Source: Rhodovarius crocodyli
GTDB lineage: Bacteria > Pseudomonadota > Alphaproteobacteria > Acetobacterales > Acetobacteraceae
Length of the DNA stretch: 64,000 nucleotides
Reading direction: 5' to 3'
Assembly (NCBI RefSeq): GCF_004005855.1
Contig: NZ_SACL01000002.1
Span: 248,001 to 312,000, forward strand
Shown: positions 1-64,000 of the stretch, in pieces
Position numbering within the stretch: the stretch's first letter is position 1
How the letters are laid out: each line of letters begins with the position of its first letter
The notes under the pieces: model-generated
What the model was told of the DNA's origin: nothing
What the model saw: only the letters and a program-made list of their open reading frames with translations
Database searches by the model: none
Program-made: the position numbers and the translations under genes

Positions 1-343
1 CCGTCAGGCTGCGCACGCGGTCGGGGTGCAGCAGGGCGAATTCCAGCCCCACGATGCCGCCGATGGCATGGCCCACGACATGGGCGGCCGGGATGTCCAG
101 CGCGTCGAGCACCGCGGCCATGTCCTCGGCCATGCCGGCCAGGTCGCGCGGGGGCAGGTGGCGGGTGCTGCGCCCGGTGCCAGCGTGGTCATACAGAATG
201 ACCTGGTGCGTGCGCGACAGTTGCTCGACCTGCGGGGTCCAGAAGCTGCCGCTGCCGCCCATGCCGGCCGAGAACAGGATGGGCGGGCCGCTGCCGTGGC
301 TTTCGTAATGGATGGCCGCGCCATCCCGTTCCACCGTCGGCAT
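1..343 (-). CDS. rutD: RutD-like aminoacrylate hydrolase (C-terminus cut by window edge)
   Basis: Alpha/beta-hydrolase of the Rut pyrimidine pathway, where RutD speeds the last hydrolysis of aminoacrylate to malonic semialdehyde. The protein begins MPTVERDGAAIHYESHGSG and runs leftwards off the window, so only about 114 residues are present. An oxyanion-hole loop (GMGGSGSFW) is visible. The nucleophile elbow reads GHAIGG, with Ala where a classical hydrolase has Ser; RutD itself has this Ala (GHALG in E. coli), which supports RutD over a generic esterase. The ATG lies 2 nt after the rutC stop, so the two are surely cotranscribed. Confidence 0.85.
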   Translation of the reverse strand, partial: MPTVERDGAAIHYESHGSGPPILFSAGMGGSGSFWTPQVEQLSRTHQVILYDHAGTGRSTRHLPPRDLAGMAEDMAAVLDALDIPAAHVVGHAIGGIVGLEFALLHPDRVRSLT

Positions 344-345
344 GT

Positions 346-729
346 TCAGCGCTTGTGCGCGATGGAGGCGATCTCGACCAGCGCCTCGGGCTTCACCAGG
401 CCGCACTGGATGCAATAGCGCGCGGGCTTCTCGCCCGGGAAATACTCGGCATAGACCGCGTTGATGGCGGCATAGTTGGCCCAGTCGGTCAGGAAGATGT
501 GGTTGAACACCACATCGGCCATCGAGGAACCGCCGGCCTCCAGCACGCCCTTGATCGTCTCCAGCACATGGCGGGCCTGGGCGGCGGCGTCGCCGACATG
601 GACCACGTTGTTCTTCTCGTCGAAGGGCAGGGTGCCCGACACGTAGATCACGTTGTCCGCCATCATCGCCGGGGAGAAGGGGGCGATGGGGGTGGGGGTG
701 CCGGGGGGGATGATCGCGCGTCCGGTCAT
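346..729 (-). CDS. rutC: RutC, 3-aminoacrylate deaminase (RidA/YjgF family)
   Basis: A 127-residue RidA-family protein that is nearly collinear with RutC along its whole length: [16 protein letters not shown] at the start, [20 protein letters not shown], then [20 protein letters not shown] and EIASIAHKR at the end. RutC deaminates 3-aminoacrylate in uracil catabolism. I chose the ATG at 729 (MTGRAI) over an upstream in-frame start at 759, because homologues begin just before the IIPPGT segment. It sits between the amidase (start 2196) and rutD in a leftward operon. The monooxygenase rutA is in the same window but 5 kb away on the other strand. Confidence 0.93.
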
Positions 730-801
730 GCTGGCCTCAACAGGTTGAGGGCGCAGCATGCACCGGGGCGCCGGATTACCCCATGGTTATCTGGCGGATG
801 A

Positions 802-2196
802 TCACGCCGCCGGGGCGGCGGGTGCCTCCACCGCAAGCTCCAGCGCGCGCGCGGCGCGCAGAACCAGGTCATCGCGATACAGGGCGGCTGCCAGTTGCAC
901 GCCGCGCGGCAGGCCGTCCTCATCCGTGCCGACCGGCACCGTGATGGCGGGCTGGCGGGTCAGGTTGAAGGCGAAGGTCCAGGGTGCCCAATCGCGCCAC
1001 AGCGCGTCGCGCGGCTTGATCTGCGGCGCGTCGGTTGCCATCGCCGCCGTGGGCGTGGTGGGGCACAGCACCAGGTCGTACTGCTGGTGGAAGCGCGCCA
1101 TGGCGTGGGCCGCCTCGATGCGCAGGGCCTCCGCGTTCAGCATGCCGATGGCATCGAAATCGCGCTCGGCCTCGGCCACTTCCAGGATGCCGGGGTCGAT
1201 CATCTCCCGCTGCTCGGCCGAAAGCCCCGCGACCAGCTTCGCCAGGGCCACGCCCCAGACGCGGCCGAAGATGTAGCGGGTGTCGGGCATCTCGGGCGAG
1301 GCTTCCTCGACGATGGCGCCCTGTTCCTGCAGCAGAGTGGCCGCGTGGTCCACTGCGGCACGGCCGGCGGGGTCCAGGGGCGTTTCGAAGCCCAGGCGCC
1401 GCACCACCGCCACGCGCAGCCCGCGCACGCCGTCCTCGATGCCCGCCAGCCAGTCGCGTTTGTCCTCCGGCAGGCAGAACGGGTCGCGCAGGTCGTAGCG
1501 GGCCATGGCGCCGAACATCAGGGCCGCATCGCGCACCGAGCGCGTCATGGGCCCGGCCACCGCCACATTGGCGAAGCTGCCATGGGGCCATTGGGGGATG
1601 CGACCGAAGCTCGGCTTGAAGCCCACCAGCCCGCACCAGGCGGCGGGGATGCGGATGGAGCCCCCCGCATCGGTGCCGATATGCAGCGGCCCGAAACAGG
1701 CCGCCCCCGCCGCACCCGCGCCCGAGGAGGAGCCGCCCGGCGTGCGGTCCCGGTTCCAGGGGTTGCGGGTGATGCCGTTCAGCGGGCAGTCGCCCGGCGT
1801 CTTCCAGCCGAATTCGGTGGTCGTCGTCTTGCCGATGATGACCGCGCCCTCGGATTTCAGGCCCATCACCGCCGGCGCGTCGGCGCCCACGGGCTTGGTG
1901 CTGGTGGCGCGGCTGCCGCGCCGGGTCGGGAAGCCCGACAGGTCCAGCAGGTCCTTCACGGTAGCGGGCACGCCGTCCAGCGCGCCCATCGGGCGGCCGG
2001 CGAACCAGCGGGCCTCCGATTCGCCCGCCTGCTGGATGGCGCGCGGGTTCATCGCCGCGAAGGCGTTCACCCAGCTGTTCATCCGCGCGATTCGCTCCAG
2101 CACCGCCTGCAGCGCCTCAACGGGCGAAAGCGCCCGTCGGCGGTAGAGATCCAGCAATTCCTCGGCGCCCATCAGGGCGGGATCGGTCTTCGTCAT
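802..2196 (-). CDS. Amidase signature family hydrolase
   Basis: An enzyme of about 464 residues that hydrolyses an amide or ureide bond with a Ser-cisSer-Lys triad. The catalytic Lys is in TVKDLLDLSG, the Gly/Ser-rich signature is PGGSSSGAGAA, and the nucleophile Ser lies in TDAGGSIRIPAAWCGLVGFKP. The start is the ATG at 2196 (MTKTDPALMG). Longer readings would run into the antisense of tRNA-Pro. It is followed after 72 nt by rutC-rutD on the same strand, so it may act on an intermediate of ring degradation. Its substrate cannot be told from sequence; Glu-tRNA amidotransferase subunit A is unlikely, since gatB and gatC are absent and length and context differ. Confidence 0.9.
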   Translation of the reverse strand: MTKTDPALMGAEELLDLYRRRALSPVEALQAVLERIARMNSWVNAFAAMNPRAIQQAGESEARWFAGRPMGALDGVPATVKDLLDLSGFPTRRGSRATSTKPVGADAPAVMGLKSEGAVIIGKTTTTEFGWKTPGDCPLNGITRNPWNRDRTPGGSSSGAGAAGAACFGPLHIGTDAGGSIRIPAAWCGLVGFKPSFGRIPQWPHGSFANVAVAGPMTRSVRDAALMFGAMARYDLRDPFCLPEDKRDWLAGIEDGVRGLRVAVVRRLGFETPLDPAGRAAVDHAATLLQEQGAIVEEASPEMPDTRYIFGRVWGVALAKLVAGLSAEQREMIDPGILEVAEAERDFDAIGMLNAEALRIEAAHAMARFHQQYDLVLCPTTPTAAMATDAPQIKPRDALWRDWAPWTFAFNLTRQPAITVPVGTDEDGLPRGVQLAAALYRDDLVLRAARALELAVEAPAAPAA

Positions 2197-2268
2197 GGCT
2201 GGAATGTGCATGAGTTTCGGGGGAAGGCTAGACAGGCGGCCCGCTCTCCCATATTCCACCGCTCGCGT

Positions 2269-2345
2269 CGGAGTGTAGCGCAGCCTGGTAGCGCACTTGT
2301 CTGGGGGACAAGGGGTCGTGGGTTCGAATCCCGCCACTCCGACCA
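2269..2345 (+). tRNA. tRNA-Pro (anticodon GGG)
   Basis: A full cloverleaf: acceptor CGGAGTG/CACTCCG, D arm with AGCCTGGTAGCGC, anticodon stem CTTGT/ACAAG closing the loop CTGGGGG (anticodon GGG), T arm GTGGG-TTCGAAT-CCCGC, then A and an encoded CCA. It lies between the divergent amidase and a small secreted-protein gene. No direct repeat of its 3' end or integrase gene was noticed nearby. Confidence 0.97.
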
Positions 2346-2425
2346 TCTTCACCACAAGCCGTCATTTCCGCCTGGGGCAACCCGGGCCGGTTTCGTGCGT
2401 CTTTGCTGGTGAAGGAGCATCCGTG

Positions 2426-2854
2426 ATGCAACGCCGACACCTGTTCACCCTGATCGCCGCCATGGCCGTGCCCGCGGCCCTGGCCGCCCCCCTGGCCGCC
2501 CCCGCTTCGGCCCAGACGCCGCAGGATCTGCTGAACCAGTTCCTGGGCGGCGCCAATTACGGCCGGGATGACGAGGCCCGCCGCCGTTACGAGGAAGACC
2601 AGCGCCGCGCCTATGAGGCCGGCCGCCGGGACCAGGCGGAGCGTGAGCGTTGGCGCGACGAACGCGGCCGCCAGCGCTGGGAGGAAGAGCGCCGCCGCCG
2701 AGAGGACGAGCGCCAGCACGCCGAGCGCGAGCGCCATCGCTGGGAGGAGGAGCGCCACCGGCGCGAGGCCGAGGACCAGCGCCGCCGCGTCGAGGAAGAA
2801 CGCCGGATGATCGAGGCGGACCGCCGCCGGATCGAGCGCGAGCGGTATCGCTAG
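2426..2854 (+). CDS. Secreted Arg/Glu-rich protein, likely single charged helix
   Basis: Unrecognised family, 142 residues. Residues 1-30 form a signal peptide (MQRRHLFTLIAAMAV ... APASAQ). After a short linker the rest, from about residue 48, is almost only Arg, Glu, Asp, His and Trp, in the rhythm RWEEERRRREDERQHAERERHRWEEE. This pattern suits a long free-standing charged alpha-helix rather than a folded enzyme. The ATG at 2426 follows a GAAGGAG ribosome site. The stop codon shares the palindrome CTAG with the stop of the convergent flavoprotein gene. It could be a periplasmic or envelope spacer; no function is claimed. Confidence 0.75.
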   Translation: MQRRHLFTLIAAMAVPAALAAPLAAPASAQTPQDLLNQFLGGANYGRDDEARRRYEEDQRRAYEAGRRDQAERERWRDERGRQRWEEERRRREDERQHAERERHRWEEERHRREAEDQRRRVEEERRMIEADRRRIERERYR

Positions 2855-4029
2855 ACCGCTTCCCCCGCGCACCAGCCGCTGGCCCAGGCCCACTGGAAGT
2901 TGTAGCCGCCGAGCCAGCCGTTGACGTCCACCGCCTCACCGATGACGAACAGGCCCGGCACCTCCGTGGCCTGCATATCGCGGGAGGAAAGCTGGGCGGT
3001 ATCCACCCCGCCCAGCATCACCTCGGCCTTGGCATAGCCCTCGGTGCCGGCGGGCGTCAGCGTCATGGCGCGCAGGCGCTCGGCCAGGGCGCGCAGCCCC
3101 TTGTCGGGCTGATTGGCCATTTCCATCGACGGCAGATGCGCCTCCGCCAGCGACTGGGCCAGGCGTTGCGGCAGGAACTCCGACAGGACGGTGCGGGGCT
3201 CGGCGCGCGGCCGGGCCTTTTTGCGGTCCAGCAGCAGGGCGGCCGGGTCCTGGTCGGGCAGCAGGTTCAGCGCGATGGGCTGGCCCGGCCGCCAATAGGA
3301 GGAGATCTGCAGGATCGACGGCCCTGACAGCCCGCGATGGGTGAACAGCATCGCTTCCGGAAAGCGCGGACCCTCCGCCGCGCGCGCGATCACGGGCAGC
3401 GCCACCCCGGCCAGCGGGCGCATCATCTCGAGCGCGGCGCCCTCGAAGGTCAGCGGCACCAGCCCGGGGCGGGTCTCCACCACGCGCAGCCCGAAGCGGC
3501 GGGCGAGGTCGAGCGAGAAGCCCGTGGCGCCCATTTTCGGGATCGACAGGCCGCCGGTGGCCAGCACCAGGGCAGGGGCCTCGAACTCGCCCCGGTCGGT
3601 GGCGATGCGGAAGGGGCCGGGCTTCGTCACCTCCGTCACGCGGGCGCCGGTGCGGATGGCGACACCCGCCGCCTCGCATTCCGCCACCAGCATGGCCACG
3701 ATGTCGCGCGCCGAGTTGTCGCAGAACAGCTGCCCAAGCGTCTTCTCGTGCCAGGGGATGCGGTGCTTCTCGACCATCGCCAGGAAGTCTCGCGGGCGGA
3801 AGCGCGACAGGGCGGACTTCGCGAAGCGCGGGTTGGCCGAGACGAAGCGGTCCGGCGCCGTGCCGGTATTGGTGAAATTGCAGCGCCCGCCGCCCGAGAT
3901 CAGGATCTTGGAGCCCACCTGCGGCGCGTGGTCCAGCACCAGCACGCGGCGGCCGCGCCTGCCGGCGCTGATGGCGCACATCAGCCCGGCGGCGCCGGCA
4001 CCCAGAATGACGGCGTCGAACTGTTGCAT
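2851..4029 (-). CDS. BaiN/HI0933-family FAD-dependent oxidoreductase
   Basis: A flavoprotein of 392 residues. The N-terminal Rossmann motif VILGAGAAGLMC binds FAD, followed by the family hallmark GSKILISGGGRCNFTN. The second signature LATGGLSIPKMGATG and the C-terminal GLFVIGEAVDVNGWLGGYNFQWAWASG close the FAD site. HI0933-like proteins are widespread and mostly uncharacterised; BaiN acts in bile-acid metabolism in clostridia, but that function should not be carried over here. The start is the ATG at 4029, directly before the Rossmann strand. The gene is divergent from the MFS transporter and convergent with the charged-helix gene. Confidence 0.9.
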   Translation of the reverse strand: MQQFDAVILGAGAAGLMCAISAGRRGRRVLVLDHAPQVGSKILISGGGRCNFTNTGTAPDRFVSANPRFAKSALSRFRPRDFLAMVEKHRIPWHEKTLGQLFCDNSARDIVAMLVAECEAAGVAIRTGARVTEVTKPGPFRIATDRGEFEAPALVLATGGLSIPKMGATGFSLDLARRFGLRVVETRPGLVPLTFEGAALEMMRPLAGVALPVIARAAEGPRFPEAMLFTHRGLSGPSILQISSYWRPGQPIALNLLPDQDPAALLLDRKKARPRAEPRTVLSEFLPQRLAQSLAEAHLPSMEMANQPDKGLRALAERLRAMTLTPAGTEGYAKAEVMLGGVDTAQLSSRDMQATEVPGLFVIGEAVDVNGWLGGYNFQWAWASGWCAGEAV

Positions 4030-4105
4030 GGGCCGCGTGTAGCCCGGCGGCAACCGCAAGGAAACAGCTGGCGTTTCCATCGTTCCCGGCGGAGAAGCCA
4101 GCGTC

Positions 4106-5317
4106 ATGGATCGCCCCCACCGCGCCCTGGATGCGTTGAATTTCCTGCTGGCCGATGTCCGCGACGGGCTCGGCCCCTATCTGGCCATCTATCTGCTGGC
4201 CGTGCGCGGGCCTGAGCAGGGCTGGAACGAGGCGACGATCGGGATGGTCATCACCATCTCGGCCATCGCGGGGCTGCTGTCGCAGACGCCGGTGGGGGCG
4301 CTGATCGACCGGTCCGGCAGCAAGCGCGCGGTGGTGATCGCCGCGGCGGTGGCGGTCACGCTCAGCTGTGTCATCCTGCCCTTCGTCAGCGATGTCGCGG
4401 TGGTGGCGGCCACGCAGTCGGTCGCGGGCATCGCGGGGGCGGTATTCCCGCCCGCGCTCGCCGCCATCACGCTGGGCATCGTGGGGCCCCGCGCATTCTC
4501 CCGCCGCATCGGCCGCAATGAGGCCTTCAACCATGCGGGCAACGCCGTCTCGGCCGCGCTGACGGCGGGCACGGCGATCCTGTTCGGACCGATGGTGGTG
4601 TTCTGGATCATGGGGCTGCTGGCCGTGGCCAGCATCGGGGCCGTGCTGATGATCCCGTCCGATGCCATCGACAACGACTTGGCGCGCGGCCTGGACGAAG
4701 GCGGGCCCGTGCATGAGGAGCCCTCGGCCTGGGCGGCACTGCTGGGCTGCCGGCCGCTGCTGATCTTCGCGGGGCTGATGGCCTGCTTCCACCTGGCCAA
4801 TGCCGCCATGCTGCCGACGGTGGGGCAGAAGCTGACCCTGCTGGTCGGCAAGGAACACGCGACATCGCTGATCGCCCTGTGCATCGTGGCCGCGCAATGC
4901 GTGATGGTGCCGGTGGCGCTGCTCGCCGGCAGCCGGGCCGAGGCCTGGGGGCGCAAGCCGATCTTTCTCGCGGCCTTCGGCGTGCTGGCGCTGCGGGGCA
5001 TGCTGTATCCGGCCTCGGACAGCGCGTGGTGGCTGCTGGGGGTGCAACTGCTGGACGGCGTGGGCGCCGGCATCTTCGGCGCGCTGTTCCCGGTGGTGGT
5101 GGCGGACCTGACGCGCGGCACCGGCCGGTTCAATGTCAGCCAGGGTGCCGTCGCCACGGCGCAGGGGGTGGGTGCGGCGCTCAGCGCCTCTCTCGCCGGC
5201 TGGGTCATCGTGGGTGCGGGCTATTCGGCGGCCTTCATGGTGCTGGGCGGCATCGCCGCCATCGGCTTTCTCGGCTACCTGCTGCTGATGCCGGAGACGC
5301 GCGTGCCAACGCGATAG
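4106..5317 (+). CDS. MFS transporter
   Basis: A 403-residue membrane protein with about twelve hydrophobic segments. The family motif after helix 2 reads [12 protein letters not shown]. The start at 4106 has GGAGA upstream. It lies 122 nt before rutA on the same strand, so uptake of a pyrimidine or a related compound, or export of a product, is a reasonable guess from context only. The usual uracil permease RutG belongs to a different family and was not seen in the window. Confidence 0.88.
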
Positions 5318-5343
5318 GCGCCGCGCGCGGTTTCGCGGCACAA

Positions 5344-5358
5344 CATGTCCAGGACATG
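5344..5358. promoter_or_regulatory. Palindrome CATGTCC-A-GGACATG upstream of rutA
   Basis: A perfect dyad with 7-bp arms around one central A, 82 nt before the rutA start and 27 nt after the MFS stop. It fits a dimeric repressor site for the rutA-carbamoylase operon. It does not match the known E. coli RutR box (TTGACCA..TGGTCAA), so the binding protein would be another one. It could instead be a weak hairpin behind the MFS gene. Confidence 0.4.
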
Positions 5359-5439
5359 CCCTTGCATGGTTCCAGGCGGGTTCCGTTTTGCCGCCCCCTG
5401 GCCGACCCTCGCGCCCTCACATTGGCAAAGAGGTTTCCC

Positions 5440-6513
5440 ATGGATATCGGCGTCTTCATCCCGATCGGCAACAATGGCTGGCTGATCTCGAAGAACGCGC
5501 CGCAGTACAAGCCGAGCTTCGCCCTCAACAAAGCCGTCGCCCAGAAGGCGGAGGCCTACGGGCTCGACTTCCTGCTCTCCATGATCAAGCTGCGCGGCTT
5601 CGGCGGCGAGACGCAGTTCTGGGACTACAACCTGGAATCCTTCACGCTGATGGCGGGCCTCGCGGGGGTGACCGAACGCATCAAGCTGTTCGCCACCGCG
5701 GCGTCGCTGGTGTTGCCGCCCGCCATCATGGCGCGCATGGCCGTCACGATTGATTCCATCGCCCCGGGCCGCTTCGGGGTGAACCTGATCACCGGCTGGC
5801 AGCGGCCCGAATATTCCCAGATGGGCCTGTGGCCGGGCGACGAGCATTTCGCCAGCCGCTACGGGCATCTCTCGGAATACGCCCAGATCGCCAAGGAATT
5901 GTGGACCACGGGCCGGTCGGACCTGAAGGGCGAGCATTTCCAGATGGATGACTGCCGCCTGCTGCCGATGCCCGAGGGCAAGATCCAGATCGTCTGCGCC
6001 GGGCAGTCCGATGCGGGGCTCGCCTTCATGGCGGAGCACGCGGACTACAATTTCTGCCTGGGCGTGGGCATCAACACGCCGCTGGCCGTGACCGAAACCA
6101 CCGCCCGCGTGCAGGCCGCCGCCGCGAAGACCGGCCGCAAGGTGGGCGCGCTGGGCCTGTACATGATCATCGCCGCCGAGACCGACGAGGAAGCGATGGC
6201 CCGCTGGAACCATTACCAGGAAGGCGCCGACGTCGCGGCCATCACCTGGATGGGCGACCAGGCCGCCGCCGACAAGCATTCGGGCGAGGACACCAATTCC
6301 AAGCGTTACGCGCTGCCTGAGGGCGCGATCAACTTCAACATGGGCACCTTCGTGGGTTCCTATGCCTCCGTCGCGCGGATGCTGGATGAGCTTTCGACCG
6401 TGCCCGGCATGGCGGGCGCCATGCTGACCTTCGATGACTTCCTGCAAGGGCTCGATGATTTCGGGCAGAAGATCCAGCCGCTGATGAAGAGCCGCAACAA
6501 GGTGATGGCATGA
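5440..6513 (+). CDS. rutA: Pyrimidine monooxygenase RutA
   Basis: A flavin-dependent, luciferase-like monooxygenase (357 residues) that opens the uracil ring to give a ureidoacrylate product. The sequence follows RutA from end to end: [17 protein letters not shown] at the start, then [35 protein letters not shown] and [17 protein letters not shown] near the end. The start is set by AAAGAGG shortly before the ATG. The stop overlaps the start of the next gene in ATGA, so translation is coupled to the M20-type carbamoylase. The flavin reductase RutF that feeds it was not found here. Confidence 0.95.
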
Positions 6514-7706
6514 TCGATACCGCGGCTTTCCTCGCCGACCTCGATACCCTCAGGAAGATCGGCGAGTACAAGACGGGCGTCCATCGCCCGACCTTTTCCC
6601 CGCAGGACATGGAATCGCGCCACTGGCTTGCCGCGCGCATGGCCGAGGTGGGGCTGGAACCCACCATCGACGGCATCGGCAACGTGTTCGGCCGCCACAC
6701 CGGCCCCGGGCCGCATGTGCTGGCGGGCAGCCATATCGAAAGCCAGAACTACGCGGGCTGGCTGGACGGCGCGCTGGGCGTGATTTCGGCGCTGGCACTC
6801 GCGCGCGCCGGCCTGCCCGTGGACGTCTGCGCCTATTGCGACGAGGAATGGCATTTCGGCGCGGGCTTCATCGGCAGCCGCAGCCTGATCGGGCGCCTGA
6901 GCGAGGAGGAGATCGACGCCTCCGTCGGCACCTTCACCGGCCAGCCGTTGCGTGAGGCGCTGGAGCAGGCGGGGCTTGCCGGAAAACCCCGCATCGTGAT
7001 CGACCCCGCCCGCTACAAGGGCGCCTTCGAGATGCACATCGAGCAGGGAACCCAGCTGGAGAATGCCGGGCTGCGCGTCGGCGTCGTCACCGGCATCGTG
7101 GGCATCCGCAACTATGTCATCGAGGTGGAGGGCAAGCAGGACCACACCGGCGGCACCACCATGGCCGAGCGCAAGGACGCCCTGGTGGGCGCGATGCGCA
7201 TCCTGCACGCCATCGACATGGAGTTCCCGCGCGTGTGCGGCGAGCGTTCGGTCTGGACCGCCGGCAAGCTGGTGCTGGACCCCAACGCCCCGCACATCAT
7301 CCCCGGCCACGCCACGATCAACTTCAGCTTCCGCGACATCGACAACGCGGTGATGGACCGGATGGCGGCGGCCCTGGAGCGCATTGTCCAGGAACACAAC
7401 CGCCGCGACCGATGCCCGGCCACCCTGCAGCTGACCGCGCGCAGCGAGCCCGCGCTGAGCGATCCGGCCATGCTGGCGGCCCTGACCTCAGCGGCGGGGG
7501 AGCTGGCCCCCGGCGCCTGGCAGGCCATGCCGAGCGGCGCCATTCACGACAGCCAGCACCTGGCGCGCGTGATGCCCGTGGCCATGCTGTTCACCCCCTC
7601 CATCGGCGGCATCAGCCACCACTGGACGGAAGACACGAAGCGAGAGGACCTGGAGCTGGGGATGCGGGTTCTGCATGAGGGCGTGAGCCGCTTCCTGGCG
7701 GCGTAG
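6510..7706 (+). CDS. M20-type Zn-dependent N-carbamoyl (ureido) amidohydrolase, likely RutB substitute
   Basis: A hydantoinase/carbamoylase-family enzyme of 398 residues that cleaves N-carbamoyl groups. Metal-site motifs are in family order: GSHIES (His75), WLDGALG (Asp86), CDEEWHFG (Glu112/113), EMHIEQG, and the C-terminal GAIHDSQ and [10 protein letters not shown]. The residue after the first His, normally Asp (GSHxD), is Glu77 here. It starts inside the rutA stop, in the place where rutB (an isochorismatase-fold hydrolase) is expected. RutB also removes the carbamoyl group of a ureido intermediate, so replacement is a plausible inference. The last 95 bp overlap the antisense end of otsA. 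Confidence 0.88.
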
Positions 7707-9036
7707 CATCCTCACCCAGTGCCGCCAGGAAGCCCTTGGACCACCGGGCGGCGCTGTTCTGCTTCAGCAGCGCCATGTTCTCGCGCCAGCGCGCCTGCCG
7801 CTCCTCCAGCGGCATGGACAGCGCGTCGTTCAGCCCCTCGGCGATCTCGTCCGGGTCATGCGGGTTCACCAGCACGGCGCCCGGCAGTTCCGCCGCCGCG
7901 CCCGCGAAGCGCGAGAGCACCAGAACGCCGGGGTCCTTCTCGTCCTGGGCCGCGACGTATTCCTTGGCGACCAGGTTCATCCCGTCCCGCAGGGGCGTGA
8001 CCAGCCCCACCTTGGCCAGCCGCAGATAGCCCGAGAGGCTGGTGCGGGAGCTGGCGCGCGTGATCCAGCGGATGGGCGCCCAATCCACCTCCGCGTGCTG
8101 GCCGTTGATGCGGCCCGCCAGCTCGTCCAGCTCCCGCCGCAGGGAGCGGTATTGCTGAAGCTCCCCGCGTGACACGGGGGCGACCTGCAGGAAGGTCACG
8201 TTGCGGCGCTGCTCCGGGAAGCGGCGCAGCAGGCGGTCCACGCCCAGGAAGCGGTTGGGCAGCCCCTTGGAATAGTCCAGCCGGTCCACGCCCAGCAGCA
8301 GCGCGCGGCCGTTCAGGCTCTCGGCCAGGCGCTTGGCCTCGGCGCTGCGGGCGGCGCGGGCGGCGGTCTTGGCGAAGCCCTCGGCATCCATGCCGATCGG
8401 GAAGGCCTCCACGCGGGTCGAGAGCCCCGCGCCGGCCAGCGCGCCGGAGAGGTTGGCCGCATCCTCCTCGGTCTGCATGCCCACCAGGTCATACTGCGCG
8501 ATGTCGGCCAGCAGCGCCTCGCCGCGCGGCAGCGCCGCGAAGAAGGGCGCGGGCGGGAAGGGGACGTGCAGGAAGAAGCCGATGCGGTTGCCCAGGCCCA
8601 GCCGCCGCAGCGCCCCCGCCAGCGGGAACAGATGGAAATCATGCACCCAGATCACGTCATCCGGGCGCAACCGGGCGGCCAGCACGCGCGCGAAGCGCTC
8701 ATTGACGGCGCGGTAGCCTTCCTCCTCCTCGCGGCGGAACTCCACGAGGCCCATGCGATAGTGCAGCAGCGGCCACAGCGTGCCGTTGGAATAGCCGGTG
8801 TAGTAGAGCTTCAGCTCCTGCTCCGTGAGGTCCACGGTGGCATAGCTGACGCCGTTGGCCTCCACGATGGCCGGCTCGTCGCCCGGCTCGCGGGAGGTCT
8901 GGCCGGACCAGCCGAACCAGATGGCGCTGCGACCTTCCAGCGCATCCTTCAGCGCGACCGCGAGGCCGCCGGGCTGGGTCTTCGCGCCGGGCTTGGGCAC
9001 CGGCACGCGGTTGGAGACGATGACGAGGCGCGGCAT
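7612..9036 (-). CDS. otsA: Trehalose-6-phosphate synthase
   Basis: A GT20 glycosyltransferase (474 residues) joining UDP-glucose and glucose-6-phosphate. Visible motifs are IVSNRVPVP at the start, YYTGYSNGTLWPLLHY, VHDFHLFPLA, GFFLHVPFP, GVDRLDYSKGL and the nucleotide-sugar site TPLRDGMNLVAKEYVAAQ. The ATG overlaps the otsB stop in TAATG. After the conserved fold ends near FLAALGED, a Pro/Ser-rich tail of about 33 residues runs antisense into the end of the carbamoylase gene, a 95-bp convergent overlap. Confidence 0.95.
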   Translation of the reverse strand: MPRLVIVSNRVPVPKPGAKTQPGGLAVALKDALEGRSAIWFGWSGQTSREPGDEPAIVEANGVSYATVDLTEQELKLYYTGYSNGTLWPLLHYRMGLVEFRREEEEGYRAVNERFARVLAARLRPDDVIWVHDFHLFPLAGALRRLGLGNRIGFFLHVPFPPAPFFAALPRGEALLADIAQYDLVGMQTEEDAANLSGALAGAGLSTRVEAFPIGMDAEGFAKTAARAARSAEAKRLAESLNGRALLLGVDRLDYSKGLPNRFLGVDRLLRRFPEQRRNVTFLQVAPVSRGELQQYRSLRRELDELAGRINGQHAEVDWAPIRWITRASSRTSLSGYLRLAKVGLVTPLRDGMNLVAKEYVAAQDEKDPGVLVLSRFAGAAAELPGAVLVNPHDPDEIAEGLNDALSMPLEERQARWRENMALLKQNSAARWSKGFLAALGEDATPPGSGSRPHAEPASPAPGPLASCLPSSGG

Positions 9037-9761
9037 TACAGCTTCTCCTCAGCCTCGGCCGGCAGGCTGGCCAGCCAGGCGCGCAGGGCGGTGGGCGTCT
9101 CGAAGCTCGCATCCATCTGCAGGCCCATCCCGCCCATGGCCTCGGCCGCGGCGATCGCCGCCTGGTCGGTCACGTCGTCGCCGATGAACAGCGGCAGGCG
9201 CCCGGCGAAGGCGGGGCTTTCCATCAGCGCGTTCAGGCCGATGCCCTTGTCCGTGCCGCGCGGGCGCAGCTCCCACGCCATGGAGGCCGGGAGGATCTCG
9301 AAGCGGGCATCACCCGCGATCATGTCGCGCAGCCCCTGTTCCAGAACCAGCCCCGCCTCGGGGATGGCGCGGTAATGCAGCACGAAGCCGGCATGCTTGG
9401 TCTCGACCCGGGCGCCGGGATGCGCCTCGGCCAGCCGGGCGGCGGCCGCGCGCCAGTCATCGGGCACGCGCGGCAGGTTCAGGCGGACGGGTTCGGCCGG
9501 GGGCAGGCACAGCACAGCGCCATGTTCGGCGGAGGTCGGCAGGGAACCCATCAGCGCCACGGCCTGGACCAGCGGCCGCCCCGTCACCAGGGCCAGCGCC
9601 CCGCCCATCTGCCGGTGCAGGGAGGCAAGCAGCATGGGCAGCCCCTCCGGCACGTGAACCTGCTCAGGGGTGGGCGCGATGTCGAGCAATGTACCGTCGA
9701 TATCGAGCAGCAAGGCATGGCGGCTGAGCAGGTCCGCGCTATCGGGTATTCCGGGATGCAT
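9036..9761 (-). CDS. otsB: Trehalose-6-phosphate phosphatase
   Basis: A HAD-superfamily phosphatase of 241 residues making trehalose from trehalose-6-phosphate. Motif I is LLLDIDGTLLDIAPTPEQV, the cap region contains VTGRP, the substrate region has ELRPRGTDKG, and the acidic motif IV is FIGDDVTDQAA. The start at 9761 (MHPGIPD) is preferred because it sits just before motif I; an ATG at 9809 would add 16 residues, and neither has a strong ribosome site. It is the first gene of the otsB-otsA operon, used in osmotic or desiccation tolerance. Confidence 0.93.
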   Translation of the reverse strand: MHPGIPDSADLLSRHALLLDIDGTLLDIAPTPEQVHVPEGLPMLLASLHRQMGGALALVTGRPLVQAVALMGSLPTSAEHGAVLCLPPAEPVRLNLPRVPDDWRAAAARLAEAHPGARVETKHAGFVLHYRAIPEAGLVLEQGLRDMIAGDARFEILPASMAWELRPRGTDKGIGLNALMESPAFAGRLPLFIGDDVTDQAAIAAAEAMGGMGLQMDASFETPTALRAWLASLPAEAEEKL

Positions 9762-9906
9762 GACATAGAAACGTTCGACGGTTGCATTCGGCTGCGGATT
9801 TTTCCCCATGCAGCGAAAAAATGTTCCGCGCGTGTCGGCTCCGTGGCGGTTGTCCGACAATGCCGCGCGCGTATCCTGCCCGGCCAGACAGACGGAGTCC
9901 CAGCCC

Positions 9907-11235
9907 ATGCCCCTCATGGTCGATCGCATCACCCCCACCGAGGATATGCCCGCACAGGTGGATGTGGTGGTGATCGGCGGCGGCATCGTGGGCGTATGCG
10001 CCGCGCTTTATGCCGCCAAGCGCGGCCGGACGGTGGCGCTGGTCGAGAAGGGGCTGGTCGGCGCCGAACAGTCCAGCCGCAACTGGGGCTGGGTGCGCCA
10101 GCAGAACCGCGACGTGTCCGAGATCCCGATGGCCACCCATTCCCTGCGGATGTGGGAGGAGCTGCAGACCGAGACCAATGAGGATCTGGGCTTCCGCCGC
10201 ACGGGCCTCGTCTATGTGACGCGCAGCCAGGCCGATGTCGCGACCTGGGAGAATTGGGCGAAGCTCGCCAAGCCCTTCGACATCGACACCCGCATGCTGA
10301 CGGCCGAGCAGGCGCGCGAACATTCGCCGGGCTCCGTCCTGCCCTGGGTGGGGGGCGTGTATTCGCCCACCGACGGCCGCGCGGAACCCCGCCTGGCCTG
10401 CCCGGCGCTGGCGCGCCTGGCCATGCGGATGGGCGTGTCGGTGCTGGAGAACTGCGCGGCGCGCGGGCTGGACCTGACGGGCGGTCGCGTCAGCGGCGTG
10501 GTGACGGAGCGCGGGCTGATCCGGACCGGCAGCGTGATCGCGGCCAATGGCGCCTGGGCGTCCATGTTCCTGCATCATCACGGCGTCTCGCTGCCGCAGG
10601 CCACGATCCGCGCCACCACCTTCCGCACCACAGCCGTGCCGGGCGTGACGGAGGGCGGGCTCTCCACCCCCGAATTCACCCTGCGCCGCCGGCTGGACGG
10701 AGGCTTCACCGTGGGGCTGTCGGGGCGCGGCCGGTATGAGGTGGCGCCCCGCGGCATGCGCTATGCCCGCGAGTTCTGGCCCCTGTTCAAGTCCCGCTGG
10801 GACAAGATGCTGCTGCGCGCCGGCACCTCCTTCTTCAACGGGCCCGAGGCGTGGTCGCGCTGGACGGACGACCAGGTTTCGCCCTTCGAGAAGCTGCGCA
10901 TCCTGGACACCGCCCCGGAGGCGAGCTGGGTGGACAAGGCGCTGGAGGAGATCGTCACGGCCTATCCGTCGCTGAAGGGCATCAAGGCCGCGGAGAGCTG
11001 GGGCGGGGCCATCGACTGGACGCCGGATGGCCTGCCGGTGATCGCGCCCATCGCCGCCCTGCCGGGGCTGGTGCTGGCGGCGGGCTTCAGCGGGCATGGT
11101 TTCGGCACCGGGCCGGCATCGGGCCATCTGGCGGCGGACCTGGCGCTGGGCGATGCGCCCATCGTGGACCCGTACCCGTTCCGGCATGAGCGGCTGATAG
11201 ACGGTTCGGTGGCCAAGGCGCCGGGAATGATCTGA
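9907..11235 (+). CDS. FAD-dependent oxidoreductase (DadA/glycine oxidase type)
   Basis: A 442-residue DAO-family flavoenzyme. The FAD-binding motif VVVIGGGIVGVCAALYAAKRG is near residue 20, then SSRNWGWVRQQNRDVSEI, a signature of a D-amino-acid/amine oxidase subgroup. The C-terminal part has DWTPDGLPVIAPI and AAGFSGHGFGTGPASG, which close the flavin site. The start at 9907 has CGGAG upstream and faces away from otsB. The substrate, probably an amine or amino acid, is not shown by the sequence. Confidence 0.88.
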   Translation: MPLMVDRITPTEDMPAQVDVVVIGGGIVGVCAALYAAKRGRTVALVEKGLVGAEQSSRNWGWVRQQNRDVSEIPMATHSLRMWEELQTETNEDLGFRRTGLVYVTRSQADVATWENWAKLAKPFDIDTRMLTAEQAREHSPGSVLPWVGGVYSPTDGRAEPRLACPALARLAMRMGVSVLENCAARGLDLTGGRVSGVVTERGLIRTGSVIAANGAWASMFLHHHGVSLPQATIRATTFRTTAVPGVTEGGLSTPEFTLRRRLDGGFTVGLSGRGRYEVAPRGMRYAREFWPLFKSRWDKMLLRAGTSFFNGPEAWSRWTDDQVSPFEKLRILDTAPEASWVDKALEEIVTAYPSLKGIKAAESWGGAIDWTPDGLPVIAPIAALPGLVLAAGFSGHGFGTGPASGHLAADLALGDAPIVDPYPFRHERLIDGSVAKAPGMI

Positions 11236-11296
11236 CGGGCGCGTGACCCGATAGCGGGCAACCTGGGCGCCTGCTGGGCGGAACGACGTTCCAAAA

Positions 11297-11332
11297 AGCG
11301 GAAATGCTGCATTGCGGTGCAGGCTTTCCGCT
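11297..11332 (+). other. Leader or terminator hairpin between oxidoreductase and binding-protein genes
   Basis: AGCGGAAA (11297-11304) pairs perfectly with TTTCCGCT (11325-11332). Inside it CTGCA pairs with TGCAG around a TTGCGG loop, with one 2x2 internal bulge. It follows the oxidoreductase stop by about 60 nt and has no T-run, so it is either a factor-assisted terminator or part of the next gene's leader. A smaller dyad, GGAAC-GAC-GTTCC, lies at 11280-11292. Confidence 0.55.
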
Positions 11333-11357
11333 TGTCCTGACAACTGCTCCGCCTAAG

Positions 11358-11380
11358 CTCGGCATCGACACCTTGCCGAG
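11358..11380 (+). promoter_or_regulatory. Hairpin just before the Bug-type binding-protein start
   Basis: CTCGGCA (11358-11364) and TGCCGAG (11374-11380) form a perfect 7-bp stem with a 9-nt loop, ending 9 nt before the ATG at 11390. The 3' arm covers the place where the ribosome binding site should be, so translation could be lowered when the stem forms. Confidence 0.45.
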
Positions 11381-11389
11381 TATCGCCCC

Positions 11390-12367
11390 ATGTTCACGCG
11401 TCGCCAGGCCCTCGCGGGCCTTTCCCTCTCCCTTACCGCCCCCTCGCTGGCCGTGCGCGCCGCGCCCATGGTCCAGCGCGACGTGCGCCTGATCTGCCCC
11501 TATGCCCCCGGCGGCACGGTGGACATCCTGGGCCGGCTGCTGGCGGAGGCGATCAGCCCGCGCCTGGGCGGGCGCAACGTCGTGGTCGAGAACCGCAGCG
11601 GCGCCGGCACCTTCATCGCCATGCAGGCCGCAGCCAACGCGGCCGACGGCTACACCATGTCGATGTCCTCCACCGCGACGCTGGCCACCACCCCGGTGCT
11701 GCCGGGCGCCATGGCGCCGATCGACGTGGACAAGGCGCTGACCAACGTCACCAGCCTGATCCGCGTGCCCATGCTGCTGGTGGGCCAGCCCAGCGCCTCC
11801 TTCCGGACGGTGTCGGAGCTGGTGGCCTATGCCAAGGCGAACCCGGGCAAGCTGAACATCGGCAATTCCGGCCAGGGCGGGCAGACCCATCTGCTGGCGG
11901 CGCGCCTGATGCATGAGGCCGGGATCAGCATGGAGCAGATCCAGTATCGCGGCGGCATCCCGGCGCTGACGGACATCATGGCCGGCAATTCGGACCTGTA
12001 CTTCTCGCTGCTGCCGGAATCGCTGCCCTTCGTGCGCGATGGGCGCCTGCGCGCCATCGCCTTCGCCTCCGAACAGCGCAACCACAACCTGCCGGACGTG
12101 CCGCTGATCCGCGAAACCATCGCGGGCTTCACCGGCGATGTGGGCTACGGGATGGTGATGGCCGCGGGCACGCCCAATGAATGGGTGCAGTTCTGGAACG
12201 AGGAAATCAACCGCGCCATGAACCTGCCCGAGGTCAAGGCGCGGCTGGAAAGCCGCTTCCTGGTGGCGACGAACGGCACGCCCGCCGCCTATACCGCCGA
12301 AATCATGGAAGACCGCCGCGTATGGGGCGCCGTGATCCAGGCCGCCGGCATCCGCGCCGGCGCCTGA
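11390..12367 (+). CDS. Bug-family (TctC-like) periplasmic substrate-binding protein
   Basis: A 325-residue tripartite tricarboxylate transporter receptor. The N-terminus MFTRRQALAGLSLSLTAPSLAVRA has twin arginines and looks like a Tat signal. The mature protein shows family motifs VRLICPYAPGGTVDILGR and VVVENRSGAGT near the start, then GNSGQGGQTHLLA and QYRGGIPALTDIMAG in the ligand-binding part. No TctA or TctB membrane subunit is nearby, as is common for Bug proteins, so the transporter and ligand are unknown. It is preceded by two leader hairpins. Confidence 0.92.
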   Translation: MFTRRQALAGLSLSLTAPSLAVRAAPMVQRDVRLICPYAPGGTVDILGRLLAEAISPRLGGRNVVVENRSGAGTFIAMQAAANAADGYTMSMSSTATLATTPVLPGAMAPIDVDKALTNVTSLIRVPMLLVGQPSASFRTVSELVAYAKANPGKLNIGNSGQGGQTHLLAARLMHEAGISMEQIQYRGGIPALTDIMAGNSDLYFSLLPESLPFVRDGRLRAIAFASEQRNHNLPDVPLIRETIAGFTGDVGYGMVMAAGTPNEWVQFWNEEINRAMNLPEVKARLESRFLVATNGTPAAYTAEIMEDRRVWGAVIQAAGIRAGA

Positions 12368-12371
12368 GGCT

Positions 12372-13967
12372 TCAGGCCACGGGCAGCCAGAGCATGACGG
12401 TGGTGCCGAGGCCGGGCGCGCTGCGCAGGGCCAGCCCACCGCCGGACTGCTCGGCAAAGCCCTTGGCCATCGGCAGGCCGAGCCCGGTGCCCTGCTCGGC
12501 GGGCTTGGTGGTGAAGAAGGGTTCCAGCACGCGGGCCAGGGTCGCCTCGTCCATGCCGGTGCCGTTATCCGTCACCTCCAGCCGCACATAGCGGCCGGGC
12601 TTCAGATCACCGCCCTCCGGCGCTTCGTCCAGCGCGGCCGAGAGCCGGACCACGCCGCCCTCGGGCATCGCGTCGCGCGCATTGACGGCCAAGTTGACCA
12701 GCGCGGCTTCCAGCTGGCGCCGGTCGGCCATCAGGCGCGGCAGGCCGGGTTCCACCGCCACATCGCAGGCATAGGCACGGCCCAGCGTGCGCTCCAGCAC
12801 GATGCGCAGGTCGTCCAGCAATTCCGCCGCGTCGATCGCGGCGGCGCTGAGGTCCGAGCGGCGGGCGAAGGCCAGCAGGCGGCTGGCGACCGCGTCGCCG
12901 CGCTCCACCGCCACATTCAGCGCATCCAGCAGCGCCATCACCTGGTCCGGCTCGTCCACCACGTCACCGATCAGGGCGGAGGCGCTTTTGACCATCTGCA
13001 GGATGTTGCGCATGTCATGCGCCATGCCGCCGGCCAGCTGGCCCAGCGCCTGCATGCGGTCGGCATGGGCGGTGCGGGCCTGCATCGCCTCGCGGCGGGC
13101 CACTTCCTCGGCCACGCGCTGTTCCAGGCTGTGGTTCAGCGCCTGCAGCTCCGCCTGCGTCTCACGCAGGGCGGTCACGTCGTCGAAGGTTTCCATGACC
13201 GCCAGCGGCTCACCGTCGGGGGCGCGATGCAGCACCTTGCGGGTGGCCAGCACCAGGGCGCGGCGGTCGCGGTGGCGGCTGATCAGGTCACCCGACCATT
13301 CGCCGTCCCGCAGCAGGATCCGCTGGATGTCGTCGAAGGGCTTGGGGAAAATGGTCGCCAGCAATTCCCAGGCGATGCGGCCCACCGCCTCGGCGGCGGT
13401 CCAGCCCAGCAGGCGTTCGCACCCCTGAGACCAGAAGGTGATGCGCCCCTGCATGTCGCGCACCATGACGGAGGCCAGGTCGAGCTGCGCGAGCTGGTTC
13501 TGCAGTTCGGCGCGGCTGGTGGCCAGCGCGGCCTCGATCTCCTTCTGGCGGGTCACGTCCACATGGGCGCCGACCACACGCACCGCGCGGCCGTCGGGGG
13601 CGCGCTCGATCTCGGCGCGGGCCGAGATCCAGCGCACATCGCCGGTGGGCGTCACCACGCGGTATTCCTGGGCGTATTCGGTGACGCCTGATTCGAGCGA
13701 GATGGCCTGCAGAAAGACGCGCTCGGCGCTCTCGCGGTCCTCAGGGTGCAGGCGCGCGACCCAATCCTGATGCCGTTCGACCACGGGCGCGGCCGAGGCG
13801 CCATGCAGCGCCATATACTCGCCCGAGCGGTGATTGAGGCCGCTGTCGAGCTCGATCTCGAAGCCGCCGACGAGGCCGATGCGCTGCACCCGCCGCAGGC
13901 GGGCCTCGCTGGCGGCAAGTGCCGCTCGCAGCTCCGGGCTATCGCCCGCTTCCTCGGCCGTCGTCAT
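12372..13967 (-). CDS. PAS-PAS sensor histidine kinase
   Basis: A soluble histidine kinase of 531 residues with no membrane segment. PAS 1 is at about residues 25-145 (LHPEDRESAERVF, then WISARAEIERAPDGR). PAS 2 is at about 160-275 (RITFWSQGCERLLGW). A coiled linker leads to the phosphoacceptor His317 in GGMAHDMRNILQ. The ATPase boxes are NLAVNARDAMPEGG, VTDNGTGMDE, FFTTKP and GTGLGLPMAKG. No response regulator gene adjoins, so the partner is elsewhere. It ends 4 nt from the convergent binding-protein gene. Confidence 0.93.
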   Translation of the reverse strand: MTTAEEAGDSPELRAALAASEARLRRVQRIGLVGGFEIELDSGLNHRSGEYMALHGASAAPVVERHQDWVARLHPEDRESAERVFLQAISLESGVTEYAQEYRVVTPTGDVRWISARAEIERAPDGRAVRVVGAHVDVTRQKEIEAALATSRAELQNQLAQLDLASVMVRDMQGRITFWSQGCERLLGWTAAEAVGRIAWELLATIFPKPFDDIQRILLRDGEWSGDLISRHRDRRALVLATRKVLHRAPDGEPLAVMETFDDVTALRETQAELQALNHSLEQRVAEEVARREAMQARTAHADRMQALGQLAGGMAHDMRNILQMVKSASALIGDVVDEPDQVMALLDALNVAVERGDAVASRLLAFARRSDLSAAAIDAAELLDDLRIVLERTLGRAYACDVAVEPGLPRLMADRRQLEAALVNLAVNARDAMPEGGVVRLSAALDEAPEGGDLKPGRYVRLEVTDNGTGMDEATLARVLEPFFTTKPAEQGTGLGLPMAKGFAEQSGGGLALRSAPGLGTTVMLWLPVA

Positions 13968-14182
13968 CGTCTCCGCTCGCTGGGGAGGCTTCGCACCTTA
14001 ACGAAGCCCGTCCCTCATATCTATTACGGCAGAGATAGAATCACCAGCGGCCGGAACCATATCAAATCAAACGTCTGTAAGATTAAATCATTCTATGGAA
14101 TGAATAAACCGCCCCAAAGTTAACCCATGTTGTTGTGGCGACGCGAAGCGGCCCAGGCGTGGCGATGGTCTTGTCGGGGGGA
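13968..14182. other. AT-richer intergenic stretch upstream of the PAS kinase
   Basis: This non-coding stretch is clearly richer in A/T than its surroundings, especially 14020-14120, as expected for a promoter of the leftward kinase gene. It holds one small dyad, TCATTC-TATG-GAATGA (14088-14103). I see no gene or tRNA in it. Confidence 0.5.
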
Positions 14183-14212
14183 GCGGGCAGGCGCATCGAA
14201 GCGCCCGCCCGC
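14183..14212 (-). terminator. Hairpin behind argJ
   Basis: A 12-bp stem with a single mismatch (GCGGGCAGGCGC with GCGCCCGCCCGC) and an ATCGAA loop begins 7 nt after the argJ stop. It has no good T-run, so termination would be weak or factor-assisted. Confidence 0.5.
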
Positions 14213-14218
14213 GCAGTA

Positions 14219-15454
14219 TCAGGACCGATAGGACCCGTTGATGTCGATGTAGCCGTGCGTCAGGTCGCAGGTCCACGCCGTGGCCTTGCCCTTGCCCAGG
14301 CCGATATCGACCGTGATCTCGACCTCGCGGCCCTTCATGTGGGCCACCACCGGGGTTTCGTCATAGCCCGGCACCACGCCGCCGTCCTTGGCCATCCAGG
14401 TGCCGCCCACGGCGACCGAGAGCTTGTCGCGGTCGGCGGGCTCGCCGGCCTTGCCCACGGCCATCACGATGCGGCCCCAATTCGCGTCCTCGCCGGCGAT
14501 GGCGGTCTTCACGAGCGGGGAGTTGGCGATGGCCATCGCGATGCGATGGGCGGACCTGGCGCTGACCGCCCCCGTCACGTCGATGCGCACCAGCTTCTGC
14601 GCACCCTCGCCGTCGCGGGCCACCATCAGGGCCAGCTCCATGCACACCTCGTTCAGGGCGCGGGCGAAGTCCTTCAGCATCGGCCCACCTTCGGCCGGCA
14701 CGCGGGCGTGCTTGGCCTTCCCGGTCGCGAACAGCATCACGGTGTCGCTGGTCGAGGTGTCGCTGTCGACCGTGACGCAGTTGAAGCTGGGGTTCACGGC
14801 CTTGGTCAGCAGCTTCTGCAGCACCGGCGCCGGGATCTTCGCGTCGGTCGCGATGAAGGAGAGCATGGTCGCCATGTCCGGCGCGATCATGCCGCTGCCC
14901 TTGGCGATGCCGTTGATGGTGACCACGGCATCCCCGATCAGCGCCGTGCGGGTGCTGGCCTTGGGGAAGGTGTCGGTGGTCATGATGCCGCGCGCGGCAT
15001 CGGCCCAGGCGGTGTCCGTCAGGCTGGTGTGCAGGCCGGGCAGGGCGGCGGTCAGGCGCTCATGCGGCAGGGTCTCGCCGATCACGCCGGTGCTGGCCAG
15101 GAAGATTTCGCGGGCCTTGCAGCCCAGCAGCTTGGCCGCTGCCTCGGCGGTCGCCTTGGTGGCCTCGCGCCCGGCCTTGCCGGTGAAGACATTGGCGTTG
15201 CCGGCATTCACCACCAGGCCGCGGGCCTTGCCGCCCTTCAGCACCTCGCGGCACCACTCGACGGGCGCGCCCGGGCACAGGTTCTTGGTGAACACGCCCG
15301 CGGCCGTGGTGCCGGCGGGGAATTCCATCATGGTCAGGTCCGCACGGCCCTTGTAGCGGATGCCCGCCGCGACGATGCCGAGGGTGACGCCCGCGATGGC
15401 CGGCAGCGCCGGCATCGGAAGGGCGAGGGGAGAGACGGGGATCTTGCCGGCCAT
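14219..15454 (-). CDS. argJ: Bifunctional ornithine acetyltransferase / N-acetylglutamate synthase
   Basis: ArgJ (411 residues) runs the acetyl cycle of arginine synthesis. The self-cleavage site is clear: [16 protein letters not shown], where the chain is cut before the Thr of ATML and that Thr becomes the nucleophile of the beta chain. Other family blocks are [21 protein letters not shown] and the C-terminal [15 protein letters not shown]. It starts 5 nt after the parvulin stop, so the two form an operon, divergent from secA. This arrangement is common in alphaproteobacteria. Confidence 0.96.
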
Positions 15455-15459
15455 GGCTA

Positions 15460-16467
15460 TTACCTCCGGGCGGGAGCAGGGGCGGCAGGGGGCTGGGCAC
15501 CCTGCATCAGGCCGCCGGGGGCGGCGGGGGGCGTCACGCGTTCGATGTTGACGGTGCCGCGGATGCGCTCGACGGCGGCCTGCACCTCCTCCTGAAGCAG
15601 GCGCTGGCGGATCTCCTCCTTCGAATCGTCGAAGGACGGGCCCTGGCTGCTGCGGCGCTCATCCACCTTGATCACGTGCCAGCCGAACTGGGTGCGCACC
15701 GGCTGGGCGCTGACCTGGCCGGGCTGCATGCCGAAGGCGGCGGCGCTGAACTCAGGCACCATGTCGCCGCGCTTGAACCAGCCGAGCTCGCCCGACTCAC
15801 GCGTGCCGGTGCCCTGCGCGAAGCGGCGACCCACCTCGTCGAAATCCTGGCCGCGCTGGATGTCGGCCAGCGCCGCGCGGGCCTCGGCCTCGGTCGGCAC
15901 CAGGATGTGGCGGGCGCGCACCTCTTCCTCGGCCGGGCGGTTGGCGAAGTCGCGGTCGAAGCGCGCGCGCACGGCCTCATCGGTCACGCGGGGCAGCACC
16001 TCGCGGCGCAGCAGCGCCTGGGTCAGCTCCTGCTGCTCCAGCCGGGCCAGGCGGGCGCGCAGCTCGGGGTCGTTCTGCAGCCCGGCGCGGCGGGCGGCGA
16101 TGCCGAGCGCCCGGTCGGTGATGGTGCGTTCCACCAGCTGGCGCATGGCTTCGGGCGGCAGCATGGAGGCCAGGGCCTCGGGCGGGACATTGCGCAGCTC
16201 GGGCGGCAGCACGTCGCCGGCGGCGGCCAGCACGTCGGACAGCTTGATGGCCTCGCCCTCGACGCGGGCCAGGACCGGGTCCTCGGCGGCGGCCGGGGTG
16301 CCGGCGGCTGCGGGCGCTGCGGGGGCCGCGGCCGAGGGGGCGGCCGAGGGGGCGGCCGAGGGGGCAGCCGGGCGCGCGCCCGGCGGGGCCGCGACCGGCG
16401 GCGGAGCTTGGGCGAAGGCCGGAGCCCCGGCCAGGAAGGTAGCGGCAAGCAGCGCGATACGGCGCAT
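15460..16467 (-). CDS. Periplasmic parvulin-type peptidyl-prolyl isomerase
   Basis: A foldase of 335 residues. It has a signal peptide ([19 protein letters not shown]), a Pro/Ala-rich linker, a SurA-like N-terminal helical part (residues about 60-190), and one parvulin domain with [29 protein letters not shown] and [11 protein letters not shown]. The start at 16467 is set by the signal peptide; longer in-frame readings have no secretion signal. The linker is encoded by three tandem 12-bp units. Together with secA across the divergent promoter and argJ downstream, it is a conserved neighbourhood. It likely assists outer-membrane protein folding. Confidence 0.9.
16331..16366. repeat. Three tandem 12-bp units in the parvulin linker
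   Basis: The unit GCCGAGGGGGCG occurs three times head to tail, the last with one change. On the coding strand it adds repeated Ala-Pro-Ser-Ala to the linker. The length is a multiple of three, so copy-number change would keep the frame. Confidence 0.85.
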
Positions 16468-16685
16468 CGGGAAGCTCCGAGGAGAGGGGTGGCCGAAGAT
16501 GAAGGAATCCGGCCCGCGCCACAATCGGGGGGCGGTGTCACACGGCAACGGCAGGTTTCGCGGCGTATGCGTGTAACGGCGCGCCTTGCGGGTGTTGCAT
16601 ATCCGCACCATTTCCGCCCCCGTGACAATGCCCTGAAACCCGGCAGCCCCCGCGCCGTTCGGCAGGGGATTGCCTGCCCCTCGCG

Positions 16686-16714
16686 TTGACCCTGTGCGGG
16701 GCGGGCCCTATGTC
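16686..16714 (+). promoter_or_regulatory. Probable sigma-70 promoter of secA
   Basis: TTGACC (16686-16691) is followed after exactly 17 nt by TATGTC (16709-16714), about 80 nt before the secA ATG. The whole 328-nt gap between the parvulin gene and secA contains no gene; it holds this promoter and presumably the divergent one, which I could not fix. Confidence 0.5.
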
Positions 16715-16795
16715 GATGCTGCTATCAATGCCGCCCTGGCGCCTGCCCGCGCCGTGGTGCCACGGGGCGCGGCCCCGCCAGGAGTGTAAATACGC

Positions 16796-19495
<2,700 letters not shown>

Positions 19496-19503
19496 TGTCG
19501 ATT

Positions 19504-19523
19504 GCCCCGGCTTCGGCCGGGGC
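19504..19523 (+). terminator. Hairpin after secA with a TTCG tetraloop
   Basis: GCCCCGGC and GCCGGGGC form a perfect 8-bp stem closed by the very stable TTCG loop, 9 nt behind the secA stop. No T-run follows, so it may also act as a 3'-end stabiliser. Confidence 0.65.
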
Positions 19524-19588
19524 CTAGGCTCGCCGCCCAGAAGGCGGCAGCGTCCCCCCGCATGGCGCCCATGCCCGGAGGTGACGTC

Positions 19589-20440
19589 ATGCCCGACAAC
19601 CATGTCTCCTACTCACAGGACAATCTGAGCCGGGCGGTGCTGGACCGCATCGGGCCCGAGACCGACCCGCGCCTGGCGGAAATCATGCGCTCCCTCCTCA
19701 GCCACGCGCATGCCTTCGTGCAGGAGGTGCGGCTGAAGCCCGAGGAATGGGAGCGCGCCATCGCCTTCCTCGTGGAGATGGGCCGGTTCTGCGACGACAA
19801 GCGCAATGAGTGGATCATGCTGTCGGACGTGACGGGCGTGACGATGCTGGTGGACGCGATCGCCCATGCCGGCCACGCCGATGTCACCGAGACGACCGTG
19901 CTCGGCCCCTTCCACCGGGAGAATCCGCCGCTGCTCAAGAACGGCGACAACCTGTCGCCGGACATGGCGGGGGAGACGCTGGAACTGCGCGTGACGGTGG
20001 CGGACGCCGGGGGGCGGCCCATCGAGGGCGCCCAGGTCGACATCTGGCACGCCGATGGCGCCGGCGGCTACGACAGCCAGATAGGCGACGGCGAGCAGCA
20101 CCTGATGCGCGGCCGCTTCACCACCGGCGCCGATGGGCTGGTGCAGTGCTGGACCATCAATCCCTCCAGCTATCCGGTGCCGCATGACGGGCCGATGGGG
20201 CGGGTCCTGGCCTCCATGGGCCGCAGCCCGATGCGGCCCGCGCATGTGCATTTCTGGCTGAAGGCGCCGGGATACCGGGACCTGGTGACGCATCTGTTCG
20301 CCGATGGCGACGCGCATCTGCACGACGACGCGGTGTTCGGCGTGAAGGCCAGCCTGGTCTGTGACCTGCAGGCACGCCGCAGGGCGGGGCAGAGCGACCA
20401 TCTGGTGATGGAATACGAGTTCCGCCTGCCCAGGGCCTGA
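19589..20440 (+). CDS. Intradiol ring-cleavage dioxygenase (catechol / hydroxyquinol 1,2-dioxygenase type)
   Basis: A non-haem Fe(III) enzyme of 283 residues that opens catechol-type rings between the hydroxyls. It has the N-terminal dimerisation domain (about residues 15-95) and then the catalytic beta domain. Likely iron ligands are Tyr in GGYDSQIGDG, Tyr in PSSYPVPHDGPMG, and the two His of RPAHVHFWL. The N-terminal domain fits 1,2-dioxygenases rather than protocatechuate enzymes. The start has CGGAGG upstream. No other aromatic pathway gene adjoins, so the substrate is uncertain. Confidence 0.9.
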   Translation: MPDNHVSYSQDNLSRAVLDRIGPETDPRLAEIMRSLLSHAHAFVQEVRLKPEEWERAIAFLVEMGRFCDDKRNEWIMLSDVTGVTMLVDAIAHAGHADVTETTVLGPFHRENPPLLKNGDNLSPDMAGETLELRVTVADAGGRPIEGAQVDIWHADGAGGYDSQIGDGEQHLMRGRFTTGADGLVQCWTINPSSYPVPHDGPMGRVLASMGRSPMRPAHVHFWLKAPGYRDLVTHLFADGDAHLHDDAVFGVKASLVCDLQARRRAGQSDHLVMEYEFRLPRA

Positions 20441-20463
20441 GGCCACCCGGCTGCGGGCGTGCC

Positions 20464-21180
20464 CTAGGCGCGCGCCAGAAGCCTTTCCTCCGGCAGGGTC
20501 AGCCAGGCGCGGCTGCCGATGCCCGGTGCCGTCTCGAACACCAGGTCGCCGCCCAGCGCCGCCAGCAAGGACCGCGCCAGCCCCATGCCGAAGCCCAGCC
20601 CGCGGGAACCCGGCATGCCCTGCTGCCGCAGGTCGCCCTCGGGCAGCGCCACGCCCTCATCCTCGATGATGATGGCGGCCATGCCGCCCAGCCGCGCGAA
20701 GCGGATGTCGATCACCTGCTGCGATTCCGAAAGCCGCGCGGCCCGCACCAGCACCTGCACCACCGCGCCGCGCAGGGCGCGGCGGTCCGCGGTCAGGGCC
20801 ACGCCCTCCAGCGCGCGGTCCACCCGGCAGCGCCGCGCGGCTGCCCCCAGCTGGGCGCTGGCCACCGTCACCGCTTCCTCCAGCAGGGGCAGCAGCTCCA
20901 CCCGTTCCTCATGGATGCGGCGGCGGCTTTCCTCGGCGGCCAGCACATCCTCCAGATAGTCGGACATCTCCAGCAGCTGCATGGCCAGCGCCTGGCATTC
21001 GGGCGCCTGCCGGCCGCGCAGCGCGAGGCCGATGGACAGGGATTCGGTGGCGGCATGGCGCAGCGCGCGCTGCTGGTTGCCCGCCGGCGGCCTGCCGCGG
21101 CGCGCCAGCAGCCAGCCGGCGGCCGCCCCCAGGGCGAGGCCGGGCAGGGTCAGCAGCCAAAAGGTCGTCAGGGGCAACAT
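20464..21180 (-). CDS. Membrane-anchored histidine-kinase-like protein with degenerate catalytic boxes
   Basis: A protein of 238 residues with one N-terminal membrane helix (TFWLLTLPGLALGAAAGWLL), a helical dimer part and a GHKL-type ATPase domain. The G2 box is intact (RGLGFGMGLARSLLAALGG). The phosphoacceptor region reads LRHAATESL, without the acidic residue normally after His. The N-box has Arg where Asn is expected (VQVLVRAARL), and the G1 box DxGxG is DEGVA. It may thus be a pseudokinase or a scaffold. No sensor domain or partner regulator is present. The start is the ATG just before the membrane helix. Confidence 0.7.
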   Translation of the reverse strand: MLPLTTFWLLTLPGLALGAAAGWLLARRGRPPAGNQQRALRHAATESLSIGLALRGRQAPECQALAMQLLEMSDYLEDVLAAEESRRRIHEERVELLPLLEEAVTVASAQLGAAARRCRVDRALEGVALTADRRALRGAVVQVLVRAARLSESQQVIDIRFARLGGMAAIIIEDEGVALPEGDLRQQGMPGSRGLGFGMGLARSLLAALGGDLVFETAPGIGSRAWLTLPEERLLARA

Positions 21181-21214
21181 GGCCGCAGCCTGAACGCTTC
21201 GCCTGAAGCCCTGG

Positions 21215-21577
21215 TTAACGGCAGCCGTTGCGGTCCGCCGCCTCCTGCGCCAGCCCCAGGCGGAAGCGCCCAAGCTCGAAGGCGCGGCCGACGGCGGCGG
21301 CACTGGGCTCAGTGCCCGCGCGTTCCGCCTGGCCGATCGTCTCGCCCGTCAGCTCCGCCAGGCGCGGGCAGCCGCAGCCGGTGAAGATGCCCTGGGAGGC
21401 GCGCAGCGTGCCCGCGATGGCCAGGCCGCGCTCGCGCCCCTCCAGCAGGCCCTGCAGCGGGCGGGAGAATTCCTGCGCGGCCGTGCGCAGCCCGGCCAGC
21501 CCGCTGCCGTAGTCACAGCGCGGGCGCTGGGCCTGGGCAGGGCCGGCCGCCAGCAGCAGCGGGATCAGCCACCACAT
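21215..21577 (-). CDS. Small secreted protein of unknown function
   Basis: A 120-residue protein with a signal peptide (MWWLIPLLLAAGPAQAQ). The mature part is helical, with four Cys (CDYGSG, CGC, and NGC at the end) that could form disulfides. The ATG overlaps the last 13 nt of the pseudouridine synthase gene, so the two are cotranscribed. I do not recognise the family. Confidence 0.7.
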   Translation of the reverse strand: MWWLIPLLLAAGPAQAQRPRCDYGSGLAGLRTAAQEFSRPLQGLLEGRERGLAIAGTLRASQGIFTGCGCPRLAELTGETIGQAERAGTEPSAAAVGRAFELGRFRLGLAQEAADRNGCR

Positions 21578-22245
21578 GCGCGGATCGCCTTTTCCATATG
21601 GGCGGGCACCGGGGCGGTGGCGGCGATCTCGCCCTCCGGGCCGGGCAGGGCAATGGCGCGGGCCAGCAGGTGCAGCACGCCCTCGCCGCCGCCATAGCGG
21701 GCATCGCCCAGGATGGGATGGCCCAGATGGGCGGCGTGCACGCGGATCTGGTGCGTGCGGCCGGTGCGGGGGTGGAATTCCAGCCAGCTCAGGCCCGGCG
21801 CGCGGCCCAGCACGCGCCAGTCGGTCACGGCGGGCTGGCCCTTGGCGTCCACCACCATGCGCCAGCCATCGGCGGCGCTGCTGCGCTTCAGCAGGGGGGC
21901 ATCGATCGTGCCGGCATCGCCCGCCACATCGCCCCGCAGCACCGCCCAATAGGTCTTGCGGGCCAGATGCTTCTCGAAGGCCTGGGCGAGGGCCGCGATG
22001 CCGGGTTTCGTGCGCCCCAGCACCAGGCAGCCGGCGGTGTCCGTGTCCAGCCGGTGGACGGGGCGGGGCAGGTGGCGCCGGCCGTTCTGCAACGCGGGCA
22101 GCCAATCCTCCAGCGAGGGGCCGCCGCGCGGGCCCGGATGCACCGGCAGGCCCGCCGGCTTGTTCAGCACATAGGCGGCCGGGCTCTCATGCAGGATCGT
22201 GGCTGCCAGCCAGTCCGGCAGAGGGCCCCGCCGCGCACTGTTCAA
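21565..22245 (-). CDS. RluA-family pseudouridine synthase
   Basis: Converts uridine to pseudouridine in RNA; 226 residues with the catalytic motif HRLDTDTAGCLVLG (Asp67 the nucleophile), AAYVLNKPAGLPVHPG at the N-terminus, and EFHPRTGRTHQIRVHAAHLGHPILGD near the end. There is no N-terminal S4 domain, as in the short RluA and TruC forms. The best start is a TTG at 22245 that overlaps the aminotransferase stop in TTGA; no ATG or GTG lies close enough. Which RNA site it modifies is not clear. Confidence 0.88.
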   Translation of the reverse strand: MNSARRGPLPDWLAATILHESPAAYVLNKPAGLPVHPGPRGGPSLEDWLPALQNGRRHLPRPVHRLDTDTAGCLVLGRTKPGIAALAQAFEKHLARKTYWAVLRGDVAGDAGTIDAPLLKRSSAADGWRMVVDAKGQPAVTDWRVLGRAPGLSWLEFHPRTGRTHQIRVHAAHLGHPILGDARYGGGEGVLHLLARAIALPGPEGEIAATAPVPAHMEKAIRACGG

Positions 22246-23096
22246 AACAGGCGTTGCCCCTGTTCCATCCAGTGGAAATACAGCTCCCGCGCCTTGGTCG
22301 CGATCGGGCCGGTGGGCAGGTCGCGGCCATTGTAGCGGATGCAGGGCTGCACCTTGCCGAAATTGCCGGTCGAGAACACCTCGTCCGCCGTGTCCAGCTC
22401 CTCTGGCTTCACCGCGCGCACCTCGACCGGGACGCCGGCCGATTGCAGCAGGCCGATGATGCGCTTGCGGGTGATGCCGGCCAGGAAGGTGAAGTTCTCC
22501 ACCGGCGTCACGGCCACACCGTCCTTGGCGAACCAGATATTGGCCGAGGCGAGCTCCGCCACATTGCCCGACGGGTCCAGCAGCACGGCGTTGTCGGCAC
22601 CGTGCTGGCGCGCCCAGGTCGCGGCGCGGGCACCGTTCGGATACAGGCAGGATGCCTTGGCGTCGGTCGGCGCCATATCCTGCGCGGAGCGCCGGAACGG
22701 GGCCAGCATGGCCGAGAAGCCGCCGAAGCCCGGCAGCGGCGCGTCGTAGATGGACAGGATGAAGTCCGTGCTGTCCGGATCGGGCTGGGAGGCACCGAGG
22801 CCCCGGCGGATGAAGAACATCGGCCGCACATACAGCTCTGCCTCCGGGCCCATGCGACGGATGCCTTCCTTGCACAGCGCCTCGATCTCGGCGGCCGAGA
22901 TCTTGGGCGCCATCAGCATCGCCTTGGCCGAGCGGATGACGCGGGCGCAGTGCAGGTCGAGGTCGGGGGCGTAGCCGCGGATGCCGCGCGCGCCGTCGAA
23001 CACGGAGGAGCCGAGCCAGAAGGCATGGTCCATGGGGCCCAGGATCTTGGGCTCCTCGGTGGTCCATGCGCCGTTGTACCAGAACACGCCGGCCAT
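22242..23096 (-). CDS. Class IV (branched-chain type) aminotransferase
   Basis: A PLP enzyme of 284 residues. Early motifs are MDHAFWLGSSVFDGARG and LYVRPMFFIRRG; the PLP lysine is probably Lys147 in DAKASCLYPNG; the phosphate-binding end is VENFTFLAGITRKRII and TGNFGKVQPC. It fits IlvE-like or D-amino-acid aminotransferases; the sequence alone does not separate these. It heads an operon with the pseudouridine synthase (stop/start overlap) and the small secreted protein. Confidence 0.88.
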   Translation of the reverse strand: MAGVFWYNGAWTTEEPKILGPMDHAFWLGSSVFDGARGIRGYAPDLDLHCARVIRSAKAMLMAPKISAAEIEALCKEGIRRMGPEAELYVRPMFFIRRGLGASQPDPDSTDFILSIYDAPLPGFGGFSAMLAPFRRSAQDMAPTDAKASCLYPNGARAATWARQHGADNAVLLDPSGNVAELASANIWFAKDGVAVTPVENFTFLAGITRKRIIGLLQSAGVPVEVRAVKPEELDTADEVFSTGNFGKVQPCIRYNGRDLPTGPIATKARELYFHWMEQGQRLF

Positions 23097-23166
23097 GCTG
23101 GCTCTCCCCTCATCTCAAGGCCGGCATGTCTGCCACGGGGCGGGCGGCGGGGAAAGAGAGCGCTGT

Positions 23167-23469
23167 TCAGCCGGTCTTGAGCGCTGCATTCCGCCGGCGC
23201 GTCGCAGCCGCCTTGCGGGCGCTGGCGGATCGGGCGGAGGCCGGGCGGGCCGCCGCTGCCTTTCCGCCCCGCCTCGCCGAGGCGCTGGTATCCGGCACGC
23301 CCCGGCCGGAGCCGGACTTGTTGCCGCCGCCGCTGTCCTTGTTCACGGTGGCCCAGGCGCGCGCCTCTGCCTCATCCTCGCTGAGGCCGCGCTCCCGATA
23401 GGATTGTTCGATATGCGCCGCCTTGCGCTTCTGCTTGTCGGTGTAGCTGGATTTGTCGCCACGGGGCAT
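23167..23469 (-). CDS. Small basic protein of the type usually labelled 'plasmid stabilization protein'
   Basis: A 100-residue protein. The N-terminal half (PRGDKSSYTDKQKRKAAHIE, then AEARAWATVNKDSGGG) is a conserved short module found in many proteobacterial chromosomes. The C-terminal half is Lys/Arg/Ala-rich and histone-H1-like, suggesting nucleic-acid binding. The customary name is inherited; there is no plasmid gene nearby. A GC hairpin (23500-23514) separates it from the upstream cfa gene on the same strand. Confidence 0.75.
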   Translation of the reverse strand: MPRGDKSSYTDKQKRKAAHIEQSYRERGLSEDEAEARAWATVNKDSGGGNKSGSGRGVPDTSASARRGGKAAAARPASARSASARKAAATRRRNAALKTG

Positions 23470-23499
23470 GGGGCGTCTCCTTCCATGGCAGGAAACGCC

Positions 23500-23514
23500 C
23501 CCGGCGGCGCCGGG
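23500..23514 (-). terminator. Hairpin between cfa and the small basic protein gene
   Basis: CCCGGC and GCCGGG form a 6-bp stem with a 3-nt loop 8 nt beyond the cfa stop. The T-run is poor, so it is a weak candidate. Confidence 0.35.
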
Positions 23515-23521
23515 TTGGCCG

Positions 23522-24772
23522 TCACGCGCGCGTGGTGACCAGCGACTGGGCCGCGCGCTCCTCCTCCAGCATGTAGTCGCGGGTCAGCGGCAGGGCATCG
23601 ACGCGGCGCGCCAGCTGCACCTGCCACACCATGTGGCCGCCATGCCGGAAGGCGAATTCGCTGCCCGAGAGGTACATCTCGAACATCCGGCAGAAGCGCT
23701 CGTCATAGAGCGCCTTGATCTCCTCCCGGTGCAGCAGGAAGCGGGCGCGCCATTCGGCCAGGGTGCGGGCATAGTGCAGGCGCAGCACCTCGATGTCGGT
23801 CACCCACAGTCCGGCCTTCTCCACCGCCGGCACGACCTCGGACAGGGCAGGGGAATAGCCGCCGGGGAAGATGTATTTCTGCATCCAGGGGTTGGTGGTG
23901 CCGGGCCCGTCGGAACGACCGATCCCATGCACCAGCGCCACCCCGTCCTCCTTCAGGTGGCGGGCGATGGTGCCGAAATAGGTCGCGAAATGGTTGATGC
24001 CGACATGCTCGACCATGCCGACCGACACGACGCGGTCCACCGGCCGGTCCCAGGCGCGATAGTCCATCAGCTCGAACCGCACGCGGTCCTGCAGTCCCTC
24101 GGCCTGCGCGCGGGCGCGGGCATGGGCCAGCTGTTCCTCCGACAGCGTGACGCCCGTGACGCGCGCGCCGTGATCGCGCGCCAGGGTCAGCGCCATGCCG
24201 CCCCACCCGCAGCCGATGTCCAGCACCTCGAGCCCCGGCCGGTCCAGCCGCAGCTTGGCCGCGATGTGGCGCTTCTTGTCGCGCTGGGCTTCCTCCAGCG
24301 TCTCTCGGCCCGTGCGGAAATAGGCGCAGGAATACTGGCGGTCCTCGTCGAGGATGAACGCATAGAGCTGGCCGTTCAGGTCGTAGTGATGGGCCACGTT
24401 GCGCTTCGACCGCCCGGCGGGGTTCAGTTGAACCGACCGGCGCGCGAGGCGGCGCAGCCGGTCCAGCCAGCGCCCGAGGCCCGGGTCCCCCGCGATGGCC
24501 TGGTTGAGCGTGAGCAGCCTCAGCAGGTCATGGATGCTGCAGTCCAGCGGCTCGATCTCGCCGTCCATGTACAGCTCGCCGAAGGCCATGGCAGGGTCCA
24601 GCACCAGCCGCCTGATGGCGTTGGCGGTCTTGAGGTGCATGCCCGCGACAGGGGCCGACCCGGCCTCTCCGGGCGGGCCGAGCGCCACGGTGGTGCCGTC
24701 GGGCAGGCGCAGGTTCAGCCTTCCCTGGCGGGTGAAGTTTCCGAGCACGCTCCTGATGAGGGTTTGCAGCAT
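23522..24772 (-). CDS. cfa: Cyclopropane-fatty-acyl-phospholipid synthase
   Basis: An SAM-dependent enzyme (416 residues) that adds a methylene bridge to unsaturated acyl chains in membrane lipids. The N-terminal lipid-binding part covers about residues 1-120. The catalytic domain has NVAHHYDLNGQLYAFILDED, the SAM site LDIGCGWGGMALTLA, SVGMVEHVGINHF and KYIFPGGYSPAL. The start at 24772 (MLQTLIRSVLGN) fits homologues better than upstream readings. The 340-nt gap to pal holds its promoter. Confidence 0.93.
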   Translation of the reverse strand: MLQTLIRSVLGNFTRQGRLNLRLPDGTTVALGPPGEAGSAPVAGMHLKTANAIRRLVLDPAMAFGELYMDGEIEPLDCSIHDLLRLLTLNQAIAGDPGLGRWLDRLRRLARRSVQLNPAGRSKRNVAHHYDLNGQLYAFILDEDRQYSCAYFRTGRETLEEAQRDKKRHIAAKLRLDRPGLEVLDIGCGWGGMALTLARDHGARVTGVTLSEEQLAHARARAQAEGLQDRVRFELMDYRAWDRPVDRVVSVGMVEHVGINHFATYFGTIARHLKEDGVALVHGIGRSDGPGTTNPWMQKYIFPGGYSPALSEVVPAVEKAGLWVTDIEVLRLHYARTLAEWRARFLLHREEIKALYDERFCRMFEMYLSGSEFAFRHGGHMVWQVQLARRVDALPLTRDYMLEEERAAQSLVTTRA

Positions 24773-25112
24773 ATGAAGCTCCGTCCGGACTGATCCATCG
24801 GCGGGCCGCGTGCCTCGCCGGCACCTGCGGCCCGGAGACATTGCTGAATGGCTAACGGGTAACAGTTGGGCGCAATTCGTGATCTGTCCAGGCTGAAATG
24901 CGTGAATCGTTACGCCCCCATGGCTGCGAAACGAGGGACGAAAAAATTTTCCGGCAGCGCAACCGCCCTGCGCAAATCAGAGTTGCAAATGGTGACAGGG
25001 CTTTGCCTTGATTGCGCCATGCGGCAGCGGTAGCGGTGCTGCGCTGCATGATTTTGTTTCGGGCGCGGAGCCATGGAGGTTTCGCGCTCATGTCAGACCG
25101 ATGGAGATCCCC
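24773..25112. other. 340-nt divergent intergenic region between cfa and pal
   Basis: No gene is seen. The middle (24850-24970) is A/T-richer, with a short imperfect dyad GCGT..ACGC at 24899-24914. It should contain the divergent promoters for cfa and pal. GGAGA at 25103-25107 is the pal ribosome site. Confidence 0.5.
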
Positions 25113-25595
25113 ATGTCCGCTTCCAAGCTGCTGACGGCCCTCGCCGCCGCCTCCCTGCTCGTCGCCTGCTCCTCCGACCCCGAGACCGCCGCGACCGGCG
25201 GCGGCGGCGCCGGTGGCCCGACGGCTTCGAGCATCCGTCCGGGCAGCCAGGAAGACCTGCGCGCCAATGTCGGTGACCGCATCTTCTTCGAGACCGACCG
25301 CAGCACCGTCGCCGCCGACCAGCGCCCCGTGCTGGAGCGCCAGGCCCGCTGGCTGGCCCAGTACTCCTCCGTGCAGGTGACCATGGAAGGCCATGCCGAC
25401 GAGCGCGGCACGCGTGAGTACAACCTGGCCCTCGGCCAGCGCCGCGCCAACAGCGCGCGTGACGTGCTGGTGGCCTCTGGCGTCGCTTCCACCCGCATCC
25501 AGGTGATCAGCTACGGCAAGGATCGTCCGGAAGCCCTGGGTTCCGACGAAGGCTCCTGGGCCCAGAACCGCCGCGCCGTGACGGTGGTCCGCTAA
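25113..25595 (+). CDS. pal: Peptidoglycan-associated lipoprotein Pal
   Basis: An outer-membrane lipoprotein of 160 residues. The lipobox is SLLVAC with Cys19, followed by a Gly-rich linker and an OmpA-type domain with FFETDRSTV, MEGHADERGTREYNLALGQRRA and the C-terminal NRRAVTVV; these residues bind diaminopimelate in the wall. Pal links the outer membrane to the wall during division as part of Tol-Pal. The tolQRAB genes usually found upstream are absent; cfa is there instead. cpoB follows after one base. Confidence 0.95.
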   Translation: MSASKLLTALAAASLLVACSSDPETAATGGGGAGGPTASSIRPGSQEDLRANVGDRIFFETDRSTVAADQRPVLERQARWLAQYSSVQVTMEGHADERGTREYNLALGQRRANSARDVLVASGVASTRIQVISYGKDRPEALGSDEGSWAQNRRAVTVVR

Positions 25596-25596
25596 G

Positions 25597-26209
25597 ATGC
25601 TGCTGCGCGTTTCCGCCCTAGCACTGGCGGCGTCGCTGGCGCTGTCACCCGTCGCCCAGGCTCAGGTGGATTCGCGCGAAGGCATCTACCTCCAGAACCA
25701 GCTCCTGCAGCTTCGGCAGGAGCTGGAACAGATGCGTGCCCGGGGCGGTTCGTCCCTGGGCGCTGCCCCCCCCCCCCGCCCCCCCGGCGGCCGCGCCGCC
25801 GGCCGCCGAGGCGCCCGCCGCCCGCCCGCCCGCGCGCGCGCTTGCCGATGGGCAGGCCGCGCTCGGCCGTCGCGACTATGCCGCCGCCGAGGCCGCGGCC
25901 CGTGAGGTCATCGGCAACCGCGCCGCCGCTTCTTCCACCGTGAATGCGCAGATGCTGCTGGGCGATGCCCTGATCGGCAAGCGGGACTTCGGCAACGCGG
26001 CCATCGCCTATAACGAGGCCTATACCCGCGGCCGCGCCACCCCGCGCGGGCCGGAGGCCCTGGTCGGCCTGGCCAATGCCTTCCAGCAGCTGGGCCACCG
26101 GCGCGAGGCCTGCGACACGCTGAACGACCTGCGCAGCAACCACCCCAACATCCCCGGGCCCCTGCAGGAGCGTGCGAACGCCGTGCGCGGCCGGGCCCAA
26201 TGCCGGTAA
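25597..26209 (+). pseudogene. cpoB: cpoB/ybgF, frameshifted in a 12-C homopolymer
   Basis: CpoB coordinates wall synthesis with Tol-Pal. The first frame gives a signal peptide (MLLRVSALALAASLALSPVAQA) and the coiled-coil trimer segment (LQNQLLQLRQELEQMRARGG), then hits C12 at 25766-25777 and becomes Arg-rich nonsense ending at 25905. The TPR half (ADGQAALGRRDYAAAEAA ... YTRGRATPRGPEAL) continues in the +1 frame to 26209. Removing one C, or adding two, joins them into one normal CpoB with a Pro/Ala linker. This may be a sequencing error, a phase-variable switch or a real mutation. The start is 1 nt after the pal stop. Confidence 0.85.
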
Positions 26210-26331
26210 GCCACTGCCGGTGAACTGATGTGGCTTGCGCGCGTCTCGGGCTCTGTCCCGCGCCGCGCGCATGACGGTTGCGGCGTTTTCCGCACTGGTC
26301 CGGTCTGCTTTGTCCCGGTCTGCTGGCGGCC

Positions 26332-27537
26332 ATGAACGCCAGTCCAAGAAGAATCCTGTGGGTCGCCATCGCCGCGGCTGCCCTCACATCCTCCCTCGCC
26401 ATGGGTATCCGGCAGACCTACGGGCTGCTGATGATGCCGCTGAACGTGGAGCAGGGGGTGGCCCCCTGGGCCTTCGGGCTGGCGGTGGCGCTTCACAACC
26501 TGGTCTGGGGCCTGGGCCAGCCGGTGGCGGGTTCGCTGGCCGACAAGCACGGCTCCGGCCGCGTCATGGCCTTCGGCGGCGTGTTCTACCTGCTGGGCTG
26601 CGGGTTGCCGGCGCTTTTCCCCACCAACACCATGGTCATCGTCGGCATCGGCTTGTTCAGCGGGCTGGGCGTGGCCTGCGCGGGCACCGGCATGGCGCTT
26701 GCTGCCATCGGGCGCCTGGCGCCGCCCGAGAAGCGCGGCGAGATGATCGGCGTGGCGAGCGCCGGCGGGTCCCTCGGCCAGGCCTTCATGGTGCCGGTCG
26801 TCTATAACGCCGCCGGCATGCTGGGCGCGGTGGGGGCCCTGGGCACCTTGGCGGTCTCCGCGCTGCTGATCGTGCCGCTGGCGCGCGGCATCGAATGGCG
26901 CACGCCTGTCGGGCGCAAGCCGGGGGCTGGGCTCGCGGGGCTGCCGGCCCTGGCGCGCCGGGCGCTCGCTGACCGCGACTTCGCCCTGCTGACCGGCGGC
27001 TTCTTCGCCTGCGGCTTTCAGCTCGCCTTCATCACCACCCATCTGCCCACCCATATCGCGCTGTGCGGCCTGCCGCCGGCGCTGGGTGCGACGGCGCTGA
27101 TGCTGATCGGGCTGTTCAACATTCCCGGCAGCTGGTTCTGCGGCTGGCTCAGCGGGCGGGTGCGGCCGGAGCTGGCGCTTGGCATCATCTATCTGGCGCG
27201 CACCGTGGCGGTGGGTGCCTTCGCCCTGGCCCCGCCGACCGAGTTCGGGACCATGCTGTTCGCTGCTACCATGGGTTTCATCTGGCTGGGCACGGTGCCG
27301 CTGACCTCGGCTGCGATCGCGCGGCGATTCGGCGTGGCGGATCTGGGCGCGCTGTACGGCGTGTGCTTCTTCAGCCACCAGATCGGCGGCTTCCTTGGCG
27401 CTGCCTCGGGTGCCGTGCTGCTGCAGGTCGCGGGTGATTTCAGTGCCTTCTGGCCGGTGATGGTGCTGGTGGGGCTGCTGGCCGCGGTGCTGAACTGGCT
27501 GTGCCGGCCGCCCGCGCCCTCGGCCGTGGCGGCTTGA
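26332..27537 (+). CDS. MFS transporter (oxalate/formate or monocarboxylate-like)
   Basis: A 401-residue transporter with twelve predicted helices. The N-terminal block SSLAMGIRQTYGLLMMPL, the loop ADKHGSGRV and the C-terminal GALYGVCFFSHQIGGFLGA are typical of the MFS group near monocarboxylate and OFA transporters. The start is the ATG at 26332. It stands between cpoB and a methyltransferase on the same strand; a substrate cannot be assigned. Confidence 0.88.
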   Translation: MNASPRRILWVAIAAAALTSSLAMGIRQTYGLLMMPLNVEQGVAPWAFGLAVALHNLVWGLGQPVAGSLADKHGSGRVMAFGGVFYLLGCGLPALFPTNTMVIVGIGLFSGLGVACAGTGMALAAIGRLAPPEKRGEMIGVASAGGSLGQAFMVPVVYNAAGMLGAVGALGTLAVSALLIVPLARGIEWRTPVGRKPGAGLAGLPALARRALADRDFALLTGGFFACGFQLAFITTHLPTHIALCGLPPALGATALMLIGLFNIPGSWFCGWLSGRVRPELALGIIYLARTVAVGAFALAPPTEFGTMLFAATMGFIWLGTVPLTSAAIARRFGVADLGALYGVCFFSHQIGGFLGAASGAVLLQVAGDFSAFWPVMVLVGLLAAVLNWLCRPPAPSAVAA

Positions 27538-27570
27538 GCATGGCGTGCGAGGCTGCCTGTCTGGCGGCTC

Positions 27571-27624
27571 CGTAACCGATAAGTTACGCTCCGGCACGGA
27601 CTGCAATCAGAACTGTCCGTGCCG
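27571..27624 (+). promoter_or_regulatory. Two inverted repeats in the methyltransferase leader
   Basis: CGTAAC-CGATAA-GTTACG (27571-27588) is followed by CGGCACGGAC (27592-27601) pairing perfectly with GTCCGTGCCG (27615-27624) around a 13-nt loop. The second stem ends 10 nt before the ATG at 27635, touching the ribosome site TGGAG. They could be a leader control element or a terminator for the MFS gene; no T-run is present. I do not recognise a known SAM or SAH riboswitch class. Confidence 0.5.
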
Positions 27625-27634
27625 TGGAGCTGCG

Positions 27635-29215
27635 ATGCCATCCGATATTCAGTCACGCCGAATCGCCTCCGAGATCCGTGTGTTTGCCGGGCAGGAAAAG
27701 CTTCACCTGTCGAACCCCGCCGCCGACTGGCGGAACATCGAGGGCCTTCTCAAGCCGCTGCAGCATCAGTTCGGCGTGCAGCTGGTGCATGAGATCTATG
27801 CCACCGTGATTCACGAGGCCCTGGAGCGTGTCGGCCCCGCGCCCGTCTACAGCATCGGCTGCGGCGCGGGCGCCGAGGAGATCGAGGTGCTGCGCGCGGC
27901 CGACCGGCTGGGTTTCGCCCCCTTCACGATCATCGGCCTGGAGCTGTCGCCGATCTCCGTCGAGCGTGCGGGCGCGGCGGCCGCCGCTGCGGGCTATGCG
28001 GACCGCTTCGTGCCCCGCGTGCACGACCTGAACGCTGGGCTGCCGGCGCTGGCACCCGCCGCCGCCATCATGGCGCACCATGTATTGCACCATATCGTGG
28101 AGCTGGAGCTGCTGTACGCGCATCTGGCCGAGGGGCTGCATCCGCAGGGCAGTTTCGTCAGCTGCGACATGATGGGCCGCAACGGGCACATGCGCTGGCC
28201 GGAGGTGCTGCCGGCGGTCCGTGCCCTGTGGCAGCACCTGCCGGAGCGCTTTCGCCACGACCATGTCTGGCACCGGCCGATGCCGCATTTTCAGGATTGG
28301 GACTGCGCGATCGAGGGCTTCGAGGGCGTTCGCGCGCAGGAGGTGCTTCCCCTGCTGGCCGAGCGCTTCGTGCCCGCGCGTCTGGTCACGCGCGGCGCGG
28401 TGATGGAGGTATTCACCAGCGACCGCGTCGGGCCCGGCTTGGACCCTTTCACCTGCGAGGACGACCGGGTCTTCCTGGGCGCGCTGGCCGAGTGGGAGCG
28501 GGGGCTGCTCGCCCGGCGGGAGACGACGCCGACCGAATTCGTGGGCGAGTTCCGCCGCCGCGACAGCGGCTTCGTGCCGCCCGCCGAGATCGCGGAGGCG
28601 ATGCGCCTGGCCCTGCGCCCGCCGGAGGAAGTTTTCCCCGCCGTGCCGGTGCCGGACCTCGCCCTGCCCTGGCCGGTTCAGCCCGGCGCCGCGCCCCTGC
28701 CGCTTCCGGTGGGCGAATTGAGCGCCTCCGAGGTGCAGGCATCCGGCGCGCTGGAGGATGGCTGGCTCATCCTCGACGACGGCGCCGTCTGGGCGATCGT
28801 GGAGGAGCAGGGGCTGGACCTGCGCTTTACCGGCCCCGTGGCCGCACTGCGCTTCGAGTTCTGGCACAACCAGCCCCAGGAGCGGGAACAGGCGATTACC
28901 GTTCTGCTCGACGGGCAGCCGGTGGCCTGCACCGGCGTGATGCCGAGCGGCGAGCTCAGCTTCCTGGACGTGCAGCACCCCGCGGGCGGTAGCAGCAGCT
29001 GGCCCCTGCGGCTGCGCTGTGCCACCTGGCGGCGCCCGGACCAGGATGGCGGGGAAGACAGGCGCCCGCTTTCCTACAGCCTGTTCCGGCTGCACGCGAA
29101 GCCGATGCCGGAGGCCGCCCAGTCCCATGGTGCCCAGTCCCATGGCACCCAGTCACAGGGCGCCCGACTGCCCCTGTGGCGCCGGGCGCTGCGGCGCCTG
29201 CTCAACCTTTCCTAA
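27635..29215 (+). CDS. SAM-dependent methyltransferase with an unrecognised C-terminal domain
   Basis: A protein of 526 residues. The methyltransferase fold lies at about residues 70-190: VYSIGCGAGAEEIEVL is the SAM motif I, IIGLELSPISVERA is the acidic second strand, and IMAHHVLHHIVELELL is motif IV. A middle part (210-340) probably shapes the acceptor site. From about 375 a beta-rich domain follows (SEVQASGALEDGWLILDDGAVWAIV) that I do not recognise. Near the end three QS-rich five-residue repeats precede a basic, hydrophobic tail (LWRRALRRLLNLS). The acceptor is unknown. The 3' end overlaps the convergent gene by 14 bp. Confidence 0.75.
   Translation: MPSDIQSRRIASEIRVFAGQEKLHLSNPAADWRNIEGLLKPLQHQFGVQLVHEIYATVIHEALERVGPAPVYSIGCGAGAEEIEVLRAADRLGFAPFTIIGLELSPISVERAGAAAAAAGYADRFVPRVHDLNAGLPALAPAAAIMAHHVLHHIVELELLYAHLAEGLHPQGSFVSCDMMGRNGHMRWPEVLPAVRALWQHLPERFRHDHVWHRPMPHFQDWDCAIEGFEGVRAQEVLPLLAERFVPARLVTRGAVMEVFTSDRVGPGLDPFTCEDDRVFLGALAEWERGLLARRETTPTEFVGEFRRRDSGFVPPAEIAEAMRLALRPPEEVFPAVPVPDLALPWPVQPGAAPLPLPVGELSASEVQASGALEDGWLILDDGAVWAIVEEQGLDLRFTGPVAALRFEFWHNQPQEREQAITVLLDGQPVACTGVMPSGELSFLDVQHPAGGSSSWPLRLRCATWRRPDQDGGEDRRPLSYSLFRLHAKPMPEAAQSHGAQSHGTQSQGARLPLWRRALRRLLNLS
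29117..29161 (+). repeat. Three 15-bp tandem repeats near the methyltransferase 3' end
   Basis: Units GCCCAGTCCCATGGT, GCCCAGTCCCATGGC and a diverged third encode AQSHG, AQSHG and TQSQG. The unit length keeps the frame. Confidence 0.85.
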
Positions 29216-30779
29216 GGTTGTAGAACAGCGGCATGCCCTGCAGCATGCCGGTCACGTTCCGCCGATAGGCCGTCAGGTCCTTCCAGCGCCCGGTCGGGAT
29301 ATAGGCGACGTCCTGCAGGGCCTGTTCCTGGATCTGCCGCGCGAGCGCCTGGCGGGCCGGCTGGTCGGGCGCCTCCACCCAATGGTCACGCAGGGTTTCC
29401 AGCTGCGGGCTGGTCGGCCAGCCGGGCCAGGCGCTGAGCCCGTTGCCGCGCAGCGCCAGGTGCGAGGTCGGGTCCCACAGGTCGAGGCCCGGCAGCAGGG
29501 TGGTGGTGCAGCTCCAGCCGCCCTGGTCGAGCGGGGCGCGGCTGGCGCGGCGCTGCAGCCACACGCCGAAATCGACGGGGATGATCTCCACATTCATGCC
29601 CGCGCGCCGCATCTGGTCGGCCGCGACATCCACCTGCTGGCTCATGGTGTAGAAATTGGCGGCCGAGAGAAAACCGATCTTCTCCCCGTTGTATCCGGCC
29701 GCCGCCAGCTCCTGCCGGACCTTGGCGTAGTCGCGGGGCGCCGTCAGCACGGACATGCCGGCGTCGCTCGCCATGGGTGAGTTCGGGCAGAACACCCCCA
29801 CCCCCGTGTCCCACAGGCTGCGGTCGGTGCCGGCGACCGCGGTCATGATCTCGCTCTGGTCGATGGCGCCCAGGATGGCGCGGCGGATGGCCGGCTTGTC
29901 GAAGGGTGGCTGCAGGTGGTTCAGCCGCAGGATGCCCATGTTGCCGGCCGGGTTGTAGCTGCCCAGCACCACGTTGCGGTCCCGCCGCAGCAGCGGCACC
30001 AGGTCGAGCAGCACATCCTCATACCAGTCGATCTCGCCGCTGATCACGGCGGCGGCGGCGGTGGGCGCGTCGGGGATGATGGTCCATTCCACGCGGTCCA
30101 GATGCGCGACCTTGGGGCCGGAGGTGAATTGCGGCGTGCCGTCCGGGCGCGGGACATAGCCGTCGAACTTCGCCCAGACGGAACGCGCGCCGTTCACGCG
30201 TTCATTGGCCAGGTAGCGGAACGGGCCGCTGCCCACCACCTCGGTCACCTGCTTCGTCGGGTCGGCCGCGATCAGGCGCTCAGGCATGATGACGGGGATG
30301 TAGCTGGTGGATTTGCCCAGCGCATTGGGCAGCAGCGGGAAGGGCCGCTTCAGCCGGAACACGATCTCCTTGTCCGAGGGCGCGGAGATCTCGTCCGTCA
30401 CGGCCATCAGCAGCTGGCCCATCACGTCCACCCGGCCCCAGCGGCGGATGCTGGCCACGCAATCCCTGGCCAGCACCGGCGTGCCGTCATGGAAGCGCAG
30501 GCCGTCGCGCAGCGTGATGGTCCAGCGCCTGCCTTCATCGGCCACCACATGGCCGGCGGCCATCTGCGGGTGCGGGTTCAGGTTGTCGTCCAGGCCATAG
30601 AGCGTGTCGTAGCTCATCAGCGCCAGGTAGCGGGTGGAGAAGGCGGTGCTGAACACCGGGTCCAGGATGGTGGCATCCGCGTTGGGCTTGAACCTGAACA
30701 CCCGGTTCGCCTGGGCCTGCCCCAGGGATGGGGCGGCGAAGGCTGCGGCACCGGTCGCCAGAACGTCTCTACGCTTCAT
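29202..30779 (-). CDS. Extracytoplasmic solute-binding protein, peptide/opine type (SBP family 5)
   Basis: A 525-residue binding protein of an ABC importer. It has a Tat-like signal (MKRRDVLATGAAAFAAPSLGQA), then VFRFKPNADATILDPVFSTAF, WTITLRDGLRFHDGTPV and VGSGPFRY, all typical of the DppA/OppA family. The ATG at 30779 has AGGAGAGG in good position; a TTG two codons earlier is less likely. It follows hyuB after 40 nt on the same strand. No permease or ATPase gene is nearby, so the importer is completed from elsewhere or lost. Confidence 0.9.
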   Translation of the reverse strand: MKRRDVLATGAAAFAAPSLGQAQANRVFRFKPNADATILDPVFSTAFSTRYLALMSYDTLYGLDDNLNPHPQMAAGHVVADEGRRWTITLRDGLRFHDGTPVLARDCVASIRRWGRVDVMGQLLMAVTDEISAPSDKEIVFRLKRPFPLLPNALGKSTSYIPVIMPERLIAADPTKQVTEVVGSGPFRYLANERVNGARSVWAKFDGYVPRPDGTPQFTSGPKVAHLDRVEWTIIPDAPTAAAAVISGEIDWYEDVLLDLVPLLRRDRNVVLGSYNPAGNMGILRLNHLQPPFDKPAIRRAILGAIDQSEIMTAVAGTDRSLWDTGVGVFCPNSPMASDAGMSVLTAPRDYAKVRQELAAAGYNGEKIGFLSAANFYTMSQQVDVAADQMRRAGMNVEIIPVDFGVWLQRRASRAPLDQGGWSCTTTLLPGLDLWDPTSHLALRGNGLSAWPGWPTSPQLETLRDHWVEAPDQPARQALARQIQEQALQDVAYIPTGRWKDLTAYRRNVTGMLQGMPLFYNLRKG

Positions 30780-30819
30780 GCTCAACCTCTCCTGGGTGGT
30801 GGGATGTGTCGGCCGGGGG

Positions 30820-32472
30820 CTACTTCCCCCAGGCCTCGGCCAGTTCCTTCGAGATCACGCCGTCTTCCAGATCGCGCTGGATCAGGGCCGCCGGGCGTTC
30901 GGCGGGCGCGCCGTAGCCGCCGCCGCCGCCCAGGCTGATGGTGACCACATCGCCCTTCAGCAGGTTGAAGGCCGCCTTGCTGGTCAGGCTGATGACCTGC
31001 CCGTCGCGCAGCACCTCGCACTTGCCCGAGGCGCCGGGACCGCCGCCGAAAATGCCCGAGGAATGGCCGGTGAAACGGTCCGAGTAGTAGGAGACCAGCG
31101 CCCCCTCGGTCAGGATCTCATAGCTGCGTGAGAAGCCCGTGCCGCCGCGCCTGGCACCCACCCCGCCGCTGTCGGTGCGCAGCGTGTAGTCGGTGACGCG
31201 GAAGAAGCTGAAATCCTGGTCCATCGCCTCGACCGGCGTGTTGGAGCAGTTGGAGAGCGGGTTATCGACCGCGTCGCAGCCGTCATTGCCGATGCCCGCG
31301 CCGTAGCCCCCGCCATACACCTCCAGATAGACCGACCACCCGGCAGGCCCGAGCCAGGAGAGGCAGAAGGCGGTGGTGGTGTCATAGCCCTGGGCGATCA
31401 CCTTCTCGGGCGCCGCCTGGGAGACGGCCTGCATCACCGCGTTCCACGCGCGCGAACAGGACAGCATGCGCGCGCGCACCGGGGCCGGGTGGTTCGGGTT
31501 CAGCAGCGTGCCCTTGGGCGCCGTGACCGTGATGGGCCGCAGCGAGCCGTCATTGAACGGGATGTCCGGGCTGGTAAGCGCCGCCTTGAGGCAGGAGACG
31601 CTGGCCGAGATGACCGAGGCGAAGGGCGCGTTGATGTTGGTGCCCACCTGGGGCGCGGTGCCGGTGAAATCGACGGTGATGGAATCGCCCGCGATCGTCA
31701 CCGCCGCGCGCACCGGCAGCGGCCCGCTGCCCAGCCCGTCGTCATCGAGGAAGGCCTCGCCGTGATAGGTGCCGTCCGGCACCTCGGCGATGGCGGCGCG
31801 CATCCGGCGCTCGGAATAATCCTGCAGGGCGGCCATGGTGGCCGTGACCTTGGCGCGGCCGTAGCGCGCGGCCAGTTCCTGGATGCGCAGCACGCCGATG
31901 TTGTTGGCTGCGATCTGCGCGTCGAAGTCGCCCATGGTCTGGGCGGGCACGCGCACATTGGCCCGCAGCAGCCGCTGGAAGCCGCCGCCATGCCAGTCGC
32001 GGTGGATGTTCACCTTCATGGGCGGGATGATCAGCCCTTCGGCATAGAGGTCCCGCGCGCCGGCATTCAGCCCCGGGCTGCCGCCGCCGAGGTCGAGGTG
32101 ATGCGCGACGGAGGCCGCGAAGCCGATCACCTCGCCCTCGAAGAAGATCGGGTGGAAGAAGAACACGTCCTGCAGGTGCTGGCCGCCCGAATAGGGGTCG
32201 TTGATGACCAGGAAGTCGCCTTCCTCCAGCGTCTCCTTCGGGTAGAGCGCGGCACAGGGCTGGAAGATGCGCCCGATGCTGCCGAGTTGCATCGGGATCA
32301 GCTCCGCCTGGGCGACGGTGCCGCCATCGGCGTCCAGCAGCGCGGCGGAGCCGTCGCGCGCCTCACGCAGGATGGTGGAGTAGGCGGAGCGGATGAGCTT
32401 CGCGCCCATCTCGCGCGCCGCCGCGATCACGGATTGGCTGAGGATGGCATATTCGACGGGGTCCAGGGTCAT
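30820..32472 (-). CDS. Hydantoinase B / oxoprolinase family protein
   Basis: The 550-residue B subunit of an ATP-dependent hydantoinase/oxoprolinase or carboxylase. It starts LDPVEYAILSQSVIAAAREMG and holds DGSAALLDADGGTVAQAE, NDPYSGGQHLQDVFFFHPIF and NTPVEAMDQDFSFF, and ends with a Gly-rich segment (VTISLGGGGGYG) typical of the family. It begins 3 nt after the hyuA stop. The A and B subunits act together on a cyclic amide or a related substrate; which one is unknown. Confidence 0.92.
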   Translation of the reverse strand: MTLDPVEYAILSQSVIAAAREMGAKLIRSAYSTILREARDGSAALLDADGGTVAQAELIPMQLGSIGRIFQPCAALYPKETLEEGDFLVINDPYSGGQHLQDVFFFHPIFFEGEVIGFAASVAHHLDLGGGSPGLNAGARDLYAEGLIIPPMKVNIHRDWHGGGFQRLLRANVRVPAQTMGDFDAQIAANNIGVLRIQELAARYGRAKVTATMAALQDYSERRMRAAIAEVPDGTYHGEAFLDDDGLGSGPLPVRAAVTIAGDSITVDFTGTAPQVGTNINAPFASVISASVSCLKAALTSPDIPFNDGSLRPITVTAPKGTLLNPNHPAPVRARMLSCSRAWNAVMQAVSQAAPEKVIAQGYDTTTAFCLSWLGPAGWSVYLEVYGGGYGAGIGNDGCDAVDNPLSNCSNTPVEAMDQDFSFFRVTDYTLRTDSGGVGARRGGTGFSRSYEILTEGALVSYYSDRFTGHSSGIFGGGPGASGKCEVLRDGQVISLTSKAAFNLLKGDVVTISLGGGGGYGAPAERPAALIQRDLEDGVISKELAEAWGK

Positions 32473-32475
32473 GGT

Positions 32476-34479
<2,004 letters not shown>

Positions 34480-34539
34480 GTTTTGCTTTCCGGCACTGTC
34501 TGGGGGTAGCTTACGCCGCCATCGCCCTTGTGCAACCAA

Positions 34540-34568
34540 ATTGAAAATACCACGGTGATTTTTTCAAT
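34540..34568. promoter_or_regulatory. 29-bp palindromic operator between hyuA and the XRE-cupin regulator
   Basis: Arms ATTGAAAA (34540-34547) and TTTTCAAT (34561-34568) are perfectly inverted around the centre CACGGTG, itself symmetric about 34554; 12 of 14 paired positions match. It overlaps the regulator's ATG at 34567 and lies about 60 nt before hyuA. The A/T-rich arms stand out in this genome. It is the obvious candidate site for autoregulation and control of hyuAB. Confidence 0.7.
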
Positions 34569-35160
34569 GAATGAGGAAGTGCCGGACAGCGTCACGGATA
34601 GCCCCACCCCGGTGCTGGGCCTCAGGCTGCGCGGCATGCGCCAGCGGCGCGACTGGACGCTGCAGGAACTCTCTGCCCGCAGCGGCCTGTCGGTGGGCAT
34701 GCTGAGCCAGATCGAGCGCGGGATATCCTCGCCCTCCATCCGCTCCCTGCAGAAGCTGGCCGAGATCTTCGCCGTGCCGATCGGCTGGTTCTTCAGCGAC
34801 GCGGGCGCCGCCGCCCAGGGCCCCGGCTGGGTGCTGCGCCGCGCCCAGCGCCGCGTGCTCGACCTCTCGGCCAAGGGCATCACCAAGGAATTGCTGGCCC
34901 CTGAAGGTGACGGCAGCATCGAGATGATGCTGATCACGGTCGAGCCCGGCGGCTCCACCGGCGAGGCCCCCTACAGCCACGCGGGCGAGGATGCGGGCAC
35001 CGTCATCGAGGGCGTGCTCGGCCTGGAAGTGGACGGCACCACCAGCACCCTGCAGGCCGGCGACTCATTCCGCTTCGCCTCCACCCTGCCGCACCGCTTC
35101 TGGAACAACGGCCCGCTGCGCTGCGTCGTCGTCTGGGCCGTGACGCCGCCGCTGTACTGA
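34567..35160 (+). CDS. XRE-family regulator with C-terminal cupin domain
   Basis: A 197-residue regulator. The helix-turn-helix spans about residues 18-72 (LRGMRQRRDWTLQELSARSG, then MLSQIERGISSPSIRSLQKLA). The cupin, about 115-195, should bind a small molecule (PYSHAGEDAGTVIEG, FASTLPHRFWNNG). This layout matches regulators such as PuuR, which sense a substrate of the adjoining pathway. It is divergent from hyuAB and probably controls it. The ATG at 34567 lies within the palindrome, so the bound protein could block its own translation start or promoter. An upstream TTG is less likely. Confidence 0.88.
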   Translation: MNEEVPDSVTDSPTPVLGLRLRGMRQRRDWTLQELSARSGLSVGMLSQIERGISSPSIRSLQKLAEIFAVPIGWFFSDAGAAAQGPGWVLRRAQRRVLDLSAKGITKELLAPEGDGSIEMMLITVEPGGSTGEAPYSHAGEDAGTVIEGVLGLEVDGTTSTLQAGDSFRFASTLPHRFWNNGPLRCVVVWAVTPPLY

Positions 35161-35164
35161 GCGG

Positions 35165-35425
35165 GGGAAGTGGCTCTCCGGGGCGCTGCCCCGAACCCCG
35201 ATCAGGGGCTTTGCCCCCGATACCCCCACCAAAGGCCGAAAGGCCTTTGGAAACCGGGAGCCGAAAGGTTGAGGAGGGGGCGGGTAGCGCTCGTCGGGCC
35301 AGGAAGGACACTCGGTGCCCCCTCCTCAACCTTTCGGATAACTCATGGGGGTCCAGGGGCCACAGGCTCCTGGCGGGTTCCAAGGGCGGCGCCCTTGGTG
35401 GGGTCCGGGGCAAGGCCCCGGCCTG
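35165..35425. repeat. Dense array of GC hairpins with a 20-bp perfect inverted repeat
   Basis: No gene. Seen in order: CGGGGC-GCT-GCCCCG (35179-35193); an AGGGGC/GCCCCC stem near 35203; CCAAAGGCC-GAAA-GGCCTTTGG (35229-35250); a perfect 20-bp inverted repeat, 35261-35280 and 35318-35337, with a 37-nt spacer; CCAAGGGC-GGC-GCCCTTGG (35380-35398); CCGGGGC-AAG-GCCCCGG (35405-35421). It lies between two convergent stops and probably ends both transcripts. Similar hairpins recur at 41.1, 50.0 and 55.3 kb. Confidence 0.8.
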
Positions 35426-35427
35426 CC

Positions 35428-36708
35428 TCACATCCCCAGCCGGTCCAGCACGCGGCCGCGCCAGACTTCGGCCCAGACGCCGAGTTTCCAGAAGCGGTGG
35501 AAGGCGATGGGTTTCAGCGGCAGGAAGGGCATGTCGAAGCCCGCCTTGTCGCCGGTGGCCAGGTGTTCGGCCAGGATGCGGCCCATGTGGCTGGACATGG
35601 CGACGCCGCGCCCGTTGTAGCCGACGCAGCTGATCAGGCCCGGCGCCAGCTCATGGATGTGCGGGTAGTGGTCCTGGGTGATGGCCACGCGGCCGTTCCA
35701 GGCCTTGGACCAGGTGGCGCCCTTCAGCTGCGGCCACAGCCGCTCGGTATGCGCGACCAGATAATCGAGCCCGGCGGTGCCCTGCAGTTCGCCCTGGGGC
35801 CCGCGCCCGCCCATCAGCAGGCGGTTTTCCTGATCGACGCGGTAATAGACGGTGATGCGCCCGGTTTCGAACACCGAGCCGCGCAGCGGCAGGATGGAGG
35901 CCGCGACGTCCGGGGCGAGGGGTTCCGTCGCGCGGATGGAGCTGAACACCGGCACCACGCTCTGTTCCAGCCCCGGCCACAGCGCGTCGGTATAGCCGTT
36001 GGTCGCCAGCAGCACCTGCCCGGCGCGGACCTTGCCGCGCGGGGTCTCGACCAGCCATCCGTCGCCCTGCGGCTTCAGGGCGGTCGCGGGCGTGTCGCCA
36101 TGGATGCGCGCACCGAGGGCGAGTGCCGCGCGCGCCAGGCCGCGCGCATAGCTCAGCGGCTGCACATCGCCGCCGCGCGGGTCCAGGAAGCCGAGCTGGT
36201 AATAGCCGGTGCCAGTGGCCTGCTCCATCGCCGGGCCTTCCAGCAGGCGGGTGGGCATGCCGCGCTCGGCACAGACATCCGCCAGTTTGCGCAGCTCGGC
36301 CGCGGATTTCGCGCTGGTGGCCGCGCGCAGCGTGCCGCCCTGGCGGGCCTCGCAGCGGATCTGGTGGCGGCGGATCAGCTCGAACACATAGTCGGGGGCG
36401 GCGTGGCTGAAGGCCACCATGCGCCGGCCCAGCTCAGGGCCGAAATGGGCCTCCACCTCATCGGGGCGGTGCTTCAGCCCGGGGTTCACCTGCCCGCCAT
36501 TGCGGCCTGAGGCACCCCAGCCCGGCTCATTGGCTTCCAGCACGATGCAGGAGACCCCGCGCTCGGCCAGGTGCAGGGCGGTGGAAAGTCCGGTGAAGCC
36601 CGCGCCGATGATGGCGACATCGGCCTGCGCATCACCCTCCAGCGGCGGGGTGTGGACGGCGGGGATGGCGGTGACGGCGTAGAGGCTGGGCGGCAGCGGG
36701 CGTGGCAT
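35428..36708 (-). CDS. FAD-dependent oxidoreductase (gamma-glutamylputrescine oxidase-like)
   Basis: A 426-residue flavoenzyme of the DAO family. The FAD motif VAIIGAGFTGLSTALHLAERG is near residue 32, followed by GASGRNGGQVNPGLK, a signature shared with PuuB-type amine oxidases. The C-terminal NGRVAITQDHYPHIHEL and GYNGRGVAMSSHMG complete the flavin site. The start at 36708 is favoured by homologue length. It follows the TetR gene after 57 nt on the same strand and may be controlled by it. The substrate is probably an amine. Confidence 0.87.
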   Translation of the reverse strand: MPRPLPPSLYAVTAIPAVHTPPLEGDAQADVAIIGAGFTGLSTALHLAERGVSCIVLEANEPGWGASGRNGGQVNPGLKHRPDEVEAHFGPELGRRMVAFSHAAPDYVFELIRRHQIRCEARQGGTLRAATSAKSAAELRKLADVCAERGMPTRLLEGPAMEQATGTGYYQLGFLDPRGGDVQPLSYARGLARAALALGARIHGDTPATALKPQGDGWLVETPRGKVRAGQVLLATNGYTDALWPGLEQSVVPVFSSIRATEPLAPDVAASILPLRGSVFETGRITVYYRVDQENRLLMGGRGPQGELQGTAGLDYLVAHTERLWPQLKGATWSKAWNGRVAITQDHYPHIHELAPGLISCVGYNGRGVAMSSHMGRILAEHLATGDKAGFDMPFLPLKPIAFHRFWKLGVWAEVWRGRVLDRLGM

Positions 36709-36765
36709 GGCCGGAGTGTTCGCCCGCGCCGCCGCCCCGTCAAGGCGCTTCACCTGGGGTGAAAA

Positions 36766-37392
36766 TCAGCGCGGCTTCTGGAAGCCGCCCACGATCATGT
36801 CGTGGAACTGTTCCACGATCTGCACGGCGGTCAGCGGCCCGCCGGGGCTGTACCAGCGCGTCAGCCAGTTGGTGGCGCTGCTGACCAGGCGGCCGGCCAG
36901 CGCGATGTCCAGGTCCTCGCGCATGTCGCCGTTCTCGACCGCGGCGCGCAGGATGTCGCGCAGCACGGCCTCGTATTTGTCGCGCCATTCCAGGCGCTGC
37001 TTGCGCCGGCGCACCTGCGGGTCGTTCCAGAACATCGCGGCACTGGCGAGCCACGCCCAGCGGAACTTCTCGAAGAAGCGAGCCGTCTCGACCATGAACA
37101 CCTTCAGCCGGTCCATGGGCGGCAGGGCCGGATTGTCGTGCGCCGCGATGTGCAGATAGATCGACTTGGTGGTGCCCATGGAGACAAGCCGCAGGATCGC
37201 GTTCTTGTCCGGGAAGTGGTGATAGAGCGTGGCCTTGGAGATGCCGCACTCCTCCGCGATGTCGCGCATCGAGGCACCGTCGAAGCCCTTGGTGGCGAAC
37301 AGCCGGCAGGCGACGGTCAGGATCTGCAGCTTGCGCTCGGAGGGTGGATGCTCCTCGTCGCCCAGTTCCAACAGTTCCGCCAGATCTCTCAT
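36766..37392 (-). CDS. TetR/AcrR-family transcriptional regulator
   Basis: A 208-residue repressor-type protein. The helix-turn-helix is RLFATKGFDGASMRDIAEECGISKATLYHHFPDK (shown here in outline: GASMRDIAEECGISK is the recognition part). The rest is a helical ligand domain with TetR_C-like FFEKFRWAWLAS and LTRWYSPGGPLTA, resembling regulators of acyl-CoA metabolism. The start is the ATG at 37392; a TTG at 37416 would run through the palindrome. The target is likely its own promoter and the downstream oxidase. Confidence 0.9.
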   Translation of the reverse strand: MRDLAELLELGDEEHPPSERKLQILTVACRLFATKGFDGASMRDIAEECGISKATLYHHFPDKNAILRLVSMGTTKSIYLHIAAHDNPALPPMDRLKVFMVETARFFEKFRWAWLASAAMFWNDPQVRRRKQRLEWRDKYEAVLRDILRAAVENGDMREDLDIALAGRLVSSATNWLTRWYSPGGPLTAVQIVEQFHDMIVGGFQKPR

Positions 37393-37405
37393 TTCCGCCC
37401 CGATG

Positions 37406-37417
37406 CTTGCATGCAAG
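37406..37417. promoter_or_regulatory. Palindrome CTTGCATGCAAG before the TetR gene
   Basis: A perfect 12-bp palindrome 14 nt upstream of the TetR start. The position suits autoregulation. A related ATGCATGCAA occurs at 37464-37473 in the end of the rRNA methyltransferase gene. Confidence 0.4.
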
Positions 37418-37452
37418 GCGCAAGCGCCTGCGATTATTCCGATCAGGCTGCC

Positions 37453-38181
37453 TTACCCGCCCAATGCATGCAACAGCACGGCCGCCGCGTTGGACACATT
37501 CAGGCTTTCGACCGGCCCGCGCGCGGGCAGCGTCACGCGCAGCGGGCAGGCGGCGATGGCGGCGGGGGTGGGGCCGTGTTCCTCATTGCCCAGCACCAGG
37601 GCGAAGGGCTTGCCGCGCGGCAGCTGGGCGGGGGGCACGCCATCGGCGGCGGTGGCCACCACCGGGGCCAGCCGGCCGGTCACCCGCCGCAGGAAGCCAG
37701 GCAGGTCCTCCACCCGGAATAGGTCCAGGTGTTCCAGCGCGCCCTCGCTGGTGCGGAACACCGCGTCAGAGAGGTCCGCCTGGCGCGGGTCGGCCGAGAT
37801 GACGGCGGCCTTCGCGCCGAAGAACACCGCCGAGCGCAGGATGGCGCCCATGTTGTGCGGGTTGCCCACCCCGTCCAGCACCGGCAGCACCGCGGCGGAC
37901 CACAGCACATCCGGCAGGCGTTCGGGCATGGGCAGGGCGCGGCGGGGGGCGGCGATGGCCACGATGCCGTTGTGGTGCGGCGTGCCCGCGATGCGGTCCA
38001 GCTCCTCGGACGGCACCATGCGATAGGGCAGGCGGTGGCGCGCCATGTAGCGCGCCAGCGGAATGGCGAACTGCTCCATCTCCGGCGTGTAGAACAGGCG
38101 GCCCACCTGCTCGGGGCGGCGCGTGAACAGGGCGCGGACCGCGTTGGGGCCGGTGATGCGCTGGGGGTCGGGGCTTCGCAT
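37453..38181 (-). CDS. TrmH/SpoU-family RNA 2'-O-methyltransferase (RlmB-like)
   Basis: A knotted (SPOUT) methyltransferase of 242 residues. The N-terminal part (residues 1-85) is the SpoU substrate-binding domain. The catalytic domain has motif 1 DGVGNPHNMGAILRSAVFFG, motif 2 PFALVLGNEEHG and motif 3 ESLNVSNAAAVLLHAL. RlmB methylates a 23S rRNA guanosine; TrmH acts on tRNA, so the exact target is open. It sits between the intradiol dioxygenase and the TetR gene on the same strand. Confidence 0.9.
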   Translation of the reverse strand: MRSPDPQRITGPNAVRALFTRRPEQVGRLFYTPEMEQFAIPLARYMARHRLPYRMVPSEELDRIAGTPHHNGIVAIAAPRRALPMPERLPDVLWSAAVLPVLDGVGNPHNMGAILRSAVFFGAKAAVISADPRQADLSDAVFRTSEGALEHLDLFRVEDLPGFLRRVTGRLAPVVATAADGVPPAQLPRGKPFALVLGNEEHGPTPAAIAACPLRVTLPARGPVESLNVSNAAAVLLHALGG

Positions 38182-38213
38182 CGGCGGCCGTTAGCGCGGC
38201 GCGGGCGCGGAAG

Positions 38214-38840
38214 CTAGCCCAGTATGACGTCGAAGCTCGCGCGCAGCCCATCGGCGGAGCGTGTGATCCGCGCCGTCAGCATCTCGCGCTCGGTGGGCGA
38301 CAGGCCTGCCCAGACCGCGTCCTCGTCCTTGTTCGCGTCGTCGGGGAAGTAGATGGCCGTGGTCAGCGCGCGGGGCTGGCCGGGGGGGAAGATGCGCAGA
38401 TGGATATGCCGCCCCCGGCCCGGAAACAGCCCCGGCACCAGCGTGGTGAAGGCATAGCGCCCGACGCCGTTGGTGGTGGTGCGGCCATAGCCCTGGAAGC
38501 CCAGATCCCTGCGGCCCAGATTGGGGTCGCGCGGGTTCATGTAGATGCCCGCGGCGTCGGGCTGCCAGATCTCCATCGCCGTGCCCGGCTGCGCCAGCCC
38601 ACCGATCCGCCTGACCTGGCCCGTCAGCAGCAGGGGCGTGCCCTGGGCGGGCTGCGGGGCACCGGCCACATGCAGCAGGTCCGCATCGGCATCGCCCGGG
38701 ATCTCACGCGGGTAGTAGGCGCCCTCGCGCAGCATGGGCGTGGTGCCGGCCACGGATTTGTATTCGGTGCAGCTGCCGACGGGCAGCAGCAGGCCGGCCA
38801 TCATCAGGGCGCGGCGGGTGGCGAGAACGGGATCGGGCAT
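38214..38840 (-). CDS. Secreted intradiol dioxygenase-like protein
   Basis: A 208-residue protein related to protocatechuate 3,4-dioxygenase beta subunits. It has a Tat-like N-terminus (ATRRALMMAGLLLPVGSC), with a possible lipidated Cys. Putative Fe ligands are Tyr in AAGIYMNP, Tyr in VGRYAFTTLVPG, and His/His in GRHIHLRIFP. Such exported dioxygenases are common but their substrates are mostly unknown. The start at 38840 is chosen because it begins the signal; a GTG at 38864 would add 8 residues. Confidence 0.8.
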   Translation of the reverse strand: MPDPVLATRRALMMAGLLLPVGSCTEYKSVAGTTPMLREGAYYPREIPGDADADLLHVAGAPQPAQGTPLLLTGQVRRIGGLAQPGTAMEIWQPDAAGIYMNPRDPNLGRRDLGFQGYGRTTTNGVGRYAFTTLVPGLFPGRGRHIHLRIFPPGQPRALTTAIYFPDDANKDEDAVWAGLSPTEREMLTARITRSADGLRASFDVILG

Positions 38841-38912
38841 CGGTGCCGGAATAAACGGCGGCACGCCGCCCTGCGAGTGACGAAGCGTGACGAAGCTTCA
38901 CGCGCCGTGGTG

Positions 38913-39902
38913 TCACACCGTGAGGGCGCGGATCTTCTCCAGCAGGGCAGGGGGGATGGAAAGGCCCGCCGGCAGGGCGCCGTGGCGGGCACCGGGCAGG
39001 CGCACGCCCTCATCCTCCAGCATCGCGGCCACCAGGGTTTCCACCCGCGTGAGATAACCGGCCTCGCCTGCCAGGGCGCCGGGGTCGATCACCAGCAGCG
39101 CCTGGCCCAGGGCCGGGCGGTTGCCCTCATCCTGGAAGAAGCCGTCCGCCTCGAAGCCGAAGGCCGCACCGGTCAGCGCCACGCAGAGCAATTCGACCGC
39201 CAGCGCCAAGGCCGCGCCCTTGGGGCCGCCCAGCGCCAGCATGGCGCCGCCCATGGCGGCCTTGGGGTCGGTGGTGGGGCGGCCCTCCGCGTCCAGCGCC
39301 CAGCCTTCGGGAATGGCTTCCCCGCGCTGGGCGGCACCCGCGATCTTGGCGCGCGCCACCTGGCTGAGTGCCAGGTCGATCACCAGCGGCGCCGCATCCC
39401 GGCGGGGAAAGGCGGCGGCGACCGGGTTGGTGCCCAGCAGCGGGCGGCGCCCGCCCGGAACCGGCATGGCGAAGGGTGAGTTGGTGAAGGCCATGGCCAC
39501 CAGCCCCTGCCGCGCCAGCCGCGCCACGGGCAGGCCCATGGCGCCCGCGTGGTGGCTGTTGGTGATGCCGATGAAGGCCACGCCATTGGCACGCGCGCGG
39601 GCGGCGCCCTCGGCCTCCGCCATCGCCAGTGCCGGATAGGCCAGCCCATGCCCCGCATCGATCAGCGCGGTGCCCGGGCGCTGCGCGATCACCTTCGGTT
39701 CCGCCGCGCCGTCCGCCCGGCCGTTGCGCAGGAAGGCCGCGTATTGCGGCACGCGCGACAGGCCGTGGCCCGGCTGGCCGATCGCCTCGCCGGCCACCAG
39801 CGCCTCCGCCGTCAGGGCCGCCATGCGCGGGTTGGCGCCGGCACGGGCCAGCGCGGTTTCGGCCAGGGCACGCAGGGTCTCGGTGGGGGTGGCATCGGTC
39901 AT
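38913..39902 (-). CDS. Ldh-family NAD(P)-dependent dehydrogenase
   Basis: A 329-residue member of the malate/L-lactate dehydrogenase-like (Ldh_2) family, which also includes ureidoglycolate and sulfolactate dehydrogenases. Motifs are GHGLSRVPQYAAFLRNG near residue 45, FIGITNSHHAGAMG with the catalytic His, AMAFTNSPFAMPVPGG and LLGTNPVAAAFPR. The start at 39902 gives the usual N-terminus. It opens the leftward gene run towards the intradiol enzyme. The substrate cannot be fixed. Confidence 0.88.
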   Translation of the reverse strand: MTDATPTETLRALAETALARAGANPRMAALTAEALVAGEAIGQPGHGLSRVPQYAAFLRNGRADGAAEPKVIAQRPGTALIDAGHGLAYPALAMAEAEGAARARANGVAFIGITNSHHAGAMGLPVARLARQGLVAMAFTNSPFAMPVPGGRRPLLGTNPVAAAFPRRDAAPLVIDLALSQVARAKIAGAAQRGEAIPEGWALDAEGRPTTDPKAAMGGAMLALGGPKGAALALAVELLCVALTGAAFGFEADGFFQDEGNRPALGQALLVIDPGALAGEAGYLTRVETLVAAMLEDEGVRLPGARHGALPAGLSIPPALLEKIRALTV

Positions 39903-39994
39903 GGCGCGGAAACTGCCGTGATTCCGGCGCTTCGACCAGGGCTTGGCGCCGCCTGCCTTGCGGCCCATGCTGCCCGTCCAGGGAGTACCACCGC

Positions 39995-41059
39995 ATGGAC
40001 CACAGCAGGATCGACCGCATCGAGGCCATCATCCGCGCCCATATCGCGGAAGGCCGCCAGCACGGCGCGAGCTTCGCCATCGCCCACCGGGGCGGGGTCA
40101 TCGCCCACCGGGTGCTGGGAGAGGCCCGCGCCGGCGCCCCGGCCGGCGACGACACGCTGTGGCTGCTCTATTCCAACACCAAGGTCATCACCGCCTGCGC
40201 GGTGTGGATGCTGGCCGAGGAAGGGCGCATCCGCTTCGAGGACCCGGTGGCGCTGCACATCCCCGGCTTCTCGAAATACGGCAAGGGCGGCATCACGATC
40301 ATCCAGCTGCTGTCCCACCAGGGCGGCTTCCCGAACGCCGCCGTGCCGCCCGAGGCCTGGGAAGACCCGGCCCTGCTGGCGGAGGTGGTCTGCGACTTCA
40401 CCCTGGAATTCACCCCCGGCAGCCGTGTGCATTACCACGCCGCCGCCGCGCATTGGGTGGCGGCCGTGCTGATCCGCCGCGTGACCGGCCAGGACCACCG
40501 CGACTTCATCCGTGAGCGCATCATCCGCCCGCTGGGGCTGGAGAAGGAGCTGTTCGTCGGCCTGCCCGACGCCGCTCACCCGCGCGCCTCGGACATGCAC
40601 GACGTGACGGAGCTGGGCCTGGTGCCGCGCATGCCGGAATGCGGGCCGGCGCATCGGCGCGCCGGCGTGCCGGGCGGCGGCGGGTACGCCACCGCGCGCG
40701 CCATGGCGCTGTTCTATCAATCCCTGCTGGGGAACGGGCCGCGCCTCGTCTCCCGCCGGACCATTCAGTACGTGACCCGCAACTTCACCGGCGACAGGCC
40801 GGACCTGGCGCAGGGCGTGCCGATGCACCGGGGCCTGGGGCCGCATTCGCGCGGGGTGAGCGACACGATCCGGGGCCTGGGCACCATCGCGCATCCGCTG
40901 ACCTTCGGGCATGGCGGTGTCGGCAGCAGCTATGTCTGGGGCGACCCTGACAGCGGGCTCAGCTTCGCCTTCCTGTCCAATGCGCGGCAGAGCGACGAAG
41001 ACTGGCATGTGGCGCGGATGGATGTGCTCAGCAACCTGGCCCACGCGGCGCTGGGGTAG
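39995..41059 (+). CDS. Serine hydrolase of the beta-lactamase (class C-like) family
   Basis: A 354-residue esterase or peptidase-type enzyme. The nucleophile motif SxxK is YSNTKV (Ser60, Lys63). The second motif reads YHAAA instead of YxN, and the third is FGHGGVGSS, as in esterases of this family. There is no signal peptide, so it is cytoplasmic and not a resistance enzyme. The gene is divergent from the Ldh gene; the start at 39995 gives the conserved HSRIDRIEAII opening. Confidence 0.87.
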   Translation: MDHSRIDRIEAIIRAHIAEGRQHGASFAIAHRGGVIAHRVLGEARAGAPAGDDTLWLLYSNTKVITACAVWMLAEEGRIRFEDPVALHIPGFSKYGKGGITIIQLLSHQGGFPNAAVPPEAWEDPALLAEVVCDFTLEFTPGSRVHYHAAAAHWVAAVLIRRVTGQDHRDFIRERIIRPLGLEKELFVGLPDAAHPRASDMHDVTELGLVPRMPECGPAHRRAGVPGGGGYATARAMALFYQSLLGNGPRLVSRRTIQYVTRNFTGDRPDLAQGVPMHRGLGPHSRGVSDTIRGLGTIAHPLTFGHGGVGSSYVWGDPDSGLSFAFLSNARQSDEDWHVARMDVLSNLAHAALG

Positions 41060-41087
41060 GGCGGGGGGCAAAGCCCCGGCCTTACCC
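41054..41087. terminator. Bidirectional hairpin between convergent stops
   Basis: A long stem spans both stop regions: GGGTAGGGC pairs with GGCCTTACCC (one wobble), around an inner GGGGC-AAA-GCCCC hairpin (41065-41077). It lies between the serine hydrolase and hydroxyacyl-CoA dehydrogenase ends and should end both transcripts. Confidence 0.6.
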
Positions 41088-41980
41088 TATCGCGTCGGCA
41101 CCGGCGGGTTCTGGCTGTAGTCGTAGAAGCCCTTGCCGGACTTCCGGCCGTACCAGCCGGCTTCCACGTATTTCGCCAGCAGCGGGCAGGGGCGGTACTT
41201 GCTGTCGCCCATGCCGTCGTGCAGCACCTTCATGATGGCCAGGCAGGTATCCAGCCCGATCAGGTCCGCCAGTTCCAGCGGGCCCAGCGGGTGGTTGGCG
41301 CCCAGCTTCAGGCCGGTGTCGATCGAGACCACATCGCCCACGCCTTCATACAGCGCGTAGCAGGCCTCGTTGATCATCGGCACCAGGATGCGGTTGACGA
41401 TGAAGGCCGGGAAATCCTCGGCGGTCGCGGTGGTCTTGCCCATCCGCTTCGCCAGCGCGTCGATGGCCTGATAGGTCGCGTCGCTGGTGGCGATGCCGCG
41501 GATGATCTCGACCAGCTTCATGACCGGCACCGGGTTCATGAAGTGCATGCCGATGAAGCGGTCCGGCCGGTCCGTGCCCGCCGCCAGCCGCGTGATGCTG
41601 ATGGAGGAGGTGTTGGAGGCCAGCAGCGCCTCGGCCTTCAGGTGCGGCAGCAGCGCCTGGAAGATCTTGGCCTTGATCGCCTCGTTCTCGGTCGCGGCCT
41701 CGATCACGAGGTCCGCGTCGTTGAACAGGGCGTAGTCGGTGCCGGGCCTGATCCGCGCCAGGGCCGCGTCGCGGTCCTCGGCGGTGATCAGGCTGCGGCT
41801 GACCTGGCGGTCCATGTTCTTGGCGATGGTGGCCATCGCCTTGTCCAGGGCCTCGGCCTTGACGTCGAGCAGCACGACGTCGAGGCCGGCCAGCGCCGCC
41901 ACATGGGCGATGCCGTTGCCCATCTGCCCCGCGCCGATCACGCCGAGCGACTTGATCTCCGGCACGGGGTTCGCGCTCAC
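41087..41980 (-). CDS. 3-hydroxybutyryl-CoA dehydrogenase
   Basis: A 297-residue NAD(P)-dependent enzyme interconverting 3-hydroxyacyl-CoA and 3-oxoacyl-CoA. The Rossmann motif is LGVIGAGQMGNGIAHVAALAG; the active-site region has FIGMHFMNPVPVMKLVEIIRG, with the catalytic His, and FIVNRILVPMINEA; the C-terminal dimer part has GANHPLGPLELADLIGLD. It starts with a GTG that overlaps the etfA stop (GTGA), so it is coupled to the ETF genes. It may serve butyrate or polyhydroxybutyrate metabolism, like the thiolase at 54 kb. Confidence 0.93.
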   Translation of the reverse strand: MSANPVPEIKSLGVIGAGQMGNGIAHVAALAGLDVVLLDVKAEALDKAMATIAKNMDRQVSRSLITAEDRDAALARIRPGTDYALFNDADLVIEAATENEAIKAKIFQALLPHLKAEALLASNTSSISITRLAAGTDRPDRFIGMHFMNPVPVMKLVEIIRGIATSDATYQAIDALAKRMGKTTATAEDFPAFIVNRILVPMINEACYALYEGVGDVVSIDTGLKLGANHPLGPLELADLIGLDTCLAIMKVLHDGMGDSKYRPCPLLAKYVEAGWYGRKSGKGFYDYSQNPPVPTR

Positions 41981-42912
41981 TTCTTGTCCAGCTCGGCTTC
42001 GAGCTCGGGGATCAGCTTGAACAGGTCACCCACCAGGCCGTAGTCGGCGACCTGGAAGATCGGTGCCTCCTCGTCCTTGTTGATGGCCACGATCACCTTG
42101 CTGTCCTTCATGCCGGCCAGGTGCTGGATGGCGCCCGAGATGCCGACGGCGATGTACAGTTCCGGCGCCACGATCTTGCCGGTCTGGCCCACCTGGAAGT
42201 CGTTGGGGGCATAGCCCGCATCGACCGCCGCACGGGACGCACCGACGGCGGCACCCAGCTTGTCGGCCACCTTCTCGATGATGGCGAAGTTCTCGGAGGA
42301 ACCCATCGCGCGGCCGCCGGAGATGACGATGCGGGCGGCGGTCAGTTCCGGGCGCTCGCTCTTCTGCACCTCGGCGCCGACGAAGCTGGACAGGCCGGGG
42401 TCGGCGGCGGCCACGATCTTCTCGACCGGGGCGGAACCGCCGGTGGCGGGCACGGGGTCGAAGCTCGCGGCGCGGACCGTGATCACCTTCTTCGGGTCGG
42501 CGCTCTTCACCGTGGCCAGCGCGTTGCCGGCATAGATCGGGCGCACGAAGGTATCGGCATCCACCACGCCCGCGATGTCGCTGAGCGGCTGCACGTCGAG
42601 CAGGGCGGCCACGCGCGGCATCACGTTCTTGCCGGCGGCGGAGGCCGGGGCGAGCAGGTGGGAGTAGCTGCCGGCCATGGTCACCAGCAGGGCGGCGGTG
42701 GGCTCGGCCAGGCGCTTGGCCAGGCTCGCGTCCTCGGCCACCAGCACCTTCGCGACGGAGGGCAGCTGGGACGCGCTCTCGGCGGCGGCGGCGGCGCCCT
42801 CACCGATCAGCAGCAGGTGAACCTCGCCCAGCTTGGCGCCGGCGGCGATGGTGCTGCGGGTGGGCTGGGTGACGGCCGCGCCGTCATGGTCCGCAAGGAT
42901 CAGGATGGTCAT
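41977..42912 (-). CDS. etfA: Electron transfer flavoprotein alpha subunit
   Basis: The FAD-binding alpha subunit (311 residues), which passes electrons from acyl-CoA dehydrogenases to ETF-ubiquinone oxidoreductase. The N-terminal domain begins [11 protein letters not shown]. The C-terminal FAD domain has [25 protein letters not shown] (in part), [24 protein letters not shown] and the final [19 protein letters not shown]. It follows etfB after 3 nt and overlaps the dehydrogenase start. Confidence 0.96.
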
Positions 42913-42915
42913 GGT

Positions 42916-43665
42916 TCAGATCACCTTGGCTTCGTTGCGCAGCTTGTCGACCAGCTCCGCGACGGAGCCGACCTTCACGCCGGCGGAACGCTTCGCCGGC
43001 TCCTCGACCTTCAGCACCGTCAGGCGCGGCGTGGGGTCCACGCCGAGGTCGGCGGGCTTCACCGTCTCGATCGGCTTCTTGCGGGCCTTCATGATGTTGG
43101 GCAGCGAGGCATAGCGCGGCTCGTTCAGGCGCAGGTCGGCCGTCACGATGGCGGGCAGCGTCAGCTTCACCGTCTCCAGGCCGCCGTCCACTTCGCGCGT
43201 CACGGTGGCGGAGCCGTCGGCCAGCTCGACCTTGGAGGCGAAGGTGCCCTGGGCCCAGCCCAGCAGCGCCGCCAGCATCTGGCCCGTGGCGTTCATGTCG
43301 TCGTCGATGGCCTGCTTGCCGAGGATGACCAGCTGCGGCTGCTCCTTCTCGACCAGCGCCTTCAGGATCTTGGCGACGGCGATGGGTTCCAGCGTGCCGT
43401 CATGCTCGACCAGGATGCCGCGGTCGGCGCCCATGGCCAGCGCGGTGCGGATCTGCTCCTGGCAGGCGGTCGGGCCGGCGGACACGGCGATGATCTCGGT
43501 GGCGACGCCCTTTTCCTTCAGGCGCACGGCTTCCTCGACCGCGATTTCGTCGAACGGGTTCATCGACATCTTCACATTGGCGGTTTCCACGCCAGTGCCG
43601 TCGGACTTCACCCGGACCTTCACGTTGTAGTCCACCACCCGCTTAACCGGGACCAGCAGCTTCAT
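42916..43665 (-). CDS. etfB: Electron transfer flavoprotein beta subunit
   Basis: The AMP-binding beta subunit (249 residues). It begins [19 protein letters not shown], has the signature [39 protein letters not shown], and the recognition loop [21 protein letters not shown]. The start at 43665 is the classical N-terminus. It leads the etfB-etfA-dehydrogenase operon. Confidence 0.96.
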
Positions 43666-43800
43666 CGCCTGATTGCCTTCTGATGTGGCCAATTTTCGCG
43701 GTGCCGAACATACACACGGATCAGCCCGGGGCAAGTTGCCCGGCTTGGTTCGACGCCATTTAGCGCCATGCCGCCCGACCGGCCGGTAGAATCGGGGGCG

Positions 43801-43819
43801 CGGTTGCGGGATGCAACCG
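43801..43819. other. Hairpin in the divergent etfB-mla intergenic region
   Basis: CGGTTGC-GGGAT-GCAACCG is a perfect 7-bp stem about 90 nt before the Mla permease gene. A 10-bp palindrome ACCGGCCGGT lies at 43778-43787. The 242-nt gap holds no gene, and must contain promoters for both directions. The role of the dyads is unknown. Confidence 0.35.
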
Positions 43820-43907
43820 TTAGTAACAGGCCCTGATCATTGCGCCGTCGGGCCTTACATGTTCTTCATCCGGCAACGCCGGGACGCACCCCGCGTTGAG
43901 GAGCCGC

Positions 43908-45029
43908 ATGCAAGGGGACGAGGACCAGGCAACCGCCGATCAGGGCGCCGTCATGGAGTCCGCTGAGGACACGCTGCGCTTTTCCGGGCCGTTGGGCACG
44001 GCGGAGGCTGCCTCCCTCTGGCCACGCGCCATGGAGGCCGCGCGCCGTGGCGTGCGCAGCATCGACGCGCGCGGGGTGGTCTCCCTCTCGGGCACGGGCG
44101 CCGTGCTGCTGGCCGAGGTCGCGCGGCACGCGGGCGACGCCCCGATCGAGCCCCCTGGAGAGCACAGCGCGGCCGAAACCCTGAAGCGTATGAGCGACGC
44201 GCTGGCCGCGGCGCCTGCTCCGCCGCCGCCGCCCCGCGTGGGGCTCGTCACCCGCACGGGCCAGCTCGCCATCGGCACGGTGAAGCAGTGCCAGACCCGT
44301 GTGGGCTTCCTGGGGGAGGTGATGCTGGGCTGGGCCGGGCTGCTGGCCCGCCCCTGGCGGCTGCGGATCTCGGAACTGTTCCGCCACCTGGACGAGGCCG
44401 GGACGCGGGGCTTCGCCCTGTGCATCCTGCTCGGCACGCTGATCGGCGTGATCCTGGCCTTCCAGTCGGCGATTCCCATGCGCAAGTTCGGCGCCGAAAC
44501 CTTCGTGCCGCAGCTGGTCGGCATCTCCCTCGTGCGCGAATTGGGGCCGCTGATCGCGGCCATCGTGCTGGCGGGGCGCACCGCCAGCGCCTATGCGGCC
44601 GAGCTCGGCACCATGAAGGTGAATGAGGAGATCGACGCGCTGTCGGTCATGGGCATCGACCCCGTGGCCTGGCTGGTGCTGCCGCGAATCCTGGCGGCCG
44701 GGCTCGTGATGCCCGTGCTGGCGCTGGTGATGGACCTGACGGGGCTGGTCGGCATGGGCTTCGTCATGCAGGGCCTCGGCATCCCGCCCAGCATGGTGAT
44801 GAATTCCCTGCAGGACTGGGTCTCGGTGGGTGATCTGTGGGGCGGGCTGTTCAAGGCGCTGATCTTCGGCCTGACCATCGGGCTGATCGGCTGCCGCTCG
44901 GGGCTCAAGACCGGGGGCGGGCCGCGCGCGGTGGGCGATGCCGCGACCTCGGCCGTGGTGGGCTCCCTGGTGGCGGTGGTGGTGCTGGACGGGCTGTTCG
45001 CGATCATCTTCTTCCGGCTGGGGTGGTAG
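43908..45029 (+). CDS. mlaE: Mla-type ABC transporter permease with N-terminal STAS-like domain
   Basis: A 373-residue inner-membrane protein for phospholipid transport between membranes. Residues 1-90 look like a STAS domain (SIDARGVVSLSGTGAVLLAE), a part that E. coli keeps as the separate MlaB. The MlaE permease follows from about 120, with SELFRHLDEAGTRGF, LGTLIGVILAFQSA, FVPQLVGISLVRELGPLIAAIVLAGRTASA (in part) and EEIDALSVMGIDPV. GAGGAG at 43899-43903 sets the start. It opens a four-gene operon with the ATPase, MCE protein and lipoprotein. Confidence 0.92.
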   Translation: MQGDEDQATADQGAVMESAEDTLRFSGPLGTAEAASLWPRAMEAARRGVRSIDARGVVSLSGTGAVLLAEVARHAGDAPIEPPGEHSAAETLKRMSDALAAAPAPPPPPRVGLVTRTGQLAIGTVKQCQTRVGFLGEVMLGWAGLLARPWRLRISELFRHLDEAGTRGFALCILLGTLIGVILAFQSAIPMRKFGAETFVPQLVGISLVRELGPLIAAIVLAGRTASAYAAELGTMKVNEEIDALSVMGIDPVAWLVLPRILAAGLVMPVLALVMDLTGLVGMGFVMQGLGIPPSMVMNSLQDWVSVGDLWGGLFKALIFGLTIGLIGCRSGLKTGGGPRAVGDAATSAVVGSLVAVVVLDGLFAIIFFRLGW

Positions 45030-45031
45030 CC

Positions 45032-45793
45032 ATGGCGGACAACGTCATCGAGGTGGAGAAGCTGGCCGCCCGCTTCGGCAGCCGCACCGTCTTCCAGGAC
45101 GTGACCTTCGAGGTGCGCCGGGGGGAGGTGTTCGTCATCCTCGGCGGATCGGGATGCGGCAAATCCACCCTGCTGAAGCTGCTGATCGGGCTGATTCCGC
45201 CCGCCGAGGGCGAGGCAAGGGTGCTGGGCAACCCGCTGAACCGGCTGCACGGCCGCCCGCGCCAGCAGGCGCTGGCCCGCATCGGGGTGATGTGGCAGCA
45301 GGGCGCGCTGCTGGGCAGCCTGAACCTGATGCAGAATGTCGCCGTGCCGCTGGAACAGCACACCAAGCTGCCGCGTGAGGCGCGCGAGGCGGTGGCGCGC
45401 GCGCGGCTGGGGCTGGTGGGGCTGGGCGATGCCGCCACTCGACTGCCGGCCGAGATCTCGGGCGGCATGCTCAAGCGCGCCGGCATCGCCCGCGCCATGG
45501 CGCTGGACCCTGAGATCCTGTTCCTGGACGAGCCAAGCGCCGGGCTCGATCCCATCACCTCGGCGGGGTTGGACGACCTGATCACGACACTGGCACGCGA
45601 GACCGGCACGACCTTCGTGGTGGTGACGCACGAACTGCAATCCATCCTGGCCATCGGGGACCGCTGCATCATGCTGGACAAGGATGCCAAGGGCATGATC
45701 GCCGAGGGCAACCCGCGCGAGCTGCGCGACAATGCAACCCACCCCAAGGTGCGCGCCTTCTTCCGGCGTGAGGTGCTGGAGCAGAAGGCATGA
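45032..45793 (+). CDS. mlaF: Mla-type ABC transporter ATP-binding protein
   Basis: The 253-residue ATPase that powers the MlaE permease. Walker A is GGSGCGKSTLLKLL, the signature is EISGGMLKRAGIARAMALDP, Walker B is ILFLDEPSAGLDPI, and the switch His is in VVVTHELQSI. Its MKR-type signature is typical of the MlaF group. It begins 2 nt after the permease stop and overlaps the MCE gene start in ATGA. Confidence 0.95.
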   Translation: MADNVIEVEKLAARFGSRTVFQDVTFEVRRGEVFVILGGSGCGKSTLLKLLIGLIPPAEGEARVLGNPLNRLHGRPRQQALARIGVMWQQGALLGSLNLMQNVAVPLEQHTKLPREAREAVARARLGLVGLGDAATRLPAEISGGMLKRAGIARAMALDPEILFLDEPSAGLDPITSAGLDDLITTLARETGTTFVVVTHELQSILAIGDRCIMLDKDAKGMIAEGNPRELRDNATHPKVRAFFRREVLEQKA

Positions 45794-46803
45794 GGCGCAG
45801 TGCCTATTCCGTCGGCATCCTGGTGCTGACCGCCGTGGCCCTCGGCCTGGGCTTCCTGTTCTTCCTGACCGCCGACGCGTTCCGCGCGCGCGGCGGCGAG
45901 ATGTACGAGACCTATTTCCGCGAATCCGTGCAGGGGCTGGATGTGGGCTCCACCGTGCGCTTCCGCGGCGTGCAGGTGGGCCGCGTGACGCAGATCGGCC
46001 TGGTCGCCGCCACCTATCGCAGCGCCGAGCGCCAGAATGAGGGCGCGGCCTTCCGGCTGGTGCTGGTGCGCTTCTCGCTGAACCGCGACCAGCTGGGGGC
46101 GGAGCTGTCGATCGAACGTTCGATCGCGAACGGGCTGCGGGCGCGGCTGTCCAGCCAGGGCATCACGGGCGTGTCCTATATCGAGCTCGATTTCGTCGAT
46201 GCCCATCGCTATCCGGTCCGCGCCATCCCGTGGGAGGCCGAGTACCCGGTGATCCCGTCCATGCCCTCGACCACGGCCCAGGTGCAGTCGGCCGCCGAGG
46301 CGCTGATGACCCGGCTGGAGCAGATCGACCTGAACGGCATGCTGACCAATCTCAGCGGGCTGGTGACGGACCTGCGCACCCAGCTGGCGCCCACGGGCAC
46401 GGGCGGGCAGGTGCTGACCGAGCTCGCGGTGCTGGCGCGCAGCCTGCGCCAGTCAGCCGAAGCCGCGGACCTGCCGGCACTGGCCAACGAGCTGCGCAGC
46501 ACGGTCGCGGCCGCCCATGCCGTGATGGAAAGCCCCGAGCTGCGCCAGGCCCTGCGGGAAGGCAGTGCCGCCATGACCGCGCTGCGCCAGGCGTCCCAGC
46601 GGCTGCCCAACACGGTGGGGCAGCTGGAGACCGCCCTGCGCGGCGCGCGCGGCGCCACGCTGGACACCCAGGCCGAACTTGTGCCCCTGCTGCGCGACCT
46701 GCGCGCCGTGACCGGTAATCTGAGGGATGTGACCGAGATGCTTCGACGCTCGCCGAGCCAGACCTTGCTGGGCGCCCCGCCGCCGGCCGGGGGCGGCCGA
46801 TGA
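45790..46803 (+). CDS. mlaD: MCE-domain (MlaD-like) lipid-binding protein
   Basis: A 337-residue periplasmic protein anchored by one N-terminal helix (SVGILVLTAVALGLGFLFFL). The MCE domain (about 38-125) has the hallmark YFRESVQGLDVGSTVRFRGVQVGRV (in part) and LSSQGITGVSYIELDF. The rest is a long helical region (about 160-320), which in larger MCE proteins forms a tube or needle for lipid passage. It is longer than E. coli MlaD (183 residues). Confidence 0.93.
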   Translation: MRRSAYSVGILVLTAVALGLGFLFFLTADAFRARGGEMYETYFRESVQGLDVGSTVRFRGVQVGRVTQIGLVAATYRSAERQNEGAAFRLVLVRFSLNRDQLGAELSIERSIANGLRARLSSQGITGVSYIELDFVDAHRYPVRAIPWEAEYPVIPSMPSTTAQVQSAAEALMTRLEQIDLNGMLTNLSGLVTDLRTQLAPTGTGGQVLTELAVLARSLRQSAEAADLPALANELRSTVAAAHAVMESPELRQALREGSAAMTALRQASQRLPNTVGQLETALRGARGATLDTQAELVPLLRDLRAVTGNLRDVTEMLRRSPSQTLLGAPPPAGGGR

Positions 46804-47411
46804 ACCGCCGCGCGATGCTGCTTGCGCTGGGCGTGCTGCCCGGCTGTTCCGTCCTGCCTGAGCGGCCCTATGTCGAGACCCGGCATTTCCCGCTGGAGCC
46901 GCGCCGCCCGGCCGGGGCACCCGCTGCCGCCGGCGGGCGGGTGCTGCTGCTGCGGGCGGTGCGCCCGGGGGCGGGGATGGACGGGCGTTCCCTGCGTTCC
47001 GTCCGCGCCGACGGCACGCTGGCGCTGGCGCCCTATGCCGAATGGGCGGCCCCGCCGGCCGAGGCGGTCGAATCGGCGCTGCGGCAGTGGCTGCAGGCCA
47101 GCGGCCTGTTCTCCGCCGTCACGGCCACCGGCAGCCGCCTGCCCAGCGACCTGGTGCTGGAGGTGGAGCTGACCGCGCTGGAAAGCCGGCCTGACCGCGC
47201 GGTGGCCGCGTTCTCCGCCCTGCTGGTGGAGGATGGGGGGCTGGTTTCCAGCCGCCTTCGCGGGCAATTCGCCCTGCGCGGAGAGGCGCCGATGCGCGGC
47301 GAAGGCGATGCCGCCGCGGCGGCCGCCATGACCGCGGCACTCGCCGCGGCCTTCACCGCGCTGGAGAGCGATATCGCCGGCGCGCTGCGGAGCCCCGCTC
47401 CCCGCCGCTGA
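46800..47411 (+). CDS. ABC-type transport auxiliary lipoprotein (PqiC-like)
   Basis: A 203-residue lipoprotein with lipobox LGVLPGC (Cys16). The body matches the PqiC/LipoABC auxiliary family: short N-strand segment YVETRHFPLEP, LLLRAVRPGAGMDGRSL and AEAVESALRQWLQASGLFSAV. Such proteins sit at the outer membrane and complete MCE transport systems. It overlaps the MCE gene by 4 nt. Confidence 0.88.
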   Translation: MNRRAMLLALGVLPGCSVLPERPYVETRHFPLEPRRPAGAPAAAGGRVLLLRAVRPGAGMDGRSLRSVRADGTLALAPYAEWAAPPAEAVESALRQWLQASGLFSAVTATGSRLPSDLVLEVELTALESRPDRAVAAFSALLVEDGGLVSSRLRGQFALRGEAPMRGEGDAAAAAAMTAALAAAFTALESDIAGALRSPAPRR

Positions 47412-47465
47412 TTGTAGAAAAAATGAGACCAACGAGACGATAACCCCGCCTCGTTAACCTTTGGC

Positions 47466-47522
47466 TCATCATCTCCGCAGATTCTCATTTTCGAGACGAA
47501 TGATCGTTTTCGGAGATGATGA
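47466..47522 (+). promoter_or_regulatory. Long-range inverted repeat that can mask the ribosome site
   Basis: TCATCATCTCCG (47466-47477) is perfectly complementary to CGGAGATGATGA (47511-47522). The right arm includes the GGAG ribosome site (47512-47515), two in-frame ATGs and the A of the preferred start. The 33-nt loop is A/T-rich and holds its own smaller dyad (ATTC ... GAAT). If formed in the mRNA, it would block translation. It might instead be a DNA operator. Confidence 0.55.
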
Positions 47523-48139
47523 TGCGGGTGGCGATACACGAGAGACGGGACCTCTGGGAAGAGATCTGGCGCGAGTATGACGAAGGCCGCCCCGTCTCCC
47601 AGCCTGCACAGCCGGTTTCCGCCCCCGCCAGGCCCGCGCCGCGCCGCCGGTCGCGCCTGGTGCGGATCGCGGGGGCGTTGGGGCTGCTCGGGTTGCTCGG
47701 CACTTATCTGGCTGCGCCCTTCGTGGCGGCGGCGACACTGGGTGAGGCGCTGGCCAGGGGCGATGCCGCCCGGCTGGAGGCGCAGGTCGATTGGGCGCGG
47801 CTGGCGCCGCAATTCGCCGAAGGGCTCGGCAGCCAGCCCCTCTCGCCGCAGGCCGACCGCTTCCTGGCGGGCATGGCGCACGACGTCGCCCAGGGCATGG
47901 CCACGCCGGCGGGGCTGATTGGCGCGCTGCGGGACCGCCTGCCGCGCGATGCCGGCGGCTTCGGGATGATCGGCGCCGTGCGGCCGCTGGGCGCGAGGGA
48001 GTGGCAGGTCTCCCTGCATGCACCCGGCGAAGCCGAGCAGGCACTGAGCGTGACGCTGGCCCTGCAGGACCCGTGGCGGATGCAGTGGCAGGTGGTGGGG
48101 GTGCAGGTGGCGCCGCGCCGCGCCGATTGGGGCCTGTAA
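47522..48139 (+). CDS. DUF2939-like membrane-anchored protein
   Basis: A 205-residue protein with a cytoplasmic basic N-terminus, one membrane helix (IAGALGLLGLLGTYLAAPF, about residues 48-66) and an exported domain resembling DUF2939 (LGEALARGDAARLEAQVDWARLAPQF). Function is unknown. Three ATGs follow each other (47516, 47519, 47522); the third has the ideal spacing from GGAG. Its start region is part of the inverted repeat just described. Confidence 0.75.
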   Translation: MRVAIHERRDLWEEIWREYDEGRPVSQPAQPVSAPARPAPRRRSRLVRIAGALGLLGLLGTYLAAPFVAAATLGEALARGDAARLEAQVDWARLAPQFAEGLGSQPLSPQADRFLAGMAHDVAQGMATPAGLIGALRDRLPRDAGGFGMIGAVRPLGAREWQVSLHAPGEAEQALSVTLALQDPWRMQWQVVGVQVAPRRADWGL

Positions 48140-48214
48140 CGAATCTCGCATAATTTCTTTGCATTCCCGCAGTGCGGCAGGCTTCGATGAGGGCCTCAGC
48201 CTCGGGAGACCGGC

Positions 48215-48928
48215 ATGCGGCGCAGAAGCCTTCTTGCCTCCGGTGCGGTCCTGGCCTCGACGGGCCTGCGGGCCGAGCCCCTCGACGTGGATGTGGCGTT
48301 GGTGCTGGCTGTCGATGTCAGCCGTTCCATCGACCCGGACGAGGCGCGGCTGCAACGCGAAGGCTATCGCAACGCCCTGACGGATGAACGCGTGGTGCAG
48401 GCGATTTCACGCGGCAGCATCGGCGCGATCGGCCTGGCCTATGTCGAATGGGCGGGGGCCGAGTATCAGCGCCTGATCCTGCCCTGGACGCGCATCACCG
48501 GGGCTGCCGACACGGCCCGATGGGCGGATGCGCTGTCGGAGGCGCCGCGCGCCAGCCTCTCCTGGACCAGCGTATCGGGCGCCATCGACTTCTCCCGCCG
48601 GACCCTGGCGGATTGCCCCTTCGAGGCCACGCGGCGGGTGATCGACGTCTCGGGCGATGGGGTGAACAATTCCGGCCGCCCGGCCGAGATGGCGCGCGAC
48701 GAGGCGGTGGCCGAGGGCATCGTCATCAACGGCCTGCCCATCGTGAACGACAAGCCCAATTTCGGCCGCCCGCCGCCCGTGCCGCTCGACCAGTATTTCC
48801 GCGACAGCGTGATCGGCGGGCCGGGCGCGTTCATGATCGTGGCCGAGGATTTCGAGGCGTTCGGGGGCGCTGTGCGGCGCAAGCTGATCCGGGAGATTGC
48901 GGGGGGTGGTGGGCCGATGAGAGGGTAG
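48215..48928 (+). CDS. DUF1194 (von Willebrand A-like) exported protein
   Basis: A 237-residue protein with a twin-arginine-type signal (MRRRSLLASGAVLASTGLRA). The mature part is a VWA-like fold with the metal site DVSRS (ALVLAVDVSRSIDPDE) and VIDVSGDGVNNSGRPAE. DUF1194 proteins are common in alphaproteobacteria and uncharacterised; a metal-dependent adhesion role is an inference from the fold. Confidence 0.85.
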   Translation: MRRRSLLASGAVLASTGLRAEPLDVDVALVLAVDVSRSIDPDEARLQREGYRNALTDERVVQAISRGSIGAIGLAYVEWAGAEYQRLILPWTRITGAADTARWADALSEAPRASLSWTSVSGAIDFSRRTLADCPFEATRRVIDVSGDGVNNSGRPAEMARDEAVAEGIVINGLPIVNDKPNFGRPPPVPLDQYFRDSVIGGPGAFMIVAEDFEAFGGAVRRKLIREIAGGGGPMRG

Positions 48929-48935
48929 AAGTGAT

Positions 48936-48957
48936 GTTCTTTTTTGTAAAAAAGAAC
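48936..48957. terminator. AT-rich hairpin after the DUF1194 gene
   Basis: GTTCTTTTTT and AAAAAAGAAC form a perfect 10-bp stem with a 2-nt loop, 8 nt after the stop; T-rich tracts on both strands make it a plausible bidirectional terminator. It is the left member of an inverted pair of related repeats (see 49021-49044). Confidence 0.6.
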
Positions 48958-49020
48958 CAAAGAACTTTTGATTATTTTTGCGTGTAATCATTAACACTAA
49001 AATTTACAAAAGTCTTTTTG

Positions 49021-49044
49021 CTTCTTTTTCTACAGAAAAAGAAG
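49021..49044. repeat. Second AT-rich hairpin, inverted relative of the first
   Basis: CTTCTTTTTC-TACA-GAAAAAGAAG is a perfect 10-bp stem. Reversed, its surroundings (TTCTTTTTCTGTAGAAAAAG, then AAGCAAAAAGACTTTTG) closely follow the left element (TTCTTTTTTGTAAAAAAG, then AACCAAAGAACTTTTG). The island 48932-49048 is far richer in A/T than the rest of the window. No gene is in the 215-nt gap. Confidence 0.65.
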
Positions 49045-49143
49045 ATTATATTGTTCCACTGGATTGAAGCCAGTTTGGGTGTTCGGGGCTTCACGCGCCC
49101 CCCGCCTCGCGCCAAGCTCCCCCCACCAACGGGAGAACATCCA

Positions 49144-50022
49144 ATGAAGCGCCTTCAGGTCGGCGACGTGTCCATCACCTCCATCATCGAGCGCGACGGC
49201 CCCTGGCGCGTGGCCGAGACCATGTTCCCCGGCGCGCCCCCGGGCGCCGTGAACGCCCTGCTGCCGCAGATGGACCCCCGCACCTGGGAGGCTTCGACCA
49301 ACAAGATGGTCATCACCTACCAGAGCTTCGTGCTGCGCACCCCGCACCACGTCATCCTGGTGGACACCTGCACCGGCGAGGACAAGGGCTATCCGGCGCC
49401 GATGGATTTCCCGAAGCAGCCCTGGCTGGACGGGCTGAAGGCCGAGGGGCTGACGGTGGAGGATGTGGACTATGTGTTCTGCACCCACCTGCACATCGAC
49501 CATTGCGGCTGGAACACCGTGCTGCGCGACGGCAAATGGGTGCCGACCTTCCCCAACGCCAAATACGTGTTCCACAAGAAGGAATACGAATTCTGGGAAG
49601 CCCAGGCGAAGCTCGGCGACAGCGGCACCCATAAGCCCGAAGTGTTCCACATGAACTGCGAGCCCATCGTGGCGGCCGGCCAGGCGCTGCTGGTGGATGA
49701 CGACTACTCGCTGGACGACACCATCACGCTGATCCCGACGCCGGGCCATTCGGCCTGCCACTGCTGCGTGAACATCTCCTCCAAGGGGCAGCGCGCGGTC
49801 ATCACGGGCGACCTGATGCACCACCAGCTGCAGGTGAACGAGCCGAGCTGGTCCACCATCTTCTGCCACGACCCGCTGGCGGCGGCGGAATCGCGGCTGA
49901 AGATCTTCCGCGATACGGCGGATACGCCCGCGACCATCCTGCCCATCCACTTCCCGGCGCCGACGGCGGGGCGGCTGAAGCACACGGCGGATGGCTTCCG
50001 CTGGGCATTCGTCAACGATTGA
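49144..50022 (+). CDS. MBL-fold metallo-hydrolase
   Basis: A 292-residue metallo-beta-lactamase-fold hydrolase. The dinuclear zinc motif is THLHIDHCGW (His115, His117, Asp119, His120), then TPGHSACHCCV, ITGDLMHHQ and LPIHFPAPTAG. The layout matches the lactonase-like branch near AHL lactonases, but the substrate is not known. There is no signal peptide. The start at 49144 gives MKRLQVGDVSITSI, as in homologues; an upstream in-frame extension would read through the AT-rich repeat. Confidence 0.9.
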   Translation: MKRLQVGDVSITSIIERDGPWRVAETMFPGAPPGAVNALLPQMDPRTWEASTNKMVITYQSFVLRTPHHVILVDTCTGEDKGYPAPMDFPKQPWLDGLKAEGLTVEDVDYVFCTHLHIDHCGWNTVLRDGKWVPTFPNAKYVFHKKEYEFWEAQAKLGDSGTHKPEVFHMNCEPIVAAGQALLVDDDYSLDDTITLIPTPGHSACHCCVNISSKGQRAVITGDLMHHQLQVNEPSWSTIFCHDPLAAAESRLKIFRDTADTPATILPIHFPAPTAGRLKHTADGFRWAFVND

Positions 50023-50034
50023 CGGCGCGTTCCA

Positions 50035-50210
50035 GGGGCGTTGTCCCCGGTCAGGGGCACCGCCCCTGACCGCCCTGATGGAAGTTCGGCGCCCACTCCC
50101 CGGGGGGGCAGGGCCGCCACGGTTCCGGCAGGGGATCGGGGGCGACGCCCTCGGGGCCGGAACCAACTTGACCGTACAGGCACCCCGGGACCATTCTCGC
50201 CCGACAGGTC
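50035..50210. repeat. GC hairpin block between MBL hydrolase and aldolase genes
   Basis: CGGTCAGGGGC-ACC-GCCCCTGACCG (50048-50072) is a perfect 11-bp stem, preceded by GGGG-N6-CCCC (50035-50048). Further on, weaker stems such as GGGGGCGACGCCCTCGG occur near 50145. No gene fits here. It resembles the blocks at 35.2 and 55.3 kb. Confidence 0.65.
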
Positions 50211-50225
50211 ACAAGGAAACGTCCC

Positions 50226-51020
50226 ATGCTCGAAAGCAGCCGCAAGGAACTCCGCATCTCCTCGATGCGGGACAAGGTCAGCCCCGCCGAATGGCAGTGC
50301 CGCGTGGACACCGCCGCCGCCTATCGCCTGGTCGCGATGTACGGCATGGACGACATGGGGGCGAACCACATCTCCATGCGCATCCCGGGCGAGGGGCACA
50401 ACTTCCTCATCAACCCGTACGGCATGCAGTATGAGGAGATCACCGCCTCCTCGCTGATCAAGATCGACGAGCACGGCAATGTACTGGCCAAGCCCGACTA
50501 CGGCGATTTCGATTTCGGCATCAACCGCGCGGGCTTCGTCATCCACTCCGCGATCCATACGGCGCGTGAGGACGCGAACTGCGTCATCCACACCCATACC
50601 TGGCCGGGCATGGCGATCTCCTCGCTGGAATGCGGCCTGCTGCCGCTGACCCAGACGGCGATGCGCTTCCTCAAGATCGCGTATCACGACTTCAACGGCG
50701 TGGTGCTGGACATGTCCGAGCAGGAGCGCCTGGTGCGTGACCTGGGCACGGCGAACAGCATGATCCTGAAGAACCACGGCCTGCTGGTCACGGGCGCCAC
50801 GGTGGGCGAGGCCTTCAACTGGCTGCACCGGCTGGAGAAGAGCTGCTTCGCGCAGCTGGCGGCGATGGCCTGCAACACGCCGCTGAACAAGGTGCCGGAA
50901 CACGTGCTGGAGCAGACCTGGAACAACTACCAGCCCAAGACCCGCCGGCCCTTCGGCGTGATGGAATGGCCCGGCCTGCTGCGCAAGCTGGACCGGCAGA
51001 ACCCCGGCTACGATACCTGA
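50226..51020 (+). CDS. Class II aldolase/adducin family protein
   Basis: A 264-residue zinc enzyme of the fuculose-phosphate-aldolase fold. The zinc site is VIHTHTWPGMA, and the later motif is LKNHGLLVTGATVGEAF, which holds another ligand His. The longer-than-AraD form with RLVAMYGMDDMGANHISMRI near the start belongs to a decarboxylase/aldolase-like group of unknown substrate. The next strong signal is its intrinsic terminator. Confidence 0.88.
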   Translation: MLESSRKELRISSMRDKVSPAEWQCRVDTAAAYRLVAMYGMDDMGANHISMRIPGEGHNFLINPYGMQYEEITASSLIKIDEHGNVLAKPDYGDFDFGINRAGFVIHSAIHTAREDANCVIHTHTWPGMAISSLECGLLPLTQTAMRFLKIAYHDFNGVVLDMSEQERLVRDLGTANSMILKNHGLLVTGATVGEAFNWLHRLEKSCFAQLAAMACNTPLNKVPEHVLEQTWNNYQPKTRRPFGVMEWPGLLRKLDRQNPGYDT

Positions 51021-51032
51021 GAGAGACAACAG

Positions 51033-51059
51033 GGGCCCGGCATCGACCGGGCCCTTTTT
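51033..51059 (+). terminator. Intrinsic terminator of the aldolase gene
   Basis: GGGCCCGG-CATCGA-CCGGGCCC followed by TTTTT: an 8-bp GC stem and T-run, 13 nt behind the stop. It is the clearest classical terminator in the window. Confidence 0.92.
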
Positions 51060-51062
51060 CGT

Positions 51063-51635
51063 TCAGCCGCCCTTCTTGGCCAGCTCGGCCTTCAGCCGCG
51101 CCACCTCGGCCTTCAGCTCATCCACCTCGGAGCGCGCGCCGGTCACGCCGGCGAACGGGTTGAACATCCCCATGGCGCGCTCGATCATCGCCATGTTGTT
51201 GCGGCTGATCTCGGTGATGTCGAAGGGGTTGAAGCCGCCCATGGCGCTCTGCATCTGCTGGCGCCACTGGTCCTGCTGGCCGGTGAAGGCACCCATGGCC
51301 GCCTCCAGATAGCGCGGCACCAGCCCGCCCATCTGGTCGCCGTAGAACTGGATCAGCTGGCGCAGGAAGGGCTCGGGCAGGAGGGAGGTTCCCTTCGCCT
51401 CTTCCTCGACGATGATCTGCGTGAGGACGGACCGCGTGATGTCCTCCCCGGATTTCGCGTCATAGACCACGAAATCACGGCCCTGGCGGATCATCAGCGC
51501 CAGGTCCTCAAGCGTGACGTAGCTGCTGCTCTCGGTGTTGTAGAGGCGACGATTCGCGTATTTCTTCACCACCACAGGGGGGGTGGGAGTGTCCTTGCCC
51601 GTATCAGCCATGGAAGCAGCCTTGCCTTGTGCCAT
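51063..51635 (-). CDS. phaR: Polyhydroxyalkanoate synthesis repressor PhaR
   Basis: A 190-residue regulator that binds both DNA and PHA granules and represses phasin genes. The N-terminal domain is VVVKKYANRRLYNTESSSYVTLEDLA (in part) with IRQGRDFVVYDAKSGEDITRSVLTQII (in part), then a Gln/Met-rich part and a C-terminal coiled coil (SEVDELKAEVARLKAELAK). The ATG at 51635 has GATGAGG in good position; one at 51611 is possible. It faces the PhaC-like pair on the other strand. Confidence 0.93.
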   Translation of the reverse strand: MAQGKAASMADTGKDTPTPPVVVKKYANRRLYNTESSSYVTLEDLALMIRQGRDFVVYDAKSGEDITRSVLTQIIVEEEAKGTSLLPEPFLRQLIQFYGDQMGGLVPRYLEAAMGAFTGQQDQWRQQMQSAMGGFNPFDITEISRNNMAMIERAMGMFNPFAGVTGARSEVDELKAEVARLKAELAKKGG

Positions 51636-51752
51636 GTGTTGCCTCATCCCCCCAATTCGTTGCTGCGTGCAGGCTAGCACACGCGACGGGGTTCGTGTCA
51701 TGCCCCGAAAGCCGCGCTATAAGGCCCTCTGACCCCGATTACACAGGCATGG

Positions 51753-52214
51753 ATGACTTTCCCCCCCGATCTCGACAGCCTCGCCGAGGATTGGATCACG
51801 TTGTGGCAGAGCGAACTGGCGGCGCTGGCGACCGATCCCGAGCTGGCGGAGGCCTGGGCGGCCAGCGTTTCGCTGGCGGCGGCGTTCTGGCGCGCCCAGA
51901 GTGCGAAGGGGTTCCGGCCTGATGCCGCCGCATGGGCAGGGCTTTGGCCCGGCTTCCCCCCCGGTTTCAACCCAGGCTTTCCGGGCGCCGGGCAACCCGC
52001 CCCCGGGCCCGATGCTGCGCCGCGGCCCGCGCCCGCTCAGCCTGCACCTGATGGGCAGCATGATGCGCGCGATGGCGGCGATGCAGCCCGCCCAGGGAAC
52101 GACATGGCTGACCGCCTCGCTGCCCTCGAACGCCGCCTGGCCGAGATCGAGGGCGGGGCGGGAGAAGCGGGCGGAGATCGCAAGCCGCCTCGCGGAACTC
52201 GGCGCAAGCCCTGA
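51753..52214 (+). CDS. PhaE- or phasin-like small protein overlapping the PhaC-like gene
   Basis: A 153-residue protein. It opens LDSLAEDWITLWQSELAALATDPELAEAWAASV (in part), a phasin-like amphipathic helix, goes through a Pro/Ala-rich middle, and ends in a coiled coil (MADRLAALERRLAEIEGG) and a basic tail. Its last 203 nt overlap the next gene in another frame. Position before a short PhaC-like enzyme recalls PhaE of class III synthases, but the sequence is too short to prove it. Confidence 0.65.
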   Translation: MTFPPDLDSLAEDWITLWQSELAALATDPELAEAWAASVSLAAAFWRAQSAKGFRPDAAAWAGLWPGFPPGFNPGFPGAGQPAPGPDAAPRPAPAQPAPDGQHDARDGGDAARPGNDMADRLAALERRLAEIEGGAGEAGGDRKPPRGTRRKP

Positions 52215-53223
52215 GGCCTTCCAGGCCGCGGTATTCGGCAAGCTGCTGGAACAGGACCGCGCGTTGCTCAAGGGCATCGCGGCCTATCGCCGTCACCCGC
52301 ATGCCCGCACCCTGGCCGACCCGCCGGCCATCTGGGCCGAAGGTGCTGCCCGCATCCTGGATTTTGGCGGTACCGGAACGCCCGTGCTGTTCGTGCCGAG
52401 CCTGGTGAACCGCGCCCATGTGCTGGACCTGGATGAGGGCGCCAGCATGCTGCGCTTCCTGGCCGGGCAGGGGCTGCGGCCGCTGCTGCTGGACTGGGGC
52501 TGGCCGGGCCCCGCGGAGCGCCGCTTCACCCTGACCGACGTGGTGGCCGGCCGGCTGGAACGCGCGATCACGGCCATGCCCCAGCCCGTGGTGCTGGCCG
52601 GATACTGCATGGGCGGGCTGCTGGCGCTCGGCGCCGCATTGCGCCGGCCGGACCGCGTGCGTGCCCTCGCATTGCTCGCCACCCCCTGGGATTTCCACGC
52701 GGAGGACCCGGTGCGCGCCCGTGCGCTTGCCAGCCTGCTGCCGGGCTTCGAGCCGGTGATGGAGACCATGGGCGCGCTGCCGGTGGATGCGCTGCAGGTG
52801 CTGTTCGCGGCGCTGGAGCCCTTCGGCGTCGCGCAGAAATACCGCGCCTTCGCCCGGCTGGACCCTGACAGCGCCCGCGCGCGCCGCTTCGTCGCGCTGG
52901 AGGACTGGCTGAACGACGGCATCCCGCTGCCGGCACCCGTCGCGCGGGAGACCCTGGGCGGCTGGTATGGGCGCAACGACACCGCGCGCGGCGAATGGCT
53001 GCTCGCGGGCCTGCCGGTGCGGCCGCAATCCTGGGCGGGCCCGGCCTTCGTCGCGATCCCGGAGCGCGACCGCATCGTGCCGCCGGCGTCCTCCGCACCG
53101 CTCGCCGCGATGCCGGGCGCCACCCTTCATCGCGCGGCCTCGGGCCATATCGGCATGGTGGCCGGCGAGGGCGCGGAACGCGCCCTGTGGCGGCCCTTCC
53201 TGGACTGGGTGCGGGGGCTTTGA
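52012..53223 (+). CDS. PhaC-like alpha/beta hydrolase (putative PHA synthase or depolymerase relative)
   Basis: A 403-residue enzyme. The nucleophile motif is LAGYCMGGLLALG with Cys199 in the PhaC-type lipase box; VLFVPSLVNRAHVLDL and LLLDWGWPGPAERRFTL precede it; the acid is in AIPERDRIVPP and the His in ASGHIGMVAG. Length fits class III PhaC rather than the 580-residue class I. The start at 52012 (MLRRGPRPLSLHL) lies inside the preceding gene and is supported by homologous N-termini. A longer reading from 51901 is less likely. Confidence 0.82.
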   Translation: MLRRGPRPLSLHLMGSMMRAMAAMQPAQGTTWLTASLPSNAAWPRSRAGREKRAEIASRLAELGASPEAFQAAVFGKLLEQDRALLKGIAAYRRHPHARTLADPPAIWAEGAARILDFGGTGTPVLFVPSLVNRAHVLDLDEGASMLRFLAGQGLRPLLLDWGWPGPAERRFTLTDVVAGRLERAITAMPQPVVLAGYCMGGLLALGAALRRPDRVRALALLATPWDFHAEDPVRARALASLLPGFEPVMETMGALPVDALQVLFAALEPFGVAQKYRAFARLDPDSARARRFVALEDWLNDGIPLPAPVARETLGGWYGRNDTARGEWLLAGLPVRPQSWAGPAFVAIPERDRIVPPASSAPLAAMPGATLHRAASGHIGMVAGEGAERALWRPFLDWVRGL

Positions 53224-53268
53224 CTGCCGCCCGCTCAGGCGCGACCTTAGCCTGACGGTCGATCGGCC

Positions 53269-53859
53269 CTAGGCCGCCGCTGCCTGCCTGCTGCCATGCA
53301 CATGATAGCGCGACGGGTCCAGGATGCGCGTGCCCTCCGGGTTCGCATCCGAATACTCATAGACCGGGCCTTCCCAGGCGCCGAAATCGATCGGGCCGCC
53401 GCCGCCGTAGTGATAGATCTGCGTGTCGCGCGCCGCGATCACCTTGGCGCCGGTGGTCAGCGCCAGGTAGCCGCAGAAGCGTTTCCCGTCGCCCCAGGTG
53501 CCGACATTGCCGGCATAGGTATCGGCGGGCGCGCAGGCGAACAGCACGATCTCGTCCACCAGCCCCTTCCAGGTGCTGGTCAGGCCATAGTTGAACAGGT
53601 TCAGCCCCTCCCGCCCCAGCTGCAGGCCGAAGCCGCCATGGGCGGCGGGCACGCACATGCCGCTGCCCAGGTCCCAGTTGTTCTCGTAGCCGTGGCACAG
53701 GATATGCAGCTTGGTCAGCTTGCGCTTCTGCCGCGCGCGCCGGGCCACAGTCTCGGTGATGTGGCGGATGCCGGTTTGATTGTTCACCTGCATGACGAAA
53801 CTGTACCAGGCGGGCGTGTCGCCGGTCAGTCGCCGGTCGTGGATCACCATCGTGGCCAT
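53269..53859 (-). CDS. Orphan protein with a possible caspase-fold His/Cys dyad
   Basis: A 196-residue protein of no family I can name. [14 protein letters not shown] (His56) is followed by [14 protein letters not shown] (Cys109), the spacing and strand context of CHAT/DUF4347-type caspase-fold domains (HxHG-like strand, then LxxC). The C-terminal part has Gly/Tyr-rich segments ([17 protein letters not shown]). No signal peptide is seen. The start at 53859 has AAAGGA upstream. There is no partner gene of a known CHAT system next to it. Confidence 0.6.
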
Positions 53860-54045
53860 GGATGTTTTCCTTTTGGACGGCGGATGCTTCACGCGCCTTC
53901 CCGGCCGAACAAAGAAGATTCGCGGTCCTCAAGCGGAGTTGATCCCCGACCGGCCGGCCCTACCTCAATTCGGATGAGAACCGGTGTGCTGGACGGCGCG
54001 CCCGCCCCAGAGCAGACTAGGCACCAGAGAAGGGAGACGCCCCCC

Positions 54046-55221
54046 ATGACCGATATCGTGATCGCTTCCGCCGCCCGCACGCCCGTGGGCAGCTTCAACG
54101 GCGCCTTTGCCAGCCTGCCGGCCCACACGCTGGGCCAGGCGGCGATCGAGGCCGCGCTGACCCGCGCCGGCGTCGCCGCCAGTGAGGTGGACGAGGTTAT
54201 CCTCGGCCAGATCCTGGCCGCGGGCGAAGGCCAGAATCCGGCCCGCCAGGCCGCGGTGCATGCGGGCATCCCGCATGAGGCCACCGCCTTCGGCATCAAC
54301 CAGCTCTGCGGTTCCGGCCTGCGCGCCGTGGCCCTCGCGGCCCAGCAGATCCAGGCGGGCGACGCCACCATCGTGGTGGCCGGCGGCCAGGAGAGCATGA
54401 CCCAGGCCCCGCACGCGGCCCAGATGCGCGCCGGCACCAAGATGGGCGGTCTGGAACTGACCGACACCATGCTGAAGGACGGTCTGTGGGACGCCTTCCA
54501 CGGCTATCACATGGGCAACACCGCCGAGAACGTGGCCCAGAAGTACCAGATCAGCCGCGCCGAGCAGGACGAGTTCGCCGCCAACAGCCAGCGCAAGGCG
54601 GGCGAGGCCCAGAAGGCCGGCCGCTTCAAGGACGAGATCACCCCCGTCACCATCAAGACCCGCAAGGGCGACGTGGTGGTCGAGGCCGACGAGTATCCCC
54701 GCCCCGACACCACCATCGAGACCCTGGCCAAGCTGCGCCCCGCCTTCGACAAGAACGGCACCGTGACGGCCGGCAATGCCTCCGGCATCAATGACGGCGC
54801 CGCCGCCCTGGTGGTGATGAGCGCGGATGAGGCCAAGAAGCGCGGCATCACGCCGCTGGCCAGGATCGTCAGCTGGGCCACCGCCGGCGTGGACCCCGCC
54901 ATCATGGGCACGGGCCCCATTCCCGCCAGCCGCAAGGCGCTGGAGAAGGCGGGCTGGACCGTGGCCGACCTCGACCTGATCGAGGCGAATGAGGCCTTCG
55001 CGGCCCAGGCCATCGCGGTGAACAAGGACCTGGGCCTGGACACCAGCAAGGTGAACGTGAACGGCGGCGCCATCGCGCTGGGCCACCCGATCGGCGCCTC
55101 GGGCGCGCGGGTGCTGACCACGCTGCTGTATGAAATGCAGCGCCGCGACGCGAAGAAGGGCCTGGCCACGCTGTGCATCGGCGGCGGCATGGGCGTGGCG
55201 ATGTGCCTGGAGCGGGTGTGA
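54046..55221 (+). CDS. phaA: Acetyl-CoA acetyltransferase (thiolase)
   Basis: A biosynthetic-type thiolase of 391 residues joining two acetyl-CoA to acetoacetyl-CoA. The nucleophile Cys is in [14 protein letters not shown]; the catalytic His and Cys are in [17 protein letters not shown] and [16 protein letters not shown]. It opens [21 protein letters not shown] upstream sets the start. Near phaR and the PhaC-like gene, a role in PHB supply is likely, but it could also act in acetoacetate use. Confidence 0.95.
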
Positions 55222-55246
55222 GAAGGGGCTTCGCGCCCTAGACCGA

Positions 55247-55322
55247 CCAGGGGGCATCGCCCCCTGGGCCTCCGGGAAGTCGGCGCCCGCTGCTCGGTAG
55301 CGGCGCGGGGGCAAAGCCCCCG
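55247..55322. repeat. Two GC hairpins between convergent stops
   Basis: CCAGGGGGC-ATC-GCCCCCTGG (55247-55267) and CGGGGGC-AAA-GCCCCCG (55306-55322), both perfect, lie between the thiolase and DUF2252 stops. They probably end both transcripts and match the hairpin style at 35.2, 41.1 and 50.0 kb. Confidence 0.7.
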
Positions 55323-55326
55323 AGAC

Positions 55327-56376
55327 CTACCCGGCCGCGAACTCCTTCTGCTCCTTCACCACCGCCTCCGCCGCCGCCTCGGCCGCCTTGTGCAGCCAGC
55401 CCTTGGCCATGCGTTTGGCTTCCTCGCGCACGCCCGGCCAACGTTCCGCGTCGCCGGCCTGGCAATTGGCGATCTCGCGGCCCATGGCGGCCAGCATGCG
55501 CGCCTCCAGCAGCTGGGACGCGCTGTCTTTCACCTCGATCTTGCGGCTGTTGGGCGACAGGCGACGGGTGATGATCGCGCCGATCTGCCGGTAATACGGG
55601 TCCGGGGCGCGGAACCGGCCGGTGGCCACGGCCTGGGCGCTGATGGCGTCGTCTGTGGGCGCCTGGGCCAGGTTCCAGCCCGAGGGAACCAGCGCCTTCG
55701 ATTCCCGCAGGACCAGCCCGCCACGCCAATCCGCCCGCGCGACGAAGCGCGGCCGCCCCAGGCTGCCGGTGCCTGCCGTGCGGGGCGAGAAGACAGGCAC
55801 GCCATGGCCCGCCGGCAGCACGGCCAGCAGGGCCTGTTCATGCGCGGGCAGGGCAGGGGCGGCGGGCAGCGCCTCGAACTTCGCCCAGAAGGCGGCGCGG
55901 TCTTCCTCCGGCACCAGCACCGCCTTGCGCAGCCATTTCCAGTCCCGTTCCAGCACGATCGGGCAGGGTGCCTCCGCGCCGTCCAGGAAGCCGGACAGGA
56001 TGGCATCGCAGCTCTCCCGCCCGCCGCCCGCCAGCAAGGCGCTCACGGCCAGCCGCAGGAGGTCGAGCGGCCAGGGCATGACGGCGGCCTCGTCGAAGTC
56101 GTTCACGCCCCAGACCAGGCGGCCCTCATCGTCGCGCCAGGTGCCGAAATTCTCCAGATGCACGTCCCCGACGGCGAGCACCGGGGGCGCGCCCATCAGC
56201 TCCGGGCAGAGCGTGGGGATGATCTCCGCCCAGCGCCAATAGGTGGCGCGCAGGAAGGCGAAGGGGGCGGCCCGCATCCGGCGGTGCTTCGCGTCCAGGT
56301 CCGCCGCGACGACGTCCGGGCCCAGGCGACCGCGCAACCACTCCTCGTAGCGCGCGGTCGAGGATGCGATCCTCAC
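55327..56376 (-). CDS. DUF2252 (kinase-like fold) protein
   Basis: A 349-residue protein of the DUF2252 family, related to aminoglycoside-phosphotransferase-like folds. The characteristic segments are FLRATYWRWAEII, AVGDVHLENFGTWRD and WGVNDFDEAAVMPWPLDLLRL, which resemble the catalytic and metal loops of kinases. A basic C-terminal helix ends it. The start is a GTG at 56376 overlapping the previous stop (GTGA). Function is unknown; it is the last gene in the hfq-hflX run. Confidence 0.85.
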   Translation of the reverse strand: MRIASSTARYEEWLRGRLGPDVVAADLDAKHRRMRAAPFAFLRATYWRWAEIIPTLCPELMGAPPVLAVGDVHLENFGTWRDDEGRLVWGVNDFDEAAVMPWPLDLLRLAVSALLAGGGRESCDAILSGFLDGAEAPCPIVLERDWKWLRKAVLVPEEDRAAFWAKFEALPAAPALPAHEQALLAVLPAGHGVPVFSPRTAGTGSLGRPRFVARADWRGGLVLRESKALVPSGWNLAQAPTDDAISAQAVATGRFRAPDPYYRQIGAIITRRLSPNSRKIEVKDSASQLLEARMLAAMGREIANCQAGDAERWPGVREEAKRMAKGWLHKAAEAAAEAVVKEQKEFAAG

Positions 56377-57197
56377 AGCCCCAGCGCTTCCTTGGCGGCT
56401 TGCCAGCTTGCGCGGTCCGGGGTGGCGATGATGCCGCCATAGGTTTCCAGCGGGGTATAGGCGCTGCCGTCGAAGCGCGCGGAATAGCCGCCGGCCTCCC
56501 GGTGCAGCAGCCAGCCGGGGGCGTGGTCCCAGGGCATCAGGCGATTATAGACCAGCAGCTGCAGGTTGCCCGCCGCCGCATGCCACCATTCATGCGCCGA
56601 GCAGCGCAGGTTCTGCGCGCCGCCCAGCACGCTGAGGCGCGGCAGCAGCCGGGCCTGCAGCTCACCCGACATGTAGTGCCAGGCGACCATGCCCACGGTG
56701 CGCGACAGCGGCTGCGCCGTGCCCACCCGCATGTCCCGCCGCAGCCCGTCGGGTGTTTCGGTGAAGGCGCCCTCACCGCGCAGCGCCATGGCGATGTCGC
56801 GGGTGATCGGGTCATAGATCCAGCTGGCGATGGTCTCGCCATGGCGGATGGCGGCGACCATCACGCCGAACAGCGGCAGGCCCGCGGCGAAATTGGCCGT
56901 GCCGTCCACCGGGTCCACCACGAAGGCCAGGGGCGCGTCGGCCAGCCGGGCCAGCAGCGCGGGATCGGCGGCGCAGCCTTCCTCACCCACCACCAGGCAG
57001 CCGGGGAAGATGCGGGCCAGCCCGGCGGCGATGATCTTCTCCGCTCCCTCGTCCGCGTCGGTCACCAGGTCCAGCGGGCCGGACTTGGCGCGGATGTCGG
57101 CGGGCAGCAGCTGGCGGAAGCGGGGCATGATCTCCCGCGACGCTGCCTCCTTCAGCAGCGCCGCGACATCCGCCTGCTGGGCGTGGGTGATGCTCAC
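56373..57197 (-). CDS. Inositol-monophosphatase family phosphatase
   Basis: A 274-residue Mg-dependent phosphatase. Metal motifs are [38 protein letters not shown] and the C-terminal [17 protein letters not shown]. Members act on inositol phosphate, histidinol phosphate or PAP; the sequence alone does not decide. A GTG at 57197 overlaps the hflX stop in GTGA, and its own stop overlaps the DUF2252 start in the same way. Confidence 0.9.
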
Positions 57198-58480
57198 GGG
57201 TCGTTGGCCGAACCAGGGAGCGTTTCCTCGCCGACCGGCGGGATGCGCTCGAAGCGGGATTTCGCCGCCTCCGAGATCCGCACCCGGATCACCAGCACAT
57301 CCTCCTCCGCCTCGGTCGACAGCACCTCCGCATGGCGGTGCAGCCAGGCGATGCGCGCGCCGTCCCCGGCGGGGATGTGGAATTCCGCCACCTGCTCGCT
57401 GGCGGACAGCCGGCGGTCGATCTCGGCGGTCAGCCGGTCGAGGCCTTCCTCGTTCAGCGCGGAGACCGCGATGCCCGGCAGATCGCGGCCGGGCAGCAGG
57501 TCGGCCTTGTTCAGCACCTCCAGGATGCGGTTCGGCCAATCCTCGTCCAGCGCGGCGTCGGGGCCTTCGGACATCTCCGTCAGCACCTTCAGCACATCGG
57601 CGCGCTGGGCGGCGCTGTCGGGGTGGGCCGCGTCGCGCACATGCAGGATCACGTCGGCGGCGGCCACCTCCTCCAGCGTCGCGCGGAAGGCCTCGACGAG
57701 CTGCGTCGGCAGTTCGCTGATGAAGCCCACCGTGTCGGACAGGATGGCGGTACGGCCGGAGGGCAGGCGGATCTGCCGCATGGTCGGGTCCAGCGTCGCG
57801 AACAGCTGGTTCTCGGCATAGACGCCGGCCCCGGTCAGCGCGTTGAACAGTGTGGACTTGCCGGCGTTGGTGTAGCCGACGAGGGCCACGACCGGGAACG
57901 GCACCTTCTCCCGCGCCTTGCGGTGCAGGCCGCGGGTGCGGCGCACCTGCTCCAGCTCCTTCTTCAGGCGGATGATGCGCTCGTCGATCAGCCGGCGGTC
58001 GATTTCCAGCTGCGATTCGCCAGGGCCGCCGAGGAAGCCGAAGCCGCCGCGCTGGCGCTCCAGGTGGGTCCAGGACCGCACGAGGCGCGTGCGCTGATAG
58101 GAGAGATGCGCGAGTTCGACCTGCAGCACGCCTTCGCGGGTGCGGGCGCGCTCGCCGAATATCTCCAGGATCAGGCCGGTGCGGTCGATGACCTTGGTGC
58201 CCCAGGCGCGTTCCAGGTTGCGCTGCTGCACGGGGGTCAGGGCGGCATCCACCACCACGAGGCCCACCTCCTGGTCCTCCATCGCCTGGCGCGCGGCCTC
58301 GACCTGGCCTTCGCCCATCAGGGTCGAGGGCCGGCGTTCACGCACCGGGTGGATGGCGGAATGCACGATGGTGACGCCGATGGAGGCGGCAAGGCCCACG
58401 GCTTCCGCCAGGCGGGCTTCCGCGGCGCGCACGGCGCCGGGATTGAACTCCACCACGCCGGACGGCTGCGCCGGGCGCAT
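57194..58480 (-). CDS. hflX: GTPase HflX
   Basis: A ribosome-splitting GTPase (428 residues). The N-terminal domain has [18 protein letters not shown]; the coiled linker has [21 protein letters not shown] (in part); the G domain has [19 protein letters not shown] (G1), [12 protein letters not shown] (G2), [12 protein letters not shown] (G3) and VLNKADLL (G4). From ATG 58480 the first strand is short; AAVILPY lies in frame before it, so a CTG at 58540 that overlaps hfq by 17 nt may be the true start. It follows hfq, as in most proteobacteria. Confidence 0.93.
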
Positions 58481-58523
58481 ATAGGGCAGGATGACGGCCG
58501 CCCGGGTGGGCGGCGCGCCGGTA

Positions 58524-58877
58524 TCAGTCGGTTGAGCCAGGAGACGTTTCCCTTGGGGTTATGGAGAGGGTCATGCGCCGGGGCGCGCCCTCCGCGGATT
58601 CGGCACCGGTCGCAGCGCCGGGCGCGGGCGCGGCCTGGCCGGCGGCGACGGGGTCGAACAGCATGATCGGCGCGCCCGGCATCACGGTGCTGATGGCGTG
58701 CTTATAGACCAGCTGGGTGTGCCCGTCGCGGCGCAGCAGCACGGAGAAGTTGTCGAACCAGGTGATGATGCCCTGCAGCTTCACGCCGTTGATCAGGAAC
58801 ACCGTCACGGGGGTCTTCGACTTGCGAACGTGGTTCAGGAACACGTCCTGCACGTTCTGGGATTTTTCGGCGGCCAT
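58524..58877 (-). CDS. hfq: RNA chaperone Hfq
   Basis: A 117-residue Sm-like protein that pairs small RNAs with mRNAs. The Sm1 motif is [25 protein letters not shown] (in part) and Sm2 is [10 protein letters not shown]. The N-terminal [17 protein letters not shown] is typical. The C-terminal tail of about 40 residues is Ala/Pro-rich and disordered. It is followed by hflX and preceded by the ntrX-HAD genes. Confidence 0.97.
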
Positions 58878-58997
58878 ATCGGCCTCCCTTCTTATTTTTG
58901 CCGGAAGAAGCTCGGCACCGGTCCACGGTCATGGCGTGGTCCGGTCGCTGCTTCCGGGCGTGGCTCTCCATCCGGCTTCTGAAATCCTAAGCCGGCA

Positions 58998-59663
58998 TCA
59001 TCCTATTTCGACCGAGCGGAGATACTCCGCAAGCGCCTTCGCATCTGCGAAATGCATATCCGGGTTGCAGGCGCTCAATCCGCCATCATGGGATGCATCG
59101 CCCAGCAGCACCGCGGTCACTCCCGCGTTGCGGGCGGCCACCATGTCCAGTGCGGTGTCGCCCACATACCAGGCATCGGGGCCGGGCCGCACCCCGCAGG
59201 CATCCAGCACGGCATGGATGGGCGCGGGGTCGGGCTTGTCGCTGGCCAGGTCACCGGCGCCCAGCGCCTTGTGGAAGAAGTCGTCCCAGCCGAGATGCGC
59301 GATTTCGGCGCGCAGCAGCGGGCCCTGCTTGTTGGACACGACGCCGAGCGGCGCAACATCCCGCGCCACGGCCAGCATGGCGGCCGTGCCGTCCAGCGGT
59401 CGCAGCACCTTCAGGTGCTCGGCGCGCACGGCCTGCATGAAATGGTCGCGCGCTTCCTCCCAGCGTTCCCCGAACAGGGTCGGGAAGCTCTCGCGCATGG
59501 ATTTGCGGGTGTTGGCCAGCACTTCCGTCATGGTCCATTCGGGCATGGCGAAGTGCCGGAAGGCGGCGTTCAGCCCGGCCTGGATGGCGAGCCACCCGTC
59601 GGCCAGCGTGTTGTCCCAGTCGAAGACGACAGCTGTGGGGCGCAAGTCAGGCGCCCCGCTCAT
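58998..59663 (-). CDS. HAD-family phosphatase (phosphoglycolate phosphatase-like)
   Basis: A 221-residue HAD hydrolase. Motif I is VVFDWDNTLADGW, motif II is VVSNKQGPLLR, the Lys is in LASDKPDPAPIHAVL and motif IV is WYVGDTALDMVAARNAG. The helical cap between about 20 and 90 fits a C1-type phosphatase. The substrate is not shown. The start at 59663 or 59669 overlaps the ntrX end by 17 or 23 nt, coupling it to the two-component genes. Confidence 0.88.
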   Translation of the reverse strand: MSGAPDLRPTAVVFDWDNTLADGWLAIQAGLNAAFRHFAMPEWTMTEVLANTRKSMRESFPTLFGERWEEARDHFMQAVRAEHLKVLRPLDGTAAMLAVARDVAPLGVVSNKQGPLLRAEIAHLGWDDFFHKALGAGDLASDKPDPAPIHAVLDACGVRPGPDAWYVGDTALDMVAARNAGVTAVLLGDASHDGGLSACNPDMHFADAKALAEYLRSVEIG

Positions 59664-61032
59664 CCGCATGCACGCCCAGGAACTTCAGCTTGCGGTGCAG
59701 GGCGCTGCGCTCCATGCCGACGAAGGTGGCGGTGCGGCTGATATTGCCGCCGAAGCGCAGCAGCTGGGCTTCCAGGTACTGGCGCTCGAACAGCTCCCGC
59801 GCGTCGCGCAGGGGCAGGGTCATGATCTCGCTGCTGCGGTCGAGCTTCAGCATGGCGGGCGCCGCAGAGCCCACCTCGGGCGGCAGCATCTCGGACCGGA
59901 TGGAGGAGCCGGCCTCGCCGGGGGCCATGATCAGCAGCCAGTCCACCAGGTTGCGCAGCTGGCGCACATTGCCGGGCCATTCATAGCTCTGCAGGGCGGC
60001 CATCGCGTCATCGCCGATCTCGCGCACCGGCATGCCGCTGGTTTCGCTGCTGCGGGCCATGAAGTGGCGCGCCAGGGCAGGGATGTCCTCACGCCGTTCC
60101 CGCAGGGCGGGCACGCGCAGGGGCACCACTGCCAGGCGATAGAACAGGTCCTCGCGGAAGCGGCCGGCCTGGATCTCGGTCTGCAGGTCGCGGTTGGTGG
60201 TGGCCAGCACGCGCACATCGACATTGATGCGGGAGGACCCGCCGATGCGCATGAAGCCCTGGTCCTGCAGCACGCGCACGATCTTGCCCTGGGTTTCGAG
60301 CGGCATGTCCGCCACCTCGTCCAGCAGCAGGGTGCCGTTATGGGCGCGTTCCAGCAGGCCCGGGCGACGGGGGGTGTCGGCGCTGGCCTCCAGGCCGAAC
60401 AGCTCTTCCTCGATGCGGGCGGGGTTCATGGTCGCGCAGTTCAGCGCGACGAAGGGGGCATCGTTGCGGCGGGACCGCGAATGGATCATCCGCGCCACCA
60501 CCTCCTTGCCGGCACCGGCCGGGCCCGAGATCAGCACGCGCGAACCCGTCGGCGCCACGCGGTCCACCGCCTGCTTCAGCTGGGCCACATGGCTCGAGAT
60601 GCCGACAAGCTCGTTCTCGGCGCCGGCGCGCATGCGCAGCTCGCTCACCTCGCGCCGCAGCTTCGCGGCCTCCAGCGCGCGGGCGACGATCAGCAGCAGC
60701 CGGTCGGTCTTGAAGGGCTTCTCGATGAAGTCATAGGCGCCAAGCTGGATGGCCTGCACCGCCGTCTCGATGGTGCCGTGGCCCGAGATCATGACGCAGG
60801 GAAGCTCCGGGTCTTCCTTGACCATGGCCTTCAGGATGCCGAGCCCGTCGAGCTTCGACCCCTGCAGCCAGATGTCCAGGATGACCATGGACGGGCGCCG
60901 GGCATGGAAAGCGGCCAGCGCCTGGTCGCTGTTGCCTGCCTCACGCGTGTCGTAGCCCTCATCGGAGAGGATGCCCTGGATCAGCGCGCGGTTGTCCGGC
61001 TCATCGTCCACGATCAGGATGTCATGCGCCAT
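59647..61032 (-). CDS. ntrX: Response regulator NtrX
   Basis: A 461-residue regulator paired with NtrY. The receiver (1-115) has DDEPDN and the phosphorylatable Asp in VILDIWLQGSKLDG. The AAA+ domain has Walker A SGPAGAGKEVVAR, Walker B GTLLLDEVADMP and [16 protein letters not shown]. The GAFTGA loop that touches sigma-54 is missing: the place reads LFGLEASADTPRRPGLLE. This is usual for alphaproteobacterial NtrX, which can act with sigma-70. The Fis-like HTH ends it (NISRTATFVGMERSALHRKL). Confidence 0.95.
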   Translation of the reverse strand: MAHDILIVDDEPDNRALIQGILSDEGYDTREAGNSDQALAAFHARRPSMVILDIWLQGSKLDGLGILKAMVKEDPELPCVMISGHGTIETAVQAIQLGAYDFIEKPFKTDRLLLIVARALEAAKLRREVSELRMRAGAENELVGISSHVAQLKQAVDRVAPTGSRVLISGPAGAGKEVVARMIHSRSRRNDAPFVALNCATMNPARIEEELFGLEASADTPRRPGLLERAHNGTLLLDEVADMPLETQGKIVRVLQDQGFMRIGGSSRINVDVRVLATTNRDLQTEIQAGRFREDLFYRLAVVPLRVPALRERREDIPALARHFMARSSETSGMPVREIGDDAMAALQSYEWPGNVRQLRNLVDWLLIMAPGEAGSSIRSEMLPPEVGSAAPAMLKLDRSSEIMTLPLRDARELFERQYLEAQLLRFGGNISRTATFVGMERSALHRKLKFLGVHADERGA

Positions 61033-61061
61033 CCCAGCTTCCCCTCACGCCCCTTTGCATC

Positions 61062-63338
61062 TCATCCCCGGGCATCTGCCCCGGGCGTCTCCTCCATGGC
61101 ACGATCCCCGCTGTCGCGCCAGGGCAACACCAGTGATACCCGCGCACCACAGCCGCTGCCGTCCTCGGTGGGGGGGGCGTCCTCGATGACCAGGCGGCCG
61201 CCATGGTCTTCCATGATCTTCTTCACGATCGCGAGACCGAGGCCGGTGCCCTTCACCTTGTGCGTCACATAGGGCTCGGTCAGCCGGTCGCGCTCCTCGC
61301 CGCCCGGCAGGCCCACGCCGTCATCCGTGATGGCGATCACCGCCCATTCCCCCTGGCGGGAGACATCGACGCCGATGGCCCCCGGCCCCTCGCGCATCGC
61401 GATGGCGTCCGCTGCATTGGTCAGCAGGTTGGTCAGCGCCTGGCCGATCAGCCGGCGGTCGCAGGGGGCCAGGATGGGCTCCTCGGGCGAGGTCAGCGTG
61501 TAGCGGATGTGCTGGTGGGCCTCCCGCTGCAGCACCAGCGCTTCCTCGGCGATGCGGCGCAGGGGCTCGGGCCGGATCACGGGCTGGGGCATGCGCGCGA
61601 AGGCCGAGAACTCATCGACCATGCGCCCGATATCGCCCACCTGGCGCACGATGGTGTCGGTGCACTGGGTGAAGGTCTCGGGGTCCTCATGGATCTGCTT
61701 GAGGTAGCGGCGCTTCAGCCGTTCCGCCGAGAGCTGGATGGGCGTGAGCGGGTTCTTGATCTCATGCGCGATGCGGCGGGCCACATCGGCCCAGGCGGCC
61801 TGGCGCTGGGCGGTCAGCAGGGCGGTGATGTCGTCGAAGGTCAGCACATAGCCGCCCGTCGCCCCCTCCTCCTCGGTTTCCGGGGAGATACGGGCGAGCA
61901 GGGTGCGGCGTTCGCCCGGCGCGCCGATGCGGATCTCGGCGGTGGCGGTGCCGCGGCCGCGCAGGGCGGCGGCGAACAGGTCGGCGAATTCGGGCAGGAC
62001 CTCGGGCAGGGGGCGGCCGGCCATGGGGTCCAGGTCGATGCCCAGCAACTCGCTCGCGCGGCGGTTGGGCAGGTGGATGGAACCATCGGCATCCAGCCCG
62101 ATCACACCGGCCGAGACACCGCCCAGCACGCCCTCGGTGAAGCGCCGGCGCTCATCGTTCTGGCGATAGGCTTCCATCAGCTCATTGCGCTGGGCGGCCA
62201 GCTGGTTGGTCATGCGGTTGAAGGCGCGGGACAGGGTCTGCACCTCATCCTCGCTGGTGCCTTCCTCGACCCGCACCGACAGATCACCCGAGCGCACGCG
62301 CTCCGCAGCATGGATCAGCTTGCCGATCGGGCGCGCCAGCTGGTTGGCCAGCACCAGGCCGATCAGGATCGCGGCCAGCAGCACCAGCAGCGCCGCGATG
62401 GCGAAGATCATCACGAAGGTGATCTGCAGCCCTTCACGGTTGCGGTCGAGGTTCTGGTACGCTTCCACGGCACTTTCCGTGCGGCGCATGTGCTCGATCA
62501 CCTGCGGGTCCACCGGCCGGCCGATCATCAGCAGCAGGCCGGTGGAGGGGGTGAGGGCCACCAGCGCGCGGGCGCGGTCGTTCTCGTCGCCCGTCAGCAC
62601 CGCCACCTCGCCGCGCTGCGCATCCTCCACCGCCCAGGGGGGCGGGGGGTCGAGCAGGAAGGAGGTGGAGATGCCGGCATGGGCGATCACGCGGCCCAGC
62701 ACCGGCTCGAACACCACGGCCTCCGTCAGGCCGCGCACGCCGGCCTGGTTGGCCAGCACGCGCGCGAAGGTCAGGGACTGGTCGGGCAGCAGCACCACGG
62801 CGCGGTTCAGGTCATTGGCCATCGCGAAGGCGTCGGCGCGGATGTTCTGCTGGTGCTCGGCCAGATAGGCGCGGGAGGCGGCGAGCGAGGCTTCGAGCGC
62901 GGTGCGCACGCGGTCGCTGAACCAGCTCTCGATGCCCAGGTTGAAGAACAGCGCGGCGAAGCCCGCCATCAGCATGGACGGCACCACCGCCACACCCGCG
63001 AACAGCAGCACCAGCCGCGTGTGCAGGCGGGAGCCGGCATAGCCGCGCCTGCGGTCCGCCCACATGCGCACCAGCCGCCCCGACAGCGCCACGAACAGCA
63101 GCAGGATCAGCGCCAGATTGCCGAAGGCCAGCGCCACGACCATGCCCGGCCGCGTGCCGCCGCCGAAGGGGCTGCCATCGGCCAGCACCACGAAGGTGCC
63201 GATGCCCATGGCCAGCGCGCCCAGCGCCAGGCTGAGCGTGACGAACTTGCCCAGCAGTATGTCGGTGATCCGGCGCAGCAAGGGGCGCCGGGGGCGAGTG
63301 CCCCCAGCCCCGGTCGCCGAGGCCGGGGCGTTCGCCAT
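61062..63338 (-). CDS. ntrY: Sensor histidine kinase NtrY
   Basis: A 758-residue membrane kinase. Hydrophobic helices near residues 30-95 and 110-135 are followed by a large periplasmic part, then a helix at about 310-335, HAMP (LARPIGKLIHAAERVRSGDL in part), PAS (GVIGLDADGSIHLPNRRASELLG in part), the phosphoacceptor His in RRIAHEIKNPLTPIQLSAERL (in part) and the ATPase boxes NLLTNAADAI, ITDDGVGLPG and GTGLGLAIVKKIMEDHGG. It signals to NtrX in nitrogen or redox control. Its ATG overlaps the ntrC stop by one base. Confidence 0.95.
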   Translation of the reverse strand: MANAPASATGAGGTRPRRPLLRRITDILLGKFVTLSLALGALAMGIGTFVVLADGSPFGGGTRPGMVVALAFGNLALILLLFVALSGRLVRMWADRRRGYAGSRLHTRLVLLFAGVAVVPSMLMAGFAALFFNLGIESWFSDRVRTALEASLAASRAYLAEHQQNIRADAFAMANDLNRAVVLLPDQSLTFARVLANQAGVRGLTEAVVFEPVLGRVIAHAGISTSFLLDPPPPWAVEDAQRGEVAVLTGDENDRARALVALTPSTGLLLMIGRPVDPQVIEHMRRTESAVEAYQNLDRNREGLQITFVMIFAIAALLVLLAAILIGLVLANQLARPIGKLIHAAERVRSGDLSVRVEEGTSEDEVQTLSRAFNRMTNQLAAQRNELMEAYRQNDERRRFTEGVLGGVSAGVIGLDADGSIHLPNRRASELLGIDLDPMAGRPLPEVLPEFADLFAAALRGRGTATAEIRIGAPGERRTLLARISPETEEEGATGGYVLTFDDITALLTAQRQAAWADVARRIAHEIKNPLTPIQLSAERLKRRYLKQIHEDPETFTQCTDTIVRQVGDIGRMVDEFSAFARMPQPVIRPEPLRRIAEEALVLQREAHQHIRYTLTSPEEPILAPCDRRLIGQALTNLLTNAADAIAMREGPGAIGVDVSRQGEWAVIAITDDGVGLPGGEERDRLTEPYVTHKVKGTGLGLAIVKKIMEDHGGRLVIEDAPPTEDGSGCGARVSLVLPWRDSGDRAMEETPGADARG

Positions 63339-64000
63339 CAGCTGATGCCGCGCACCACGGGCAGGTCCAGCTCACGCAGCTTCTTGCGCAGCGTGTTGCG
63401 GTTCAGCCCGAGCATGGAGGCCGCCTTGATCTGGTTGCCCCGCGTGGCGGACAGCGCGAGCCGCAGCAGCGGGCGCTCCACCTCGGCCATCACGCGCTCA
63501 TGCAGGTCGCGCACCGGCACGCCGTCCTTATGGGCGGCGACGAAGGCCTTCAGGTGGCGCTCGACGGCCTGTTCCAGCGTCTCCTGGCTGCGGGGGGCGC
63601 CATCGGGCGCCACCTCGGCCTCGGCCAGCTCCGCGGCCACCTGGGCGTCGTCCAGCGATTCCTGCGGATAGAGGGCCGCGAGGCGCCGCATCAGGTTTTC
63701 CAGCTCGCGCGCATTGCCGGGCCAGCCATGGCGCTTCAGGCGCTCGATCGCGCCCGGCGTCAGCTGCTTCAGCGGCAGGCCGGAGGCCTTGGCGCGCTCC
63801 AGGAAGTGCTTGGCCAGCAGGGGGATGTCCTCCACGCGCTCCCGCAGGGGCGGCAGGCGGATGGGCACCACGTTCAGGCGGTAGAACAGATCCTCGCGGA
63901 ACAGCCCGCCGCGGATGGAGGCGCGCAGGTCGCGGTGGGTGGCGGCCACGATGCGCACATTGGCCTTGATGGGCGTGCGGCCGCCGACGGTGGTGAACTC
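63338..64000 (-). CDS. ntrC: Nitrogen regulator NtrC (N-terminal part outside window)
   Basis: The last 220 residues or so of a sigma-54 activator, cut by the right edge. Visible are the end of the AAA+ domain ([54 protein letters not shown]) and the Fis-type DNA-binding end ([27 protein letters not shown]). Gene order ntrC-ntrY-ntrX identifies it. ntrB would be expected further right. Confidence 0.93.

Follow-up and report, generated by a model that had tools for sequence, protein, structure and literature searches.

CpoB is known from Escherichia coli as a periplasmic trimer made up of a trimeric coiled coil and a TPR domain. It binds both TolA and PBP1B, adjusts the cross-linking of peptidoglycan at the septum, and can be lost in that species without the typical tol-pal defects (PMC4458516; PMC7391070). 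Judged by homology, the CpoB of Rhodovarius crocodyli would have the same role. Homopolymeric tracts within genes act as on/off switches in Neisseria and others (PMC5084427; PMC2831843), while two-colour Illumina chemistry yields poly-G read ends when signal is lost over many cycles (PMC13218037). Here, we describe a cpoB gene of R. crocodyli that is interrupted at a run of C; it lies in a window of 64,000 nucleotides, by which we mean the whole stretch of DNA analysed. The reading that we prefer, with a probability of roughly 0.75, is that of an assembly artefact: the gene itself would be an intact, ordinary tol-pal cpoB, the middle of which was lost in assembly.

Layout of the interrupted cpoB gene

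The gene begins with an ATG at 25597 directly after the pal stop, which is the placement of CpoB/YbgF directly downstream of pal, but it occupies two frames that meet at a C tract instead of a single open reading frame. The first-pass annotation had reported this meeting of frames together with a run of C12 at 25766-25777, a G at 25778, and C7 at 25779-25785, and all of these were confirmed in the sequence. The N-terminal frame extends from ATG 25597 to 25905 (102 aa) and encodes a signal peptide and a short coiled coil, while the TPR frame extends from GTG 25736 to 26209 (157 aa) and is +1 relative to the frame of ATG 25597. The sister genome used below is that of Rhodovarius lipocyclicus CCUG 44693 (G002), the closest relative compared. 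The features are as follows:

25116..25595, + strand: pal, the intact upstream neighbour (OmpA domain, 6.1e-18), collinear with contig 77 of the sister.
25597..25764, + strand: N-terminal part of cpoB, with the signal peptide and the first short coiled coil (86% identity to the sister over 56 aa).
25765..25834, + strand: the C12-G-C7 tract and the remaining Pro/Ala linker, forming the junction (here the sequence lacks the relatives' trimerisation coiled coil and shifts frame by +1).
25835..26209, + strand: TPR part of cpoB in the +1 frame, to the stop (TIGR02795 tol_pal_ybgF, 7.2e-15; TPR families; 93% identity to the sister).

The remaining linker at 25765..25834 has a G+C content of about 93%. 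C runs as such are not over-represented in the window, where six C8 words were observed against 12.3 expected from shuffles, and no special DNA fold was found at the tract, its stability being no greater than that of shuffles (z 0.15). The C-terminal TPR domain is of the YbgF type; its TIGR02795 score of 55.6 bits is below the curated cut-off of 90.1, and that of an intact relative is likewise low (55.0). A sequence search of solved structures with an intact relative returned weak matches to unrelated coiled coils only.

When compared to the sister, both parts of the gene gave a dN/dS of 0.14, within the range of the neighbouring genes (0.12-0.35), and thus showed no sign of decay, a result that a very recent break would also give. 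Coding indels relative to the sister in the aligned blocks nearby were mostly multiples of three, near gene ends, or intergenic. Among the neighbouring genes inspected, a coarse comparison by eye of gaps with the table of open reading frames revealed a clear frame break in cpoB only.

The missing trimerisation coiled coil

In intact relatives, CpoB consists of a signal peptide, a short coiled coil (..REGIxLQNQxLQLRQE..), linker 1, a second coiled coil (approximately LLxRVxxLEEEVRRxRGRxDExxxxNRxLxxDxxKLxxDMEFRLQQLEG), linker 2, and the TPR domain, in that order, with both linkers composed of extremely C-rich Pro/Ala codons. The second coiled coil corresponds to Pfam TolA_bind_tri (PF16331), the CpoB trimerisation domain, which was matched in the sister at 4.7e-7 and in the genus mate G005 at 1.2e-6, just below the curated cut-off, while a profile search of the window returned no PF16331 match. 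The size of the gap was measured with two anchors, one within the first coiled coil and the other where the TPR domain begins. The window has 175 nt (58.3 codons) between them, as against 127-277 codons (median 144) in 54 distinct relatives with an intact gene. The shortfall is thus no less than 69 codons and typically about 86, corresponds to the coiled coil and its flanks, and lies exactly at the C tract. The coiled coil is present in all 54 of these relatives, and the longest C or G run between the anchors is 7 throughout. Elsewhere in the assembly, a search for the missing coiled coil gave only two short, weak matches, and a search for a second cpoB copy gave none.

Read from the sequence as given, the C tract is a deletion junction at which the frame changes as well, and so more than a slip of a single base. 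The first-pass annotation had called the N-terminus normal, a description that does not hold given the missing trimerisation domain and flanks. It had also proposed that eleven or fourteen C would restore one frame; these lengths do join the two frames, but since the second coiled coil is missing, joining them at any tract length would not give a normal CpoB. By the same measure, a fixed 11-C tract, which had been put forward as proof of an assembly error, would still not show a normal gene.

Contig ends and homopolymer runs in the assemblies

In the sister, pal, the N-terminus of cpoB, and the entire second coiled coil lie on contig 77, which stops within linker 2, while contig 78 (NZ_JAAABL010000078.1) begins in linker 2 and continues with the TPR part. 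Thus, cpoB is present in the sister and its assembly fails in linker 2; its cpoB linkers contain no long C tract. A query with an intact CpoB against 120 genomes of the family matched 114, of which 12 (G002, G015, G017, G035, G039, G043, G055, G056, G057, G075, G104, and G113) have contigs that end at or on the edge of linker 2, against 1.7 expected from contig numbers and genome sizes for a 300-base target. The corresponding Poisson P of about 2e-7 is a guide only, since the 300-base target was picked after the data had been seen and the set probably includes several metagenome bins. Restricting the count to genomes with at most 200 contigs gave five such ends against 0.41 expected. A metagenome contig of the family (L044) ends near the cpoB linker and carries G17 and G8 runs at around 90-125. 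The CpoB match lies in two pieces or frames inside one contig in G095 (L172), G061 (L173), and G100 (L174), where frame errors in the linker are possible too.

The assembly that holds the window contains 108 C10 words, compared to 16, 7, and 3 in three genus mates, and most of them stem from three runs, namely C67, C22, and G31. Contig C1 opens with the C67 run (G000:C1:1-67, L100), which directly adjoins the end of a VOC-family-like gene and looks like the product of poly-G read tails. At the G31 run (G000:C46:241523-241553; L107 1024-1054), the flanks are collinear with the sister (90% and 86% identical), which has about 237 bases between them, where R. crocodyli has little beyond the G run. 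Both a poly-C contig start and a homopolymer in place of sequence are effects to be expected of poly-G tails on reads that lost signal. The two flanks of the C22 run (C11:1228125) match different sister contigs. This run is at the edge of a repeat (L103, about 926-1136) that lies between genes, spans about 200 bases, and occurs in many partial copies in the R. lipocyclicus genome; the repeat matches in both orientations and is therefore probably palindromic. The long C and G runs of this assembly are mostly outside genes, so they show the type of fault and not further broken genes.

Explanations for the break and comparison with known systems

We favour an artefact because the domain missing here is present in intact relatives, because the contigs of relatives, including the sister, break at the same place, because the same assembly holds the C67 contig start, the C22 run, and a G31 run in place of sister sequence, and because both halves of cpoB are under the same constraint as their neighbours. 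Short reads would fail or lose signal in the C-rich Pro/Ala linkers, and the assembler would have joined linker 1 to linker 2 through the C run, with the loss of about 210-260 bases and of the reading frame. We infer that this join is false, and reads that lost signal and ended in poly-G (poly-C on the other strand) are its probable cause; the CpoB made by the cell would then most likely be normal and trimeric and serve to tune wall synthesis at the septum. The first-pass annotation had named a base-calling error as the simplest alternative, and an artefact is indeed what we favour, although in the form of a collapsed or misjoined assembly lacking about 250 bases and not of a miscounted homopolymer. 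Against an artefact stand the absence of the coiled coil from the rest of the assembly, although a fragment of that size could have been filtered out, the shortness of C12 and C7 for a poly-G tail, the continuity of the contig through the site, and the position of the other long runs, mostly outside genes.

The main alternative, although an unlikely one, is a real loss, in which the two C-rich Pro/Ala linkers recombined or slipped against each other, so that the trimerisation coiled coil was deleted and a recent out-of-frame pseudogene remained, perhaps a leaky one in which +1 frameshifting on CCC-C or RNA polymerase slippage gives a little TPR protein without trimers. Both breakpoints are in C-rich linkers, as expected of a deletion between short repeats, and the coiled coil has left no trace in the rest of the assembly. 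E. coli tolerates the loss of cpoB (PMC4458516), and other species sometimes lack the gene (PMC7391070). However, neither half shows decay (dN/dS 0.14), none of the 54 intact relatives lacks the coiled coil, and the site coincides with an assembly hot spot in an assembly that has other suspicious runs. A real break would mean that the trimerisation domain of CpoB has been lost naturally here, which would put the importance of trimer formation to the test. It is very doubtful that, beyond a true loss of the coiled coil, slippage in the C tract yields a small, variable amount of monomeric TPR-only CpoB, in which case the control of wall synthesis would be uncoupled from trimer disassembly by TolA.

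The idea of a phase-variable locus, raised in the first-pass annotation, in which changes in C tract length would switch CpoB on and off, is much less probable still. The gene resembles homopolymeric contingency loci in having a long C tract, C12, inside the coding sequence at a frame junction, but it differs from them in that the tract is not conserved (comparison with related genomes, as the annotation had suggested, found no run above 7 in the 54 relatives and none of such length in the sister) and in that no tract length brings back the trimerisation domain or a functional protein; moreover, C8 runs in the window are no commoner than chance. A plain one-base miscount in an otherwise correct gene is scarcely credible. 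Removing one C does join the frames, and short-read platforms are already prone to errors at homopolymers of 8 (PMC11140927), but such a miscount does not account for the absence of the coiled coil.

The contig data indicate that cpoB is repeatedly split or collapsed at its Pro/Ala linkers in assemblies of the Acetobacteraceae, and apparent cpoB pseudogenes, short variants, or homopolymer switches in this family are not credible without long reads. When compared to the poly-G tails and misjoins of two-colour Illumina data, the likeness lies in the C67 contig start, the G31 run replacing sequence, and the cpoB C run replacing about 250 bases, while the cpoB run differs in being short and interrupted by a G, and the link to this platform is presumed for R. 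crocodyli. When compared to CpoB/YbgF of the tol-pal operon, the window sequence differs in its broken frame and in lacking the trimerisation coiled coil, whereas the intact relatives are complete, and it shares with that system the position after pal, the signal peptide, a coiled coil, and a TPR domain related to TIGR02795.
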